Assembly (NCBI GenBank): GCA_947627215.1 | Contig: CANQVD010000023.1 | Span: 1-55,169, forward strand | Length of the DNA stretch: 55,169 bases | Direction: 5' to 3' | From: an uncultured Eisenbergiella sp. | GTDB lineage: Bacteria > Bacillota > Clostridia > Lachnospirales > Lachnospiraceae | Shown: in pieces, positions 1 through 55,169 of the stretch | Position numbering within the stretch: position 1 is the stretch's first letter | Layout of the letters: the number at the start of each line of letters is the position of its first letter | Notes under the pieces: generated by a model | Databases searched by the model: none | The model's input: only the letters and a program-made list of their open reading frames with translations | Told to the model about the DNA's origin: nothing | Program-made: the position numbers and the translations under genes

Positions 1-2
1 TC

Positions 3-71
3 GAGGAGCAGGGCATGAGCCGGGAGGAGGCGCAGATCGAGGCGTTCTACGCCAGCCTGGCGGAGCGCTGA
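3..71 (+). CDS. gltB: C-terminal end of a protein, probably glutamate synthase large subunit (partial)
   Basis: An open frame enters from the left edge and stops with TGA at 69-71, giving 22 residues that end in EEAQIEAFYASLAER. The GMSREEAQ-EAF pattern resembles the last helix of GltB proteins, and gltD follows in the same direction. Both points favour the large subunit of NADPH-dependent glutamate synthase. Only the tail is visible, so this is inference from context. The 163-bp gap to gltD holds a degenerate duplication of about 24 bp spanning the gltB stop region (62-86 against 113-136). Confidence 0.55.
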   Translation, partial: EEQGMSREEAQIEAFYASLAER

Positions 72-234
72 AAGCGGAGCGCGGCGGATCGGGATGTTCT
101 TTGTCGTCCCGGCAGAGCGCTGAAGGCGGGCGCGGAGGCGACGGTTTGTGAAACGGTCCGAATGGCGCAGATGCGGATGACGGCAAGGCATCGGACCCGC
201 GGACACTGCCCGCAGAGAAAGAAAAGAGGAGATC

Positions 235-1719
235 ATGGGAAAACCGACAGGATTTTTGGAATATGAGAGAAAGGACGGACCGGTGAGGACCCCGCAGGAG
301 CGGACCGGTGATTTCCGGGAGTTTCATGGGATGCTTTCGGAAGAGGAACAGCGCCTGCAGGGCGCCCGCTGCATGGAATGCGGCGTGCCCTTCTGTCAGG
401 CGGGCATGATGATCGCCGGAATGGCTTCCGGGTGCCCTCTTCACAATCTGGTGCCGGAGATCAACGATCTGGTGTACCACGGCAACTGGGAGCAGGCCTA
501 TGTGCGTCTGTCAAAGACCCATTGTTTCCCGGAATTCACCTCCCGGGTCTGTCCGGCGCTGTGCGAGGCCGCCTGCACCTGCGGGTTGCACGCCAGACCG
601 GTGAGCACGAAGGAAAATGAGCGGGCGGTCATCGAGTATGCGTTTGCCAACGGGCTGGTGAAGGCGGACGCGCCGAAGGTGCGCACCGGAAAGACCGTGG
701 CCGTGGTGGGCAGCGGTCCGGCAGGGCTGGCGGCCGCCTGGCAGCTGAACCGCCGGGGACATCTGGTGACGGTCTATGAAAGAAGCGACCGGCCGGGCGG
801 GCTTCTGCGCTACGGCATTCCCAACATGAAGCTGGAAAAGAGCGTCATCGACCGGCGGATCCGGCTGATGGAGCAGGCTGGCATCACATTCCGGTGCAAT
901 GTGAATGTCGGAAAGGACATTTCCGGAAAGGAATTGGCGGCGCAGTACGACCGTGTGATTTTGGCCTGCGGCGCTTCCAATCCCAGAGACATTCGCGTGC
1001 CGGGCCGCGATGCGAAGGGCATTTATTTCGCGGTGCAGTTTTTGTCCGGCGTGACAAAGCGGCTGCTGGACAGCGATTTTGCGGACGTTCCCTATGAGCT
1101 GGCGAAGGGAAAACGGGTGATGGTCATCGGCGGCGGTGATACCGGAAACGACTGTGTGGGCACCGTCATCCGTCTCGGGGCGGCGGACGTGATTCAGTTG
1201 GAGATGATGCCGAAGCCGGCGGAAAGCCGGCTGGAGAGCAATCCCTGGCCGGAATGGCCCAGGGTGCTGAAAACGGATTACGGTCAGGAGGAGGCCATCG
1301 ACCGGTTCGGAGCGGATCCCCGGATTTACCAGACCACGGTGACGGAATTCAAAAAGGATGAGGCGGGCAATGTGCGCGCCGCCGTCGTCGTGAGCTTAAA
1401 GCCCCGGTTCGATGAAAAGACGAAGCGCACCGCCATGGTCCCGGTGGAGGGGACGCAGCGGGAGCTTCCGGTGGATCTTGTGCTCATCGCGGCGGGATTT
1501 CTGGGAAGTGAGACTTACATTTCCGAGAGCTTTGGTGTAAAATGGAATGCGAGGACCAATGTGGACACCCTGCCCGGCGAATACCGGACCAGCGAGGAAC
1601 GGATCTTCACCGCGGGAGATATGCACAGGGGGCAGTCTCTGGTGGTCTGGGCTATCGCGGAGGGAAGGGAAGCGGCCAGGGCCGTGGATGAATCCCTGAT
1701 GGGGTATACGAATCTGTGA
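235..1719 (+). CDS. gltD: Glutamate synthase (NADPH) small subunit
   Basis: A 494-residue GltD. It carries electrons from NADPH through FAD and Fe-S centres to the large subunit, which makes glutamate from glutamine and 2-oxoglutarate. The N-terminal Fe-S domain has the cysteine set C46, C49, C54 and C67, followed by FTSRVCPALCEAAC near 101-114. A Rossmann FAD motif (VVGSGPAGLAAA) lies at about 157-168, and a second dinucleotide motif (VIGGGDTGND) marks the NADPH domain. The C-terminal TAGDMHRGQSLVVWA motif is typical of the family. Length is normal. The start is supported by an AGAGGAG-like ribosome site 5 to 10 bases upstream. It sits between the probable gltB end and glnA, so the GOGAT and GS genes are clustered here. 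Confidence 0.95.
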   Translation: MGKPTGFLEYERKDGPVRTPQERTGDFREFHGMLSEEEQRLQGARCMECGVPFCQAGMMIAGMASGCPLHNLVPEINDLVYHGNWEQAYVRLSKTHCFPEFTSRVCPALCEAACTCGLHARPVSTKENERAVIEYAFANGLVKADAPKVRTGKTVAVVGSGPAGLAAAWQLNRRGHLVTVYERSDRPGGLLRYGIPNMKLEKSVIDRRIRLMEQAGITFRCNVNVGKDISGKELAAQYDRVILACGASNPRDIRVPGRDAKGIYFAVQFLSGVTKRLLDSDFADVPYELAKGKRVMVIGGGDTGNDCVGTVIRLGAADVIQLEMMPKPAESRLESNPWPEWPRVLKTDYGQEEAIDRFGADPRIYQTTVTEFKKDEAGNVRAAVVVSLKPRFDEKTKRTAMVPVEGTQRELPVDLVLIAAGFLGSETYISESFGVKWNARTNVDTLPGEYRTSEERIFTAGDMHRGQSLVVWAIAEGREAARAVDESLMGYTNL

Positions 1720-1800
1720 ATCTGACGGACCGCGCGGCGGTGACGGGAAAAGCCGGCACGGCGCGGCGGAAACGAGCGAATGCGGGATAGGAGCGAGGCT

Positions 1801-3123
1801 ATGACAAAGGCGGAAATTTTGCGGCTGGTCAGGGAGGAGGATGTGGAGTTCATCCGCCTCCAGTTTACGGATCTGTTCGGGGCACTGAAAAATGTGGCGG
1901 TGACGGCCAGCCAACTGGAACGCGCCCTGAACAATGAGTGCGCGTTCGACGGCTACGGGATGGCGGGCATCAATACCAGAGGATACGGGGACCTGTTCCT
2001 GCATCCGGATCTGGATACCTTTGTGATCCTGCCGTGGCGGCCCCAGCAGGGGAAGGTGGCGAGGTTCCTCTGCGATGTCCGGAAGGCGGACGGCACGCCG
2101 CTGGCGGTGAGCACCCGGGCGCTGCTCAAACGGACGCTGGAGCAGACCGCGGAGCAGGGATATACGGTATTTGCCCATCCGGAATGCGAGTTTTTCCTGT
2201 TTCATACCGATGAGAACGGCGTTCCCACCACGGTGAGCCATGAACGTTCCGGTTTTCTGGACGTCAGCCCGCTGGATCTGGGCGAAAACGCCCGCCGGGA
2301 AATGGTGCTGGCGCTGGAGGAGATGGGCTTTGAGATCGAAGCCTCCTTCCATGAGAGCGCGCCCGCTCAGCACGAGATCGATTTCAAATGCGCGCAGGCC
2401 ATGGAGATCGCGGACAAGATCGTCACCTTTAAGAACGCGGTGCGTTCCACGGCCAAGCGGTTCGGCCTGCACGCCACGTTCATGCCCAAGCCCACGGCGG
2501 GTTCCGCCGGATCGGGCATGCATATCAGCTTTTCGATTTTGAAGGACGGGAAAAATATTTTCTGCGATCCGGCGGATAAGGACGGACTGAGCGACGAGGC
2601 CAGGTGGTTCATGGGCGGTGTGATGGCCCATGCCAGGGCCATGTGCGCCATCACCAATCCGCTGGTCAATTCCTATAAGCGCCTGATGTCGGGCTTTGAG
2701 GCCCCCCGGGACATCATCTGGACTACGCGGAATCAGAACACGCTGATCCGTGTGCATTCCGGCAGCGCGGACGGTCCCAGACTCGAGCTGCGGTTTCCGG
2801 ATCCTTCCGCCAATCCGTACCTGGCGCTGAATGTCTGCATTGCGGCCGGACTGGACGGCATGCAGAAGCATCTGGATCCCGGCGCGCCCGCGGCCCTGCG
2901 CTACGAGGAGCGGACGGAGGCGGAAAAGGCCGCGGCCGGCGTGGAGCATCTGCCGGAGACGCTGCATGAGGCGGTGGCTCTGCTGGAGCAGGACGCCTTT
3001 ATGAAGACGGTGCTGGGCGGCGAACTCGTCCAGCTTTATGCGGACGCCAAGAAGGCGGAGTGGAATGAGTATATGTCCCAGGTATCCGAGTGGGAAGTGG
3101 AAAAGTATTTGTTCCGGACTTGA
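1801..3123 (+). CDS. glnA: Glutamine synthetase, type I
   Basis: A 440-residue class I glutamine synthetase that makes glutamine from glutamate, ammonia and ATP. Visible hallmarks are the N-terminal beta-grasp segment (FIRLQFTDLFGALKNVA), the DG-Y active-site segment near residue 50, the glutamate-rich metal site (HPECEFFLF), the ATP segment around GSGMHISFS, NPLVNSYKRL, and the C-terminal LELRFPDPSANPYLA. An upstream ATG at 1780 is in frame, but the ribosome site AGGAG at 1789-1793 is spaced for ATG 1801, and the family normally begins close to this point. At about 440 residues it matches the short GSI-alpha type of Firmicutes and lacks the extra segment of adenylylated enzymes. An ANTAR regulator follows by 13 bp. 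Confidence 0.95.
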   Translation: MTKAEILRLVREEDVEFIRLQFTDLFGALKNVAVTASQLERALNNECAFDGYGMAGINTRGYGDLFLHPDLDTFVILPWRPQQGKVARFLCDVRKADGTPLAVSTRALLKRTLEQTAEQGYTVFAHPECEFFLFHTDENGVPTTVSHERSGFLDVSPLDLGENARREMVLALEEMGFEIEASFHESAPAQHEIDFKCAQAMEIADKIVTFKNAVRSTAKRFGLHATFMPKPTAGSAGSGMHISFSILKDGKNIFCDPADKDGLSDEARWFMGGVMAHARAMCAITNPLVNSYKRLMSGFEAPRDIIWTTRNQNTLIRVHSGSADGPRLELRFPDPSANPYLALNVCIAAGLDGMQKHLDPGAPAALRYEERTEAEKAAAGVEHLPETLHEAVALLEQDAFMKTVLGGELVQLYADAKKAEWNEYMSQVSEWEVEKYLFRT

Positions 3124-3136
3124 GGCGGTGTGACAG

Positions 3137-3685
3137 ATGAGCAGTATAATCGTTGTTCTGCCAAAAACAGAAGAAGCGAAGCAGATCCGCGATATACTGG
3201 GCCGCCGGGGGCTGGAGGTGGCCGCCGTGTGCGCCACGGGGGCCAGCGCTCTGGAACGGGTACATCAGTTGGGAAGCGGCGTGGTGATCTGCAGCTACCG
3301 GCTCCGGGATATGCACTATACCCAGTTTGCCCGGTATCTGCCCGATTATTTTGAGATGCTGCTTCTGACGTCGGCGGCGGAGGCTGAAAACTGTCCGCAG
3401 GGCGTGATAGCCCTCACTTATCCGGTCAGGCCCGGCGATCTGGCGGGCACTGTGCAGATGATGCTGGCCCAGTTGGACCGGCGCCTGGGGCGCAGGAAGA
3501 CGGCGCCGCCCAAACGGACCTGGAAGGAACAGAATTATATCAACAACGCGAAAATGGTTCTGATGGAGCGGAACCATATGTCGGAGCAGGAGGCGTACCG
3601 CTATATTCAGAAGTGCAGCATGGATTCCGGCACCAATATGGTGGAAACGGCGCAGATGATCCTGCTGCTGATTTATGACAGCTAA
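3137..3685 (+). CDS. ANTAR-domain antitermination regulator with a pseudo-receiver
   Basis: 182 residues. The N-terminal 110 residues fold like a response-regulator receiver, but the usual phospho-acceptor aspartate position reads VVICSYR, so phosphorylation looks unlikely. The C-terminal 55 residues are a clear ANTAR RNA-binding domain (AKMVLMERNHMSEQEAY, IQKCSMDSG, VETAQMIL). ANTAR proteins bind paired hairpins in nascent RNA and prevent termination. A comparable regulator next to glnA (NitR) is known in solventogenic clostridia, so control of glnA/glt transcripts is a reasonable inference. I did not find an obvious two-hairpin ANTAR target between gltD and glnA; a target could lie upstream of the window. 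The gene starts 13 bp after the glnA stop with only a weak ribosome site, which suggests coupling. Confidence 0.85.
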   Translation: MSSIIVVLPKTEEAKQIRDILGRRGLEVAAVCATGASALERVHQLGSGVVICSYRLRDMHYTQFARYLPDYFEMLLLTSAAEAENCPQGVIALTYPVRPGDLAGTVQMMLAQLDRRLGRRKTAPPKRTWKEQNYINNAKMVLMERNHMSEQEAYRYIQKCSMDSGTNMVETAQMILLLIYDS

Positions 3686-3765
3686 GGCGGAAAAGGCCGG
3701 GGCATATCCGGAGGCCGGGACAGGGACGGCGGAAATCGAAGCCTTGAGCGGGAAGGAGCGCGGGC

Positions 3766-4980
3766 ATGTATCGCATTAATGAGAACTATCTGAAGCTGCA
3801 GGGCAGCTATCTTTTTTCGGAGATCGGCAGGCGGGTGGCGGCCTATAAGGAGGCGCATCCGGAGAAGGATGTGATCCGGCTGGGGATCGGAGACGTGACG
3901 CAGCCCATCGCGCCGACCATCATCAGCGCCCTTCACAAAGCCGTGGACGAGATGGGAACGCCGGAGGGGTTCCGGGGATACGGGCCGGAGCAGGGATATG
4001 ATTTCCTGCGGAATGCCATTGCGGAGAATGATTACCGGGCCAGAGGCTGTGAGATCGCCGCGGATGAAATCTTCGTCTCCGACGGCGCGAAGTGTGATGT
4101 GGGAAACATTCAGGAGATTTTCGGCACGGACAATACGGTGGCGGTCTGCGATCCGGTCTATCCGGTGTATGTGGACACCAACGTGATGGCGGGGCGCACG
4201 GGCCGGTTCGATCCGGCCAAAGGCGGTTTTGACCGGCTGATCTACATGCCCTGTACGGCGGAGAACGGCTTTTCGCCGGAGCTGCCCGGGCAGGTGCCGG
4301 ATCTGATCTATCTGTGCTTCCCCAACAATCCCACCGGTGCGGCGATCCGGAAGGAGGCGCTGCAGGCCTGGGTGGACTATGCGAACCGGAACGGCTCGGT
4401 CATCCTCTATGACGCGGCCTATGAAGCGTATATTTCGGAGGAAGGGGTGCCCCACAGCATTTATGAGTGCGAGGGGGCCAGGACCTGTGCCATCGAGATG
4501 CACAGCTTTTCCAAGAACGCCGGCTTTACCGGGCTGCGGCTGGGCTATACCGTCATTCCGAAGGATTTAAAGAGCGGCGGCGTCACCCTGCACAGCCTGT
4601 GGGACAGACGGCACGGCACGCGCTACAACGGCGCGCCCTATATCGTGCAGCGGGCCGGAGAGGCGGTCTATTCCGAGGCGGGAAAGGCGGAGCTGAAGGC
4701 GCAGGTGGCCTATTATATGGAGAATGCCAGGACCATCCGGGAGGGGCTTAAGGAGGCCGGGTTCACGGCTTACGGCGGCGTCAATGCGCCCTATATCTGG
4801 ATGAAGACGCCGGACGGCATGACGAGCTGGGCGTTTTTTGACAGGCTTCTGGCCCAGGTTCAGGTGGTCGGCACGCCGGGCTCCGGATTCGGGGCCAGCG
4901 GAGAAGGGTATTTCCGCCTGACGGCATTCGGAACGCAGGAGAACACGCGGGAGGCCCTGCGCCGGATCCGCAGTCTGTAA
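3766..4980 (+). CDS. dapL: LL-diaminopimelate aminotransferase
   Basis: A 404-residue fold-type I PLP aminotransferase that converts tetrahydrodipicolinate directly to LL-diaminopimelate, the one-step route to lysine and peptidoglycan precursors. The N-terminus ([25 protein letters not shown]) and GYGPEQG are characteristic of DapL and separate it from general aspartate aminotransferases. The PLP region includes [16 protein letters not shown] and the Schiff-base lysine in [16 protein letters not shown]. The C-terminus RLTAFG is also typical. GGAAGGAGCG precedes the ATG by about 6 bases. It lies 80 bp after the ANTAR regulator on the same strand and is separated from the following gene by 463 bp, so it probably closes this nitrogen and amino-acid unit. 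Confidence 0.95.
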
Positions 4981-5443
4981 GGAAAGCACGCCTGCGCCGG
5001 AGGCCGGCGCGGCATCGCGGTTCCCGGTTTTCAGAATTTCCGTTATGTAACTGACGGAAAATGTCATAATCGGAATGTCCCTGCCGAAGCGGCGCGGGAA
5101 CGGCACATCCGTCCGGTTTCCCTGACGGAATGGGACGAACGCGGGAAAATCCGCCGCGGGAGCGGAAAATGGGCGCCGTATTGATACAAAACGAATGGGA
5201 AGCGCTATTTTCTGATAAATAATATTTTTGCGTCCGCATAATACTTTTTGCGCGGGCGCCTTTTTTATTACTTTTTTCGCAATCTACTATATCCTGTTCC
5301 CTGCGCCGGCGGTTATACTGGAGGCAGGAAGAGGGAACAGTTTCCGGTGGCAAAACGGAGATGTGGAATTTCCGGTATCCGAAATCCGCGGGGGAGGATG
5401 GACGCCGGATGTCCCGGGGTTTCGAAAAAGGGGATGTGATCGT
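4981..5443 (+). other. 463-bp intergenic stretch after dapL
   Basis: No convincing gene. It holds a GC-rich hairpin (GCGCCGG-agg-CCGGCGC, 4994-5010) with no T-run, an inverted repeat TTTCCGT/ACGGAAA around 5038-5060, and a terminator-like hairpin at 5230-5267. The open frame of the recombinase extends back to 5228, but that part crosses the terminator and has no ribosome site. Confidence 0.5.
5230..5267 (+). terminator. Rho-independent terminator-like hairpin
   Basis: The 8-bp stem GCGTCCGC (5230-5237) pairs with GCGGGCGC (5252-5259) with one G-U pair and a 14-nt loop, and is followed by CTTTTTT. It could end the dapL transcript, although it is 250 bp past the stop, or act as an attenuator for the recombinase gene. 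Confidence 0.6.
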
Positions 5444-6292
5444 ATGAAGGAGAGGAGAAGTAAGATCGTAGCGATGAGCGCGTATACGGAGCGGGCGGAA
5501 AGCATTCAGGTGACGGAGGAGCTGATCGACGGATTTGTGGCGGAGCTGACGGAGAAGGGGCGCAGTCAGGAATCCCTGAAGAATTATCGCGCGATCCTGA
5601 TGGGGCTCTACGATTTCCTGCCGGAGGACAAGATCCTGAACAATGAATCGGCGGGGCGGTGGCGCAGGTGGCTCAAGGAGAGCGGCTATTCCGGGCGCAC
5701 CATCAATTCCCGCATTTCCGCGCTGAACAGCTTTCTGCAGTATCTGGGCAGGCGGGAATGGCAGTCGGACGAGTTCCATTACAATCACGAGGAGACGCAG
5801 CCGGAGCTGACGAGAGCGGAATACGTGAGGCTCCTGCAGGCGGCCAAGGCGTCCGGAAAGGAACGATCCTATCTGCTGATCAAGACGCTGGGCGGAGCCG
5901 GCGTGCGGATCCAGGAGCTGCCGCAGCTCACGGTGGAATCGCTGGTCAGAGGACACGCGCAGTTGAAATGCCATAATACGAACCGGGTCATGCATATCCC
6001 GGAGCCGCTGCGCAGAGAGCTTCTGGATTACGCGAAGCGGGAGGGGATTAAAGAGGGCCCCGTTTTCGTGACGCAGGAAGGCAGCCCGCTGATCCGTTCC
6101 AGTGTATGGCATTATGTGAACATCGTCAGCAAGGATGCGCGGGTGGACGAGGAAAAGGCGAATCCGCGCTGCCTGTGGAAGATGTATCAGAGCACCTTCG
6201 CCGGAATCCGGTCCGGCATCGATCTTTTGATCGAGCAGGCCTATGAGCGGATGATGGAGGAAGAACAGCTCGCCGTCGGCTGGGAAAGATAG
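5444..6292 (+). CDS. Tyrosine-recombinase-family protein with an eroded catalytic box
   Basis: About 282 residues. The N-terminal SAM-like core-binding domain (about 25-110: LKNYRAILMGLYDFLP, RTINSRISALNSFLQY) and a C-terminal catalytic-type domain are those of XerC/XerD-like integrases. The first catalytic arginine is present in GGAGVRIQEL (R155). The H-x-x-R box, normally PHxLRH, reads NPRCLWKMYQ, so both the histidine and the second arginine are missing. A tyrosine is present in EQAYERMMEEE near 267. I recall similar NPRxLRKLYQ proteins in Lachnospiraceae, so this may be a conserved non-canonical subgroup rather than a dying gene. ATG 5444 has GGGG 10 bases upstream; ATG 5474 is an alternative. 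It is not next to an obvious att site or tRNA and converges on the AraC gene. Confidence 0.75.
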   Translation: MKERRSKIVAMSAYTERAESIQVTEELIDGFVAELTEKGRSQESLKNYRAILMGLYDFLPEDKILNNESAGRWRRWLKESGYSGRTINSRISALNSFLQYLGRREWQSDEFHYNHEETQPELTRAEYVRLLQAAKASGKERSYLLIKTLGGAGVRIQELPQLTVESLVRGHAQLKCHNTNRVMHIPEPLRRELLDYAKREGIKEGPVFVTQEGSPLIRSSVWHYVNIVSKDARVDEEKANPRCLWKMYQSTFAGIRSGIDLLIEQAYERMMEEEQLAVGWER

Positions 6293-6340
6293 GCGGCTGA
6301 CCGAAACAACGATCATCTGGAAATAAGAAATATCCGCAAA

Positions 6341-6395
6341 GCGCTGTGCGGATCCGGTCTATGGGGGAGACGGGATCCGCGCAGCGCCTTTTTTT
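6341..6395 (+). terminator. Strong intrinsic terminator between convergent genes
   Basis: The 15-bp stem GCGCTGTGCGGATCC (6341-6355) pairs with GGATCCGCGCAGCGC (6373-6387) with one wobble, followed by seven T (6389-6395). It terminates the recombinase gene and reaches the stop codon of the convergent AraC-type gene. Confidence 0.9.
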
Positions 6396-8586
6396 AACTG
6401 TCCGTTCCGCCGGAGAACTGGCTGTCGGCGGCCTGGCCGGAATACTGTCCCGGCGTGACGCCCTCCAGCTCCCGGAATTTGCGGATGAAATAATAGGGGT
6501 AGGAAAAGCCCAGGTAGTCCGAGATTTCGTTGACCGTCATCTTATTCTCCCGAAGCAGCTCCCGGCTCTTTTCGATCCGCTTTTCCGTCACATAGACGGA
6601 GAAGTTTTTCCCGGTCATTTCCCGTACGATCCGGCTGACCTGCCCGTTGGTCAGGCCGAAGTGCTCGGATACCATGTTCAGGCAGATGACGTTTTCCCGG
6701 TAATGCCCGTCGATGAAGTCGATGACGGCCGCGTCCAGACTTTCCTTTTCCCTGATATCGCGGGAGCTGATGGCGGAAAGGACGGAGAGCAGATACCGCT
6801 CAAAGGAATCCTCCAGTTCCTTCAGGCTGTCGCAGTTTTTCGGAAGGAAGTCGCTTTCCACCCGTACCGGGATGGGCATGGAGGCCAGCCGGGAGAGAAT
6901 ATCGTTCTGGATGAAATACAGATATTTCCGGATTTCCGTATTGTCCAGGATCCAGGGACCGTCCGTGAAGGAGGAAAAGATCGTGCGGCTGTGCGCCAGG
7001 CAGTCCCGGATGTTTCCGGCCAGAAGCGTGTTGACCAGTTGCTTTTCCGTCTGCAGGGGGAATTCGTAGGCCTCCTGTCCCTGCGCGATATCTGCCCCGG
7101 TGCGCAGGGGCGTGACCAGGGACCAGGAATATTTCTCGATTTCGGATACCTCCTGCCAGGCCGCAGGGAGTTGTCTGACGCTGTCGACGGCGGAGCTGAG
7201 ACAGCAGACCGGGGCGCACCGGAACCGGTTTTCCAGGAGCGTCAGCGCTTCCCGCGCGATGGAGGCCGGAAGCTTTTCCGCGTCGGGAGAAGCGCCGGAG
7301 GCAAAGCCCAGCACCGCGCCCGCCCGATCCGGGGTCAGCGAAAAGATCTGGCAGCGGAAATCCTGTTTCCGGGAGAGCTTCGTCAGGATTTCCTTCAGCG
7401 CGCCCGGAAAATCCGCGGTCCCTTCGGCGTCCGGTTTCGCGGCGCTTCCGTTGCCGTTCGCATCCGCTGCCTTTCCTTCGCCGTCCTCTCCCGCGGCCTT
7501 TTGCAGCCGGAAGGACATGGCCCGGAAGGAATGACAGCCGGGAAAATCCGCGCCTGGATTGAACTGCGGGAAGGAGGCGTCCGCTGCGCTGTTTTCGGAG
7601 GTCAGGAAATACCGCCAGCGCAGGCTCCGGGAGGTCTGCAGAATGTCCCGGATCGGGGCGGTCTGCAGGAAGGTCAGGATGACGGCGGCAAACAGCAGAA
7701 CGGTCAGGATCCCGATGGCGACGATGCAGAAGGTCAGCAGGGAGGAACGGACGGGAGGCAGCTCGCTTTCCAGCACAAAGCTCCAGCCCAGCCATGCGGA
7801 ATCCGCCCGGGAGGAGATGACCTGTGCGCCGTCCTCCGCCAGCGCCGAGTCGCCGGCCGGCACGCCTGCTTCTCCGTTGAAGATGATGCTGCCGTCTTTT
7901 CCGAGGATGTAGAAGGCGGGATGCGATTTGATCTGCAGGTCCTCAACGATCTGCGCATAGATCCGATGCGCGTCGATATTGACGGCGAGACAGGCGGTTT
8001 TGGGTTCGGCGTTGATGGGAAGGGAGATCAGCATGGTGATGACCTGGGTATCGCCGCGGCCGGACGCGTCCTGAAAGTCCAGCGGTCTGGGCTCCAGAAA
8101 CAGCGGGGCGGCGGTCGGGGGAAGGACTGAAAAAGCCTCCCGGTCGTAGAAGGATTCGATCGGCGTCATGGTGGAGGGCAGGGAATAGCTGGAAAAGACC
8201 AGCCCGTCCGAAGGGAAATACAGATAGCTGCTGTAGATATATTCGTTGGCGACGCTCAGGCCGGTCAGATACTGTACGATGCTTTTATTTTCCTCCGCGC
8301 TCCCGGAACGGTTCGGGGACGCCTGCAGGAGCACGTTGTCGGCCGCGGCGGAATGCATGCACAGATCCTGGACGTTTTTCAGATGGAGCTCATAGATGGA
8401 CGCCACCTGATCGGCGATGGTCTCGTTGGAGGCGGTGAGATTGTCCAGCCAGACCTTTTTTTCCAGCACGTGAAAAAGGACGCCCGTGAGGACCGAAAAA
8501 AGGATCAGCGTCAGCGCGATCATTCGAATCTGCTTTTTGCGGAAAAGCTGCAGGGTGAGTTCCCTGCGGGTCTCTTTTTTGGACAA
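6394..8586 (-). CDS. Membrane-bound AraC-family regulator with extracellular Cache-type sensor
   Basis: 730 residues from a TTG start at 8586, chosen because AGGGGGGAG lies 7 bases upstream. An ATG 33 codons earlier would add a Pro/Gly-rich tail with no ribosome site. Order of parts: short cytoplasmic N-terminus, membrane segment about 22-42, a large extracellular region about 45-280 of the dCache type seen in YesN/AraC fusions, second membrane segment about 283-307, a cytoplasmic linker, and a C-terminal AraC double helix-turn-helix (LNMVSEHFGLTNGQVSRIV, VNEISDYLGFSYPYYFIRKF, TPGQYSGQ). Such one-component sensors usually control carbohydrate uptake or degradation genes nearby. The neighbours here are a secreted glycosidase-like protein and, across the Trk block, the rhamnogalacturonan genes. 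The ligand cannot be read from sequence. Confidence 0.88.
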   Translation of the reverse strand: MSKKETRRELTLQLFRKKQIRMIALTLILFSVLTGVLFHVLEKKVWLDNLTASNETIADQVASIYELHLKNVQDLCMHSAAADNVLLQASPNRSGSAEENKSIVQYLTGLSVANEYIYSSYLYFPSDGLVFSSYSLPSTMTPIESFYDREAFSVLPPTAAPLFLEPRPLDFQDASGRGDTQVITMLISLPINAEPKTACLAVNIDAHRIYAQIVEDLQIKSHPAFYILGKDGSIIFNGEAGVPAGDSALAEDGAQVISSRADSAWLGWSFVLESELPPVRSSLLTFCIVAIGILTVLLFAAVILTFLQTAPIRDILQTSRSLRWRYFLTSENSAADASFPQFNPGADFPGCHSFRAMSFRLQKAAGEDGEGKAADANGNGSAAKPDAEGTADFPGALKEILTKLSRKQDFRCQIFSLTPDRAGAVLGFASGASPDAEKLPASIAREALTLLENRFRCAPVCCLSSAVDSVRQLPAAWQEVSEIEKYSWSLVTPLRTGADIAQGQEAYEFPLQTEKQLVNTLLAGNIRDCLAHSRTIFSSFTDGPWILDNTEIRKYLYFIQNDILSRLASMPIPVRVESDFLPKNCDSLKELEDSFERYLLSVLSAISSRDIREKESLDAAVIDFIDGHYRENVICLNMVSEHFGLTNGQVSRIVREMTGKNFSVYVTEKRIEKSRELLRENKMTVNEISDYLGFSYPYYFIRKFRELEGVTPGQYSGQAADSQFSGGTDS

Positions 8587-8748
8587 AGCTCTGCTCCCCC
8601 CTGCTGTGCGCGGCGCGCCCGGGACCGGAATCCCGTGTCCTCCCCAGGTCCGGGATCCGGCGGCAGATGCGGGCTGCCGCGGCATGACGGACGGCGTTTT
8701 TGCCGCCGTACAAACGCATTTTATTACGAAATGGCGATTTCTTCATTC

Positions 8749-8778
8749 AGTATAACATTGAAGAGAAAGGAATTTCAA
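8749..8778 (-). promoter_or_regulatory. Sigma-A promoter of the AraC/Cache gene
   Basis: On the minus strand TTGAAA (8778-8773) and TATACT (8754-8749) are separated by 18 bp, about 165 bp upstream of the TTG start. Confidence 0.65.
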
Positions 8779-8789
8779 GACAAAACATT

Positions 8790-8801
8790 CTGAATATTCA
8801 G
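8790..8801. promoter_or_regulatory. Palindrome CTGAATATTCAG upstream of the promoter
   Basis: A perfect 12-bp palindrome lies 12 bp upstream of the -35 of the AraC-type gene. It could be an operator; no protein partner can be assigned. Confidence 0.35.
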
Positions 8802-8829
8802 AAAATATTGAAAACAGGTTATCGTTGGG

Positions 8830-8848
8830 GCCCCGGCGCTGCCGGGGC
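8830..8848 (-). terminator. GC hairpin after the DUF5722 gene
   Basis: GCCCCGG/CCGGGGC with a 5-nt loop lies 40 bp past the stop of the DUF5722 gene. The following minus-strand sequence has only a short T-run, so termination is plausible but weak. The 301-bp gap 8587-8887 otherwise holds only the AraC promoter and palindrome. Confidence 0.4.
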
Positions 8849-8887
8849 TCCGTGAACCGTAATGGGAACGCTGTCGGCGATCCTGCT

Positions 8888-10351
8888 TCAGCGCAGGACC
8901 TGGGCCCAGTCGGTGATGCCGATGAAGGCCTTCGCCCAGGCGTCATAATTGGCCTCGGCGGGCGTGCCCAGGCTGGCGTAGATGGACTGGGAGACGCCGG
9001 AAAACCGGGTGTCCAGCATCGCTTCGCTGAAGGATTGGGTATAAATGATTTCATCCACGTAAGGGTTGTTTCTGGCGGCCACATAGGAAGCGTAGAGGGC
9101 AGCGGCCTGTACGTCCACGCCCTGGGCGTTGGTGATGCCGATCTCGCTCAGGATCACATGCCGCACGGCGCCGGAGGGACTGCGCAGTTTCTTCGTCTGC
9201 AGAAAGTCCGTGAGCGCGGAAAGGTTCTGGAAGGTGAGCATTTTGTTGGAGGCCACCTGCGCTTTCATGTAGGCTCCGTCCGGACAGCCGTTCAGATCCC
9301 AGAATTTCGCCCAGGTCAGCGGAACCGGGTAGGGATGCTGCGCCACGTTCCAGTCGATATTGCCCTCTTTGGAGATGAGAGCGTTGAATTTTTCCAGAAA
9401 ATCCCTGCCGTCAATATATTCGTAGTATTCCGCATGGCTGGACGGGCGGTTGCGGTCCCAGTTCTGATCCAGGCACACGAATACCCTGGCGTTGGCGTTC
9501 TGACTTTTGATGGCGTTATAGGCGACGCGGAAGACCTGGGCGTATTCCCGTACGTAGTGGTCCCAGTCCGTCCAGATCATATAATTCCACTTGCGGACGT
9601 TGACCTCGTTCCCGATGATGAAGTTTTCCGCGGAGGAGCTGGCCGCGCATTTGGAAAGCTCCGCGGCCAGGGCCGTGATGCCGGCGGGCTCGGAGGCGTT
9701 GAGCATATAGTACTGGGGCGCTGTGGGATGGGTGTCCGCCGCGAACATGCCCGTTCTGGACCAGGGATTTGTCATGCCCTGATTGGTCCCCTGATTCATG
9801 ATCTGGATCGTGGTGTATTTGCCCGCGATGATGCCGTTCAGGTTGTTGGACACCAGAAGGTTGGCGAACTGTACCCCCTGAATGGAATTGAGCGCTCTGG
9901 TCTGCCTCGCCCGGGTATGGGCGGCCAGCAGCTCCGGATTGGCGATATACTGGGGACTGGCGATCATCACGTTCTGACCGCCGGATTTTACCGCCAGGGC
10001 CAGCTTGGTATAAAGCCGCGCTCCGTTATACGGCAGGGTGAACGCGGGCGACGCCGTGGCGGGGATCGCCGACACGGGAACCGCGGCGGGGGAGATCGTG
10101 TACTCGTACGGCTGCAGCTCATAGAGATACAGGATCCCGTCATCGCTGGCCGGGACGCCGGGCAGAACGGCGGTATAGGAAACCGTCGCCGCGTCCAGGA
10201 GCGCGCTCTTTGCGCTTGTCGCATAGGCTTCGTTTAACGCTTTTGCCGCGGCCTTTTTGGATTTGGCGGCCTCTGCCCGCATGCCGGGAGCCATCAGCAG
10301 CGCGGCGGCCAGCAGGCACAGGAAAAGCCTTTGGAATGTTTTCCCTCTCAT
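8888..10351 (-). CDS. Secreted DUF5722 protein, glycoside-hydrolase-like TIM barrel
   Basis: 487 residues with a Sec signal peptide (MRGKTFQRLFLCLLAAALLMAPGMRAEA, cleavage near 28). The rest matches the pattern of DUF5722 proteins: a beta-sandwich N-terminal third (about 50-150) and a barrel-like region. FIIGNEVNVRKWNY (near 240) contains the N-E motif that carries the acid/base glutamate in clan GH-A glycosidases. HVILSEIGITNAQG near 400 may supply the second carboxylate. Substrate and activity are unknown; a role in extracellular polysaccharide attack is inference from fold and signal peptide. GAGGAGGG is 7 bases before the ATG. The leader RNA is unusually structured. Confidence 0.8.
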   Translation of the reverse strand: MRGKTFQRLFLCLLAAALLMAPGMRAEAAKSKKAAAKALNEAYATSAKSALLDAATVSYTAVLPGVPASDDGILYLYELQPYEYTISPAAVPVSAIPATASPAFTLPYNGARLYTKLALAVKSGGQNVMIASPQYIANPELLAAHTRARQTRALNSIQGVQFANLLVSNNLNGIIAGKYTTIQIMNQGTNQGMTNPWSRTGMFAADTHPTAPQYYMLNASEPAGITALAAELSKCAASSSAENFIIGNEVNVRKWNYMIWTDWDHYVREYAQVFRVAYNAIKSQNANARVFVCLDQNWDRNRPSSHAEYYEYIDGRDFLEKFNALISKEGNIDWNVAQHPYPVPLTWAKFWDLNGCPDGAYMKAQVASNKMLTFQNLSALTDFLQTKKLRSPSGAVRHVILSEIGITNAQGVDVQAAALYASYVAARNNPYVDEIIYTQSFSEAMLDTRFSGVSQSIYASLGTPAEANYDAWAKAFIGITDWAQVLR

Positions 10352-10386
10352 AAGATTTCCCTCCTCAAATAAGGCATAAATAAAAT

Positions 10387-10485
10387 GTCCATCGGCTGCC
10401 GCGTGTTTCTAAGGGTATTCGTATGGGTGAGCTTAGACACCGGCAATGCGGGAACCGCACCCCTCCCAGGACCGATGGACATTTT
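10387..10485 (-). ncRNA. Candidate structured 5' leader RNA of unknown class
   Basis: In the leader of the DUF5722 gene a 14-bp perfect inverted repeat (10472-10485 with 10382-10395) encloses about 76 nt that can form two further stems: GTGCGG/CCGCAT, and GTGTCTAAG with CTTAG-aa-ACAC. This makes a three-way junction. The predicted start site near 10480 falls within the outer stem, leaving 9 bp (GTCCATCGG/CCGATGGAC), as in many aptamer-first leaders. The closing arm ends about 35 nt before the ATG. I could not match it to glycine, lysine, SAM, c-di-GMP, cobalamin or Mn2+ riboswitch cores. Confidence 0.5.
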
Positions 10486-10486
10486 C

Positions 10487-10515
10487 ATTATGCAATATTT
10501 TTTCCCGGCTGTAAA
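10487..10515 (-). promoter_or_regulatory. Promoter of the DUF5722 gene
   Basis: Minus strand TTTACA (10515-10510), 17-bp spacer, CATAAT (10492-10487). The predicted start lies about 7 bases downstream, at the edge of the structured leader. Confidence 0.6.
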
Positions 10516-10561
10516 GTATCCGCGCATGGAAAAAACGGAAAAGGTGCATGGAAAAATCCGG

Positions 10562-10607
10562 AAAAAGCGCCCGCGCCGGTCTCCCTTTACGGGATCGGGC
10601 GCGGGCG
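10562..10607 (-). terminator. Terminator of the alanine/glycine symporter gene
   Basis: About 30 bp after the stop codon, GCCCGCGCC pairs with GGCGCGGGC and is followed on the minus strand by GCTTTTTCC. It is a convincing intrinsic terminator. Confidence 0.75.
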
Positions 10608-10637
10608 TAAGGCGTTCTTTTCCGTTTGCGGGGCAGC

Positions 10638-12125
10638 TTACAGCTCGCCGCGCTTCACGGCCTGCGCCTGCTCCCTCTGAATCTCGGGATGAGCGGAAAG
10701 GATGGGTTCCTCCGTGCTTCCCTTCAATGCGCGGTTCACATAGTTTTTCGTGATCTTCATGACCACGGGGCTCAAGGTGAGGACGCCGATCAGGTTGGGG
10801 ATGGACATCAGACCATTGAAGGTATCGGAGATGTCCCAGGCCAGATCCAGACTCATGGTGGCCCCGGCCATGATGAACAGGACGAAGATCACCTTGTAGA
10901 TCATGGTCGCCTTGGTGCCGAACAGATATTCCCAGGCCTTGGTGCCGTAGTAGCTCCAGCCCAGCACGGTGGAAAAGGCGAAGAGCAGAATGGCGATGGC
11001 GACGAAAGCGGAGCCGGCACGGCCGAAGACGTTGGAGAAGGCCTCCGCCACCAGCACGGAATCCATGGCGTCGGTGAGCACCTCGCCGGTGGACAGATCC
11101 ACCAGACCGGAGGTGAGCACCACCAGAGCGGTCAGGGTGCAGACCACCAGCGTGTCGGCGAACACCTCGAAGATGCCCCACATGCCCTGACGGACGGGCT
11201 CTTTCACGTTGGAAGCGCTGTGTACCATGACGGAGGAGCCCAGACCCGCTTCGTTGGAGAAGACGCCGCGCTTGAAGCCCCAGGTTACGGCGGAACGCAC
11301 CGCCAGGCCGATGGCCGCGCCGCCCACCGCCTTAAAGCCGAAGGCGAAGGAGAAGATGGCGCCGAAGGCCGGCAGGATGTTCCCGGCGTGATAAATGACG
11401 ATGGCCAGCGCGCCCACCAGATAGATCACCACCATGAAGGGGACGATCTTTTCCGTGACGGAGGCGATGCGCTTGATGCCGCCCACGATGACCAGGCCGG
11501 CCAGGACCATCAGGACGATGCCGGTGATCCAGGCGGGGATGGAAAAGGCGGAGGTCATGTTGGTGGCGATGGTGTTGACCTGGCTGGAATTGCCGATGCC
11601 GAAGGAAGCCAGCACGGCAAAGATGGAGAACAGGACGGCCAGGACGCGGCCGATCTGCTTACAGCCCTTGTAGCTGCCCAGGCCGTCGCGCAGGTAATAC
11701 ATGGCGCCCCCGGCCCATTCGCCGTTGGCGTTCTTGCGGCGGTAGTAGATGCCCAGCACGTTTTCGGAATAGTTGGTCATGGCGCCGAAAATGGCGGCCA
11801 GCCACATCCAGAAGATGGCGCCGGGACCGCCGGAAACGATGGCCGTCGCCACGCCGGCGATGTTGCCCACGCCCACGGTGGCCGCCAGGGCGGTGCAGAG
11901 AGCCTGGAACTGGGAAATGGCGCCCTTGTCCTCCACATGGCCGGAAATGTTCTTGTGGAAAATGCTGCCGATGGTGTTCTTCATCCAGTGGCCGAAATGG
12001 GAGAACTGGAAGCCCTTTGTCATGACTGTCATCAGAACGCCGGTGGCGATCAGCAGCGTCAGCACCGGGATGCCCCAGACGAAGCCGTTGATGGCGCCGT
12101 TGATCTCAGAGATTTTGTCGATCAT
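10638..12125 (-). CDS. Alanine/glycine:cation symporter (AGCS family)
   Basis: 495 residues, an AGCS-family Na+ or H+ coupled amino-acid symporter with about 11 membrane segments. The family signature appears as ALAATVGVGNIAGVATAI and GGPGAIFWMW, with FSNEAGLGSSVMVHSAS in the middle and FAFSTVLGWSYYG near the C-terminus. The frame is open back to 12296, but the start is ATG 12125 because GGAGG lies 8 bases upstream and other family members begin at this point (MIDKISEINGAINGFVWG). It has its own promoter and terminator, so it is monocistronic. The long leader contains a terminator-like hairpin and suggests attenuation control. Substrate specificity (alanine or glycine) cannot be fixed from sequence. 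Confidence 0.92.
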   Translation of the reverse strand: MIDKISEINGAINGFVWGIPVLTLLIATGVLMTVMTKGFQFSHFGHWMKNTIGSIFHKNISGHVEDKGAISQFQALCTALAATVGVGNIAGVATAIVSGGPGAIFWMWLAAIFGAMTNYSENVLGIYYRRKNANGEWAGGAMYYLRDGLGSYKGCKQIGRVLAVLFSIFAVLASFGIGNSSQVNTIATNMTSAFSIPAWITGIVLMVLAGLVIVGGIKRIASVTEKIVPFMVVIYLVGALAIVIYHAGNILPAFGAIFSFAFGFKAVGGAAIGLAVRSAVTWGFKRGVFSNEAGLGSSVMVHSASNVKEPVRQGMWGIFEVFADTLVVCTLTALVVLTSGLVDLSTGEVLTDAMDSVLVAEAFSNVFGRAGSAFVAIAILLFAFSTVLGWSYYGTKAWEYLFGTKATMIYKVIFVLFIMAGATMSLDLAWDISDTFNGLMSIPNLIGVLTLSPVVMKITKNYVNRALKGSTEEPILSAHPEIQREQAQAVKRGEL

Positions 12126-12229
12126 AATGTTTTCCTCCGCATGAAAAATGGATCGCGGGCCGCAGACCTGCGCAGATACGGAAGCGCCGCGGGCGGCCGC
12201 ATGATGAGCAGCGGCAGACGGGACGCGAA

Positions 12230-12269
12230 AAAGCGTAAAAAAGAAGCAGTTCCGCTGCGGCAGAACTGC
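12230..12269 (-). promoter_or_regulatory. Attenuator-like hairpin in the symporter leader
   Basis: GCAGTTC and GAACTGC plus three inner pairs make a 10-bp stem (12269-12246) closed by CGCA, followed by TTCTTTTTTACGCTTTTT on the minus strand. It lies about 65 nt after the predicted start site and 120 nt before the coding region, so it looks like a conditional terminator. Confidence 0.6.
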
Positions 12270-12341
12270 AAAACACGCAATACAGACACTGCACACTGGC
12301 AGGACGCCATTGTCCCGTGACCGTTGATCAAATTATGTACT

Positions 12342-12370
12342 ATTATAACGTGGTAAAGCGTTAAAATCAA
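12342..12370 (-). promoter_or_regulatory. Sigma-A promoter of the symporter gene
   Basis: Minus strand TTGATT (12370-12365), 17-bp spacer, TATAAT (12347-12342). A near-consensus promoter. The 355-bp gap between trkH and the symporter gene holds this promoter, the attenuator-like hairpin and the trkH-end hairpin. Confidence 0.8.
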
Positions 12371-12421
12371 GCTTTTTTTCCGGGGAAAACCGCACAAGAA
12401 TTTTCGAAGGGAAGCGGATCC

Positions 12422-12449
12422 ATCCGGGATTTTTGACAAAATCCCGGAT
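12422..12449 (-). terminator. Perfect 12-bp hairpin after trkH
   Basis: ATCCGGGATTTT pairs with AAAATCCCGGAT around a TGAC loop, 31 bp past the trkH stop. The A/T end of the stem makes it terminator-like, but the minus-strand T-run after it is poor. Confidence 0.55.
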
Positions 12450-12480
12450 TTTGCGGCTTCTTCCGGCAGCCCGCAGCCGG

Positions 12481-13920
12481 TCAGAATTTCTTCCAGGTGT
12501 TTTTGGAGAACAGCAGGAGCAGAGGGAACAGCTCCAGCCTTCCCGCCAGCATATCGAAGATCAGCACCAGCTTGGAAAAGGGGGAAAAGACGGTGAAATT
12601 GCCCGTCGGCCCCACCAGCTCCAGCCCGGGGCCGATGTTGTTCAGTGTGGCCGCCACCGCCGTGAAGTTGGTGACAAGGTCCAGATCGTCCAGCGAGATC
12701 AGGAGCAGGGAAAATGTGAACACCAGGATATATACCACCAGAAAGACGTTGGTGGAGCGGATCACCTCGTGCTCCACGGGACGGCCGTCGATCTGGATTT
12801 TTTTGACGCTCCTGGGGTGGAGCGTCAACTGCAGCTCCTTGGCCACGCTTTTGACCAGGATCACCAGCCGGGACATCTTGATGCCGCCGCCAGTGCTGCC
12901 CGCGCAGGCGCCGATGAACATCAGGATCACCAGGATCGTGCGGGAAAGCTGGGGCCATTGGTTGAAGTCCGCGGTGGCGAAGCCGGTGGTGGTGATGATG
13001 GAGGCCACCTGAAAGGCCGCCTGCTGGAGCGCCTGCAGAAAGCTGTCAAAATACGGCAGGACATTGATGCTGATGATCAGGACGGCGGCCAGGATGACGG
13101 CCAGCCAGGCGCGCACCTCCTCCAGCTCCAGCGCCTGACGGAATTTGCGGGTCAGGAGGAAGAAATAGGCGTTGAAATTGATGCCGAACAGGATCATAAA
13201 CACGGTGATCACCACCTGCAGGTAGGTGCTGTAGCCGGCGATGCTGTCCGAGCGGACGCCGAAGCCACCCGTTCCGGCCGTGCCGAAGGCGTGGGCCAGG
13301 GAATCGAACAGCGGCATGCCGCCCAGCACCAGCAGAAGCACCAGCGCGGCGGTGAGGAAGATATAGATCAGATACAGCACACGGGCCGTGGCGCGCACCT
13401 TGGGCATCAGGCGGCTCACCGACGGGCCGGGGCTTTCCGCCTTCATCAGGTTCATATGGCTGCCGCCGGACATGGGCAGCAGGATCAGAAGGAATACCAG
13501 AACGCCCATGCCGCCGATCCAGTGGGTGAAGCTGCGCCAGAACAGCATGCAGTGAGGCAGCGCTTCCACCCGGGGCAGGATGCTGGCCCCGGTGGTGGTA
13601 AAGCCGGATACCGTTTCAAAGAGGGCGTCGATGGGATGGGGGATGCAGCCGGAGATCCAGAAGGGCAGCGCCCCCATGCAGCTCAACACCAGCCAGCTTA
13701 AGGAGGTGCACACGAAGCCCTCCCGCAGATAGAAGACCCGGTTGGCGGGCCTGCGCAGGACCAGCGGGATCCCGATGCACAGGCAGAGGAGGATGGTGAT
13801 GAGGAAGGCGAAGCCGGAGCGCTCCCGGTAGATCAGGGCGGTCAGGCCTGGCAGCAGCAGAAGGGCCGCTTCGATGTTCAGCACCCAGCCGATGATGTAG
13901 AAAACGATGGAATAGTTCAT
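12481..13920 (-). CDS. trkH: Potassium uptake protein TrkH/KtrB type
   Basis: 479-residue membrane subunit of a Trk/Ktr K+ uptake system, built from four M1-P-M2 repeats. Selectivity-filter segments are visible as SGFTTTGAS, GTAGTGGFGV, TTTGFATADF and NNIGPGLELVGPTGNF. The P-loop following FTHWIGGMGVLVF and the GSTGGGIKMSR segment are typical of TrkH/TrkG. It begins 7 bp after the trkA stop, so the two are one operon with the regulator first. The C-terminal GRLELFPLLLLFSKNTWKK is the standard end of the family, so the gene is complete. Confidence 0.95.
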   Translation of the reverse strand: MNYSIVFYIIGWVLNIEAALLLLPGLTALIYRERSGFAFLITILLCLCIGIPLVLRRPANRVFYLREGFVCTSLSWLVLSCMGALPFWISGCIPHPIDALFETVSGFTTTGASILPRVEALPHCMLFWRSFTHWIGGMGVLVFLLILLPMSGGSHMNLMKAESPGPSVSRLMPKVRATARVLYLIYIFLTAALVLLLVLGGMPLFDSLAHAFGTAGTGGFGVRSDSIAGYSTYLQVVITVFMILFGINFNAYFFLLTRKFRQALELEEVRAWLAVILAAVLIISINVLPYFDSFLQALQQAAFQVASIITTTGFATADFNQWPQLSRTILVILMFIGACAGSTGGGIKMSRLVILVKSVAKELQLTLHPRSVKKIQIDGRPVEHEVIRSTNVFLVVYILVFTFSLLLISLDDLDLVTNFTAVAATLNNIGPGLELVGPTGNFTVFSPFSKLVLIFDMLAGRLELFPLLLLFSKNTWKKF

Positions 13921-13927
13921 GCCGCGC

Positions 13928-15286
13928 CTACCTTCCCAGAATATCCTGAATGTCGTCCAGCCCCTTCTGGGTGGTGACGATGATGACCGTATCGCCCACC
14001 TGAATGGAATCCTGGCCGCGGGGAATGATGATCTCCCCGTTCCGGTTGATACAGCCGATCAGAAGGTTCTTTTTCAGCTTCAGCTTCGCCAGCGGGATAT
14101 CCGTGACCTGGGATTTCTCCCGGATGGCGAACTCCAGCGCCTCGGCCCGGTTGTCCAGGATCTGATAGAGCGTCTCCACGTTGCTGCCGATGGTGTTGGA
14201 CATGGCGCGCACATACTGGAGAATATAGTCGGCGGTGAGATATTTGGGATAGATCACGCTGCCGATGTCCAGATTGTTGATGATGTCCGTGAAGGAGATC
14301 TTGTTCACCTTCGTCACCAGCTTGGCCCGGGAGTGCGCCTGGGCGTACAGGGAAAGCAGCACATTTTCCTCGTCCAGACTGGTCAGGGCCACGAAGGCCT
14401 CCGCCTCGCCCAGTCCCTCCTCCATGAGGAGCTGCCGGTCCGTGCCGTCGCCGCAGATGATGGTGGCTTCCGGCAGCAGCTCGGTGAGCTCTTCACAGCG
14501 GGCCTGGCTGATCTCCACGATCCGCACGTCGATCTTCATTTCCTGCAGATAACGGGCGGTATAATAGGCGATCTTGCCGCCGCCCACGATCAGAGCGTTG
14601 CGCACCTGGTTGGTCTTGAGTCCGATGGTTTTGAAAAAACGGGCCGCGTTCTGGGGAGAGGCCACGATGGAAAGCACGTCGTTGTCCCGGAGGATGAAAT
14701 TGCCGCCGGGGATGGAGACGTCGCCGCCGCGCTCCACGGCGCAGATCAGGATATTGCTGTTGTTCAGGGAGGAAATCTGATGGATGGGCTGGTCGCTCAG
14801 CCGGAATTCCGGGCGCACGCGGAATTTCAGAAGCTCCACGCGGCCCTTGGCGAAGGTATCGATCTTGATGGCGGAGGGAAACCGCAGCAGCCGGGAAATC
14901 TCCTGGGCGGCCGTGAGCTCCGGATTGATGATCATGGAAATGCCGAGCTGTTCCTTGATGAAGCCGATTTCCTGATTGTAAATGGGATTGCGCACCCGCG
15001 CGATGGTATGACAATGACCGGCCTTCTTGGCGATCAGACAGCACAGCAGGTTCAGCTCGTCCTGGCCGGTGACGGCGATGAGGATGTCCGCCTCCCGGAT
15101 GCCGGCATCCCGCAGGACGCCGATGGAAGCGCCGTTGCCGGTGATGCGCAGCGCGTCCAGCGATTCCGGAATGGCCTGGATCTTGGCCGGGGATTCGTCC
15201 ACCAGCACGATATTGTGGTTCTCCGCGGACAAAAGCTCCGCCAGCGTCATGCCGACCTTGCCGCAGCCGATGATGATGATGTTCAT
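13928..15286 (-). CDS. trkA: Trk system potassium transport protein TrkA
   Basis: 452 residues with two tandem RCK units, the cytoplasmic gating ring of TrkH. Each has a Rossmann nucleotide site: IIIIGCGKVGMTLAE at the N-terminus and ALIVGGGKIAYYTARYL near 230. Each is followed by a TrkA-C domain, ending with IPRGQDSIQVGDTVIIV. NAD(H) or adenine nucleotides normally control channel opening through these sites. This is the first gene of the trkA-trkH operon, with a promoter at 15347-15374. Confidence 0.95.
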   Translation of the reverse strand: MNIIIIGCGKVGMTLAELLSAENHNIVLVDESPAKIQAIPESLDALRITGNGASIGVLRDAGIREADILIAVTGQDELNLLCCLIAKKAGHCHTIARVRNPIYNQEIGFIKEQLGISMIINPELTAAQEISRLLRFPSAIKIDTFAKGRVELLKFRVRPEFRLSDQPIHQISSLNNSNILICAVERGGDVSIPGGNFILRDNDVLSIVASPQNAARFFKTIGLKTNQVRNALIVGGGKIAYYTARYLQEMKIDVRIVEISQARCEELTELLPEATIICGDGTDRQLLMEEGLGEAEAFVALTSLDEENVLLSLYAQAHSRAKLVTKVNKISFTDIINNLDIGSVIYPKYLTADYILQYVRAMSNTIGSNVETLYQILDNRAEALEFAIREKSQVTDIPLAKLKLKKNLLIGCINRNGEIIIPRGQDSIQVGDTVIIVTTQKGLDDIQDILGR

Positions 15287-15346
15287 GTATCTTCGATACC
15301 CCTTCTCTGGAAAAACAAAAAAACACGTCCCTCTTCAATATGAATT

Positions 15347-15374
15347 ATTATAACAGCTTTATGGAAAAAAACAA
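15347..15374 (-). promoter_or_regulatory. Promoter of trkA-trkH
   Basis: Minus strand TTGTTT (15374-15369), 16-bp spacer, TATAAT (15352-15347), about 60 bp before the trkA start. Confidence 0.6.
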
Positions 15375-15401
15375 GATTTCCCGTTTCTTTTGTGGATTTC
15401 C

Positions 15402-15452
15402 GGCATCCTTACAGCAGTTTCCTGACATCCTTGCAGCAGTCTTCTGACATCC
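15402..15452 (+). repeat. 22-bp tandem direct repeat upstream of the lipoprotein promoter
   Basis: Two full units (15402-15423 and 15424-15445) agree at 18 of 22 positions around CATCCTT-CAGCAGT, and a third begins with GACATCC (15446-15452). The period equals two helical turns and the last unit ends 14 bp before the -35. This geometry suits a site for an activator or repressor. Confidence 0.6.
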
Positions 15453-15465
15453 GCTGCCGATGCGG

Positions 15466-15494
15466 TTGCTGTTTCGGCGGAGCTGCTGTATACT
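15466..15494 (+). promoter_or_regulatory. Sigma-A promoter of the lipoprotein gene
   Basis: TTGCTG (15466-15471), 17-bp spacer, TATACT (15489-15494); the coding region starts 37 bp downstream. Confidence 0.75.
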
Positions 15495-15530
15495 ATAGAC
15501 ATCTTCACAATTGAGGAAGGAGAATGCGTC

Positions 15531-16109
15531 ATGAAGAGAAAACTGTCTGTTTTTGTTTTATGCCTCATATGCCTGTCCCTGTTCCTTGCCGCGTGCGGGA
15601 AGGGAAAAGAGGAGGTCCGGCTCGAGGCGCTGGAGAAGAATGAGGCGCTGATTGCCGGCGCCGATCCCTGCTGTACGCTGGAGGAGGCGCAGAAGGCCGG
15701 GCTCTCTTTCGGAGAGGAGCCCTTTGATACGCAGGAGAACGATGAAAAGGGACTGGAAAGCGTCACCTATCTGCTGCAGCTTGAGGATCATCCGCTCGAA
15801 ATCGCGGGGTGTCAGCCCAAAAGCTGTTTTTTCCAGTTCATCAACGGAAAGCTGTCAAATATCACGGTCGAACTGACCGATGCCGATTCCTGTGAGGCGG
15901 TGAAGGCGGAGCTGACCAGACTGTATGGGGAACCAGAGGTGGAGCATCCGAATGCGAATTATGAAACGAATACCTGGAATTTCCCGGCAGATTATCCCGT
16001 CAGGGCGGCTCTGCTGGGACGGGTCGCGGACGGACAGGTTTGTTCCGGCAGTTTTCAGGTGGGATATTTCTGGGATGAGCTCCAGGACGCGTTTCGGGCC
16101 GTTTCCTGA
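15531..16109 (+). CDS. Small lipoprotein of unknown function
   Basis: 192 residues with a lipoprotein signal peptide: charged MKRKL, hydrophobic VFVLCLICLSLFL, lipobox LAAC with the lipidated cysteine at about 22. The mature part is acidic and has no family I recognise. The middle (LEIAGCQPKSCFFQFINGKLSNITVEL, seen as two pieces around the cysteines) and the end look like a small mixed alpha/beta domain of the SmpA/BamE-like or cystatin-like kind, but this is only an impression. GGAAGGAG is 9 bases upstream of the ATG. It is monocistronic, with its own promoter and terminator, and its promoter has 22-bp repeats upstream. Confidence 0.8.
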   Translation: MKRKLSVFVLCLICLSLFLAACGKGKEEVRLEALEKNEALIAGADPCCTLEEAQKAGLSFGEEPFDTQENDEKGLESVTYLLQLEDHPLEIAGCQPKSCFFQFINGKLSNITVELTDADSCEAVKAELTRLYGEPEVEHPNANYETNTWNFPADYPVRAALLGRVADGQVCSGSFQVGYFWDELQDAFRAVS

Positions 16110-16164
16110 TTTAGGATCGTTCCCATACGGAATTTTCAGCGGAAAGTACATACGGATGAACGCG

Positions 16165-16190
16165 GGCCGGCCATAAAAAAGCCGGCCTGT
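16165..16190 (+). terminator. Terminator of the lipoprotein gene
   Basis: GGCCGGC (16165-16171) and GCCGGCC (16181-16187) around an A-rich loop, followed by TGTTTCCTGTCTT. The T-run is imperfect. Confidence 0.55.
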
Positions 16191-16364
16191 TTCCTGTCTT
16201 CCCGTTTTCCCGGATCCGCCGCGGCGGGCGGACCTGAAAAGAAGATGGTCATTTTTGCACATTATCCCCGTGCGATTGAATAGAAATGTCAGACAGTTTA
16301 TCCGATAATAAAATTATCTTTCAGTCCGTTGAAGTCAAAACGACCAAAAGGAGGGATATCTGTC

Positions 16365-17414
16365 ATGAATCTGAAGTATGACAAGGAGCAGATCAGGGAC
16401 GTGATCGACCGCATCGTGGAGAGGACCATGAAAATGGACCTGACCTGGGACTGGCCCTGCGGCGTGGCCTATTACGGGATCAGCGAGGCCTATGAGAAGA
16501 CGAAGAACGAAAAATATCTGAAGCTTTTGAAGGACCGGGTGGACGAGCTCATCGAGCTGGGGCTGCCGAAGGTCTGGACGGTGAACGCCTGTGCCATGGG
16601 GCACTGCCTGGTGACGCTGTATCAGGCCACCGGAGAACAGAAATACTGGGATATTCTGATGACTAAGATTGAATATCTGCGGAAAGATGCGCTGCGTTTC
16701 GGCGATCATGTGCTGCAGCACACCGTTTCTGCCAACAACGATTTTCCGGAGCAGGCCTGGGCGGATACCCTGTTCATGGCCGCGTTCCTGCTGCTGCGGG
16801 TGGGCGTGATCTTAAAGGACGAGGAGATCATCGACGATGCGCTGAACCAGTGGTATTGGCATATCAACTATCTGCAGGATGAGAAGACCGGCTTTTACTA
16901 TCACGGCTACAACAACATCACCGGCGATCATATGTCCGGGATTTACTGGGGCAGGGCCAATGCCTGGGCGGCCTATACCATGTCCAAGGTAGGCGGCATC
17001 CTGCCGGAGTGCTACTTATATCCCAAGTACCTGGATGTGGCCGGTTCCCTGAACGATCAACTGGCGGCCCTGAAGACGGTACAGACCGAGAACGGCCTGT
17101 GGCGCACCGTGCTGGACGATCCGGAGTCCTATGAAGAAGTTTCCGCCTCGGCGGGCATCGCGGCGGCCATGCTGGAGCGGGGCAATCCGCTGCACACCCG
17201 TTATCTGAACAAGGCCATCGAGGGTCTTCTGGCCAACGTCAGCGAGGACGGCCGGGTAATGAACGTTTCCGGCGGCACGGCGGTCATGAAGGACGTGGAG
17301 GGCTACCGCGGCATTTCCAGACGCTGGATCCAGGGCTGGGGCCAGGGACTTGCGCTGGCGTTCTTCGCCGGCGTGCTGGTTTCCGATTCCATTCAGAAGG
17401 ATGGGGCGCTGTAA
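16365..17414 (+). CDS. GH105 unsaturated rhamnogalacturonyl hydrolase
   Basis: 349 residues, an (alpha/alpha)6-barrel of the YteR/RhiN type. GH105 enzymes remove the 4,5-unsaturated galacturonate that rhamnogalacturonan lyases leave at the non-reducing end. Family marks are WDWPCGVAYYGI near residue 25, EQAWADTLFMAA with the probable catalytic Asp, GFYYHGY, and SGIYWGRANAWAAYTM. The C-terminal part has GISRRWIQGWGQGLALAF. There is no signal peptide, so the substrate must be imported. ATG 16365 has a perfect AGGAGG 9 bases upstream; an ATG 12 codons earlier is unsupported. The next gene overlaps its end. Confidence 0.92.
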   Translation: MNLKYDKEQIRDVIDRIVERTMKMDLTWDWPCGVAYYGISEAYEKTKNEKYLKLLKDRVDELIELGLPKVWTVNACAMGHCLVTLYQATGEQKYWDILMTKIEYLRKDALRFGDHVLQHTVSANNDFPEQAWADTLFMAAFLLLRVGVILKDEEIIDDALNQWYWHINYLQDEKTGFYYHGYNNITGDHMSGIYWGRANAWAAYTMSKVGGILPECYLYPKYLDVAGSLNDQLAALKTVQTENGLWRTVLDDPESYEEVSASAGIAAAMLERGNPLHTRYLNKAIEGLLANVSEDGRVMNVSGGTAVMKDVEGYRGISRRWIQGWGQGLALAFFAGVLVSDSIQKDGAL

Positions 17415-19347
17415 CGTGTACCGCATGGAATATGATTTCAGGCCGGACGGAGCGGCCATGACGGCAGGCCGTGTCTCTGAGGCGGGAGATCGTCCCGCCT
17501 TGGAGGCGGCCGTCGTCTTTGTTTCGCCCGGCGATCTGTATACGCCCGAAAAGGGATACGGTTTTGTGACGGAGAAAAACCGGCGGGAGCAGGAGCTTCT
17601 GAACCTGCCGGAGCTGAACAATGGATTTGAACCGGTGGCCTGGATGCGCCGGGAGGATCTGACCCGGATCGGGCAGGACGAAAGCGGCTGCTTCGGCGAA
17701 GGTGTTTTTGCGGAGGAGAACGCCGGGCCGTGTGCGCCGGGCGCTGGGGATGTCCGGCGGAGCGCGCAGGAGGTGACAGGTGCCGGGCCGTGTGCGCCGG
17801 ATGCCGCGGGTGCCGGGCAGGCGGCCGATGTCTGTGTCCGCCAGATTCCGCTGTGCTTCAAGTGCAGTGTGCCCGTCCAGGGGCAGTACCGGGTGACGCT
17901 GACGCTGGCATCCGGCGAACCGATGCGGGACGTGCGGATCTTTTCCGGACGGCGTCGTCTCATGGAGGCCGCGCCTTTGCTGGAGGCCGGAAAGCAGCAT
18001 GTGTTTTCCATGGCGGCGGATGTGAGCGATATCGTGCCCCGGGGGCAGACGGAGGTCTTTTCCGACCGGACGCTGGATCTGACGGTGACGGCAGACCGTC
18101 CCTGCATCAGCCGCGTGACGGTGGAGACGCTGGACTGCCCGGTGGTGTATATCGCCGGGGATTCCACGGTGACGGATCAGTCCGGCGAATACCCTTACGC
18201 GCCGGAGACCTGCTATGCGGGCTGGGGACAGATGCTGCCGTATTTCCTGACGGAAGAGGCGGTGGTGTCCAATCATGCCCATTCCGGGCTGACCACGGAG
18301 AGCTTTCGGCAGGAGGGCCACTACGGCGTGGTGGAAAAGGCCCGGAAGGCCGGGGACTATATGCTGATCCAGTTCGGCCACAACGATCAGAAGCTGGCCC
18401 ATCTGCAGGCCAGGGAAGGGTACTGGGACAATCTGACCCGCTATATCGAGGAAAGCCGGGCGGCGGGCGTCTTCCCGCTGCTGGTGACGCCGCTGGCGCG
18501 CAATACCTGGAAGGGCGGCGGGGGCGGCTATAACGACCTGCTGGAAAAGGAGGCGGGAGCCTGCCTGGATTTGGGGGAAAAGCTGCATGTGCCGGTGCTG
18601 GATCTGCACGGGAAAAGCAGGGCGCTCATCCTGGAACGGGGCCTGGAGGCGTCCAAGCCGTATTTCTTCCCCGGCGACTACACCCATACCAACGATTGGG
18701 GCGCGCTGCTGATGGCTTCCTTTATCTGTGAGGAGATCCGCCGGGTCTGTGCGGAGGATGAACGGGAAGCCTATCGGAAGCTGGCCTCCTATGTGCGGCG
18801 GGACCGGGGGATCCGCATCGTCCCCCGAAAGATCGCCAGACTGCAGGAGCCGGAAGGCTTTTCCGCCGCATCCCAGCAGAGCGCGCAGGATCCGCTGGCA
18901 GGGCTGACGAAGCCGGAGGACGCGCTTCTGCGGGCCGATGCGCTGGATATGGTGACGAAGTGTGCCGGCTTTTTCCAGGTCAACGTGTACAACGATGTGT
19001 TTCCCGATGTGGTGGGTCACGAGTGGTACGCCGGGACGGTGGAGTGCGGCCTGCAGAACGGGATCCTGACGATGCCGCTGTGCGCGGGCGGGCTGTTCCG
19101 GCCGCTGGAGCCGGTGACGCTGCTGGATTTCGCCGTGATGGCCATGAACGCCTACAGCAGCAGGCGGGAGCTCCCGGCGGAAGAGGCTTCTCCCTATGAC
19201 GGCAAGGCGCCGGAATGGGCCGGACGGAGCGTGCGTGCGGCCTGGACGCTGGGGATGCTGGCGTGGGACGGATCGGACCGGCTGGATGAGGGACTTTCCA
19301 GGGGGCACGGCGCGAAGCTTTTGCACGATTTGCATATCATGCGTTGA
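17401..19347 (+). CDS. Rhamnogalacturonan acetylesterase-like SGNH hydrolase (CE12 type) with C-terminal SLH-like region
   Basis: About 648 residues. An N-terminal beta-sandwich (1-240, typical MEYDF...LYTPEKGYGF start) precedes an SGNH esterase domain. The catalytic blocks are GDS (253-255), the glycine/asparagine blocks with FGHNDQK (326-331), and the D-x-x-H pair in DYTHTNDWG (426-434). This fits removal of acetyl groups from rhamnogalacturonan oligosaccharides. Residues 500-648 resemble one and a half SLH modules (NDVFPDVVGHEWYAGTVE, GLQNGIL, LLDFAVMAMNAY), yet no signal peptide is visible. An internal 20-residue duplication (NAGPCAP / GAGPCAP) sits at 107-136. The start is uncertain: ATG 17401 overlaps the GH105 stop by 14 bp, and GTG 17416 or ATG 17425 are possible. 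It is coupled to the GH105 gene. Confidence 0.85.
   Translation: MGRCNVYRMEYDFRPDGAAMTAGRVSEAGDRPALEAAVVFVSPGDLYTPEKGYGFVTEKNRREQELLNLPELNNGFEPVAWMRREDLTRIGQDESGCFGEGVFAEENAGPCAPGAGDVRRSAQEVTGAGPCAPDAAGAGQAADVCVRQIPLCFKCSVPVQGQYRVTLTLASGEPMRDVRIFSGRRRLMEAAPLLEAGKQHVFSMAADVSDIVPRGQTEVFSDRTLDLTVTADRPCISRVTVETLDCPVVYIAGDSTVTDQSGEYPYAPETCYAGWGQMLPYFLTEEAVVSNHAHSGLTTESFRQEGHYGVVEKARKAGDYMLIQFGHNDQKLAHLQAREGYWDNLTRYIEESRAAGVFPLLVTPLARNTWKGGGGGYNDLLEKEAGACLDLGEKLHVPVLDLHGKSRALILERGLEASKPYFFPGDYTHTNDWGALLMASFICEEIRRVCAEDEREAYRKLASYVRRDRGIRIVPRKIARLQEPEGFSAASQQSAQDPLAGLTKPEDALLRADALDMVTKCAGFFQVNVYNDVFPDVVGHEWYAGTVECGLQNGILTMPLCAGGLFRPLEPVTLLDFAVMAMNAYSSRRELPAEEASPYDGKAPEWAGRSVRAAWTLGMLAWDGSDRLDEGLSRGHGAKLLHDLHIMR
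17722..17800 (+). repeat. Intragenic 60-bp-spaced direct repeat in the esterase gene
   Basis: The 19-mer GCCGGGCCGTGTGCGCCGG occurs at 17722-17740 and 17782-17800, exactly 60 bp apart and in frame. It points to a recent in-frame tandem duplication in a linker of the sugar-binding domain. Confidence 0.8.
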
Positions 19348-19460
19348 TTTTTCAAACGGCGGACTGTGTGCCGTGAAACGGTCTTAATCCCGGACGGGCA
19401 TCTGTCCGCCGCGGGGAGAGGAATAAAACGGAAGCCGCAAGGCGGCGGAAAAGAGGCATT

Positions 19461-21629
19461 ATGAGCAGACAAAAGGGCGGATTCACGCTGCCCGGCGAGT
19501 CGGGTTATGAGGACCTGACGCTGAAGCTGGCCGAGAAATGGGGCGCGGACGTGATCCGGGACAGCGACGGAACGGAGCTTTCGGAGGATATCATTCATGC
19601 GGGATACGGGATTTATTCCACGATCTGTGTCATCCGGGAGCACAATGCCTGGGCAAAGCAAAATCCCGACAAGCTGCAGCAGACTTTTCTGTGTACGGGG
19701 GCCCATATGGCCGTCGAAAAAGAAGGCGGAAGCTGCAGCGTGACGGTGGAGCTGATGGCGGACTTTTTTGCCGAACAGTTCACGGTCAACGACAGTCCGG
19801 CCGCCATGAAATACTGGCAGGTGTATGACCGCACCTCCAATGTTCTGGTGGAGACGGAAAAGTGGAGCTATGATAAAGAGACGTGCAGCGTGACGGTGGC
19901 GGATGCCCGCCCCTGGCACAAATATACGGTGAGTTTTCTGGCCTATCGGATCTGGGAAGAGATCTCCATGTACAACCACACCACCAACAACTGGGACAAG
20001 GAGCATCTGATGCAGATCGATCCCCGGTATCCGGAGACGCGGGAATATCTGCGCAACTGGATGAAGCGCTGGTGTGAAACCCATCCGGACACCACGGTGG
20101 TGCGTTTTACATCCCTGTTTTACAATTTCGTCTGGATCTGGGGCAGCGACGAGCGGCTGCGCAACCTGTTCACGGACTGGGGTTCCTACGACTTCACGGT
20201 GAGCGACCGCGCGCTGGACGAGTTCGCCGAGCAGTACGGCTATTCCATGACGGCGGAGGATTTCATCAACCAGGGCAAGCTGCATGTGACCCATATGCCG
20301 GGCGATGCGAAAAAGAAGGACTGGATGGCGTTTATCAACGATTTCGTCATTTCCTTCGGCAGGGAGCTGGTGGATATCGTGCATTCCTACGGGAAAAAGG
20401 CCTATGTGTTCTATGACGACAGTTGGGTGGGGCTGGAGCCCTACAACGGCAGGTTTTCCGAATTCGGCTTCGACGGCCTGATCAAATGCGTGTTCTCCGG
20501 CTATGAGGCCAGGCTGTGCGCGGGCGTGGACGTGCCGGTGCACGAGCTGCGGCTGCACCCCTACCTGTTCCCGGTGGGGCTGGGCGGCGCGCCCACCTTC
20601 ATGGAGGGCGGCGATCCCACGGCGGAGGCCAAACGGTTCTGGAACAGCGTCAGAAGGGCGCTGCTGCGCGCGCCGGTGGACCGGATCGGGCTGGGCGGCT
20701 ATCTGCATCTGACGCAGGGGTTCCCGGATTTCTGCGATTATATCGAAGAGGTGACGGATGAGTTCCGCATGATCCGGGATTTTCATAAGGAAGGAAAGCC
20801 CTATACCATCCGGACGCGGGTGGCGGTGCTCCACGCCTGGGGCGCGCTGCGGTCCTGGACGCTTTCGGGCCATTTCCACGAGACCTGGCAGCACGACCTG
20901 ATCCATATCAATGAAGCGCTCTCCGGACTGCCGGTGGAGGTGTCCTTCCTCTCCTTCGAGGATGTGAAGGCCGGGAAGCTGGCGGACGTGGACGTGGTGA
21001 TCAACGCCGGTTATGCCGGCAGCGCCTGGAGCGGCGGGGACGCCTGGAAGGACGACGAGCTGGTGGAGAAGCTGACGGCCTGGGTGTACCGCGGCGGCAC
21101 GCTGATCGGCGTCAACGAGCCTTCTGCGGTGGAAGGCTACGACATGTATTTCCGCATGGCACATGTGCTGGGGATTGACGAGGACACGGGCGCGAAGATC
21201 TGCCACGGCAGATGGAGCTTCGCGGCGCAGGACGCGGAAGGGCTGGTGCCGCAGGGCGCGTCCCTCGCATCCAAGGGAAACCGCTATCTGACGGACAGCA
21301 GCACCCGAGTGCTTCTGGCGGACGGAGACAGACCGGTGCTGACCGTGCACGATTTCGGCGCGGGCAAGGGCATTTATCTTTCTTCCTTCCAGGTGAACGA
21401 CGCCAACACCCGGCTCCTGTATCAGTTGATCCGCTATGCGGGCGGCGAGGGCGTGACGGGGCTGTACATGACCGACAACCTGCACACCGAATGCGCATAT
21501 TATCCGGGCAGCAGGAAGCTGGTGGTCATCAACAACAGCGGCGAAGCGCAGACCGCGAAGGTGACGACGCCGGAGGGCGTGCGGGAGATCGCGCTGGCGC
21601 CGTTTGAGACGGTATTTGAGAATCTGTAA
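19461..21629 (+). CDS. GH112 phosphorylase, probably D-galactosyl-1,4-L-rhamnose phosphorylase
   Basis: 722 residues, the whole length of a GH112 enzyme: a TIM-barrel catalytic domain (about 1-450), then Rossmann-like and beta domains. Recognisable parts are FTLPGESGYEDLTL at the N-terminus, VVRFTSLFYNFVWI, KKAYVFYDDSWVGLEPY and HPYLFPVGLGGAP. GH112 enzymes phosphorolyse beta-galactosides: lacto-N-biose/galacto-N-biose (EC 2.4.1.211) or galactosyl-1,4-L-rhamnose (EC 2.4.1.247). The family is sure. The rhamnose specificity is inferred from the next gene (L-rhamnose mutarotase) and the GH105/CE12 genes before it. There is no signal peptide. The start has AAAAGAGG 6 bases upstream. Confidence 0.92.
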   Translation: MSRQKGGFTLPGESGYEDLTLKLAEKWGADVIRDSDGTELSEDIIHAGYGIYSTICVIREHNAWAKQNPDKLQQTFLCTGAHMAVEKEGGSCSVTVELMADFFAEQFTVNDSPAAMKYWQVYDRTSNVLVETEKWSYDKETCSVTVADARPWHKYTVSFLAYRIWEEISMYNHTTNNWDKEHLMQIDPRYPETREYLRNWMKRWCETHPDTTVVRFTSLFYNFVWIWGSDERLRNLFTDWGSYDFTVSDRALDEFAEQYGYSMTAEDFINQGKLHVTHMPGDAKKKDWMAFINDFVISFGRELVDIVHSYGKKAYVFYDDSWVGLEPYNGRFSEFGFDGLIKCVFSGYEARLCAGVDVPVHELRLHPYLFPVGLGGAPTFMEGGDPTAEAKRFWNSVRRALLRAPVDRIGLGGYLHLTQGFPDFCDYIEEVTDEFRMIRDFHKEGKPYTIRTRVAVLHAWGALRSWTLSGHFHETWQHDLIHINEALSGLPVEVSFLSFEDVKAGKLADVDVVINAGYAGSAWSGGDAWKDDELVEKLTAWVYRGGTLIGVNEPSAVEGYDMYFRMAHVLGIDEDTGAKICHGRWSFAAQDAEGLVPQGASLASKGNRYLTDSSTRVLLADGDRPVLTVHDFGAGKGIYLSSFQVNDANTRLLYQLIRYAGGEGVTGLYMTDNLHTECAYYPGSRKLVVINNSGEAQTAKVTTPEGVREIALAPFETVFENL

Positions 21630-21749
21630 ATTTTTTATTTGAAAGGATCCCGGCGGACGGTCCGGCATGTGCGGCGAAAGGGCGGCCCTTTGCGGGTTAA
21701 ACGGCCTTTGCCGGACCGTGCTGCGGGGCGCACAGGAAAGGAGAATCCC

Positions 21750-22061
21750 ATGATCAAAGGTTTTAAGATGAAATTATATCCCGGCATGGAGGCCGAGTAT
21801 GAGAAACGGCACAATCAGCTCTGGCCGGAGATGAAGGACATGATCCACGAGCACGGCGGAAAGAATTATTCCATCTTTCTGGACCGGGAGACGCTGACGC
21901 TGTTCGGCTATATCGAGATCGAGGACGAGGCGCTCTGGGCGGCCGGGGCGGATACGAAGATCAACCGGAAGTGGTGGGACTTCATGGCTGACATCATGGA
22001 GACGAATCCGGACAACAGCCCGGTGTCCATCGACCTGCACCCGGTGTTCCATCTGGACTGA
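21750..22061 (+). CDS. rhaM: L-rhamnose mutarotase
   Basis: 103 residues, normal for RhaM, which interconverts alpha and beta anomers of L-rhamnose. The family pattern is clear: GFKMKLYPGMEAEYEKRHN with the catalytic histidine, MKDMIHEHGGKNYSIFLD, and the C-terminal W-W-DFMADIME and HPVFHLD segments. AAAGGAG is 7 bases before ATG 21750. It closes the polysaccharide unit. Galactosyl-rhamnose phosphorolysis would release L-rhamnose, so this enzyme fits directly after the phosphorylase. No rhamnose isomerase, kinase or aldolase is in the window. Confidence 0.95.
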   Translation: MIKGFKMKLYPGMEAEYEKRHNQLWPEMKDMIHEHGGKNYSIFLDRETLTLFGYIEIEDEALWAAGADTKINRKWWDFMADIMETNPDNSPVSIDLHPVFHLD

Positions 22062-22136
22062 GCGCGGGGCGGTCGGTTTGCCCTTCTCCAAGAGGGAGGG
22101 AAAAAACGAAAATAGAGTGCCAATAACACATAAGGC

Positions 22137-22212
22137 GGCACAGAAAGCAGTGAGGTGACTCCAAAGGTCTAACTTTTGGGGCATTTCACTGCTTTCTGTG
22201 TTGCTTTTTTTC
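22137..22212 (+). terminator. Long-stem terminator at the edge of the accessory island
   Basis: The 15-bp perfect stem CACAGAAAGCAGTGA (22139-22153) pairs with TCACTGCTTTCTGTG (22186-22200). The loop holds a second small stem (CCAAA/TTTGG), and a seven-T run follows. It ends the rhamnose operon and marks the change to AT-richer sequence. Confidence 0.85.
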
Positions 22213-22333
22213 GTGCTCAAATTCAAAATCTCATGTCCGTCAGGCGTAAATTTCTGACCGGAATATTGGCAGAGATCATCACTGGCGGACCGCACATCCT
22301 AATGCCCGAAGGGATCCGTATAAAACAGAAAAT

Positions 22334-22347
22334 ATAGCATATGCTAT
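22334..22347. promoter_or_regulatory. Palindrome ATAGCATATGCTAT touching the -35 of the HTH-AbiEii promoter
   Basis: A perfect 14-bp palindrome whose last T is the first base of the -35 box. It is a good candidate operator for autoregulation by the downstream HTH protein. Confidence 0.55.
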
Positions 22348-22375
22348 TGACAGATACACCCATTGAGTGTATAAC
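22347..22375 (+). promoter_or_regulatory. Sigma-A promoter of the HTH-AbiEii pair
   Basis: TTGACA (22347-22352), 17-bp spacer, TATAAC (22370-22375). The expected start near 22382 leaves a leader of only about 12 nt before ATG 22394. Confidence 0.85.
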
Positions 22376-22393
22376 ATAAGTGAGGTGATGAAA

Positions 22394-23044
22394 ATGACGA
22401 TCCGTGAAATGAGAACAAAGCTCGGGGATACGCAGAGCGAATTTGCCGCACGGTATCACATCCCGTTTCGCACTGTTCAGAATTGGGAAACCGGTTTGCG
22501 GAAGCCGCCGGAATATATGGTAAGTCTGCTGGAGGACCGCGTTCAGGGCGATCTGGTCAATCGAAGGACAGCGGTGCTGCCGGAGTATGATCCACAAAAA
22601 GGTGATCTGCCCAGGCGGAGTGATTACGTGGGAGCGACGCATTGGCTCAGGGCCGTTCGTGAGTGTATCGGAGAACCGATCGTGTTCGCCCTGGACGAAG
22701 CGCTGATGTGTCAGGGGTTATTCGGAGGACGAAGCGAGGAGTATGTTATATGGGTTTATGGGGAGGATTCTGTCACACGCTTTAACGGAGTCGCCCTGCT
22801 TGGCAATCGTGTCAGTGCCTACAGTGTGGCGGAAAAGAGCGGCCTTTTATATACGGATTTCAACCGAACGCTGGCGGATTCTTTCGCAAATGAATCCATT
22901 CTGGATATGCAGGGGATTACGGAGGCCGTCAGCAAGTATTATTACTGTAATGGAGAAAATTTTGAGGGGATTTCCATTGCTCCCGAATATCAGGAGCGGT
23001 TTGAAAAACTGGCAAAGGAAGCCATTGCCTATTATGACGATTGA
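22394..23044 (+). CDS. HTH (XRE-like) protein, putative antitoxin partner of an AbiEii-type toxin
   Basis: 216 residues. The N-terminal 50 residues contain an XRE-like helix-turn-helix (DTQSEFAARYHIPFRTVQNWE, seen as short-loop helices) followed by RKPPEYMVSLLEDRV. The remaining 150 residues form an alpha/beta domain I cannot assign. It stands 3 bp before a nucleotidyltransferase-like gene of the AbiEii family and shares its promoter, so an antitoxin/repressor role of the AbiEi kind is inferred. ATG 22394 is preferred over ATG 22388 because GAGGTG lies 6 bases upstream of the former. A palindrome overlaps the promoter. Confidence 0.7.
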   Translation: MTIREMRTKLGDTQSEFAARYHIPFRTVQNWETGLRKPPEYMVSLLEDRVQGDLVNRRTAVLPEYDPQKGDLPRRSDYVGATHWLRAVRECIGEPIVFALDEALMCQGLFGGRSEEYVIWVYGEDSVTRFNGVALLGNRVSAYSVAEKSGLLYTDFNRTLADSFANESILDMQGITEAVSKYYYCNGENFEGISIAPEYQERFEKLAKEAIAYYDD

Positions 23045-23056
23045 GAGGTGACTTTT

Positions 23057-23772
23057 TTGCAGCTTACAGCGGTAGAAAAACTGATGTATGAGGTGATGAA
23101 AGCTGTATATGACAGCGGAATTCCCATCAGCTTCAAAGGTTCAATGGTGCTGAGGGCCTGTCTGCTTGAGGCGGGATATTCCGAAGAAATGCGCCACACA
23201 GTGGACATCGATGCAAACTGGAATACCGATACCGCGCCGTCCGCCGGGCAGATGACAGAATCGTTAGAAAAGCTCTGCAAAAGAACGGAGTCGGCTTACA
23301 TGTAAAGCTTTACAGAATGTACGGTGAAGGCCGCTCGGCGGGCTTTGAGCTTACGGACAGTATGACGGGGGAAATTTACTTCACGATGGATGTGGACGTA
23401 AACCGACCTGTTCCATCGACAAAAATCTACGAGGTGGAAGGATTTTGGTTTCGGGGTGCGGCGCCCTCCCGGATGGTCGCCGATAAGCTTTCGGTGATCT
23501 CTACCGGGAAAGTCTTCCGGCGAATCAAGGATGTGGCAGACCTGTACTATCTGTCAAAGGTTTTTCGATTTGATCCTACAGATGTGCGGTGGGCCTTGGA
23601 GAACAGCAAAAGGACGCTTGGAAACTTTGCCGACTTCCTTTACGGAACGGAGGCGTTGCAGCACGCGTATGAAAAATTCCGTTTTGAAGGAGATGTGAGC
23701 AAGCCATCGTTTGAGGAAGTGTATGAAAGCGTAAAAATCTATATCAAAGATTTTTATAACAGCTTAAATTGA
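23057..23772 (+). pseudogene. AbiEii/AbiGii-type nucleotidyltransferase toxin, frameshifted
   Basis: The first part (to 23305) has the nucleotidyltransferase start of the AbiEii family: FKGSMVLRACL (G-S motif) and HTVDIDANW (D-x-D). The reading frame then changes. The second part continues as NGVGLHVKLYRMYGEGRSAG and VADKLSVISTGKVFRRIKDVADLYYLSK to 23772. One missing A in the run 23268-23271 (GAAAAG) would restore LEKALQKNGVGLHV. So the gene is broken by a single-base deletion, unless the base is a sequencing error or the slip is programmed. The start is TTG 23057 or GTG 23048 after GAGAGGTG. AbiEii toxins are type IV toxin-antitoxin members that add nucleotides to RNA targets. Confidence 0.75.
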
Positions 23773-23810
23773 AAGAAGGTTATCGGAAATGAATGAAAAA
23801 GGTGTTGATC

Positions 23811-23870
23811 TCCTGCTTATAAAACCTGAATGCTAGTTCGTGTTGCTTGAAGCAATGGGCAGTTTTCAAC
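23811..23870 (+). repeat. Dispersed 60-bp repeat, copy A
   Basis: It matches 54886-54945 at 48 of 60 positions in the same orientation, with the best block being GTTGCTTG--GCAATGGGC--TTTTCAA. Each copy ends 40 to 125 bp before a gene start and contains a TTGC/GCAA hairpin. The gap 23773-23993 holds nothing else recognisable. Confidence 0.75.
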
Positions 23871-23993
23871 AAGCGAATAATTGAACCCGGTAGAAATTCA
23901 TATTTTTATGTGATATACTTTATCATGTTGATTTTTGCACATTTGCGGGGAGATAACCCGTTTGGGGATTAGAACTATACGAGAGGAATGCTT

Positions 23994-24530
23994 ATGGGAT
24001 TTTTTTTAAAAGCCATAGGTGTTGGATTGGCTGTTGCCAGCGTGAAGAAAATAAAGCATAACATTGAAGAAGAAAAAAGACGGAAGAATACCATCTGTCG
24101 TTTTGAGGGTGATATCTCTAAGGAAGAATTCTATGTTATGGTCAAGCGTGGTGGGAAAGGAATTCGACGCATTACTAGTTTGTACGCGGATGGAACGATG
24201 GTTTATGGGACTGTTCGTTCTCAGAGCGGTATCTCTGACTGGTGCTTCAGAATTGATTTCAATGACTATGGTAAGCTAACAGGCACTTACTGGATTTCCA
24301 CGGATAACAATGATTCCGATATCCCAAAGATAGTCGCGGATCGGATTGCACAGCAAATTAGTAACTATCCTGACTGTCTGGACGATTCCTTCAATAAAGA
24401 ACTGCATCGGGAAGAAGTTCAAGAAAGGCAACGTGAACAGGTTGGTGCATATTGCCCATACTGTGGGAAATAAAATTATAGCGAGAATGCTAAGTTCTGT
24501 ATGTATTGTGGAATGCGTTTCAGAGTTTAA
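23994..24530 (+). pseudogene. Small membrane-associated zinc-ribbon protein, interrupted by an in-frame TAA
   Basis: ATG 23994 follows GAGAGG by 7 bases. The product starts with a hydrophobic segment (GFFLKAIGVGLAVASV), then a basic stretch and a mixed domain (about 35-125) that I do not recognise. It ends after 159 residues in YCPYCGK followed by TAA (24471-24473). The same frame continues NYSENAKFCMYCGMRF to a second stop at 24528-24530, which completes a CPYC...CMYC zinc ribbon. The TAA therefore cuts a zinc knuckle in half. Either a single substitution broke the gene, or the stop is read through. The frame is shared with no other gene, and a LURP-one gene follows at 24549. Confidence 0.65.
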
Positions 24531-24548
24531 TTTATGTAGGAGAAAAAC

Positions 24549-25151
24549 ATGGGCATTTTAGGAAAGATAGCCGCAAAGACCGTAGTCAAGAAAGTTGAGA
24601 ATACAGCTGTGTATGGTGTTGTCAGCCACATGGAAAATACGCGTTCTGTTGACGCACTTGTCAACAAAAGCACTGCAAATTATATACTGTTCATTAAGAA
24701 AAAGAGTATGTCCATCAAACGTGGATTTACTGTTTACGATGAATTTGATAAAAAGAAGTATGTTATCAAAACAGATGCCATGACTTTCGGTTACCCTTGC
24801 ATCCGTTTGTATGATACAGAGGAGCATGAAATCGGTAAAGTCGAACTCGCATCAAAGATCGGTATAGGAACATATACCATATCTCTTGATGGGAAGGAAC
24901 TCGGCACACTTACCCGCAAGATGTCCGTTAAGATCAAACTGGCTCTCAGTTTCAATGGCTGGCATTTGGATGGCAATTTCATGCAGAACAGTTTCACGGT
25001 TACTGATCAGAGCGGTAATCAGGTTATGAAGTTCAACGATGCTTTCTCTTCTCGTGATACTTATGTGCTTGAGATGAATAATCGTGAGCATGAGATTTTG
25101 GGTCTTCTATTGGTCATGGCTGTTGAGATTGCTCTTCATGGCAATGATTAA
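24549..25151 (+). CDS. LURP-one-related (Tubby/scramblase-like) protein
   Basis: 200 residues. From about 50 onward the alternating strands (FTVYDEFDKKKYVIKTD, CIRLYDTEEHEIGKVELAS, YTISLDGKELGTLTRKM, WHLDGNFMQNSFTVTDQSG) match the 12-stranded barrel of LURP-one/scramblase-like proteins. The C-terminal helix LGLLLVMAVEIALH fits the buried hydrophobic helix of that fold. The function of bacterial members is not established. TAGGAG lies 6 bases before the ATG. It follows the broken zinc-ribbon gene by 18 bp, so the two were probably cotranscribed. Confidence 0.75.
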   Translation: MGILGKIAAKTVVKKVENTAVYGVVSHMENTRSVDALVNKSTANYILFIKKKSMSIKRGFTVYDEFDKKKYVIKTDAMTFGYPCIRLYDTEEHEIGKVELASKIGIGTYTISLDGKELGTLTRKMSVKIKLALSFNGWHLDGNFMQNSFTVTDQSGNQVMKFNDAFSSRDTYVLEMNNREHEILGLLLVMAVEIALHGND

Positions 25152-25444
25152 CACTTGTAAATGTGGGAAATGACATGGAGTTAAAATCACTCTTTCGCCC
25201 TTAACTGTGTTGCCTCGTTAGAGGTTGAGGACGGGTTTGATACATTTCTTGCAAATATTGTAGATGTAAAGTTCTGCTTTAAAGACAGAGCGGAAGGCGG
25301 CTTGCCGGTATAACAAAAGCTTTTCTCGGATATTCTTCATGTCTGTACTGTTGTACTTATATGGATTTCATGTCTGGTAAGCGTTACTGCGAAGTAGTGT
25401 TGTTGTTTTGTGATGCATCTATATATCAGCCCGACGAGGGGAAT

Positions 25445-26374
25445 ATGCAAAACACGTCTGATGGGGGACTGGCGTTCCTTGATGCGAGAAGGCCGATTCC
25501 TTATGAAAAAAGTGTTGATATACTTAATACCTGCTTTGGGGAGGGCATCCTCGGGAAATATTATTATGGATGGCAGAAGGGGGCCGTGGAATTTCAGTTC
25601 GGCGGATCAAAATACACCGTGTGGTTCCCCAAACTCTCGATTGACGGGACGGCGGCCACTCAGGCGGGGTGGGTGAACCGTATCAGTGAGGATGGAACGA
25701 TCATTGAAGAATACGGCGGCACACCCTATACGGGCTATTTCGGCGAGAGACTGGTTTTTGCAAAAGCGGGGAAAGAGCCATACATATTTCGCGGTGTGTT
25801 TGCCCAGAATGAAGTCCGTTCGAAGCCTGATCATCACATCTATGAAAAGGTGGCTGATATTGCCGATTTCAGCGGTGATATCCCGGCGATCCATTATTTT
25901 ACGGATGAGAACGAGCAGGACAGCGATCTGCTCAAGCTGTTGAAGGACAGTGAGTTCCCCGCGGAGGAAGCAGAATTTCAATTTCAGGGGAAAATACTCC
26001 CTGTTCCGCCGCGCAGGCAGATCGCGGATCGGGTTTTTTACCCGAGAAATCCTCAGACTGCAAAAAACGCATTGTCCCATGCCGGATACAAATGCGAATG
26101 GGATCCGGAGCATTTTACTTTTATCCGCCGCCGCTCAGATGTCCGCTACACGGAGCCGCATCATCTCGTGCCGATGTCTGTGCAGGATCGGTTTCAGGTT
26201 TCATTGGACGTGGAGGAGAACATTGTATCCCTGTGCAGTACATGCCATAATCACATCCATTATGGAAAAGGTGCGGATCAGCTGATATCCGCATTATATG
26301 CGCAGAGGAAGGATTTTCTTAAATCCGCAGGGATCGACATCGCATTGGAGGAACTGCTGTCTTTTTATCATTGA
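25445..26374 (+). CDS. HNH endonuclease, probably restriction-related
   Basis: 309 residues from ATG 25445 (GAGGGG 3 to 4 bases upstream). The frame is open to an ATG at 25361, but the extra residues look non-coding. The N-terminal 210 residues (GLAFLDARRPIPYEKSVD, YGWQKGAVEFQFG) are of unknown fold. The C-terminal 80 residues hold an HNH module: CEWDPEHFTFIRRRSDVRY, EPHHLVPMS with the paired histidines, NIVSLCSTCHNHIHYG with N, zinc cysteines and H. This arrangement resembles stand-alone HNH restriction enzymes that cut modified or foreign DNA. No methyltransferase is adjacent. The 293-bp gap before it contains only a short open frame ending in RAEGGLPV that I cannot assign. Confidence 0.8.
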   Translation: MQNTSDGGLAFLDARRPIPYEKSVDILNTCFGEGILGKYYYGWQKGAVEFQFGGSKYTVWFPKLSIDGTAATQAGWVNRISEDGTIIEEYGGTPYTGYFGERLVFAKAGKEPYIFRGVFAQNEVRSKPDHHIYEKVADIADFSGDIPAIHYFTDENEQDSDLLKLLKDSEFPAEEAEFQFQGKILPVPPRRQIADRVFYPRNPQTAKNALSHAGYKCEWDPEHFTFIRRRSDVRYTEPHHLVPMSVQDRFQVSLDVEENIVSLCSTCHNHIHYGKGADQLISALYAQRKDFLKSAGIDIALEELLSFYH

Positions 26375-26407
26375 AAATGCGATAGCTGCTGTACGGAGGA
26401 AAATGAT

Positions 26408-27013
26408 ATGGGATACTGCGATCAGGGCTATGGGGACCAGGCCGACAGACATTATCACGATCATGAGTGGGGGATCCCGGTACATGACGACCGCCAGATG
26501 TTCGAGCATTTGACGCTGGAATGTCTGCAATGCGGCCTGAGCTGGGGGTTGATGCTGAAAAAGCGGGAGATCTTCCGGCAGTGTTTCGCAAATTTTGAAT
26601 ATGACAGGATCGCCGCCTACGGCGAGGATGACGTGCGGCGGATCCTGAACACGGAGGGAATGCTGAGATCCGAGCCCAAGATCCGGGCGGTCATCGGCAA
26701 CGCCCGCTGTTATCAGAAGATCCGGGAGGAGTTCGGCAGCTTCTGCAGCTATCTCTGGGCGTACACGGACGGGAAAACGGTGCTGTACGACGGGCACGCC
26801 GAGGGCGCGGTGCCGGTGAGCAACGGCCTTTCCGACCGGATCAGCAGGGATCTGAAAAAAAGAGGGTTCAAGTATGTCGGCCCGATCACGATCTATTCCC
26901 ATCTGCAGGCCTGCGGCATCATCAACGATCACGCCGCGGACTGCCCCTGTTATAAAAAGATCAACGAAGCCAATCCGACGGTGCGCATGAAGCCGGACCG
27001 GGAGGTGGGCTGA
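26408..27013 (+). CDS. tag: DNA-3-methyladenine glycosylase I
   Basis: 201 residues, a Tag-family base-excision enzyme that removes 3-methyladenine from DNA. Marks are the N-terminal zinc-binding cysteine and histidine (C4; HDHEWGIPVHDD), the LECLQCGLSWGLMLKKRE helix, and the C-terminal H-x-x-D-C-P-C (INDHAADCPCYK) that completes the zinc snap. GGAGG lies 8 bases before the ATG. It follows the HNH gene by 33 bp, so they may be cotranscribed. Repair glycosylases next to nucleases occur in accessory islands, but a functional link here is only inference. Confidence 0.93.
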   Translation: MGYCDQGYGDQADRHYHDHEWGIPVHDDRQMFEHLTLECLQCGLSWGLMLKKREIFRQCFANFEYDRIAAYGEDDVRRILNTEGMLRSEPKIRAVIGNARCYQKIREEFGSFCSYLWAYTDGKTVLYDGHAEGAVPVSNGLSDRISRDLKKRGFKYVGPITIYSHLQACGIINDHAADCPCYKKINEANPTVRMKPDREVG

Positions 27014-27098
27014 GCTGTCAGATAAAGCTCCGGACTCAAGTTCATGCGTTGTTTTAAATAGCGTTATAAGGCAGTGCGGCGGTCAAGTGTAGTTCGCG

Positions 27099-27128
27099 TT
27101 GAGTATCACGAAAGAGAAAAGGTATACT
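27099..27128 (+). promoter_or_regulatory. Promoter of the small hydrophobic peptide transcript
   Basis: TTGAGT (27099-27104), 18-bp spacer, TATACT (27123-27128). TGAGTA and TACTCA (27100-27105 and 27125-27130) form an inverted repeat across the two boxes, a possible operator. Confidence 0.7.
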
Positions 27129-27187
27129 CAGGTTGTGTTTTTTACCAATATATGATAATATTTTCCTGGGACTGCCAGGATGGTAGG

Positions 27188-27427
27188 CGGTTAGCCCTCT
27201 TAGGAGGGTCTGCGACCCTCCGATTACATAGTGAACCGAAAGGGAATCTAAGAAAGGAGGGCTGATGCTTATGGATATTTTAGGACTGATAGCAGTGTTG
27301 AGCTTTGGCTTGACATGCTTTGCCTTAGGATATAGCATAGGCAAAGATACTCATAGAACGCAGAGATAGCCGCCCTCTCCGAAAATAGACAAGCGGCTAT
27401 TCTGCTTACAATATTTCGGGCTAACCG
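27188..27427 (+). promoter_or_regulatory. Self-complementary ends and hairpin of the toxin mRNA
   Basis: CGGTTAGCCC (27188-27197) near the 5' end is the exact complement of GGGCTAACCG (27418-27427) just before the terminator, allowing 5'-3' closure of the mRNA. The hairpin GGAGGGTC-tgc-GACCCTCC (27203-27221) lies ahead of the ribosome site, and its CCCTCC can also pair with GGAGGG of that site (27256-27261). These are hallmarks of translationally inert type I toxin mRNAs. Confidence 0.65.
27265..27369 (+). CDS. Small hydrophobic peptide, putative type I (holin-like) toxin
   Basis: 34 residues: MLMDILGLIAVLSFGLTCF then ALGYSIGKDTHRTQR, with one membrane helix and a basic tail. This matches the 'putative holin-like toxin' peptides common in Clostridia. 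AAAGGAGG (27253-27260) precedes ATG 27265 by 4 bases and in-frame ATG 27271 by 10, so either may be used. It has its own promoter and terminator, long-range mRNA complementarity and an antisense promoter past its end, all as expected for a membrane toxin silenced by antisense RNA. Toxicity is inferred. Confidence 0.7.
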   Translation: MLMDILGLIAVLSFGLTCFALGYSIGKDTHRTQR

Positions 27428-27446
27428 TCTATCGGCAGCTCCTGAG

Positions 27447-27480
27447 GGGTGCCTGTTCCAGCAGGTGCCCTTCTTTGTTT
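27447..27480 (+). terminator. Terminator of the toxin mRNA
   Basis: GGGTGCCTG (27447-27455) pairs with CAGGTGCCC (27462-27470) with two wobble pairs, followed by TTCTTTGTTT. Confidence 0.7.
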
Positions 27481-27482
27481 AT

Positions 27483-27511
27483 AATATACCATATCCTGTG
27501 TACTGATTCAA
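27483..27511 (-). promoter_or_regulatory. Antisense promoter, candidate start of the RNA antitoxin
   Basis: Minus strand TTGAAT (27511-27506), 17-bp spacer, TATATT (27488-27483). Transcription would start near 27476 and run across the 3' part of the toxin mRNA. The antisense RNA end is not clear. Confidence 0.55.
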
Positions 27512-27559
27512 GAGGTTTCTTTTGTCGAAAGATTCATTAGGCCCGGATCCGTATTTCTG

Positions 27560-27781
27560 TCAGGGTGCCAGATCCTCAACCTTCCGGCAGAGACCGTCAT
27601 ATTCAGCGTAATCCCAGCTCCTGGGCTGCCCGTTTTCGTCCGGATCGAAGTTCGGATAGATCTGGAAACGGGCATCGGACCTGAGTGTGAGGCGCAGCTT
27701 CATGATCCCTGTATGAGCGCCGGAGATGTGAATGTCGCTCCCAATGACCGTTTCTCCTGATGGACGATCTGCAGCCTGCAC
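27560..27781 (-). other. Unassigned minus-strand open frame
   Basis: 73 codons ending with TGA at 27560, without a clear ribosome site. The composition looks protein-like (MKLRLTLRSDARFQIYPNF) and it might be the tail of a lost gene divergent from the AraC remnant. I do not recognise it. Confidence 0.2.
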
Positions 27782-28133
27782 TGTACGTCACCCTCGCACA
27801 GCCTGGTCCGCTCGTTCCAAAGGGCTTGTCCCCTGGGGGACTCCTATATCGAGGCCGCCGTCAACAGGCGCTGTCCATGTACCATGATTTCATCTACCGG
27901 GTACATGGCCTGCATACGGATCCAGGCTATTCACAGACTGTCCAGAAATGCTGAGACTATATTGCGCTGAATTCAGACAAGAAGATCGAACTGGCGGAGC
28001 TGGCCTCGTTCAGGGAATATACGGAATACTATTTGAGCGAAAAGTTTAAAAAAGAGACCGGTCTGCCGCGTTCATTGCAGGGCCGGATGTTCATTCCCAT
28101 GCCCGGGTTATCCTTTCCACCCAAAATATATTG
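27760..28133 (+). pseudogene. AraC-family regulator remnant with in-frame stop
   Basis: One frame reads ALSMYHDFIYRVHGLHTDPG and YSQTVQKC, hits TGA (27952-27954), then continues DYIALNSDKKIELAELA and EYTEYYLSEKFKKETG. That is the start of an AraC helix-turn-helix of the YesN type. CGA to TGA would explain the stop (QKC-R-DYI). After KKETG the similarity ends, and the N-terminal part is also gone. The fragment is therefore truncated at both ends and dead. Confidence 0.7.
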
Positions 28134-28159
28134 ACTGCGTACATAAAAAGCAATACAAT
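28131..28159 (+). promoter_or_regulatory. Sigma-A promoter of the RelB/YafQ pair
   Basis: TTGACT (28131-28136), 17-bp spacer, TACAAT (28154-28159), 32 bp before the antitoxin ATG. It overlaps the end of the AraC remnant. Confidence 0.8.
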
Positions 28160-28190
28160 GTAAATAATATAAGTGAGGAGGCGTTGGCTT

Positions 28191-28472
28191 ATGGCAAATG
28201 TAAACGTGAACATCCGCATGGATTCTGATCTGAAGCGCCAGTTTGAAAAATTCTGTGAGGATATGGGTCTGACGATGAGCACGGCATTTAATATTTTTGC
28301 AAAAAAGGCACTCCGTGAATACCGTATCCCCTTTGAGATCAGCGGGGAAAACCCGAATTCCGAAACAAAAGAAGCAATTCAGGAAGTGAAGAGGATGAAG
28401 GCAGATCCAGGTCTCGGAAAGACATATACGGACATAGACCAGATGATGGAGGATCTCCTGTCCAATGTATAA
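28191..28472 (+). CDS. RelB/DinJ-family antitoxin
   Basis: 93 residues. The N-terminal ribbon-helix-helix (NVNIRMDSDLKRQFEKFCED, MGLTMSTAFNIFAKKAL) is the DNA-binding part of RelB/DinJ antitoxins. The C-terminal part (EAIQEVKRMKADPGLGKTY and DIDQMMEDLLSNV) would wrap the toxin. ATG 28191 follows GAGGAGG by about 9 bases. It overlaps the toxin gene by 8 bp (ATGTATAA), which gives translational coupling. The promoter is close to consensus and is presumably repressed by the complex. Confidence 0.93.
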   Translation: MANVNVNIRMDSDLKRQFEKFCEDMGLTMSTAFNIFAKKALREYRIPFEISGENPNSETKEAIQEVKRMKADPGLGKTYTDIDQMMEDLLSNV

Positions 28473-28737
28473 ATTAAGGCCGACGACAAGATTCCAGAAG
28501 GATCTGAAGCGTATACAGAAAAGGGGATATGATCTTTCGCTCCTTACGGAAGTCTTGAAAAAACTGGCAAATGGGGAAGCTCTTCCGGAGAAGAACAGAG
28601 ATCATCCGCTTGCAGGAAGCTATACAGGATGCAGGGAATGCCATGTGGCTCCGGATTGGCTGCTCATTTATGAGATCAGTCATGATGAGCTGATCCTGTA
28701 TCTGACCAGAACCGGGACACACAGCGATCTGTTTTAG
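28465..28737 (+). CDS. yafQ: YafQ-family mRNA interferase toxin
   Basis: 90 residues, a RelE-superfamily ribosome-dependent RNase. The catalytic histidines and aspartate of YafQ are in place: DHPLAGSYTGCRECHVAPDW gives two histidines and the Asp, and GTHSDLF gives the C-terminal His and Phe. Length is normal and the gene appears intact, unlike the AbiEii gene in the same island. It starts within the end of the antitoxin gene. Confidence 0.93.
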   Translation: MYKLRPTTRFQKDLKRIQKRGYDLSLLTEVLKKLANGEALPEKNRDHPLAGSYTGCRECHVAPDWLLIYEISHDELILYLTRTGTHSDLF

Positions 28738-28856
28738 GGAGCAGACTTTTTCAGACTGTATTGCCGGTGAGAAAAGCTGCCTCTGGGGACGATAGGAGAG
28801 GTTTTAAAGCTGCGCGCGTTTTTTTGCCGTATCAAAAGTACAAAGGATATAGAGCC

Positions 28857-28895
28857 ATGCTGTTAATGAATGCCTTTGCTCCATGCGAGGTTTGA
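28857..28895 (+). CDS. Leader peptide MLLMNAFAPCEV upstream of the MFS efflux gene
   Basis: A 12-codon open frame, too short for usual gene calls, with AAAGGA about 10 bases upstream. It lies inside hairpin-forming sequence 100 bp before the MFS start, and its codons 6-9 (GCC TTT GCT CCA) form one arm that can pair with the MFS ribosome site. Inducible resistance genes (erm, cat, mef/msr) use such peptides as ribosome-stalling sensors. An internal ATG at 28866 would give MNAFAPCEV. Confidence 0.55.
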   Translation: MLLMNAFAPCEV

Positions 28896-28993
28896 GGATA
28901 CCGCATGGAGCGATCGGGCCGTGAAAGGGTCCGTATCCTCAGACTTTGCGAGTTTGAGATTGCGATACGATAACGATTCAAAGGAGCAAAGTC
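28874..28993 (+). promoter_or_regulatory. Competing leader hairpins of the MFS gene (translational attenuator candidate)
   Basis: Pairings seen: GCTCCATGCG (28878-28887) with CGCATGGAGC (28902-28911); TGAGGATAC (28893-28901) with GTATCCTCA (28933-28941); GACTTTGC (28942-28949) with GCAAAGTC (28986-28993); CTTTGCTCC (28874-28882) with GGAGCAAAG (28983-28991). The last two cover the MFS ribosome site. All are perfect and some exclude each other. Confidence 0.65.
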
Positions 28994-28996
28994 AAA

Positions 28997-30310
28997 ATGA
29001 AGAAAACATATCAGGAACTGAAACCATTTCTGATCCTGTGGTCGACGCAGTCGCTGTCGCAGTTGGGCAGCGCCATGACGGGGTTCGCGCTGACGCTGTG
29101 GCTGTACGAGGAGACCGGGTCGGCGCTGCAGACGGCGTTTTTGTCCGTCTGTTCGTACACGCCGTATGTGCTGATGAGCATTTTCGCCGGAGCGCTCTCC
29201 GATCGCTGGGATAAAAAAAGAACGATGCTGGTCTGCGACGCGTTCGCCGCGTGCTGTTCGGTGACAGTGCTGCTTTTGCTGAAAGCCGGTTCGCTGCGGC
29301 CTGTCCATATGTATATCCTGAACGCGGTGAGCGGCCTGATGAACACGGTGCAGCAGCCTGCCGGCGAGGTGACGATGACGCTGATCACGCCGAAGGAGCA
29401 GTATCAGAGAACGAGCGGCCTGAAGTCATTTTCCAATTCGCTTGTCACGATCCTGCATCCGGTGTTCGCGACAGCGCTTTATGCGGCGGCGGGCATGGAC
29501 GGTGTGATCGGCGCGGATCTGGCGACCTTTGCCGTGGCTTTTGCGGCCCTGGCATTCCGGGTGCATATCCCGCCGGCGGAGGCGGGGCGTGCGGACAGAG
29601 CGGGAGAGACTGTTTTATCCGGTGTAAGGGAGGGGCTGGTTTATCTTTTCCGAAACGGCAGGCTCCTCTGGCTGATCCTGTTTCTCGCGGGTGTGAATTT
29701 CGTGGCGTCCGCGTTTGACGCGGTGCTGCCGCCCTATGTGCTTTCCCGGGAAAACGGCGGAACGGCGGTGCTGGGAGCCGTCACCTCATGCGCCGGGATC
29801 GCGACGCTGGCGGGAAGCCTGGCTGTGACCGTCCTTCCCGCGCCGAAGAACCGCGTCCGCGTGATTCTGTTGACCGTGCTGTTTTCTCTGGGAACGGAAA
29901 ATTTTATTCTGGCGTTTGCCCGGACGCCGGTGTGGTGGTGTATTGCCCAGATCGCCGGCTGGTCTGTGATTCCCGTCATGAACGCCAATCTCGACGTGAT
30001 CCTGCGCGGTACCGTCCCGCCGGGAATGCAGGGACGCATTTATTCCTGCCGGAATACGATGCAGTTCTTCACCATCCCCATCGGGACCCTCGCCGGCGGC
30101 TTTCTGGTGGATCAGGTCTGCGAGCCCTGGATGGCGCGAACGGCTCCGAATGGGCTCCCGGCGCGGATGTTCGGCGCCGGGAAGGGTTCCGGCGCCGCGC
30201 TGGTCATGTTTCTTTTAGGGCTTCTTGGCATCGCCGTATGCCTTTTGTTCGGCCGGATCCTCAGACTATATGAATCCGACGGTTCCGGCGCTTCCTTAGA
30301 GCAAAGTTAG
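28997..30310 (+). CDS. MFS drug efflux transporter, macrolide-efflux-like (DHA3)
   Basis: 437 residues with 12 predicted membrane segments. The order LWSTQSLSQLGSAMTGFALT, the loop SDRWDKKRTMLVCDAF (motif A), GLMNTVQQPAG, and GMQGRIYSCRNTMQFFTIPIG near 350 are typical of DHA3 transporters related to Mef macrolide pumps. A drug-export role is therefore likely; the substrate cannot be read. GGAGC lies 9 bases before the ATG and is covered by leader hairpins. Base use is close to that of the core genes, unlike the AT-rich loci before it. The next gene starts 51 bp later. Confidence 0.88.
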   Translation: MKKTYQELKPFLILWSTQSLSQLGSAMTGFALTLWLYEETGSALQTAFLSVCSYTPYVLMSIFAGALSDRWDKKRTMLVCDAFAACCSVTVLLLLKAGSLRPVHMYILNAVSGLMNTVQQPAGEVTMTLITPKEQYQRTSGLKSFSNSLVTILHPVFATALYAAAGMDGVIGADLATFAVAFAALAFRVHIPPAEAGRADRAGETVLSGVREGLVYLFRNGRLLWLILFLAGVNFVASAFDAVLPPYVLSRENGGTAVLGAVTSCAGIATLAGSLAVTVLPAPKNRVRVILLTVLFSLGTENFILAFARTPVWWCIAQIAGWSVIPVMNANLDVILRGTVPPGMQGRIYSCRNTMQFFTIPIGTLAGGFLVDQVCEPWMARTAPNGLPARMFGAGKGSGAALVMFLLGLLGIAVCLLFGRILRLYESDGSGASLEQS

Positions 30311-30361
30311 AGATTTTCGCGCTACAATCCTTTCCAAACGTATCAGACAGGGAGACTGTTC

Positions 30362-31192
30362 ATGAGAAAACGAAAGGAATGGCGGAGCTTTGCTCTTTTT
30401 CTGCTGCCCGGCTTTGCCGGAGTGTGCGCGCTGGTGCTGGTCCCGTTCGCGGATGTGACGAGGCGTTCCTTCGTCACGGCGGTGACGGAGCAGTATGTGG
30501 GGCTTTCCAATTACAGGCGGGTATTTGCCAACGAAGCGTTCCGGCTGGCGGTGAAAAACACCGTGCGGTTCACCGCGGTCAGCCTTCCGCTGCTGCTGGC
30601 CCTGGGACTGCTTCTGGCAATGCTGCTCTCCGGCCTGAAGGAGGCGCAGTTGTGGAAGTCTGTGTTCCTTCTGCCGATGGCGATGCCGGCGGCCACCGCG
30701 GCCATCGTCTGGAGGATGGCGTTTGCAAAGGGCGGTTTTCTGAACCTGGTTCTGGGGACGTCCATCGATTTCATGGAAACCGGCTGGTCCTTCTGGGTGC
30801 TGGTGTTCAGCTATGTGTGGAAAAATCTGGGGTATACCGTGATCCTGTGGCTGGCGGGGATCCATGCGGTCCCCGCGGATACGGTGGAGGCGGCCCGGGC
30901 GGACGGCGCGGGAACGGTCCGGCTCTGGCGCTCCATCATCCTGCCCCAGACAAGGGGCTCCTTTTTCACCATCGCCGTGCTCTCCTTTCTGAATACGTTC
31001 AAGGCTTTCCGGGAGGCCTATCTGGTGGCCGGCCCCTATCCGCAGGAAAGCATCTATCTGCTGTCCCATCTGTTCAATAACTGGTTCGCGTCCCTGGATG
31101 TGGATAAAATGGCCGCGGCCGCCGTCTGTATGGCGGGGGTGCTCCTGCTTTTTATCCTGCTGTTTTCGGCGCTCTGCCTGCGGGAGGATTAG
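30362..31192 (+). CDS. Sugar-type ABC transporter permease (MalF-like)
   Basis: 276 residues with six membrane segments and the inner-membrane permease signature EAARADGAG-x-LWRSIILP that contacts the ATPase. N-terminal FALFLLPGFAGVCALVLVP is typical for the CUT1 sugar family (MalF/UgpA). It is 4 bp from the second permease. A binding protein and an ATPase would be expected beside it; none is found within 10 kb on either side. GGGAGA precedes the ATG by about 6 bases. Confidence 0.9.
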   Translation: MRKRKEWRSFALFLLPGFAGVCALVLVPFADVTRRSFVTAVTEQYVGLSNYRRVFANEAFRLAVKNTVRFTAVSLPLLLALGLLLAMLLSGLKEAQLWKSVFLLPMAMPAATAAIVWRMAFAKGGFLNLVLGTSIDFMETGWSFWVLVFSYVWKNLGYTVILWLAGIHAVPADTVEAARADGAGTVRLWRSIILPQTRGSFFTIAVLSFLNTFKAFREAYLVAGPYPQESIYLLSHLFNNWFASLDVDKMAAAAVCMAGVLLLFILLFSALCLRED

Positions 31193-31195
31193 AAA

Positions 31196-32083
31196 ATGCG
31201 AAGGAATGCATTCCGGAAAATGCGGCGCCGCTTTTGGCGCTTTCTGGGCGGGCTGGCCCGGGCCGTCCTTCTGGCGCTTCCCGCGCTCCTGATGCTGATG
31301 CCGGTGCTGCTGCTTTTGTCCGGGTCTCTCATGAGCGGGCTGGAGCTGGCGGACGCGTTCGCGCCGCTTTCGGGGGAAGCGGAGGGCTATATCGGCTGGA
31401 AGCTTCTGCCGGACTATCCAACGCTTGCGCACTACGGAAAGCTGCTGCTGTATTCCCCGCAGTTTTTCACGGTGTTCTGGAACTCGGTAAAGATCGTCGT
31501 CCTCATTCTGGGGCTGCAGCTTCTGCTGGCGGTGCCGTCCGCCTGGGCCTTCGCCGTCTACCGGTTCCGGTTCAGCCGGGCGCTGTTCGTCGTCTATATC
31601 GTGCTGATGCTGATGCCCTTTCAGGTGACGATGCTTTCCCAGTATCTGGTGCTGACGGAACTGGGCCTTATGGACACCCACTGGGCGCTGATCCTCCCCG
31701 CGGCCTTCTCCACGTTCCCCGTTTTCCTGATGTACCGGAGCTTCCGGGAGATTCCGGCCGGGCTTCTGGAGGCGGCCCGCATAGACGGGGCCGGGGAATT
31801 TACCCTGTTCGTCCGGATCGGGCTGCCCCTGGCCTCCGGCGGCATTCTGGCGGCGGGCGTGCTGGGTTTTCTGGAGTATTGGAACATGATCGAGCAGCCG
31901 CTGGCCTTTCTGCGGACCCGTGCGCTGTGGCCGCTGTCCCTGTATCTGCCCTCCGATCTGGAGGGGCAGGAGGGAACCGCGTTCGCGGCATCCGTGATCA
32001 TTCTGATCCCGGCGCTGTTCGTCTTTCTGCTGGGACGCGATCATCTGGAACGGGGCATCGTGGCCTCGGCGTTAAAGGAGTGA
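31196..32083 (+). CDS. Sugar-type ABC transporter permease (MalG-like)
   Basis: 295 residues, the MalG/UgpE-type partner: PSAWAFAVYRFRFSRALFVV, MLMPFQVTMLSQYLVL, and the EAA loop LLEAARIDGAGEFTLFVRIGLP. The N-terminus has an extended arginine-rich segment (MRRNAFRKMRRRFWRF). A long periplasmic insert follows the first membrane segment (about 50-80). It overlaps neither neighbour but is only 3 bp after the first permease and 7 bp before the adaptor gene, so all three are one operon. Confidence 0.9.
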   Translation: MRRNAFRKMRRRFWRFLGGLARAVLLALPALLMLMPVLLLLSGSLMSGLELADAFAPLSGEAEGYIGWKLLPDYPTLAHYGKLLLYSPQFFTVFWNSVKIVVLILGLQLLLAVPSAWAFAVYRFRFSRALFVVYIVLMLMPFQVTMLSQYLVLTELGLMDTHWALILPAAFSTFPVFLMYRSFREIPAGLLEAARIDGAGEFTLFVRIGLPLASGGILAAGVLGFLEYWNMIEQPLAFLRTRALWPLSLYLPSDLEGQEGTAFAASVIILIPALFVFLLGRDHLERGIVASALKE

Positions 32084-32090
32084 GAGAAAC

Positions 32091-33455
32091 ATGAATACGA
32101 AAAAAGTGCTGGCGGGACTGGGGATTTTTTTCCTTTTCATGCTGTTCGGAACGCTTTTGTCCCGCGGAATCTATGCGACGACGCTGCCGCAGGTGACGCT
32201 GGAAAAGGCGAAGCGCTCGGCCGTCTCCCACCGGGTGGAGGTGAGCGGCAGCGTGCAGCAGAGCAGGGAAGCGGCGGTGGGCACGCTGGCCGGCCTGAAG
32301 GTGAAGGAGATTTTTGTCCTGCCGGGTGATACGGTGACGGAGGGACAGCCGCTTTTTGAGCTGGATCCGGAGGACTTGGAGGAACAGATCGCGGAGGGAA
32401 GCCGGGAGATCGAAATGCAGAGGCTCCAGGTTTCCACGCTGCAGAACAATGTGGATCTGAGCGCGGCGCAGAAAAATGAAACGATGCTGCGGGCCGGACA
32501 GGACCTGCTGGATGTCATGGCGGACTCCGAGCTGAAGCTGCAGAGGGCGCAGGAGGATGAGGAACAGGCGAAGCGGGATCTGCGGAATCTGGAAGCGGAA
32601 ATGCCGGAAAACGGAGAGGAGGATCCGGCCTATTCCGCCTGGGAAAGCGAATGGAGGGCGCAGCAGGAGGCCGTAAAGGCGGCGGAGCGGGCCAGGGAAG
32701 ACGCGCAGAACGCAAAGGAGGAGGCGCTGCTTGAGGCGCAGCGCGATCTGGAGGATGCGCTGTCCCGGATGCCCACGGACGCGGCGCTGGGAAGCGCGCG
32801 GATGACGCTGACCGCCCTGCGGCAGGAGCAGGAAAAGCTGCAGAGGATCAGGGAGGAGCAGGGGATCGTCGTCTCCGACCGGGACGGCGTCGTCACGCGG
32901 CTCCTCGTTTCCGTCGGGGAACGGACGCCGGACGGGGCGGCTGTTCTGATGGCGGATCTGACCCAGCCGCTGTTTTTTACCGCGGTCCTGGGACCGGAGG
33001 AGAAAAAGTATGTGGATCCGGGGGAGGAGGCGGAGGTGGCGCTTTCCGGCACACGGCGCGGAGAGGAGCTGAAGCTGACGGTGGATTATCTGGAAGCGGT
33101 GGGGAGCATGCCGGGCAGCTATCAGGCCGTCTGTCGCCTGCCGGAGGGAAAGGGCGCGATCGGACAGAACGGGATGTTTTCGCTGACCCGGCAGTCGGAG
33201 ATCTACGACTGCTGCATTCCGCTGGCCGCTCTGCATACGGATGCGAACATGAACAGCTTCGTCTATGTGATGACCGAGCGGCCCACCATCCTGGGCACCG
33301 AGCCGGTGGCGGAGAAGCGCATGGTGGAGGTGCTGGATCAGAACGAAACGCTGGCCGCCATTTCGTCCGGCGCGGTGAGCGCGGAGGATGAGCTGATCGT
33401 GGGCAGTACGAAGGAATTTGAGGACGGAGAGGTGGTGCGGCGCAGGGAGGAGTGA
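32091..33455 (+). CDS. HlyD/RND-type adaptor (membrane fusion) protein
   Basis: 454 residues with one N-terminal membrane anchor (VLAGLGIFFLFMLFGTLL). A biotinyl-lipoyl-like half (VEVSGSVQQSREAAVG, VKEIFVLPGDTVTEGQPLFEL) follows. Then comes a long charged coiled coil (about 95-255), the second lipoyl half (GIVVSDRDGVVTRLLVSVGE), and a beta-barrel domain. In Gram-positive bacteria such adaptors usually serve MacB-like ABC exporters. Here the partners are importer-type permeases, and no MacB ATPase/permease follows. The pairing is unusual, and the operon may have lost neighbours. Confidence 0.85.
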   Translation: MNTKKVLAGLGIFFLFMLFGTLLSRGIYATTLPQVTLEKAKRSAVSHRVEVSGSVQQSREAAVGTLAGLKVKEIFVLPGDTVTEGQPLFELDPEDLEEQIAEGSREIEMQRLQVSTLQNNVDLSAAQKNETMLRAGQDLLDVMADSELKLQRAQEDEEQAKRDLRNLEAEMPENGEEDPAYSAWESEWRAQQEAVKAAERAREDAQNAKEEALLEAQRDLEDALSRMPTDAALGSARMTLTALRQEQEKLQRIREEQGIVVSDRDGVVTRLLVSVGERTPDGAAVLMADLTQPLFFTAVLGPEEKKYVDPGEEAEVALSGTRRGEELKLTVDYLEAVGSMPGSYQAVCRLPEGKGAIGQNGMFSLTRQSEIYDCCIPLAALHTDANMNSFVYVMTERPTILGTEPVAEKRMVEVLDQNETLAAISSGAVSAEDELIVGSTKEFEDGEVVRRREE

Positions 33456-33472
33456 ACCGGGCTCCCGCATCT

Positions 33473-33710
33473 CCGCGAAAAGGTGGGCCTCCATGGGGCA
33501 GGGCAGGGGCTCCGTCGGCCGGGCGGCCTGCGGCATATCCCCTTTCCGGCCACGCTCCCGCTCGGAAGAAAAGCGCAGCGGCACATAACGCGGCAAAGGA
33601 CGCCGCGTAAGTGCCGGCGCTTTTCTACGGTCCGGGAAAATGGGATATGCCGCGGGCCGCCCGGCCGACGGAGCCCCTGCCCTGCCCCATGGAAGCCCGC
33701 CTTTTCGCGG
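33473..33710. repeat. 238-bp near-perfect palindromic element
   Basis: The 69-bp left arm (33473-33541) is complementary to the right arm (33642-33710) at 66 of 69 positions. Inside, a second inverted repeat (AGAAAAGCGC...GCGCTTTTCT, 33567-33626) with CGCGGC/GCCGCG at its centre makes almost the whole element one hairpin. It fills most of the 456-bp gap between the adaptor gene and the SPFH gene. No coding capacity is credible; both strands give nearly the same peptide, as expected of a palindrome. Confidence 0.85.
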
Positions 33711-33728
33711 GGAAACAGGAAAAAAGAA

Positions 33729-33757
33729 TTGTGTCGGCCGCTGAAACACGGTATAAT
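33729..33757 (+). promoter_or_regulatory. Sigma-A promoter of the SPFH/zinc-ribbon operon
   Basis: TTGTGT (33729-33734), 17-bp spacer, TATAAT (33752-33757), starting 19 bp beyond the palindromic element. The 150-nt leader holds CATGTCC/GGACATG and ACCATGTC/GACATGGT inverted repeats. Confidence 0.7.
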
Positions 33758-33911
33758 AGCCACAGAGTGGGTATGATACTCGCGAATCGCTGGATTCGCT
33801 CGTTACCATGTCAGGCGCGTGAAATCCGCCGGAGGCTCCATGTCCGGCGGGACATGGTATACGGAAGATGCGAGGGCTGGCGTATTTTTATTGCGGAGGA
33901 GGCGGCAGAAG

Positions 33912-35270
33912 ATGGGCATTTTGAAGGTGGGGGTCCAGGCGGCGAAGAGCGTACTGGCCGATCAGTGGAGAGAATATTTTTACTGTCCGTCCATGGAGGC
34001 GGACGTGCTGGTGAAGAAGGGAGAAAACCGCAGGGCGAAGCGGGGCTTTCTGAACCGGGAAAGCGACAACCTGATTTCCAACGGATCCATTGTCGTCATC
34101 AACGAAGGGCAGTGCATGATGATCGTGGACCAGGGCTATGTGACCGAGGTCTGCGCCGAGTCGGGCGAATTCGTCTACGATACGTCGGCGGAGCCCAGCG
34201 TTTTTTACGGGGATCTGGGGGAGAGTGTGAAGCGCAGCCTGCAGCAGTTCGGCAGAAGGGTTTCCATGGGCGGGGACACGGGCCGCGACCAGCGCGTCTA
34301 TTTCTTCAATACCAAAGAGATTTTGGGGAATAAATACGGCACGGCCAACCCCGTACCCTTCCGGGTGGTGGATGCGAACATCGGGCTGGACATCGACATC
34401 GAGATCCGCTGTCATGGGGAATATGCCTATCGGATCGCGGATCCGGTTCTTTTCTATAAAAATATCTGCGGGAACGTGGAGGGAGAGTTCACGAGGGACC
34501 GGATCGACTCTCAGCTCAGGAGCGAGCTGCTCACCGCGCTTCAGCCCGCCTTTGCCAGAATATCGGACATGGGAATCCGTTACAGCTCCCTGCCGGGGCA
34601 TGCCCAGGAGCTGGCGGATGCCCTGAACGAGGTGCTTTCCGAAAAATGGGGACAGCGCTACGGCATCTTCATCAGTTCCTTCGGGGTCAGCTCCGTGAAG
34701 GCGCCGGAGGAGGATGAAAAGATGATCCGGGAGCTGCAGCGCAACGCGGTGTTCCGCAATCCCGGCATGGCGGCGGCTCAACTGGTGGGCGCGCAGTCGG
34801 CGGCCATGCAGTCGGCGGCGGCCAATCAGAATGCGGGGCCGATGATGGCGTTCGCGGGCATGAACATGGCGCAGAACGCGGGCGGCGTGAACGCGTCGGA
34901 GCTGTTTGCCATGGAGCAGAGGAGGGAAGCGCAGCGGGCGGAGACCGCACGGAAGGAGTCGCAGCCCCGGATGCGTCCCGCGCAGGCGGGGGAGAAGGGC
35001 GGCTGGAGCTGTAGCTGCGGCGCGTCCGGAAACACGGGGAAATTCTGTGCGGAGTGCGGGAAGCCCAGGCCGGAGCAGAAGCTGTTCTGGACCTGTAGCT
35101 GCGGCGCGCAGAACAAAGGGAAGTTCTGCAGCGAGTGCGGAAAGCCGAAGCCGGCCGGCGCTCTGCAGTACCGGTGCGACAAATGCGGCTGGGAGCCGGA
35201 GGATCCGGCGCATCCGCCGAAGTTCTGTCCGGAGTGCGGAGATCCCTTTGACGCGGCGGACGGCATCTGA
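33912..35270 (+). CDS. SPFH-domain protein with C-terminal zinc ribbons (YdjI-like)
   Basis: 452 residues from ATG 33912 (GGAGGAGG about 10 bases upstream). An SPFH/band-7 domain (about 30-260: EYFYCPSMEADVLVKKG, GLDIDIEIRCHGEYAYRI, LPGHAQELADALNEVLSEKW) is followed by an alanine/methionine/glutamine-rich linker. Three short zinc ribbons then follow (C-x-C...FCAECGKPRP, C-x-C...FCSECGKPKP, CDKCGWE...FCPECGDPF). This is the YdjI/'virion core' family. In Bacillus subtilis YdjG-YdjH-YdjI form a membrane platform that recruits the PspA protein YdjF under envelope stress. The partner gene here is a YdjG-like protein; no pspA is seen. Confidence 0.85.
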   Translation: MGILKVGVQAAKSVLADQWREYFYCPSMEADVLVKKGENRRAKRGFLNRESDNLISNGSIVVINEGQCMMIVDQGYVTEVCAESGEFVYDTSAEPSVFYGDLGESVKRSLQQFGRRVSMGGDTGRDQRVYFFNTKEILGNKYGTANPVPFRVVDANIGLDIDIEIRCHGEYAYRIADPVLFYKNICGNVEGEFTRDRIDSQLRSELLTALQPAFARISDMGIRYSSLPGHAQELADALNEVLSEKWGQRYGIFISSFGVSSVKAPEEDEKMIRELQRNAVFRNPGMAAAQLVGAQSAAMQSAAANQNAGPMMAFAGMNMAQNAGGVNASELFAMEQRREAQRAETARKESQPRMRPAQAGEKGGWSCSCGASGNTGKFCAECGKPRPEQKLFWTCSCGAQNKGKFCSECGKPKPAGALQYRCDKCGWEPEDPAHPPKFCPECGDPFDAADGI

Positions 35271-35308
35271 GAGAAGTCGGCCGCAAGGCGACCGGAACGG
35301 AGAAAAGA

Positions 35309-36496
35309 ATGGCGAAGACAGCCTGGACGGATGCCGGTGAGGAGCTGGATCTGGAAAAAACAAAAGAGGAAACGGACCGGAAGTGTCCGCAGTGCGGCGG
35401 CGTCATGGATTACGATCCCGCCACCGGCGGCATGCACTGTCCGTACTGCGACTATACGGAACGCATTCCCTCCGCGGGGGACAGTTCCGGCGGGGCGGAA
35501 GGGGATCGCGCACAGGAGCTGGATTTTGAGAGCGCCCTTCACCGGGAAAACTGCGACTGGGGTGTCAAAAAGAAGGTCGTCGTCTGTAAGGCCTGCGGGG
35601 CTCAGTCCGTATATGACGAGCTGGAGCTGGCCAATGTATGCCCTTACTGCGGTTCCAATCAGGTCATGGAGGAAAAGGGAGCGGAGACCATGGCGCCGGG
35701 CGGAGTGGTGCCTTTCGCCGTGACCGCGAAGGAAGCGGCGTCGAAGTTCGCCGCCTGGATCAGGCGGAAGCTGTTCTGCCCGCGGGCGGCCAAGGAGGGC
35801 GTAAAGCCGGGGGCGTTCAAGGGCATCTATCTGCCCTATTGGACCTTCGATGCCCATACGGTCACAGATTATGCGGCGGAGTACGGCATTGACCGGCGTA
35901 TGCGCACAAAGGAAGGCGAAAAGGTAGTCACCGACTGGTACAGTACCGGCGGGCGCTACCGGGAGGATATCGATGATGAAGCGGTGATGGCGTCCGCCCG
36001 TTATGACGAAGGGCTGATGCGGAAGGTGGAGCCCTTTCACACCGCGGACAACAAAGCCTATCAGCCGGAATATGTGGCCGGTTTTGTGGCCGAACGCTAT
36101 TCGGTGGGGCTGAAGGAGGCCTGGGAACGGGCGAAGAGCCTGATCTCCGGGAGGCTTCGCGCCAACATTGAGGAGCGGGTCCGCCAGGAGCACCGGGCGG
36201 ATCATGTGCGGATCAAACGGGCGAATACCGCCTATTCCGCCGTCACCTACAAATATCTGCTTCTGCCGGTCTGGCTTTCCACCTACCGTTATCGGGATAA
36301 GGTCTATCATTTCATGGTCAACGGGCAGACCGGGAAGGCGGGCGGACAGGCGCCGGTATCCTGGATGCGGGTGGCGGTCGCCGTGATCCTTGTGGCCGCG
36401 GTTTTCCTCCTGTGCTCCGATTACGCGGTATGGGGCGCGGCGGCAGCGGTACTGGCGGCGGTGTTGGCCGCGGCGTGCCATGTGCTGCGGTTGTGA
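35309..36496 (+). CDS. TFIIB-type zinc-ribbon membrane protein (YdjG-like)
   Basis: 395 residues. Two zinc ribbons at the N-terminus (CPQCGGVMDYDPATGGMHCPYC; CKACGAQSVYDELELANVCPYC, split here by their cysteines) precede a conserved domain with GIYLPYWTFDAHTVTDY and KYLLLPVWLSTYRYRDKVYHF. Two membrane helices follow at the C-terminus (about 350-393). This is the YdjG family. It starts 38 bp after the SPFH gene and shares its promoter, so an envelope-stress membrane complex of the YdjGHI kind is a fair inference. GGAGAAAAG lies before the ATG. A terminator closes the unit. Confidence 0.82.
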   Translation: MAKTAWTDAGEELDLEKTKEETDRKCPQCGGVMDYDPATGGMHCPYCDYTERIPSAGDSSGGAEGDRAQELDFESALHRENCDWGVKKKVVVCKACGAQSVYDELELANVCPYCGSNQVMEEKGAETMAPGGVVPFAVTAKEAASKFAAWIRRKLFCPRAAKEGVKPGAFKGIYLPYWTFDAHTVTDYAAEYGIDRRMRTKEGEKVVTDWYSTGGRYREDIDDEAVMASARYDEGLMRKVEPFHTADNKAYQPEYVAGFVAERYSVGLKEAWERAKSLISGRLRANIEERVRQEHRADHVRIKRANTAYSAVTYKYLLLPVWLSTYRYRDKVYHFMVNGQTGKAGGQAPVSWMRVAVAVILVAAVFLLCSDYAVWGAAAAVLAAVLAAACHVLRL

Positions 36497-36632
36497 GGGA
36501 ATGGAACGGGACGCAGGCTGCGGCGGATGTGCGCCGCGGATGCGAAGAAAAGCGGCATGGCGGCCGCGCGGGCGAAAAGCGTGCGGCGCTGCCGGATAAA
36601 AACAGAATCGCGAAAAAACGCGAAAATTTTAA

Positions 36633-36677
36633 AAATATCCTGCCGGAATCCGACAAATTCCGCGCAGGATATTTTTT
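36633..36677 (+). terminator. Terminator of the YdjI/YdjG-like operon
   Basis: AAATATCCTGC (36633-36643) pairs with GCAGGATATTT (36664-36674); CGGAAT/ATTCCG extends the stem inside. A TTTTTT run follows and merges into the -10 box of the next promoter. Confidence 0.8.
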
Positions 36678-36682
36678 ATAAT
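36649..36682 (+). promoter_or_regulatory. Candidate Spo0A-controlled promoter of spoIIGA-sigE
   Basis: TATAAT (36677-36682) lies 28 bp before the spoIIGA ATG. There is no good -35 at 17 bp. TCCGACA (36649-36655), one base from the inverted 0A box TTCGACA, lies with about 22 bp to the -10. This matches the long spacing known for the Spo0A-dependent spoIIG promoter of Bacillus. Confidence 0.5.
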
Positions 36683-36710
36683 GGGGACATACATAACAGG
36701 AGGCGTTCAT

Positions 36711-37589
36711 ATGCGGTACAGCCTTTACGTGGACCGGATCTTTTTCCTGCATTTCGGCATGAATTTTCTGCTGCTTTGGCTGACCGCCTGTATCGGGAAT
36801 CTGCGGCCGGATAAAAAGAGGCTCGCCGCTTCGGCGGCGGCGGGAAGCTTGTACTTTCTTGCCGTGCTGCTCATTCTGCCGGGAAAACCGGGTTTTGTTC
36901 CCATTTTAAAAACAGGTATGCTGGCGGTGGGCGCGGCTGCCATGCTGCAGCTTTCGTTCGGGTTCGGGGAAGCGCGCGGGCTGTGCCGCGCCGCGGGCCT
37001 GTATCTGGCGGTGTCCTGCGCGCTGGGCGGGGCCGTCGGCGCGGCCTGCGGCATATATGACCGGCTTGCCGGGACGCGGAGCGCGGGAAAAAATCTGTTC
37101 ACCGTTCTGTTTCCCTCCGCCGCGGCGGCGGTCCTGGGGGCCGGGCTCATCCGCAGGGAAAGGCAGAGAGAAAAGGACCCGCTCTGGACGGTCCGGATCA
37201 GGAACGGGGACCGGGAAATGACGCTGACCGGGCTGATGGACAGCGGCAATGGTCTGTACGATCCGGTTTCCGGCGCTCCCGTCTGCATCCTGGAACGCGC
37301 GGCGGCGGAGAAGCTGGGGCTTCTGGAAAGGGCGGAAGGGTTCCGGCTCATTCCCTATCATTCGGTGGGAAAGTTGCACGGGCTTCTGCCCGCCGCGCTG
37401 ACGGAGGAGCTGTGCCTGTACAGGGACGGCTGCCGCTACCGGCACAGAAACGTGCCGGTAGCCGTGGAAAACGGGCAGTTGTCCGGAAAAAAACGCTATC
37501 AGATGCTTCTGCATCCCGCCTTACTGGAGGAAAAGAAAGGAGAAAACCATGATATTGAAAGTAGCGATGCCGGGAAAGATGCAGTTTAA
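36711..37589 (+). CDS. spoIIGA: Sporulation sigma-E factor processing peptidase
   Basis: 292 residues. Five membrane segments in the N-terminal half ([19 protein letters not shown] at the start) are followed by an aspartic-protease-like domain with the catalytic D-S/T-G motif in [14 protein letters not shown] and the second family motif [15 protein letters not shown]. SpoIIGA sits in the sporulation septum and cleaves pro-sigma-E. AGGAGG is 7 bases before ATG 36711. Its end overlaps the start of sigE by 41 bp, closer than the usual adjacent arrangement. Confidence 0.93.
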
Positions 37590-38289
37590 GATCATCCGCA
37601 GGGAGCCGGCCTTTTTTCTGGCGAAGGAAGGGGACATTCATTATATCGGCGGCGCGGAGGTGCTGCCTCCCCCGCTGGAGAGCGAGCAGGAGAGCGAGGT
37701 GATCCAGGATCTGGATTCCGAGGAATATGCCCAGGAGGCCCGTTCCATCCTCATCGAGCACAATCTGCGCCTGGTGGTATACATAGCCAAGAAGTTCGAC
37801 AACACGGGGGTGGGGGTGGAGGATCTGATCTCCATCGGCACCATCGGCCTGATCAAGTCCATCAATACCTTCAATCCGGGAAAAAACATCAAGCTGGCCA
37901 CCTACGCGTCCCGCTGCATCGAGAACGAGATCCTGATGTATCTGCGCCGGAACAGCAAGACCCGTCTGGAGGTCTCCATCGACGAACCGCTGAACGTGGA
38001 CTGGGACGGCAACGAGCTGCTGCTTTCCGATATTCTGGGAACGGACGAGGATGTGATCTATAAGGATCTGGAAAACGAGGCGGAGCGCAGGATCCTGCGC
38101 CGGGCCGTGAGCACGCTGTCCGAGCGGGAGCAGACGATCATCAATCTGCGTTTCGGGCTGAATACGCCGGACGGCCGGGAAATGACGCAGAAGGAGGTGG
38201 CATCCTGCCTGGGCATTTCCCAGTCCTATATTTCCCGTCTGGAAAAAAAGATCATGCGGCGGCTGAAAAAGGAGATCGTGAAGGAGTAG
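37549..38289 (+). CDS. sigE: RNA polymerase sporulation sigma factor sigma-E (pro-form)
   Basis: 246 residues. The short pro-sequence ([19 protein letters not shown]) precedes [13 protein letters not shown], the conserved start of mature sigma-E. Region 2 ([35 protein letters not shown]) and region 4 ([30 protein letters not shown]) are intact. It directs mother-cell transcription early in sporulation. AAAGGAG lies 6 bases before ATG 37549, inside the spoIIGA gene, so translation is probably coupled. Confidence 0.97.
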
Positions 38290-38344
38290 AGGGCGGTCGT
38301 TTCCCTCCGGCCGACCCTGCCGGGCCGGCGGCGGCCGGAACCGC

Positions 38345-39124
38345 TCACGCGCTCAGATAGGCCCGCATGACGCGCAGGGCGCTTTTTTCCAGCCGGGAGA
38401 CCTGCGCCTGGGAGATGCCGATGAGCTCCGCCACCTCCATCTGGGTTTTCCCCTCGAAAAAGCGCAGCACGATGATTTCATGCTCCCGTTCGCCCAGACG
38501 CTCCATGGCGTCGGAGAGGGAGAGACGGTCGATCCAGGCCTCCTCCCGGTTTTTCTTGTCCCGGATCTGGTCCATGACATAGAGGGTGTCGCCGCCGTCG
38601 GTATAGACGGGCTCGTAGAGGCTCATGGGATTCTGAATGGCGTCCAGCGCATAGACGATGTCCTCCCGGGAGATGCCCACTTCGGCGGCCACCTCCGTGA
38701 TGGAGGGCTCCTTCTGGTTTTTTTTCATCAGGTTTTCCCTGGCGTAGATCGCCTTGTAGGCGGTGTCGCGCAGGGAACGGCTGACCCGGATGGAGTTGTT
38801 ATCCCGCAGGAAACGCCGGATCTCCCCGATGATCATGGGCACCGCATAGGTGGAAAAGCGTACGCCCAGCTCCATATTGAAGTTGTCGATGGCCTTGATC
38901 AGGCCGATGCAGCCGATCTGAAACAGGTCGTCCACGTTTTCGTTGGTGGACGCGAAGCGCTTGATAATGCTCAGGACGAGGCGGAGGTTGCCCTGAATGA
39001 ACCGCTCCCTGGCCGTTTCATCCCCCTGACGGATCCGGGTGAAAAGCTCGTCTTTTTCCTCATTGGTAAGCACGGGCAGCTTTGAAGTGTTTACGCCGCA
39101 GATCTCAACCTTATTCAATGCCAT
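38345..39124 (-). CDS. sigG: RNA polymerase sporulation sigma factor sigma-G
   Basis: 259 residues with the diagnostic sigma-G start NKVEICGVNTSKLPVLTNEE, region 2 (VDDLFQIGCIGLIKAIDNFN, RFSTYAVPMIIGEIRR), DNNSIRVSRSLRDTAYK, and region 4 (EGKTQMEVAELIGISQAQVS). It drives late forespore transcription. ATG 39124 is preferred over ATG 39130, because AGGAGGAGG ends one base before the latter and 7 before the former. The gene lies on the minus strand and faces sigE, with 55 bp between the stops. In Bacillus and many clostridia sigE and sigG are in tandem on one strand. Confidence 0.97.
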   Translation of the reverse strand: MALNKVEICGVNTSKLPVLTNEEKDELFTRIRQGDETARERFIQGNLRLVLSIIKRFASTNENVDDLFQIGCIGLIKAIDNFNMELGVRFSTYAVPMIIGEIRRFLRDNNSIRVSRSLRDTAYKAIYARENLMKKNQKEPSITEVAAEVGISREDIVYALDAIQNPMSLYEPVYTDGGDTLYVMDQIRDKKNREEAWIDRLSLSDAMERLGEREHEIIVLRFFEGKTQMEVAELIGISQAQVSRLEKSALRVMRAYLSA

Positions 39125-39200
39125 GACCATGCCTCCTCCTGCCGTTTCGATTTTTGATTCCGCAGACGGGAAGCCCGTAAAAACGCGTTCCCCGTTGTAT

Positions 39201-39230
39201 TAAGCATGGGCATCGCGCGGAATTTTATTC
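39201..39230 (-). promoter_or_regulatory. Possible sigma-F/sigma-G type promoter of sigG
   Basis: Minus strand GAATA (39230-39226), 17-bp spacer, CATGCTTA (39208-39201). The boxes resemble the forespore consensus (GHATR and CATnnTA) but are short, so the match could be chance. Confidence 0.35.
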
Positions 39231-39306
39231 TGGTAAATTCTGTCCTGCGGAACGGATTCCGGCATTTCGGCATATCATGGTAAAAAGCGACGCGGAGGGA
39301 GCGGAT

Positions 39307-39537
39307 ATGCTGTTTTCGGAACTGAAATGCAAGGAGGTCATCAATCTGCGGGACTGCAGGAGGCTGGGACATGTGGTGGATTTTGAATTTGACGAGTGTA
39401 CGGGCTGTATCCGCAGGCTCACTGTCCCCGGCGGCAGCCGGCTCCGGAATCTGCTGCGCAGCGATGCGGGTTGTGAGATCTGCTACAGCGATATCAAACA
39501 GATCGGACCCGATATCATTCTGGTGGATGTCCGGTGA
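39307..39537 (+). CDS. ylmC: YlmC/YmxH family PRC-barrel-like sporulation protein
   Basis: 76 residues: LFSELKCKEVINLRDCRRLG, VVDFEFDECTGCIRRLTVPG, and the end IKQIGPDIILVDV. This small beta-barrel family of spore formers is often found next to sigma-G or nrdR. Its role is poorly known. ATG 39307 follows GGGAGCGG. It is divergent from sigG with 182 bp between the starts, which must hold both promoters. Confidence 0.88.
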   Translation: MLFSELKCKEVINLRDCRRLGHVVDFEFDECTGCIRRLTVPGGSRLRNLLRSDAGCEICYSDIKQIGPDIILVDVR

Positions 39538-39566
39538 TTGACAAAATATGGGTCTTTCCGTATACT
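39538..39566 (+). promoter_or_regulatory. Consensus sigma-A promoter of nrdR
   Basis: TTGACA (39538-39543), 17-bp spacer, TATACT (39561-39566); the first T directly follows the ylmC stop codon. One of the best promoters in the window. Confidence 0.85.
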
Positions 39567-39643
39567 GTATATAGAAAATATGCGGCTTTTTGTCAGGAAA
39601 TGTGCCGCGTCCGGGGAACGGGAATACGGCAGGAGGAATCCAT

Positions 39644-40102
39644 ATGAAATGTCCATTTTGCGGTCATGAAAATACCAGGGTCATCGATTCCAGACCCTCC
39701 GATGAGAACAATTCCATCCGGCGCCGCCGGGTCTGCGACGACTGCCGGAAGCGCTTTACCACCTATGAGAAGATCGAGACGATCCCGCTGATCGTCATCA
39801 AGAAGGACAGCAAGCGGGAGTCCTACGACCGCGCCAAGCTGGAGTCCGGCGTCCTGCGGGCCTGCTACAAGCGCCCCATCAGCGCCGACGAGATCACCCG
39901 GCTGGTAGACCAGGTGGAGACGGAGCTGTTTTCCAGGGAAGAGAGGGAAATTTCCAGCAGCGTCATCGGGGAGCTGGTGATGGATAAGCTCAAAGGGCTG
40001 GATTCTGTGGCCTATGTGCGGTTCGCCTCCGTATACCGGGAATTCAAGGATGTCAACACCTTTATGGACGAGCTCAAAAAGATCATCGAGAAGGAAAACT
40101 GA
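39644..40102 (+). CDS. nrdR: Transcriptional repressor NrdR
   Basis: 152 residues, complete. The N-terminal zinc ribbon (MKCPFCGHENTRVIDSRPS, RRRRVCDDCRKRFTTYE) binds NrdR boxes, and the ATP-cone (IVIKKDSKRESYDRAKLESG, VAYVRFASVYREF) senses ATP/dATP. It represses ribonucleotide reductase genes. AGGAGG lies 7 bases before ATG 39644. No nrd gene is in the window. Confidence 0.97.
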   Translation: MKCPFCGHENTRVIDSRPSDENNSIRRRRVCDDCRKRFTTYEKIETIPLIVIKKDSKRESYDRAKLESGVLRACYKRPISADEITRLVDQVETELFSREEREISSSVIGELVMDKLKGLDSVAYVRFASVYREFKDVNTFMDELKKIIEKEN

Positions 40103-40155
40103 AGGGCGTTCTGGCTGCGGCCGGAAGAAAATTTGTGGGAATTTGCGGGCGGTAC

Positions 40156-40184
40156 TTGATTTTGTCGCCGCAGTTGTATAAAAT
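40156..40184 (+). promoter_or_regulatory. Promoter of the dipeptide-type ABC importer operon
   Basis: TTGATT (40156-40161), 17-bp spacer, TAAAAT (40179-40184). At the predicted transcript start a hairpin CAGGGCA/TGCCCTG (40193-40212) begins the 130-nt leader. Confidence 0.6.
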
Positions 40185-40321
40185 GAGCAGGTCAGGGCAT
40201 ATCGCTGCCCTGGCCTGTTTCGCGCCCGGCGCCGCAGAGGCGCCCGCGTCAGGCATGTGGACCGCATGGCCGCAATGCCGGAAGCAGACAACTGAATAGA
40301 GCAAAATAAAAGGAGAGACAC

Positions 40322-41845
40322 ATGAAGACAAAAGCGATTCGGAGATTTCTTTTGACTTTGGTGTGCACGGCACTGACTATTGCACTGAGCGGCTGCGCAG
40401 GCGATAAGGCAGGCGGAACTACATCCCGGATTTCGATTGGGATTCCTCAGGACATTGAAGACAGTCTGGACCCCCACAAGGCGGTGGCGGCCGGAACGGA
40501 GGAAATTCTGTTCAATCTGTATGAAGGGCTTGTGAAACCTGACAGCGAAGGCAATATGGTCGATGCCCTGGCAGAAAGCCACACGGTGGAAGAGGAGGGA
40601 AAGGTTTATACCTTTCGGCTCCGGGACGGTGTAAAATTCCATGACGGCAGCCTGGTAACGGCGGAAGACGTAAAATATTCCCTTGAAAGATGCGCCGATA
40701 CCAGCAGCGGGGACCCGCTGGTACCGGCGTTTTCCGCGATTGAGAGCGTGGAGATCACGGATGAGAATACCGTCCGCGTGACGCTGAAGGAGCCGGACAA
40801 CGAATTTCTGGCCTATATGGACGCGGCGATCATACCGGCCTCCAACGATTCGCCGGAGACGAATCCCATCGGCACCGGCCCCTACAAATACGTATCCCGT
40901 TCCCCGCAGGAAAACTTCGTCATCGAGAAATTTGACGATTACTGGGGGACGCCCGCGAACATCGACGAGATCACGCTGAAGGTCATCGCCAATTCGGATA
41001 CCATCGTCACCAGCTTAAACGGCGGCGCCATCGACATGTTCGTCCGGGTATCCCAGTCCATGACGGAGCAGCTTTCCGACGATTATAACGTGCTGGAGGG
41101 CACCATGAATCTGGTGCAGGCCATGTACCTGAATAACGCGAAGGCCCCCTTTGACGATGTGCGGGTGCGGCAGGCGCTCTGCTATGCGGTGGACGTGCAG
41201 GAGATCATGGACATCATTTCCGACGGCAAGGGCACGCAGTTGGGCAGCAGCATGTTCCCGGCCTTCGGCAAATACTATATGGAAGAGCTGAACGATCTGT
41301 ATCCCGCCGATCCGGAGAAGGCGAAGGAGCTGCTGGCGGAGGCGGGGTATCCCGACGGCTTTTCCTTCAAGCTCACCGTGCCGTCCAACTATCAGCAGCA
41401 TGTGGATACGGCGCAGGTGATCGCGGAGCAGTTAAAGCGCATCGGCGTGACGGCCGAGATCGAGCTCATCGAATGGGAGAGCTGGCTTTCCCAGGTGTAT
41501 GCGGATCGGGATTTTGAGGCAACCGTGGTGGGCCTGGACGCTTCCAGCCTGACCGCTCCGGCGCTTCTGAGCCGTTTTGTCAGCGACGCGGGCAAGAATT
41601 TCGTGAATTTTGAAAGCGAGGCCTATGACGCGGCCTACGCGGGCGCTTCCACCAGCACGGACGAGACGGAAAAGACAGCGTATTATAAGGAATGCGAACG
41701 GATCCTGGCCGAGGAAGCGGCGAACGTTTACATTCAGGATCTGCCCTGTTTTGTGGCGCTGAACAAAAAATATACCGGTTATGAATTTTATCCGCTCTAC
41801 GTACAGGATCTGGCGAAGCTGAAGCTGGCGGACGGGCAGGAATAA
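40322..41845 (+). CDS. ABC transporter substrate-binding lipoprotein (peptide/nickel family)
   Basis: 507 residues. The lipoprotein signal peptide ends in the lipobox LSGC (Cys about 25). The body is a family-5 solute-binding protein (DppA/OppA type): EILFNLYEGLVK, VYTFRLRDGVKFHDGSLVTAEDVKYSLER, split here into its parts, NPIGTGPYKY, VRQALCYAVD. It captures peptides or similar solutes outside the membrane. AAAGGAG is 9 bases before the ATG. It heads a four-gene importer operon. The exact substrate (di/oligopeptide, nickel chelate or sugar-peptide) cannot be decided. Confidence 0.93.
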   Translation: MKTKAIRRFLLTLVCTALTIALSGCAGDKAGGTTSRISIGIPQDIEDSLDPHKAVAAGTEEILFNLYEGLVKPDSEGNMVDALAESHTVEEEGKVYTFRLRDGVKFHDGSLVTAEDVKYSLERCADTSSGDPLVPAFSAIESVEITDENTVRVTLKEPDNEFLAYMDAAIIPASNDSPETNPIGTGPYKYVSRSPQENFVIEKFDDYWGTPANIDEITLKVIANSDTIVTSLNGGAIDMFVRVSQSMTEQLSDDYNVLEGTMNLVQAMYLNNAKAPFDDVRVRQALCYAVDVQEIMDIISDGKGTQLGSSMFPAFGKYYMEELNDLYPADPEKAKELLAEAGYPDGFSFKLTVPSNYQQHVDTAQVIAEQLKRIGVTAEIELIEWESWLSQVYADRDFEATVVGLDASSLTAPALLSRFVSDAGKNFVNFESEAYDAAYAGASTSTDETEKTAYYKECERILAEEAANVYIQDLPCFVALNKKYTGYEFYPLYVQDLAKLKLADGQE

Positions 41846-41872
41846 AATCGTTCGAGCGGAGAGTCGCATCCT

Positions 41873-42814
41873 ATGAAATATTTTCTGAAAAAAACTGCGG
41901 GTCTTCTGGCGACGCTGCTGGCGGTATCCTTCCTGGTATTCGCGGCCTTTGCCGTGATACCGGGGGATCCGGCCACGGCCATGCTGGGAACCGAGGCCAC
42001 GCCGGCGCGGGTGGAGGCGCTGCGGGAGGAGCTGGGTCTGAACGCGCCTCTCCTTGTCCGCTATCTGCGCTGGATCGGGGATTTCCTGCGGGGGGATTTC
42101 GGCAATTCCTACCGCTACAATATGTCCGTGATGTCCATGATCGGGGATAAGCTGCCGGTGACGCTGACGCTGACGGCGATCTCCTTCGTGCTCATCGTGG
42201 TGATCTCCATTCCGCTGGGCGTGGCATGCGCCAGATACGCGGGCGGGATGCTGGATCATGCGATCGTGGTGGCGAACCAGATCATCATGGCGGTGCCGGC
42301 CTTCTTTTCGGGCATTCTGATCACATTGGTATTCGGGCTCATCCTGCATCTTTTCGTGCCCGGCGGCTATGTGTCCTGGCAGCAGGACCGGCTCGCCTTT
42401 CTGGGGTATATGATCTTTCCCTCCATAGCCATCGCGCTGCCGAAGTCGGCCATGGCGGTGAAGCTTCTGCGCACCTCCATTCTGTCGGAAATGAAGCTGG
42501 ACTACGTGCGCACGGCCTACAGCCGGGGCAACGGGACGCGGGCGGTGCTTTACCGCCACGTGCTCCGCAACGCGCTGATCCCGGTGATCACTTTTCTCGG
42601 CATGGCGCTGGCGGATATGGTGGCGGGCAGCATCATCGTGGAGCAGGTGTTCAACATTCCGGGGCTGGGGCGGATCCTTCTGACGTCCATTTCCAACCGG
42701 GATTATCCGGTGGTGCAGGCCATCATCGTCTGCATCGCGTTCCTGGTGATCGCGGTCAATTTCCTGGTGGATCTGCTCTACAAAGCGGTGGATCCGCGCA
42801 TCACGCTGGACTGA
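41873..42814 (+). CDS. ABC transporter permease (DppB type)
   Basis: 313 residues with six membrane segments. The N-terminal LLAVSFLVFAAFAVIPGDPA and GDFGNSYRY are typical of DppB/OppB. The coupling motif and membrane end appear as VRTAYSRGNG, ALIPVITFLGMALADMVAGS and IVEQVFNIPGLGRILL. It starts 27 bp after the binding-protein gene and forms the channel with the next permease. Confidence 0.95.
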   Translation: MKYFLKKTAGLLATLLAVSFLVFAAFAVIPGDPATAMLGTEATPARVEALREELGLNAPLLVRYLRWIGDFLRGDFGNSYRYNMSVMSMIGDKLPVTLTLTAISFVLIVVISIPLGVACARYAGGMLDHAIVVANQIIMAVPAFFSGILITLVFGLILHLFVPGGYVSWQQDRLAFLGYMIFPSIAIALPKSAMAVKLLRTSILSEMKLDYVRTAYSRGNGTRAVLYRHVLRNALIPVITFLGMALADMVAGSIIVEQVFNIPGLGRILLTSISNRDYPVVQAIIVCIAFLVIAVNFLVDLLYKAVDPRITLD

Positions 42815-42884
42815 GCAATGCCGCGGCGCCGCGGGCGGCCGGCAGAGGCCCTTTCGGATGCCGGGATTCAAAGCGGGGATCTTC

Positions 42885-43679
42885 ATGAATCATAAGAAAA
42901 GCAAAAATTTTACCGCGGGGGCGGTGCTCACCGGCGTCATGCTCCTGTTCGTGCTGGCGGGGGCCGTCTGGACGCCCTACGATCCGGAGGCCATGGATAA
43001 GACCGCCAAGCTGGCCGGCGTTTCCCTGTCCCACCTCATGGGCTGCGATAATTTCGGCCGGGATATCTTCAGTCGGGTTTTAAAGGGCAGCGGGACCACG
43101 CTGCTGGTGGCGGCGGGGACCGTGGGCATCGGGACGGTCTGCGGCATTTTTATAGGGGCGCTCACCGGCTATTTCGGCGGTCTGGTCGATGAGGTCTTCA
43201 TGCGCATCAACGATGTCCTGTTCGCCTTCCCCAGCGTCCTTCTGGGGTTGGTGGTCATCAGCCTTCTGGGAAGCGGAAATTTCAACGTGGTCATCGCGCT
43301 GGGGATCGCGTTCGTCCCAAGCTTCGCGCGGATCGTGCGGGGCGAGTTCATCCGCTGCAAAAACATGGATTACGTGCGCAGCGCAAGGCTGGCCGGAGCG
43401 GGGCATCTACGCGTCATGTTCGTGCATATCCTGCCCAATATCACCACCGTGCTGCTGTCCTCGGTCATGATCGGCTTCAACAACGCGGTGCTGGCGGAAG
43501 CGGGCATGAGCTATCTGGGGATCGGCACCCAGCCGCCCCATGCCAGTCTGGGGCGAATGCTCTCGGACGCACAGACCTATCTGTTTTCCTCTCCCGGCTA
43601 CGCGCTGTTTCCGGGACTGGCGCTGATCTGGATGGTGCTGGGCTTTTCGCTGCTGGCGGAAGGCCTGAAGGAGAACTGA
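42885..43679 (+). CDS. ABC transporter permease (DppC type)
   Basis: 264 residues from ATG 42885 (GCGGGGA about 8 bases upstream). DppC marks: HLMGCDNFGRDIFSRVLKG, AGTVGIGTVCGIFIGALTGY, MRINDVLFAFPSVLLGLV, and the coupling helix MDYVRSARLAGAG. The C-terminus has EAGMSYLGIGTQPPHASLG. It lies 70 bp after the first permease. An ATG 9 codons earlier is possible but lacks a ribosome site. Confidence 0.95.
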   Translation: MNHKKSKNFTAGAVLTGVMLLFVLAGAVWTPYDPEAMDKTAKLAGVSLSHLMGCDNFGRDIFSRVLKGSGTTLLVAAGTVGIGTVCGIFIGALTGYFGGLVDEVFMRINDVLFAFPSVLLGLVVISLLGSGNFNVVIALGIAFVPSFARIVRGEFIRCKNMDYVRSARLAGAGHLRVMFVHILPNITTVLLSSVMIGFNNAVLAEAGMSYLGIGTQPPHASLGRMLSDAQTYLFSSPGYALFPGLALIWMVLGFSLLAEGLKEN

Positions 43680-43700
43680 GAGGGGCAAAGGAGGACGGAT

Positions 43701-45275
43701 ATGCTGGACGTGACCGGACTGAATCTGGAATTTCATGACCACCTGATCCCCGAAACGGTGGTCCGTGATTTTGAGCTGCATATGGAGCCCGGCGAGATCG
43801 TGGGCCTGGTGGGCGAGTCCGGCTCCGGCAAGTCCATGACGGCGCTGGCCATCGCGGGACTGCTTTCCCGTCACGATATGCAGAAACGGGGAAAAATCCT
43901 TTTTGAGGGTGAGGATATCCTGACATGTGCGCGCAGCCGTCTGCGCGCCCTGCAGGGGGACGATATCGCCATGATCTTCCAGGAGCCCATGACCTCCCTG
44001 AATCCGGTCCTGCCCGTGGGCTGGCAGGTGGAGGAGGCGCTTCGCATCCACCGTCCGGAGATGGATCGGGAGGAGCGGAAGCGGCGGGCGCTGCAGATGC
44101 TCTCCGACGTGGAGCTGGAGGACGCGGAGCGGGTATACCGCGCCTATCCGCATCAGCTTTCCGGCGGCATGCGCCAGCGGGTGATGATCGCGGCGGCCAT
44201 GATCTGCGAGCCCAGGCTCCTGATCGCCGACGAGCCCACCACGGCGCTGGATGTGACGATCCAGTATCAGATCGTGCGGCTGCTTTTGCGCATCAACCGG
44301 GAAAAAAAGACGGCCATTCTGTTCATTTCCCACGATCTGAGTCTGGTGCGCAGGCTCTGCAGGCGGGTGGTGGTGATGCAGGGCGGCGGCATCGTGGAGA
44401 GCGGCGATGCGGAGACGGTTTTTTTCCATCCGAAGGAGCCCTACACCAAAAAGCTGATCGCCGCCATCCCCCGGTGCGAAAAGGGAGAGGAAGGCGGGGA
44501 GCAGGACGCGCATGGCGGAGGCAGAACGCTTCTGGAGGTATCGAATGTGCGCATCGGTTTTGCGCAGGAGCGGCGTTCCCTTTTTGAAAAACGGAAGATC
44601 CGCCCGGTACTCAGGGGCGTTTCCCTGACCCTGCGGGAAGGGGAGGTGCTGGGCCTGGTGGGGGAATCCGGCTGCGGCAAGTCCACGCTGGCCAGAGTGA
44701 TCCTGGGACTGGAGCGGCAGGATGCGGGAAGCGTATCCCATTTCAGCGAGCATCCCCAGATGGTATTTCAGGATCCTTACGGTTCCCTCAATCCGGCCCG
44801 GAAGGTGGGCTGGATTCTGGAGGAGCCGCTGCGCATCCGGGGCGTCCGCGCGCCGCGGGAACGGCGGGAGAAGGCGCTTTCGATGCTGCAAAAGGTGGGG
44901 CTGGGGCCGGAGATCGCCGACCGGTATCCCAGACAGCTTTCCGGCGGGCAGCGGCAGCGCGTCTGCATCGGCGCGGCGCTGATGCTGGAGCCGAAGCTTC
45001 TGATCGCGGACGAAGCGGTATCCGCGCTGGACGTGACGGTCCAGGACCAGATCCTGGAGCTGCTGCTTTCCCTGAAGGAGGAGATGGGTCTGTCCGTTCT
45101 CTTCATCTCCCATGATATGCGCGTGGTCTACCGGATGAGCGACCGGGTGCTGGTCATGCGGGACGGACAGATCGTGGAGCAGGGCAGCGTGGAACAGGTG
45201 TACTTCGCGCCGTGCCACCCCTACACGAAGCGTCTGCTGGAGGCCGCGGACCTTGGCGGCAAAAGGGCGGGCTGA
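43701..45275 (+). CDS. Two-domain peptide ABC transporter ATPase (DppD-DppF fusion)
   Basis: 524 residues holding two complete ABC domains in one chain. Domain 1 (about 1-260) has Walker [10 protein letters not shown], signature LSGGMRQRV and Walker [13 protein letters not shown]. Domain 2 (about 275-520) has [18 protein letters not shown] and [12 protein letters not shown], in which the usual catalytic DEP reads DEA. The oligopeptide C-terminal signature (HPYTKRLL) closes it. Similar fusions exist (YejF, GsiA). AAGGAGG lies before the ATG. It completes the importer, so this operon is self-sufficient: binding protein, two permeases, ATPase. Confidence 0.95.
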
Positions 45276-45341
45276 GAGGCGCATCCCGGCGGCCCGGAGG
45301 GCGGGGACCGGACGGCGGCCGCGGCGGGAAAGGGAGAACAT

Positions 45342-45884
45342 ATGCTGGAGCGTTTTTATCCGAATGAGACGGCGGATTCCGCCTATGAGATCGACTATGA
45401 AGCGTATTATGCGGCCGGATACCGGGGGCTGATCTATGACGTGGACAACACGCTGGTGCCCCACGGCGCGCCGGCGGACGGACGGGCAAAGGCGCTGTTC
45501 GCGCGGCTGCATGCGATCGGGTTTTCCGCGCTGATCCTCTCCAATAACAAAGAGCCCCGGGTGAAAAGCTTTGCGGAGAGCGTAAAATACGCCGATTATA
45601 TTTTCAAGGCGGGCAAGCCCTCCGTCCGGGGATACCGGGAAGCGATGCGGCGGATGGGAACGGCGGAGAAAACCACGCTGTTCATCGGCGACCAGCTTTT
45701 CACCGACGTATGGGGGGCGAAGCGGGCCGGCATCCGGACCGTTCTGGTGAAGCCGATCCATCCGAAAGAGGAAATTCAGATCATTTTAAAGAGACAACTG
45801 GAAAAAATTGTGTTATATTTTTATTGGAGAAAGCGGGCAAAAGAGGTTTCCCATGGACAAGAATCTGAGCGCGGTGACGGTTGA
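45342..45884 (+). CDS. yqeG: YqeG-family HAD phosphatase
   Basis: 180 residues. HAD motif I is IYDVDNTLVPHGAP with the nucleophile aspartate, motif II LILSNNKE, motif III near FKAGKPS, and motif IV FIGDQLFTDVWGAKRAG. The YqeG family (HAD IIIA) acts on small phosphorylated metabolites, and in many Firmicutes it precedes aroE or yqeH. Here it overlaps aroE by 32 bp, so the two are translationally linked. The last 20 residues, in the overlap, are unlike the family and read HGQESERGDG. Confidence 0.93.
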   Translation: MLERFYPNETADSAYEIDYEAYYAAGYRGLIYDVDNTLVPHGAPADGRAKALFARLHAIGFSALILSNNKEPRVKSFAESVKYADYIFKAGKPSVRGYREAMRRMGTAEKTTLFIGDQLFTDVWGAKRAGIRTVLVKPIHPKEEIQIILKRQLEKIVLYFYWRKRAKEVSHGQESERGDG

Positions 45885-46746
45885 CGGAAGGACGAGGCTG
45901 CTGGGGCTGATCGGAAATCCGGTGGAACATACGCTGTCCCCGGACATCCACAACAGGCTGGCGGCCCTGTGCGGCGTCAATACGGTCTATGTCCCGTTCC
46001 GGGTGGAGCCGGAGGACGTGCGGGCGGCGGTGGAGGGCGCATATGCGCTGAATGTGCTGGGGCTGAATGTGACGGTGCCCTACAAGCAGGCGGTGATCCC
46101 GTTTCTGGCACAGATCGAGCCGCTGGCCGCCGCGGTGGGCGCGGTGAACACGCTGGTGCGCACGCCGGCCGGATACAAAGGGTATAATACCGATATGAGC
46201 GGGCTGTACCGGGCCATGCGGGAGGACGGCGTTTCCCTGGAGGGAGAAGAGGTGATCCTGCTGGGCGCGGGCGGCGTGGGACGGGCCATCGCCCATCTCT
46301 GCGCGGCAAAGGGCGCGGCGCGGATCTGGCTTCTGAACCGGAGCCCGGAAAAGGCGGAGCAGACGGCCGCCCAGGTTCGGGAAAGGAGCGGAAGGGACTG
46401 TGTCACGCCGCTTGGGCTTTCGGACTGGCAAACGCTTCCTGACGGCCGGAAGTATCTGGCCATTCAGGCCACCAGCGTGGGGCTTTTTCCCGACAGCGGA
46501 CACGCCGTGATCGGGGAGGAGGCGTTTTACCGGAAGCTCCATACGGGCTATGATCTGATCTACCGGCCGGCCCGGACGAAATTCATGGAGCACTGTCAGG
46601 CGGCGGGCGCGCGCGCCTTTAACGGGCTGAAGATGCTGGTGTATCAGGGCGTGGAGGCGTTTGAGCTGTGGAACGGGCTGTCTGTGACGGCAGATCAGGC
46701 GGGACAGATCTGCGAAATGCTTTCCCGGCGCACGGAGGCCGGCTGA
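45853..46746 (+). CDS. aroE: Shikimate dehydrogenase
   Basis: 297 residues. It reduces 3-dehydroshikimate to shikimate with NADPH. Substrate-site elements: IGNPVEHTLSPDIHN, the catalytic lysine in NVTVPYKQAVIPFL, NTDMSGL with the catalytic Asp, and the C-terminal YQGVEAFELW. The NADP Rossmann motif is LLGAGGVGRAIAHL. ATG 45853 lies inside the end of yqeG. It is followed by the kinase/dehydratase fusion, so three shikimate-pathway activities are grouped. Confidence 0.95.
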   Translation: MDKNLSAVTVDGRTRLLGLIGNPVEHTLSPDIHNRLAALCGVNTVYVPFRVEPEDVRAAVEGAYALNVLGLNVTVPYKQAVIPFLAQIEPLAAAVGAVNTLVRTPAGYKGYNTDMSGLYRAMREDGVSLEGEEVILLGAGGVGRAIAHLCAAKGAARIWLLNRSPEKAEQTAAQVRERSGRDCVTPLGLSDWQTLPDGRKYLAIQATSVGLFPDSGHAVIGEEAFYRKLHTGYDLIYRPARTKFMEHCQAAGARAFNGLKMLVYQGVEAFELWNGLSVTADQAGQICEMLSRRTEAG

Positions 46747-46834
46747 TGCGGCGCGTGCCGGGGCGCGGGATGTGACGCGGAAGTTTTCAGAAGGAACAGG
46801 AACGGCAACAGAAGTTGAAAGAGAGGTATCGGTC

Positions 46835-48046
46835 GTGGCAAATGTGATTTTGATCGGATGTATGGGATGCGGCAAGAGCAGCGTGGCGGTGAAGCTGTCC
46901 TATCGGCTGAAGCAGTCGATGACGGACACGGACAGATGGATCGAGAAAAAACAGGGAAAGACGATTGCGGAGATTTTTGAACAGGACGGGGAAGAGGCTT
47001 TCCGGCAGATGGAGACGGAGGCGTTGAAGTATCTGAAGGAGACGGCGAAAAATCAGGTCATTTCCGTGGGCGGCGGTATGCCGGTGCGGGAGGAGAACCG
47101 GGCGCTGATGAAAGAGATCGGCAAGGTGGTGTATCTGCGCGCCACGGCGGAGACGCTGTATGAGAGAGTCAGGGAGGACGGCGCCAGGCCGCTTCTGCAG
47201 TGCGAGAACCCGCTGGAGCGGATCAGAAATCTGCTGGAGGAGCGCAGGGACGCCTATGAGTCGGCGGCGGACGTCATCATCGATGTGGACGGAAAGAACT
47301 TCGGGCAGATCCTGTATGAAATAGACGGGGCGCTGCGTCCCGGCCAGAGGCAGGGCGCGGGATATCACGGGCATTCGGCGGACGGAGGCCCGGCAGGGCG
47401 CGCGGGCGCGCGGCCCGAGGGACGTCCCTTCGGGACGGGCCGGGAGCTGAACGGCGCGGGCAGGCCGGATGCGGAGGAAGCGGCGGAACCCGCGGAAGGA
47501 GCCGGGGCTTTGGCGCAGACGGCGGGATGCGCGGCGGACGGCGCGGACGCGGCAGCAGGCAATATGGGCGCGGGAGAGGGGCGGACCGGCGGGAAACGGC
47601 TGAAAAAGCTGCTGGTCATCAACGGCCCCAACCTGAATTTCCTGGGAATCCGGGAAAAGGCCGTCTACGGGACGAAGGACTACAATGACCTTCTGGACAT
47701 GATCGCCCGGAAGGCGGTGGCATGCAGGATCCACATTGAGGTGTTTCAGTCCAACCATGAGGGCGCGATCATCGACCGCATCCAGCAGGCGTATTTTGAC
47801 GGCACGGAGGGGCTGATCATCAACCCCGGCGCCTATACCCATTACAGCTATGCCATTTTTGACGCGCTGAACAGCGTCGGCATGCCCAAGGTGGAGGTGC
47901 ATATTTCCAATATCATGGAGCGGGAGGCGTTCCGCAGGGTTTCCGTGACGGCCCCTGCCTGCGATAAGCAGATATACGGGCACGGTCTGGAAGGGTATCT
48001 GGAGGCCGTGGACTTCATCATGGCGGGCGGCCCCGGACAGGAATAG
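46835..48046 (+). CDS. Shikimate kinase / type II 3-dehydroquinate dehydratase fusion
   Basis: 403 residues in one uninterrupted frame. Residues 1-165 are shikimate kinase (AroK): Walker A GCMGCGKSS (8-16), the D-x-D pair MTDTDRW (29-35), shikimate-binding GGG (79-81), and the lid near REDGARPLL (113-121). Residues 166-256 are a low-complexity linker rich in Gly, Ala, Glu and Arg. Residues 257-403 are type II dehydroquinase (AroQ): INGPNLNFLG with the Arg/Tyr lid IREKAVYG, NPGAYTHYS, VEVHISNIMERE with the catalytic His. GTG 46835 has GAGAGG 8 bases upstream; a GTG at 46772 is also in frame. These are usually separate genes, so the fusion is notable. It starts 88 bp after aroE. Confidence 0.92.
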   Translation: MANVILIGCMGCGKSSVAVKLSYRLKQSMTDTDRWIEKKQGKTIAEIFEQDGEEAFRQMETEALKYLKETAKNQVISVGGGMPVREENRALMKEIGKVVYLRATAETLYERVREDGARPLLQCENPLERIRNLLEERRDAYESAADVIIDVDGKNFGQILYEIDGALRPGQRQGAGYHGHSADGGPAGRAGARPEGRPFGTGRELNGAGRPDAEEAAEPAEGAGALAQTAGCAADGADAAAGNMGAGEGRTGGKRLKKLLVINGPNLNFLGIREKAVYGTKDYNDLLDMIARKAVACRIHIEVFQSNHEGAIIDRIQQAYFDGTEGLIINPGAYTHYSYAIFDALNSVGMPKVEVHISNIMEREAFRRVSVTAPACDKQIYGHGLEGYLEAVDFIMAGGPGQE

Positions 48047-48056
48047 GGACGGAAAA

Positions 48057-48842
48057 ATGGACGTGCGCGGACGGTACCGGATTTTGGATCAGCTTCGGGG
48101 CGTCACGCTCCTGAGCATGTTTCTCTATCACGCCGCATGGGATCTGGTCTATCTGTTCGGGCGGGAGCTGCCCTGGTATCACGGGCGGTGGGCCTACGCC
48201 TGGCAGCAGAGCATCTGCTGGACCTTTCTTCTTCTGTCCGGCTTCTGCCAGCCCTTCGGGAAAAGGAAGCTCCGGCGGGCGGTGCTGGTGTCCGGCGGCG
48301 GCGCGCTGGTCACGGCGGTGACGCTGCTGTTCCTGCCGGAAAATCGGGTGGTATTCGGCGTGCTGACGCTGCTGGGCGTCTGCATGCTTCTGTGGGCCGG
48401 GCTGGAAAAGGCATTGGCCGGGATTGACCCGGCTGCGGGGCTGGCGGGGAGCGCTCTCCTGTTTTTCCTGACCCGCGATGTGAACGGGGGCTGGCTGGGG
48501 TTCGAGGGGCTGCGCCTTGTGCGGCTGCCGCAGCGCTGGTACGCGAATCTGTTTACCGCGTGGCTCGGCTTCCCGGCGGCGGATTTCTATTCGGTGGACT
48601 ATTTTTCCCTGTTCCCCTGGGTGTTTCTGTTCGCGGCGGGATATTTCCTCAACAGGATCGCGTTTCAGGGAGGAACGCCGGGCTGGCTGAAGCCGGGGAA
48701 GCGTTCCCGGGAAGGCGTCGTGCGGGGCATATCGGAGGGCCTTTCCTGGCCGGGACGGCATTCGCTGCTGCTCTATCTGCTGCATCAGCCGGTGATTTAC
48801 GGGCTTCTGTGGGCGGCGGACCGGCTGCTTCGGACCCCGTGA
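48057..48842 (+). CDS. DUF1624 (HGSNAT-like) membrane protein
   Basis: 261 residues with about seven membrane segments. The family start is clear: YRILDQLRGVTLLSMFLYHAAWDL, seen in parts, with the conserved R-G and H. WTFLLLSGFCQPFG and the ending GRHSLLLYLLHQPVIYGLL follow. Members resemble the acetyltransferase domain of heparan-alpha-glucosaminide N-acetyltransferase and are often near cell-envelope genes. The acyl substrate is not known. It begins 10 bp after the aroK-aroQ fusion and is probably cotranscribed. Confidence 0.85.
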   Translation: MDVRGRYRILDQLRGVTLLSMFLYHAAWDLVYLFGRELPWYHGRWAYAWQQSICWTFLLLSGFCQPFGKRKLRRAVLVSGGGALVTAVTLLFLPENRVVFGVLTLLGVCMLLWAGLEKALAGIDPAAGLAGSALLFFLTRDVNGGWLGFEGLRLVRLPQRWYANLFTAWLGFPAADFYSVDYFSLFPWVFLFAAGYFLNRIAFQGGTPGWLKPGKRSREGVVRGISEGLSWPGRHSLLLYLLHQPVIYGLLWAADRLLRTP

Positions 48843-48905
48843 AGGGTGCCCGGATGGACGGACCGTAAAAAGTATATCGGGGAGGAAAATGTACAAAAAA
48901 GGATA

Positions 48906-48933
48906 TTGCGTTTTTTCCTGCCTGTGATAGAAT
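48906..48933 (+). promoter_or_regulatory. Promoter of the THF riboswitch-folT transcript
   Basis: TTGCGT (48906-48911), 16-bp spacer, TAGAAT (48928-48933), 108 bp upstream of the riboswitch. GC-rich hairpins fill the space between them. Confidence 0.55.
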
Positions 48934-49040
48934 GGTTTTTGCCGGCGGCCTGCCGCCGGAGAATTGCAATGCGGATGCCCGCCGCACGTCCGGCAGCCTG
49001 CAGGGCGTGGAGGCTGTGCGGCGCGGGTCCGGTATATTTT

Positions 49041-49141
49041 GATGCAGAGTAGGTCCCTATGCGTTAAGTGCCCGCCGGACAGAGAGTTGCCGGCGGGACG
49101 AAAAGCACCGCCTGTGTGCTTGCGGTATACGGACCGCATCT
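49041..49141 (+). ncRNA. Tetrahydrofolate (THF) riboswitch
   Basis: The conserved core is easy to see: P1 arms GATGC (49041-49045) and GCATC (49136-49140), GAGTAG, the invariant GCGTTAAGTG, a GC-rich P3 (CCCGCCGG/CCGGCGGG), then ACGAAAAGC and GCGGTATACGG. This matches the THF riboswitch found upstream of folT and folate genes in Firmicutes. It binds reduced folates and lowers expression of the transporter. Confidence 0.9.
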
Positions 49142-49172
49142 CGCTGCAGCGGAAGATAGCGGTTATTTTTAT

Positions 49173-49208
49173 ATCTCCTTTTGCGGCCGGATGTCTGCAG
49201 AAGGAGGT
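49173..49208 (+). promoter_or_regulatory. Ribosome-site sequestering hairpin of folT
   Basis: ATCTCCTT (49173-49180) can pair over all 8 positions with AAGGAGGT (49201-49208), the folT ribosome site, 33 bp after the riboswitch. There is no T-run, so control is probably translational. Confidence 0.7.
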
Positions 49209-49213
49209 TTTTT

Positions 49214-49792
49214 ATGAAGAAGCTCATCGCCCTGTTCAAGGCTTCCGCACAGGAATTCAAAAATGTCCGCACGGTCTGCCTGTGCGGCGTGTTTGCGGCT
49301 CTTGCGATCGTCCTGGGCTATGTGGCCAGCATTCAGATCAGCGATCATCTGAAGATCGGGTTTTCAGGGTTGCCGAACGAATTCGTGGACTTCATGTTCG
49401 GTCCGGCGTTGGGAAGCGTTTTCGCCGCGGTGCTGGATGTCCTGAAATTCCTGCTCAAGCCCACCGGGGGCTGGATTCCGGGGCTGACGCTGAACGCGTT
49501 TCTGGCCGGGCTGATCTACGGCTGCTTTCTGTACCGCAGGCCTGTCAGCTTCCTGCGGATCCTGGCGGCCAAGCTGACGGTGGGACTGCTGATCAACGTG
49601 GTGCTGGGAACGTACTGGCTGTCCCAGTATTACGGCTGGCCGTTCTGGGCCCGGCTGCCCGACCGGATTCTGAGCAACCTGATCAACTGGCCCGTGGATA
49701 CGGTCCTTTTGTACGTGCTCCTGAAGGCGGTCGATCGGGCGGGGCTGTTCCGGATGGCGGGCATCTTCCTGACCGGCAAAAAGAAGGACTGA
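49214..49792 (+). CDS. folT: Folate-specific ECF transporter S component
   Basis: 192 residues with six membrane segments: CGVFAALAIVLGYVASIQI, IGFSGLPNEFVDFMFGPALG (the conserved pocket region), LNAFLAGLIYGCFLYR, and NVVLGTYWLSQYYG. FolT captures folates and works with a shared ECF energising module that is not in this window. The THF riboswitch upstream fixes the ligand as folate with good confidence. AAGGAGG is 6 bases before ATG 49214. Confidence 0.94.
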   Translation: MKKLIALFKASAQEFKNVRTVCLCGVFAALAIVLGYVASIQISDHLKIGFSGLPNEFVDFMFGPALGSVFAAVLDVLKFLLKPTGGWIPGLTLNAFLAGLIYGCFLYRRPVSFLRILAAKLTVGLLINVVLGTYWLSQYYGWPFWARLPDRILSNLINWPVDTVLLYVLLKAVDRAGLFRMAGIFLTGKKKD

Positions 49793-49835
49793 GCCGCCGG
49801 ACAAAGGAGAGTGCGGCCGGGAGGCCGATCGAAAG

Positions 49836-49879
49836 GGGACATGACTGCGCTTTGGCACGTTATGTCCCTGTCTGTTTTT
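49836..49879 (+). terminator. Terminator of folT
   Basis: GGGACATGA (49836-49844) pairs with TTATGTCCC (49860-49868) with one wobble, then TGTCTGTTTTT. Confidence 0.75.
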
Positions 49880-49955
49880 CACCGGCCCTTTTCGGGCGTC
49901 CATTTTCTCTTTCTCACATTTTTCATAATTTTTCATAATTTTTTTCATATCCCTG

Positions 49956-49984
49956 TTGACGAATAATATTATATGATATATACT
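49956..49984 (+). promoter_or_regulatory. Sigma-A promoter of the PadR operon
   Basis: TTGACG (49956-49961), 17-bp spacer, TATACT (49979-49984). An AT-rich stretch with repeated TTTTTCATAA upstream may act as an UP element. Confidence 0.85.
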
Positions 49985-50022
49985 ATTATCAGAAATAATA
50001 TTATACATCATATAATATTATA
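49962..50022. promoter_or_regulatory. Three palindromic operator-like sites around the PadR promoter
   Basis: The perfect palindrome ATAATATTAT recurs inside 12-mers at 49962-49973, 49994-50005 and 50011-50022. One lies in the spacer just after the -35 and two lie downstream of the start site. This is ideal for autorepression by the PadR protein encoded next. Confidence 0.7.
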
Positions 50023-50085
50023 GATTTGTATAGCATAGAACGCGGAAAACGCATGACGAGGGGAAACGGGGAGGCGCATATACGC

Positions 50086-50409
50086 ATGATTTTTAATACG
50101 GGAGCGGCGCTGCTGGACGCGATCGTCCTGGCGGTGGTATCCAGGGAACCGGAGGGAACATACGGATATAAGATCACGCAGGAGGTCCGGCAGGTCATCG
50201 AGCTGTCGGAATCCACGCTGTATCCGGTGCTGCGCAGGCTGATGCGGGACGATTGTCTGGAGGTCTATGATGTGGAGTGCGGCGGGCGCAACAGGCGGTA
50301 TTACAAGATCACGCCGCGGGGCAGCGCGCAGTTGAAGCTTTACGAGGCGGAATGGATCCGGTATTCGGGGAAAATCACGGGGATGTTCGAGGGAGGTGCG
50401 GGCAGATGA
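50086..50409 (+). CDS. PadR-family transcriptional regulator
   Basis: 107 residues. The winged helix is the PadR type: LLDAIVLAVVSREPEGTYGY, KITQEVRQVIELSESTLYP, VLRRLMRDDCLEVYDVECGG and RRYYKITPRG. ATG 50086 is the usual family start, with GGGGAGGCG about 11 bases upstream; ATG 50053 is in frame and possible. It overlaps the next gene by 4 bp (ATGA). PadR followed by DUF1700 and DUF4097 genes is a common Firmicutes set, and the operator-like palindromes indicate autoregulation. Confidence 0.93.
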   Translation: MIFNTGAALLDAIVLAVVSREPEGTYGYKITQEVRQVIELSESTLYPVLRRLMRDDCLEVYDVECGGRNRRYYKITPRGSAQLKLYEAEWIRYSGKITGMFEGGAGR

Positions 50410-51377
50410 ACAGAATGGATTTTATGAACAGGCTTTCGGCGCTGCTTTCCGATCTGCCGGAGAATGAGCGCAAAGAGGCGATGGAATATTATAATGATTA
50501 TCTGAACGACGCCGGTGTGGAGAACGAGGGAGAGGTGCTGGAAGCGCTGGGAACGCCGGAGGAGCTGGCCGCCACCATACGGGAAGGTCTGCAGGATGCC
50601 CAGGGGCAGCAGGGCGTTTTTTCCGAGGAAGGGTTTCAGGCGGGACCGCGATCCCGCGGCAACGAGATCATCGCCAGACCGCAGGGCGCCGGGGAAAATA
50701 CGGACGCGGCCTCTGCGCGGGAAGGCGGTGCGGCGGAGGGAGTGCAGAACGGGCCGCGGTCAGGCGAACGGACAGACGCCGGCGGGAAGGACGTGGGCGG
50801 CAGCGGACGCTTTGGAGAGCGCCGGAGCCCCGGCGGGAACGGCGCGGAGCCAAATGCCGGGAGCGGGGCAAAGGCCGACGCCGGGAGCGGCGCGCGCAGC
50901 GCCACGAACGGCAGCGGCGATCCCCGGAATCTGAACCGGCGATATCGCCAGGACAGCGGGAAAAAACATCTGAGTGGAGGCATGATCGTGCTGCTCACCG
51001 TCCTCGCCGTCTTCGCCCTGCCGGTCATCATCGCCGTAGGGATCGGGCTTTTGACCGCGCTGGTGGTGCTGGCGCTGGCGGCGATCTTCTTCACCATCGT
51101 GTTCCTGTTCGGCGGCGTGATCCTCATCTGTGCCGGACTGATCTGTCTGGCCGCTTCCGTGGCGAAGCTGACGGCCTTTCCGGCGGCGGCGCTGCTCTCC
51201 ATGGGGATCAGCTTTCTGTGCATCGGGGGCGGCATTTTCCTGACGCTGGCCATTGGATGGGTGGTCACGAAGCTGTTCCCGCCGCTTTTCCGGAAAGCGG
51301 CGGACGGCGTGAGGACCGTGACTCACAGAAAACAAGGAAAGGACGATATTCGATTTGAGAAGGGAGGGCAATCATGA
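50406..51377 (+). CDS. DUF1700 (HAAS) membrane protein
   Basis: 323 residues. The N-terminal HAAS helical domain (MDFMNRLSALLSDLPENERK, EAMEYYNDYLNDAG, LEALGTPEELAATI) is typical of the DUF1700 family. A long disordered, Gly/Ala/Arg/Asn-rich segment (about 80-190) precedes four membrane segments at the C-terminus (MIVLLTVLAVFALPVIIAVG onward). It is linked by ATGA overlaps to the genes on both sides. HAAS domains are thought to interact with PadR-type partners; that role is inferred here. The disordered insert is longer than I would expect for the family. Confidence 0.85.
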   Translation: MNRMDFMNRLSALLSDLPENERKEAMEYYNDYLNDAGVENEGEVLEALGTPEELAATIREGLQDAQGQQGVFSEEGFQAGPRSRGNEIIARPQGAGENTDAASAREGGAAEGVQNGPRSGERTDAGGKDVGGSGRFGERRSPGGNGAEPNAGSGAKADAGSGARSATNGSGDPRNLNRRYRQDSGKKHLSGGMIVLLTVLAVFALPVIIAVGIGLLTALVVLALAAIFFTIVFLFGGVILICAGLICLAASVAKLTAFPAAALLSMGISFLCIGGGIFLTLAIGWVVTKLFPPLFRKAADGVRTVTHRKQGKDDIRFEKGGQS

Positions 51378-52747
51378 AGAAAAGAGTCAAAGCTGCGGTC
51401 ATTGCGGGCGCCTGCTGCATGGCGCTGGGCGTGTCGCTGTCGGGGATCGGTGCGATGGCGGGGGGCCTTGAGGATCTGGATAAGATCGATACGGGAATAA
51501 ACACGGTCAGGACATACAGCGTCGGCAGCGTGACGCGGACAGGCATATACGGTCTGCCGGGCATCGGGAACGTGCTGTGGACGCTGGACCGTCTGGATGA
51601 TATGGACGACATTCTGGAAAACAGATGGGACAGGAAGGAAGACGAGCTGGAAGAAAAATGGGACGCGCTGGAAGAGGAATGGGACCGGAACGAAGATGCG
51701 CGGGAAGAAAGATGGGATGCCCTGGAGGACCGTCTGGAGCGGGAATACGGCGATGAATGGGAAGATTATCTGGAGCGGAAGTACGGCGAGGACTGGGAGG
51801 ACTATCTGGAACGGGAGTACGGCGAGGATCTGGGAGAGCGCCTGGAACAGGAAGTCCGGGACTGGACGGACGGTCTGGTGTCCCGTGCGGCGCATTATGC
51901 GGAGGGATACGCGGATGAGGAGCACCATGCGGAGCACGTCGAAGACACCCTGGAGAGCAATTTGAAGAGAAATGCCGCCGAAGCCGCGGAAGGAAAGGCC
52001 TACAGCGAAAAAGCGGAGAGCGGGCAGGAAATCTATACCGGGGACTTTGAAACGGATATCGCTTACAGCGGTTCTCTGAAAAAGCTGGATGTGGAGATGG
52101 GGCTTCATGATCTTCTGATCGCGGAGGGAGAGGGAAATACCGTGCATCTTACAGGGGTAAACGCCGATAAAGTCCAGTGCTACGTGAAGAACGGTACGCT
52201 TCATCTGAAGGATGTGGGGGAGGGCGTTATCTTCCACGCCGCGGATGAGCGCAGGCTCACGCTGACGGTCCCGGCGGGCATTGTCTGGGACAAGGCGGAG
52301 CTTGGCATGAAGCTGGCCTGCCTGGAGGTGCCGAAGCTGGCGGCGGCGGAGGCGGATCTGGAAACGGAGGTCGGCGCCATTCTGGCCGGTACCGTGAACG
52401 CCCAAAAGCTGGACGCGGATACGGAGATGGGCGCCGTCGAGGTACAGGCGTTCACTGCCGGAACGCTGGATATTTCCACTTCGATGGGCAGTGTGGAAAT
52501 GGCCGGTACCGTGAGCGGCAATGCGGAGATTTCCACGGAAATGGGCAGCGTGGAGCTGACGCTGCATCAGGATGCGGCGTCCCTCAATTACAGGATTGAA
52601 AACGAAATGGGAAGCGTCTCCATCGACGGGAAGGACTACGGTCCCATTTCCGACAAAAAGACGGAGGTCAGCAACGGTGCACCGTACACGCTGGAAGCGG
52701 AGGCCGAGATGGGCAGCGTGACCGTTCTGTTTGACGGAATATCATGA
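51374..52747 (+). CDS. DUF4097 beta-strand repeat protein with charged acidic/aromatic repeat region
   Basis: 457 residues. A signal sequence (MKKRVKAAVIAGACCMALGV, about 1-28) is followed by a strongly charged stretch at about 80-165. Near-repeats there read EYGDEWEDYLER, KYGEDWEDYLER and EYGEDLGERLEQE, with tryptophan-glutamate spacing like an extended helix. The C-terminal half (about 230-457) is the DUF4097 right-handed beta helix, with GS/GA-V-E turns repeated: TEMGAVEVQ, TSMGSVEM, TEMGSVEL, NEMGSVSI, AEMGSVTV. Such proteins are exported surface or envelope proteins of unknown role linked to PadR/HAAS genes. ATGA overlaps join it to both neighbours. Confidence 0.85.
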   Translation: MKKRVKAAVIAGACCMALGVSLSGIGAMAGGLEDLDKIDTGINTVRTYSVGSVTRTGIYGLPGIGNVLWTLDRLDDMDDILENRWDRKEDELEEKWDALEEEWDRNEDAREERWDALEDRLEREYGDEWEDYLERKYGEDWEDYLEREYGEDLGERLEQEVRDWTDGLVSRAAHYAEGYADEEHHAEHVEDTLESNLKRNAAEAAEGKAYSEKAESGQEIYTGDFETDIAYSGSLKKLDVEMGLHDLLIAEGEGNTVHLTGVNADKVQCYVKNGTLHLKDVGEGVIFHAADERRLTLTVPAGIVWDKAELGMKLACLEVPKLAAAEADLETEVGAILAGTVNAQKLDADTEMGAVEVQAFTAGTLDISTSMGSVEMAGTVSGNAEISTEMGSVELTLHQDAASLNYRIENEMGSVSIDGKDYGPISDKKTEVSNGAPYTLEAEAEMGSVTVLFDGIS

Positions 52748-53895
52748 GGAAGAATCCTTTGAGAGAATTGTTTCGGAAGATAAAGGCCTTTTGTGAAAAA
52801 AGGCGGGAGGACATCCGGCAACGGGCCTACTGGGTGCGCAAATGGGAGGTCACCTGGAAGAACACGCTGGTGACCGCCGCCATTCTGTGCATGGTGACCG
52901 CCGTGGCATGGATCTACCACCGGCTCAGCGCGGGAACGGTCAATATCGTGATGTTTTACACCATCGCCCTGATCTTCATTCCCCGCTTCACGGAAGGGTA
53001 TGTGCCGGGGATCGTGGCCGCCATGGTCAGTGTGGGCTGCGTCAACTACCTGTTCACCTACCCGTATTTCCAGTGGGATTTCATGCGGGAGCGCTATCCC
53101 ATCACCTTCGTCTGTATGCTGCTGATCGCCATCACCGTCAGCGCGGTCACCTCCTATACGAAGGAACAGTCCCGGGTGCTGGCGGCGCAGGAAAAACAGC
53201 TCATGGAAGCGGAAAAGGAAAAGATGCGGGCCAATCTGCTGCGGGCCGTTTCCCACGATCTGCGCACACCTCTGACGGGCATCATCGGAGCCAGCAGCGC
53301 TTACCTGGAAAATGGCGATTCCCTCAGCGAGGAAAAAAAGCGCAGTATGGTGGAGCACATCGGCGAGGACGCCAACTGGCTTTTGAACATGGTGGAAAAC
53401 CTGCTGACCGTGACCCGGATCCGGGGCGATCTGACGGGCGTGAACAAAACGGAGGAAGCCGCGGAGGAAGTGGTCTACGAGGCTGTGAGCCGGGCCAAAA
53501 AGCGCAATCCCGGCATACAGGTGCGCGTTTTTGTGCCGGAGGAATTCCTGATGCTGCCCATGGATGCGGTGCTGATCGGGCAGGTGCTGATCAATCTGAT
53601 GGAAAACGCGTATTTTCACGCCAGGAGCGACCAGCCGATGGACGTCTACGTCTATCGGAAGGAGGAGGAAGCCGTCTTCGGCGTGCGGGATTACGGGATC
53701 GGCATTCCGCCGGCCCGGCTGGACACGATCTTTGACGGCGAGGCGATGGAGGGGAGCGGCAATTCCGACAGCTACCGCGGGATGGGCATCGGGCTTTCCA
53801 TCTGCAAAACCATCGTCACCGCCCACGGCGGCAGGATCATGGCCCACAACCACGACAGGGGCGCGGAGATTTCCTTCACGCTGCCGATGGGGTGA
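52744..53895 (+). CDS. Sensor histidine kinase, truncated KdpD-like (DUF4118)
   Basis: 383 residues. The DUF4118 four-helix membrane domain of KdpD (about 38-138: TLVTAAILCMVTAVAWIYH, FIPRFTEGYVPGIVAAM, NYLFTYPYF) is followed by a HisKA domain with the phosphorylated histidine in RAVSHDLRTPLTGIIG (H171). The ATPase part carries NLMENAYFHA (N box), DYGIGIPP and GMGIGLSI. The N-terminal KdpD sensor and USP domains are missing, as in many Firmicutes DUF4118 kinases. No kdpABC genes are present. ATGA overlap with the DUF4097 gene shows it belongs to the PadR operon. Confidence 0.9.
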   Translation: MRKNPLRELFRKIKAFCEKRREDIRQRAYWVRKWEVTWKNTLVTAAILCMVTAVAWIYHRLSAGTVNIVMFYTIALIFIPRFTEGYVPGIVAAMVSVGCVNYLFTYPYFQWDFMRERYPITFVCMLLIAITVSAVTSYTKEQSRVLAAQEKQLMEAEKEKMRANLLRAVSHDLRTPLTGIIGASSAYLENGDSLSEEKKRSMVEHIGEDANWLLNMVENLLTVTRIRGDLTGVNKTEEAAEEVVYEAVSRAKKRNPGIQVRVFVPEEFLMLPMDAVLIGQVLINLMENAYFHARSDQPMDVYVYRKEEEAVFGVRDYGIGIPPARLDTIFDGEAMEGSGNSDSYRGMGIGLSICKTIVTAHGGRIMAHNHDRGAEISFTLPMG

Positions 53896-54042
53896 TGCGG
53901 CCGGGACAGGATGCAGCCGCGCCGGGGCCGCGGGTGGAGTGAGACTGTGGGAGTAGGAGCGGCCGCGCCGGGGCTGTGGGTGCAGGATGGATACCGGCCT
54001 GTACAGGCGGGGCGGAAACGGGATCCGGAGAGGAAGAAATCT

Positions 54043-54738
54043 GTGAACGGAACGATACTGGTAATAGAGGATGAAGAGAATATTCGCGATTTTATCGCCA
54101 CCAGCCTGCGGGCACAGGAATACAAGGCGGTGGACGCGAAGAGCGCGAAGGAGGGAATTGCGCTGGCCGCGTCGCTCTGCCCGGACCTGATCCTGCTGGA
54201 TCTGGGCCTGCCGGATATGGACGGGATGGAGGTGATCCGGAGCGTGCGCGCCTGGTCCGAGCTGCCCATCGTCGTCATTTCCGCCCGCACCCAGGAAAAG
54301 GAGAAGGTGACGGCGCTGGATCTGGGCGCGGACGATTACATCACCAAGCCCTTCGGGATCTCCGAGCTGATGGCCCGGGTCCGCACGGCCCTGCGCCACG
54401 GCGTCCATGTGGCGGGAGCCGGCCTGTCTGCCGAGGTGTTCCGGGTGGGCGGCCTGTCGCTGGACTTCGGGAAGCGCCTTTTGAAGGTGGACGGGGTGGA
54501 GATCCATCTGACGCAGGTGGAGTACAAAATCGTGGCTTTTCTGGCGCGCAACGCGGGGCGGGTCATGACCTATGACGCCATCATTTCCCATGTCTGGGGC
54601 CCGTATATGGACGACAACAATCGCATCCTGCGGGTGAACATGGCCAACATCCGCCGCAAGCTGGAGAAAAATCCTGCGGAGCCCAGGTACATCTATACCG
54701 AGATCGGGGTGGGGTATCGGATGGCGGAGGAGGAGTGA
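54043..54738 (+). CDS. KdpE-like response regulator (OmpR/PhoB family)
   Basis: 231 residues from GTG 54043 (GGAGAGGAAG about 6 to 10 bases upstream). The receiver domain has ILVIEDEENIRDF, the phospho-Asp in LILLDLGLPDMDG (about D53), and the Lys in DYITKPF. The winged-helix effector domain has VEIHLTQVEYKIVAFLARN and NIRRKLEKNPAEPRYIYTEI with GVGYRM. It follows the kinase by 147 bp; this gap contains a 20-bp imperfect direct repeat around GCCGCGCCGGGG (53918 and 53972). It is the presumed partner of the DUF4118 kinase. Confidence 0.94.
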   Translation: MNGTILVIEDEENIRDFIATSLRAQEYKAVDAKSAKEGIALAASLCPDLILLDLGLPDMDGMEVIRSVRAWSELPIVVISARTQEKEKVTALDLGADDYITKPFGISELMARVRTALRHGVHVAGAGLSAEVFRVGGLSLDFGKRLLKVDGVEIHLTQVEYKIVAFLARNAGRVMTYDAIISHVWGPYMDDNNRILRVNMANIRRKLEKNPAEPRYIYTEIGVGYRMAEEE

Positions 54739-54771
54739 GGAGGGGCGGCCCGGGAGACGGCCCCCGATTTA

Positions 54772-54843
54772 TCCAATCACCGATTGGACAATTAAAACTG
54801 TTGCAGGAGAATGGAATTGTTCAATCGCCGATTGGATAATTAA
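54772..54843. repeat. Two palindromic 24-bp sites upstream of the XRE gene
   Basis: Sites 54772-54795 and 54820-54843 share the pattern CAATC-RCC-GATTGGA-Y-AATTAA, 48 bp apart in direct orientation. Each has a 6 to 7 bp dyad (TCCAATC/GATTGGA in the first). They look like operators for a DNA-binding protein. Confidence 0.6.
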
Positions 54844-54885
54844 GTATCGACCGACAAAATTTTCCTTTTCTGCTGAGCGTCATTT

Positions 54886-54945
54886 TCCTGCGTATAAAAC
54901 CCCAATGTTAATTTGCGTTGCTTGCGGCAATGGGCGATTTTCAAT
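54886..54945 (+). repeat. Dispersed 60-bp repeat, copy B
   Basis: 80 percent identical to 23811-23870. It ends 40 bp before the XRE regulator start and may be part of its leader or promoter region. Confidence 0.75.
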
Positions 54946-54985
54946 ACAATAGCGACAGCAAATAAAAGAAAGGGGTGTATTCCTA

Positions 54986-55169
54986 ATGCTGAATGAAAAC
55001 ATTAAAACTCTGAGAAGATCAAAAGGACTTTCACAGGAAGAACTGGCCGTCAAGCTGAATGTGGTGCGGCAGACGATCTCTAAATGGGAGCAGGGACTGT
55101 CTGTCCCGGATTCTGAAATGCTGATCTCTATTTCAGAAGCGCTTGAAACGCCTGTGAGCACTTTGCTCG
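54986..55169 (+). CDS. XRE-family transcriptional regulator (partial, runs off the right edge)
   Basis: 61 codons are visible. A canonical Cro/CI helix-turn-helix fills them: IKTLRRSKGLSQEELAVKLN, VVRQTISKWEQGLSVPDS, then SISEALETPVSTLL. AAAGGGGTG lies about 7 to 10 bases before the ATG. This start, including the Q-T-I-S-K-W-E-Q-G recognition helix, is typical of small Firmicutes regulators that carry a C-terminal membrane segment. The rest is outside the window. The palindromic sites at 54772-54843 may be its operators. Confidence 0.9.
   Translation, partial: MLNENIKTLRRSKGLSQEELAVKLNVVRQTISKWEQGLSVPDSEMLISISEALETPVSTLL

Follow-up and report, generated by a model that had tools for sequence, protein, structure and literature searches.

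A predicted translational attenuator with a 12-codon leader upstream of a Mef-like MFS gene in an uncultured Eisenbergiella sp.

This study provided computational evidence that the region preceding an MFS transporter gene in an uncultured Eisenbergiella sp. is very probably a translational attenuator, in which the MFS ribosome site would be opened by a ribosome halted at about codon 5 of a short leader frame. The gene lies in the window, i.e., the whole stretch of DNA analysed (55,169 nt, contig CANQVD010000023.1, assembly GCA_947627215.1). The computations showed a leader, helices that compete with one another and covary among relatives, and a switch that depends on the position of the ribosome; in the model proposed here, a drug would arrest the ribosome at the leader, the MFS gene would be induced, and its product would function as a pump. 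An earlier note on this DNA had proposed a leader peptide with competing hairpins controlling the MFS ribosome site, a proposal now supported by conservation, covariation, and in silico ribosome masking.

Concerning the mechanism, when no ribosome is halted on the leader, the MFS ribosome site would be mostly closed, with S1 formed and segment 3 paired with the site in H3; in an alternative closed state, likewise without a halted ribosome, a long helix E would form and leader codons 8-9 would pair with the MFS Shine-Dalgarno (SD) sequence (pairing 1:4). A ribosome near the leader end would hide segments 1 and 2, with the result that H3 forms and the site is closed. Only a halt with the P-site at about codon 5 (4-6, by the assumed footprint) would cover segment 1 and leave segment 2 free; E would then form and pull segment 3 from H3, opening the ribosome site. 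The sensor may be the N-terminal half of the peptide, which reads MLLMNA here and M-x-L-C-I-A in much of the family; it would cause the halt jointly with a drug bound close to the tunnel entrance or the peptidyl-transferase centre, while codons 8-12 would act mainly as an RNA switch. The features concerned are as follows.

28842..28847, + strand: SD-like AAAGGA of the leader ORF (read from the sequence)
28857..28895, + strand: leader ORF, MLLMNAFAPCEV, ATG at 28857, stop TGA at 28893-28895 (sequence; 100 distinct leaders tabulated)
28869..28874, + strand: codons 5-6 (AAT GCC), where a halted ribosome is predicted to have its P-site and thereby to open the MFS ribosome site (in silico masking)
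28878..28887, + strand: segment 1, 5' arm of S1, whose GCTCC can alternatively pair with the MFS SD in 1:4 (inverted-repeat search, alignments)
28885..28901, + strand: segment 2, 5' arm of helix E, comprising the end of codon 10, codons 11-12, the stop, and the next bases (inverted-repeat search, alignments)
28902..28911, + strand: segment 1', 3' arm of S1 (inverted-repeat search, alignments)
28933..28949, + strand: segment 3, 3' arm of E, the last 8 bases of which are the 5' arm of H3 (inverted-repeat search, alignments)
28978..28993, + strand: segment 4, MFS SD (AAAGGAG) and 3' arm of H3 (inverted-repeat search, alignments)
28997..30310, + strand: MFS transporter gene, 437 aa, ATG at 28997 (ORF and protein model searches)

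Leader frame, MFS gene, and pairings in the window

The leader has 12 codons, and its stop lies 101 nt before the MFS start; the 12-codon frame with a ribosome site described in the earlier note was borne out (28857-28895, with AAAGGA at 28842-28847). In profile searches, the MFS protein resembles Mef and MFS_3, with Mef(C) and Mef(A) as the closest curated resistance models, and its scores fall far short of the NCBIfam cut-offs of the Mef models (Mef(C), 96.2 against 870; Mef(A), 94.9 against 675; Mef(En2), 78.6 against 800; Mef(B), 74.3 against 800). The product is a putative efflux pump, and its gene may be inducible. Seven terminator-like sites were found in 28400-30450 and none within 28857-28997, the leader-to-MFS interval. 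Nothing in Rfam 15 reached its gathering threshold at the locus (the best in 28750-29050 scored 17.9 bits against 80), and the Rfam search of the leader gave no match with an E-value below 0.5. RelB-type antitoxin and YafQ-type toxin genes lie directly upstream of the leader (28173-28737), and a THF riboswitch is found at 49043-49148 of the window on the + strand (91.4 bits).

The inverted-repeat search, together with the sequence, revealed S1 as a perfect 10-bp helix (28878-28887/28902-28911). Pairing 1:4 is a perfect 9 bp joining 28874-28882 (codons 6-9) to 28983-28991, which includes the MFS SD. The core of E is a perfect 8 bp (28894-28901/28933-28940) and, with wobbles counted, the helix comprises 17 pairs (28885-28901/28933-28949). 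H3 is a perfect 8 bp (28942-28949/28986-28993) with a 5-bp TTTGA/TCAAA extension beyond a 3x3 internal loop, in which the GGA of the window's SD sits. Among the perfect pairings of 10, 9, 8, and 9 bp listed earlier, the first three hold and the fourth is 8 bp rather than 9; similarly, the 8-bp core of E had been seen, but the predicted ON helix is the whole long E helix. S1 and H3 are compatible, and E competes with both. E and H3 are mutually exclusive because both use segment 3; E shares three bases with S1, and the E core is located within the loop that S1 closes; the two helices therefore either compete or combine into an H-type pseudoknot, which S1 and the E core could form. The 171-nt stretch 28840-29010 folds at -55.3 kcal/mol, compared with -39.3 on average (sd 3.6) among 200 dinucleotide-shuffled sequences, none of which was as low (z -4.47). 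The leader ORF and the pairings were confirmed to be real and beyond chance, since they are conserved and covary in relatives.

Conservation of the leader and covariation of the helices

A protein search of the genome collection retained 80 MFS loci, of which 77 were assessable, L023, L043, and L077 being cut off before the leader. Among the retained loci are those of Claveliimonas bilis c-25 (L049) and Eubacterium ruminantium FB3002 (L087), both cultured. With the motif sought by pattern within 600 nt upstream of the MFS gene, the leader was found to be kept in 70 of these 77 relatives, commonly as M-x-L-C-I-A-x-A-P-C-R/K-V/A-stop. The earlier note would have been contradicted by homologues keeping the MFS gene and lacking the leader or stems, and this retention speaks in its favour. 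No leader was found within 600 nt in the other 7/77 (L026, L029, L031, L039, L065, L074, and L097); it is also absent at L013, and L027 has lost the downstream arms. Five of these loci are close MFS relatives (77-79% identity): L026, L029, L031, and L065 without the leader, and L027 without the downstream arms. We regard their losses as deletions or assembly joins; many loci are metagenome assemblies.

An in-frame leader is present at 72/72 motif loci, with a purine-rich SD-like word before the start in 71, although the start was chosen partly by this SD. The leader table was compiled from 117 loci (72 plus 45); removal of L117 and L027 left 115, of which 100 are distinct. The start codon stands exactly seven codons before S1 in 80/100 distinct leaders, that of the window included, and codon 13 is the stop in 93/100. 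Position 3 is Leu in 80 (with six codons used), Arg in 18, and Ile in 2, and position 5 is Ile in 76/100. Codons 2, 3, and 4 show 10, 3, and 10 residue types, whereas the lowest numbers reached among 500 column shuffles were 12, 4, and 11. Since the same shuffles never gave as few residue types at these codons but did match the variety at codons 5-7, the comparison showed the leader peptide to be under selection at codons 2-4. Amino-acid changes at codon 9 or 10 (ALCKV in L135, L137, and L139; APRRV in L114 and L123) are accompanied by compensating alterations of the S1 partner, and codons 8-12 appear to be held largely by the RNA.

The helix arms in the 100-leader table were picked by best complementarity, which favours pairing, and fairer counts come from two alignments. 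Alignment A1 contains 46 loci, taken from 49 of up to 125 nt with L040, L046, and L078 dropped by hand; an earlier step had excluded 17 longer loci, 3 lacking an SD match, and 4 near-duplicates. Alignment A2 contains 35 more divergent loci of 41 candidates (L014, L034, L075, L108, L130, and L139 left out). In A1, 90.5% of the E cells were paired, compared with at most 48.3% in slid controls, and 42 double-change cells were counted against a shuffled mean of 16.4 and at most 11 in slid controls; RNAalifold selected E unaided. For S1 and H3 together, 91.7% of cells were paired (slid controls at most 45.8%), and the six core pairs of H3 were formed in 46/46 loci. In A2, the paired cells amounted to 97.8% for S1, 97.5% for the E extension, and 91.8% for H3, with double changes in 5/9, 2/8, and 2/8 pairs, respectively. 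By these counts, a conserved helix holds the ribosome site of the MFS gene sequestered, more weakly in the clade of the window, where the GGA lies in the internal loop.

Covariation of four stems had been named as a check in the earlier note; S1, E, and H3 are conserved and covary, while the pairing of codons 6-9 with the SD, although present at 9 bp in the window, is conserved among relatives only in its CTCC:GGAG core. In a second group of loci (L120-L127 and L135-L141), the E core has been exchanged; in most of these loci the new sequence differs but is still complementary, as judged by eye, and L122 has no clear core.

In silico ribosome masking

The position of the ribosome was modelled by masking a footprint at each codon in turn; relative to the first P-site base, the masked stretch began 15 nt upstream and ended 12, 15, or 17 nt downstream (P+12, P+15, and P+17). 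Pairing probabilities came from thermodynamic folding, which ignores pseudoknots and kinetics. Codons 2-10 and 12 were tested at the 92 of 100 distinct loci that have an SD match within 260 nt, whereas the GGAG-accessibility and P+17 runs used 37 of the 72 motif loci. The codon giving the most open ribosome site was codon 5 in 86/92 loci with P+15 and codon 6 in 85/92 with P+12; with P+17 it was codon 4 on average (37 loci). In the main group (76 loci, P+15), H3 had a probability of 0.60 and 1:4 of 0.31 without a ribosome; with the ribosome at codon 5, these became 0.21 and 0.00 and E reached 0.80; at codons 8, 9, 10, and 12, H3 was at 0.95-0.97. The 16 loci of the second group showed the same behaviour. 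A gain above 0.2 was obtained in 69/92 real loci and in 33/368 shuffled ones (shuffled from codon 8 to the SD), and 7/92 loci were predicted to be open without any ribosome. In silico, therefore, a ribosome positioned at one place on the leader allows a competing helix to free the site.

At the window locus (P+15), the openness 1-P(H3)-P(1:4) reached 1.0 with codon 5 in the P-site and 0.88 with codon 4, whereas codons 6-10 and 12 gave no more than 0.02; by this measure the window switches completely. Measured by GGAG alone, the effect was weaker: a gain above 0.1 was found in 23/37 real loci against 20/148 shuffled ones, and 4/37 loci lost more than 0.05 (L034, L042, L059, and L067). By this measure, codon 5 (0.71) offered the window no advantage over late positions (0.75 at codons 6-12), because its H3 leaves the GGA in an internal loop flanked by helices.

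An ON signal from a ribosome halted at the conserved A-P-C or on the stop codon was rejected, as H3 closes in silico with the ribosome there; the stall at A-P-C is also disfavoured by the variation of APC to ALC or APR with compensating S1 changes.

Candidate inducers

Erythromycin-resistance pentapeptides have Val/Ile at position 5; of their pattern (Leu/Ile3 with Val/Ile5), the window leader has L3 but N5. A macrolide acting on the switch is a plausible inducer, at somewhat below an even chance: the nascent M-x-L-x-I would meet the tunnel-bound macrolide, and the ribosome would halt since codon 6 is a sense codon. Among the distinct leaders, 82/100 have Leu/Ile at position 3 and 72/100 combine it with Ile/Val at 5, which resembles the resistance pentapeptides and MsrDL as described in passages of PMC10314930 and PMC2928234. 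In those passages, Leu/Ile at position 3 is critical in the pentapeptides, as are L3 and I4 in MsrDL (PMC10314930), and resistance peptides have 4-6 residues, the ribosome stalling when a sense codon replaces the stop (PMC2928234). The Mef proteins as nearest curated resistance models also favour a macrolide, as does the M-L-C-H-... leader of a sibling MFS clade, whose stall is predicted mostly at codon 9-10, close to the stall of ErmBL at Asp10 (PMC4935803). The Asn5 of the window leader, Arg3 in 18/100 leaders, and a similar leader at a CatA-like gene argue in the opposite direction. That CatA-like locus, L167 (leader MKFCIAVFPCKA), carries the MFS-type sensor and points instead to a phenicol or another peptidyl-transferase-centre drug working on the same switch as in cat leaders, which we consider possible, though well below an even chance. 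The cat-86 leader halts the ribosome after the pentapeptide MVKTD. The switch is also found upstream of two Cfr genes, and Ala occupies position 6 in 63/100 leaders, chloramphenicol and linezolid favouring Ala as the penultimate residue (PMC8987054). A penultimate Ala6 would place the P-site at codon 7, however, where the site is only partly open (median 0.31, main group, P+12). Moreover, the CatA-like L165 and L166 have a different sensor and no peak at the expected place, the CatA scores are under the NCBIfam cut-off, and neither one CatA-like relative on a plasmid nor three mobile cfr genes carry the element.

A general sensor of translation rate or amino acids, resembling trp attenuation and without a specific drug, is unlikely. 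Its segments compete as in trp-type attenuators, and slow decoding anywhere at codons 4-6 would suffice to open the switch; however, the leaders have no run of codons for a single amino acid (position 4 is mostly C/A/M, 5 I/E/N, and 6 A/V), and several contexts are resistance-type genes. With no such codon run in the 100 distinct leaders, an amino-acid starvation leader was rejected. It is highly improbable that the region is a pure RNA element, such as a riboswitch or thermometer, with an incidental ORF. The RNA is indeed conserved though the reading frame over it varies between gene contexts; against this stand the in-frame leader at every motif locus, nearly always behind an SD-like word (which partly guided the choice of start), and the restriction of residue types at codons 2-4 beyond that of any column shuffle.

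Occurrence of the switch in other gene contexts

Covariance model R1 gave matches in 34/299 genomes of the family and 17/291 of the class, with the genome of the window counted in both. Of the 29 family loci read besides the window, 28 have this MFS by blastp, and L126 has a relative at 44% identity; all 14 class loci read have this MFS (52-65% identity). Eight further matches comprised MFS genes (L155, L157, L158, and L159), a CatA-like gene (L160), an esterase (L156), a CD3324-family gene (L161), and a false match (L162). Model R2 matched in 33/391 class genomes, the window's own included, and 11/388 phylum genomes; its training set contains L156 and L158-L160, the recovery of which is not independent, and two class matches of G672 and those of G412, G689, and G673 were left unread. 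The 22 R2 loci read include five MFS (L163, L164, L168, L169, and L177), three CatA-like (L165, which is L160 again, L166, and L167), two Cfr above three NCBIfam cut-offs (L170 and L172), and seven CD3324-like loci (L173, L175, and L178-L182), of which L180, like L161, was profile-tested and the others were assigned by eye. The remainder were a methyltransferase-like locus (L171), remnants (L174 and L176), a doubtful locus (L184), and one without the element (L183). The weak matches L162 and L183 were rejected as having no recognisable element, and L171, L184, L174, and L176 were set aside as doubtful or remnants.

Over one RNA, the leader reads APCKV, LHAKS, or SMQSL, depending on the frame. 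Masking of 12 other-context loci (L171, L175, and L184 excluded), with leader starts set by eye as in the sibling MFS clade, placed the best P-site 6-11 nt before S1 in 10/12 real loci and 16/144 shuffles; this geometry together with a gain above 0.1 was found in 9/12 and 5/144, respectively. The CatA-like L165 and L166 misfit this geometry, and the gains at L173, L179, and L181 were small (0.09-0.13). With only modest R2 E-values (1e-5 to 3e-3 per genome), individual Cfr and CD3324 loci could be chance matches; the argument for their membership is the agreement in gene family and geometry. In the sibling MFS clade, 9/16 loci have another leader on the same plan, with the stall predicted at codon 9 or 10 in 7/9 and at 8 and 12 otherwise. 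This leader is mostly M-L-C-H-x-x-I-x-L-[D/S]... (L015, L016, L142, L143, L144, L147, L148, L150, and L152), and a protein search for it in plasmids gave only two weak Streptomyces matches (E 6).

The chromosomal Cfr genes L170:1501-2639 (+) and L172:466-1613 (-) are preceded by the switch, with leaders MFNRNIKVTHNRLHAKPDVLGDACME and MFNMNIQVTHNRLHAKSDVLGDICME. Upstream of mobile cfr, cfr(B), and cfr(C) and of one plasmid CatA-like gene, R2 found no element (0/4), and two plasmid-labelled gut MFS genes carry it (2/2). Small proteins of the CD3324 type occur repeatedly behind the switch (L161, L173, L175, and L178-L182), with weak Mor-like similarity for L161. The PF00756 esterase gene L156:1171-2052 (-) has the leader MKFCIVVTPCKVK, and its E and H3 are quite different in sequence yet complementary.

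Taken together, we lean slightly towards one modular attenuator RNA family of Bacillota, in which exchangeable drug-sensing N-terminal peptides would be read in different frames over a fixed switch (S1, E, and H3), with the P-site about 6-11 nt before S1. Such a family would control Mef-like MFS, CatA-like, chromosomal Cfr, esterase, and CD3324-type genes, and if it is real, the uncharacterised genes under its control become candidates for resistance functions.

Comparison with known attenuators and significance

As modelled, the switch is a variant within the known logic of erm-type translational attenuation. The ermC attenuator follows a four-segment scheme, and cat-86-type leaders halt the ribosome after about five residues under translational control. 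The window model resembles the latter in both the halt and the level of control, while the cat-86 leader sequence is not known to resemble that of the window. Chloramphenicol stalls the ribosome on cat-86-type leaders according to a portion of PMC4191407, which also describes the competing-segment logic of trp attenuation that the window switch shares. According to PMC4935803, the ermB-type attenuators have a short leader with its own ribosome site, the site of the gene is held in a hairpin, and a ribosome halted at one leader codon lets an alternative hairpin release it, all as proposed here. In contrast to the erm type, the leader sequence is unrelated, segment 2 lies within the last codons and stop of the leader, segment 1 itself can pair with the SD, and the controlled gene is a Mef-like MFS.

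The mef(E)/mef(A) attenuator (leader MTASMRLR) likewise places a leader peptide upstream of an MFS efflux gene. According to PMC4335068, the mef(E) attenuator is Rho-independent and transcriptional; it differs from the window, where no terminator-like site stands between leader and gene and the peptide is another, and the earlier note's listing of mef-type genes among the leader-stall analogues does not hold in this respect. MsrDL (MYLIFM) is also a short leader with Leu3 controlling an antibiotic-resistance gene, but it arrests at its own stop codon and acts on transcription, as stated in PMC10314930, whereas here H3 stays closed in silico when the last codon occupies the P-site. No description of this leader was found in the open-access literature, which is no proof of its being unpublished, as most subscription papers were outside the scope.

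If the proposed attenuator is right, gut Clostridia hold a widespread and apparently undescribed class of drug-sensing attenuators. The switch would then be a sequence signature for inducible resistance-type genes that protein homology alone leaves unnamed, and the naturally varied sensor peptides sharing a single RNA scaffold may advance the understanding of how short nascent chains and antibiotics arrest ribosomes.
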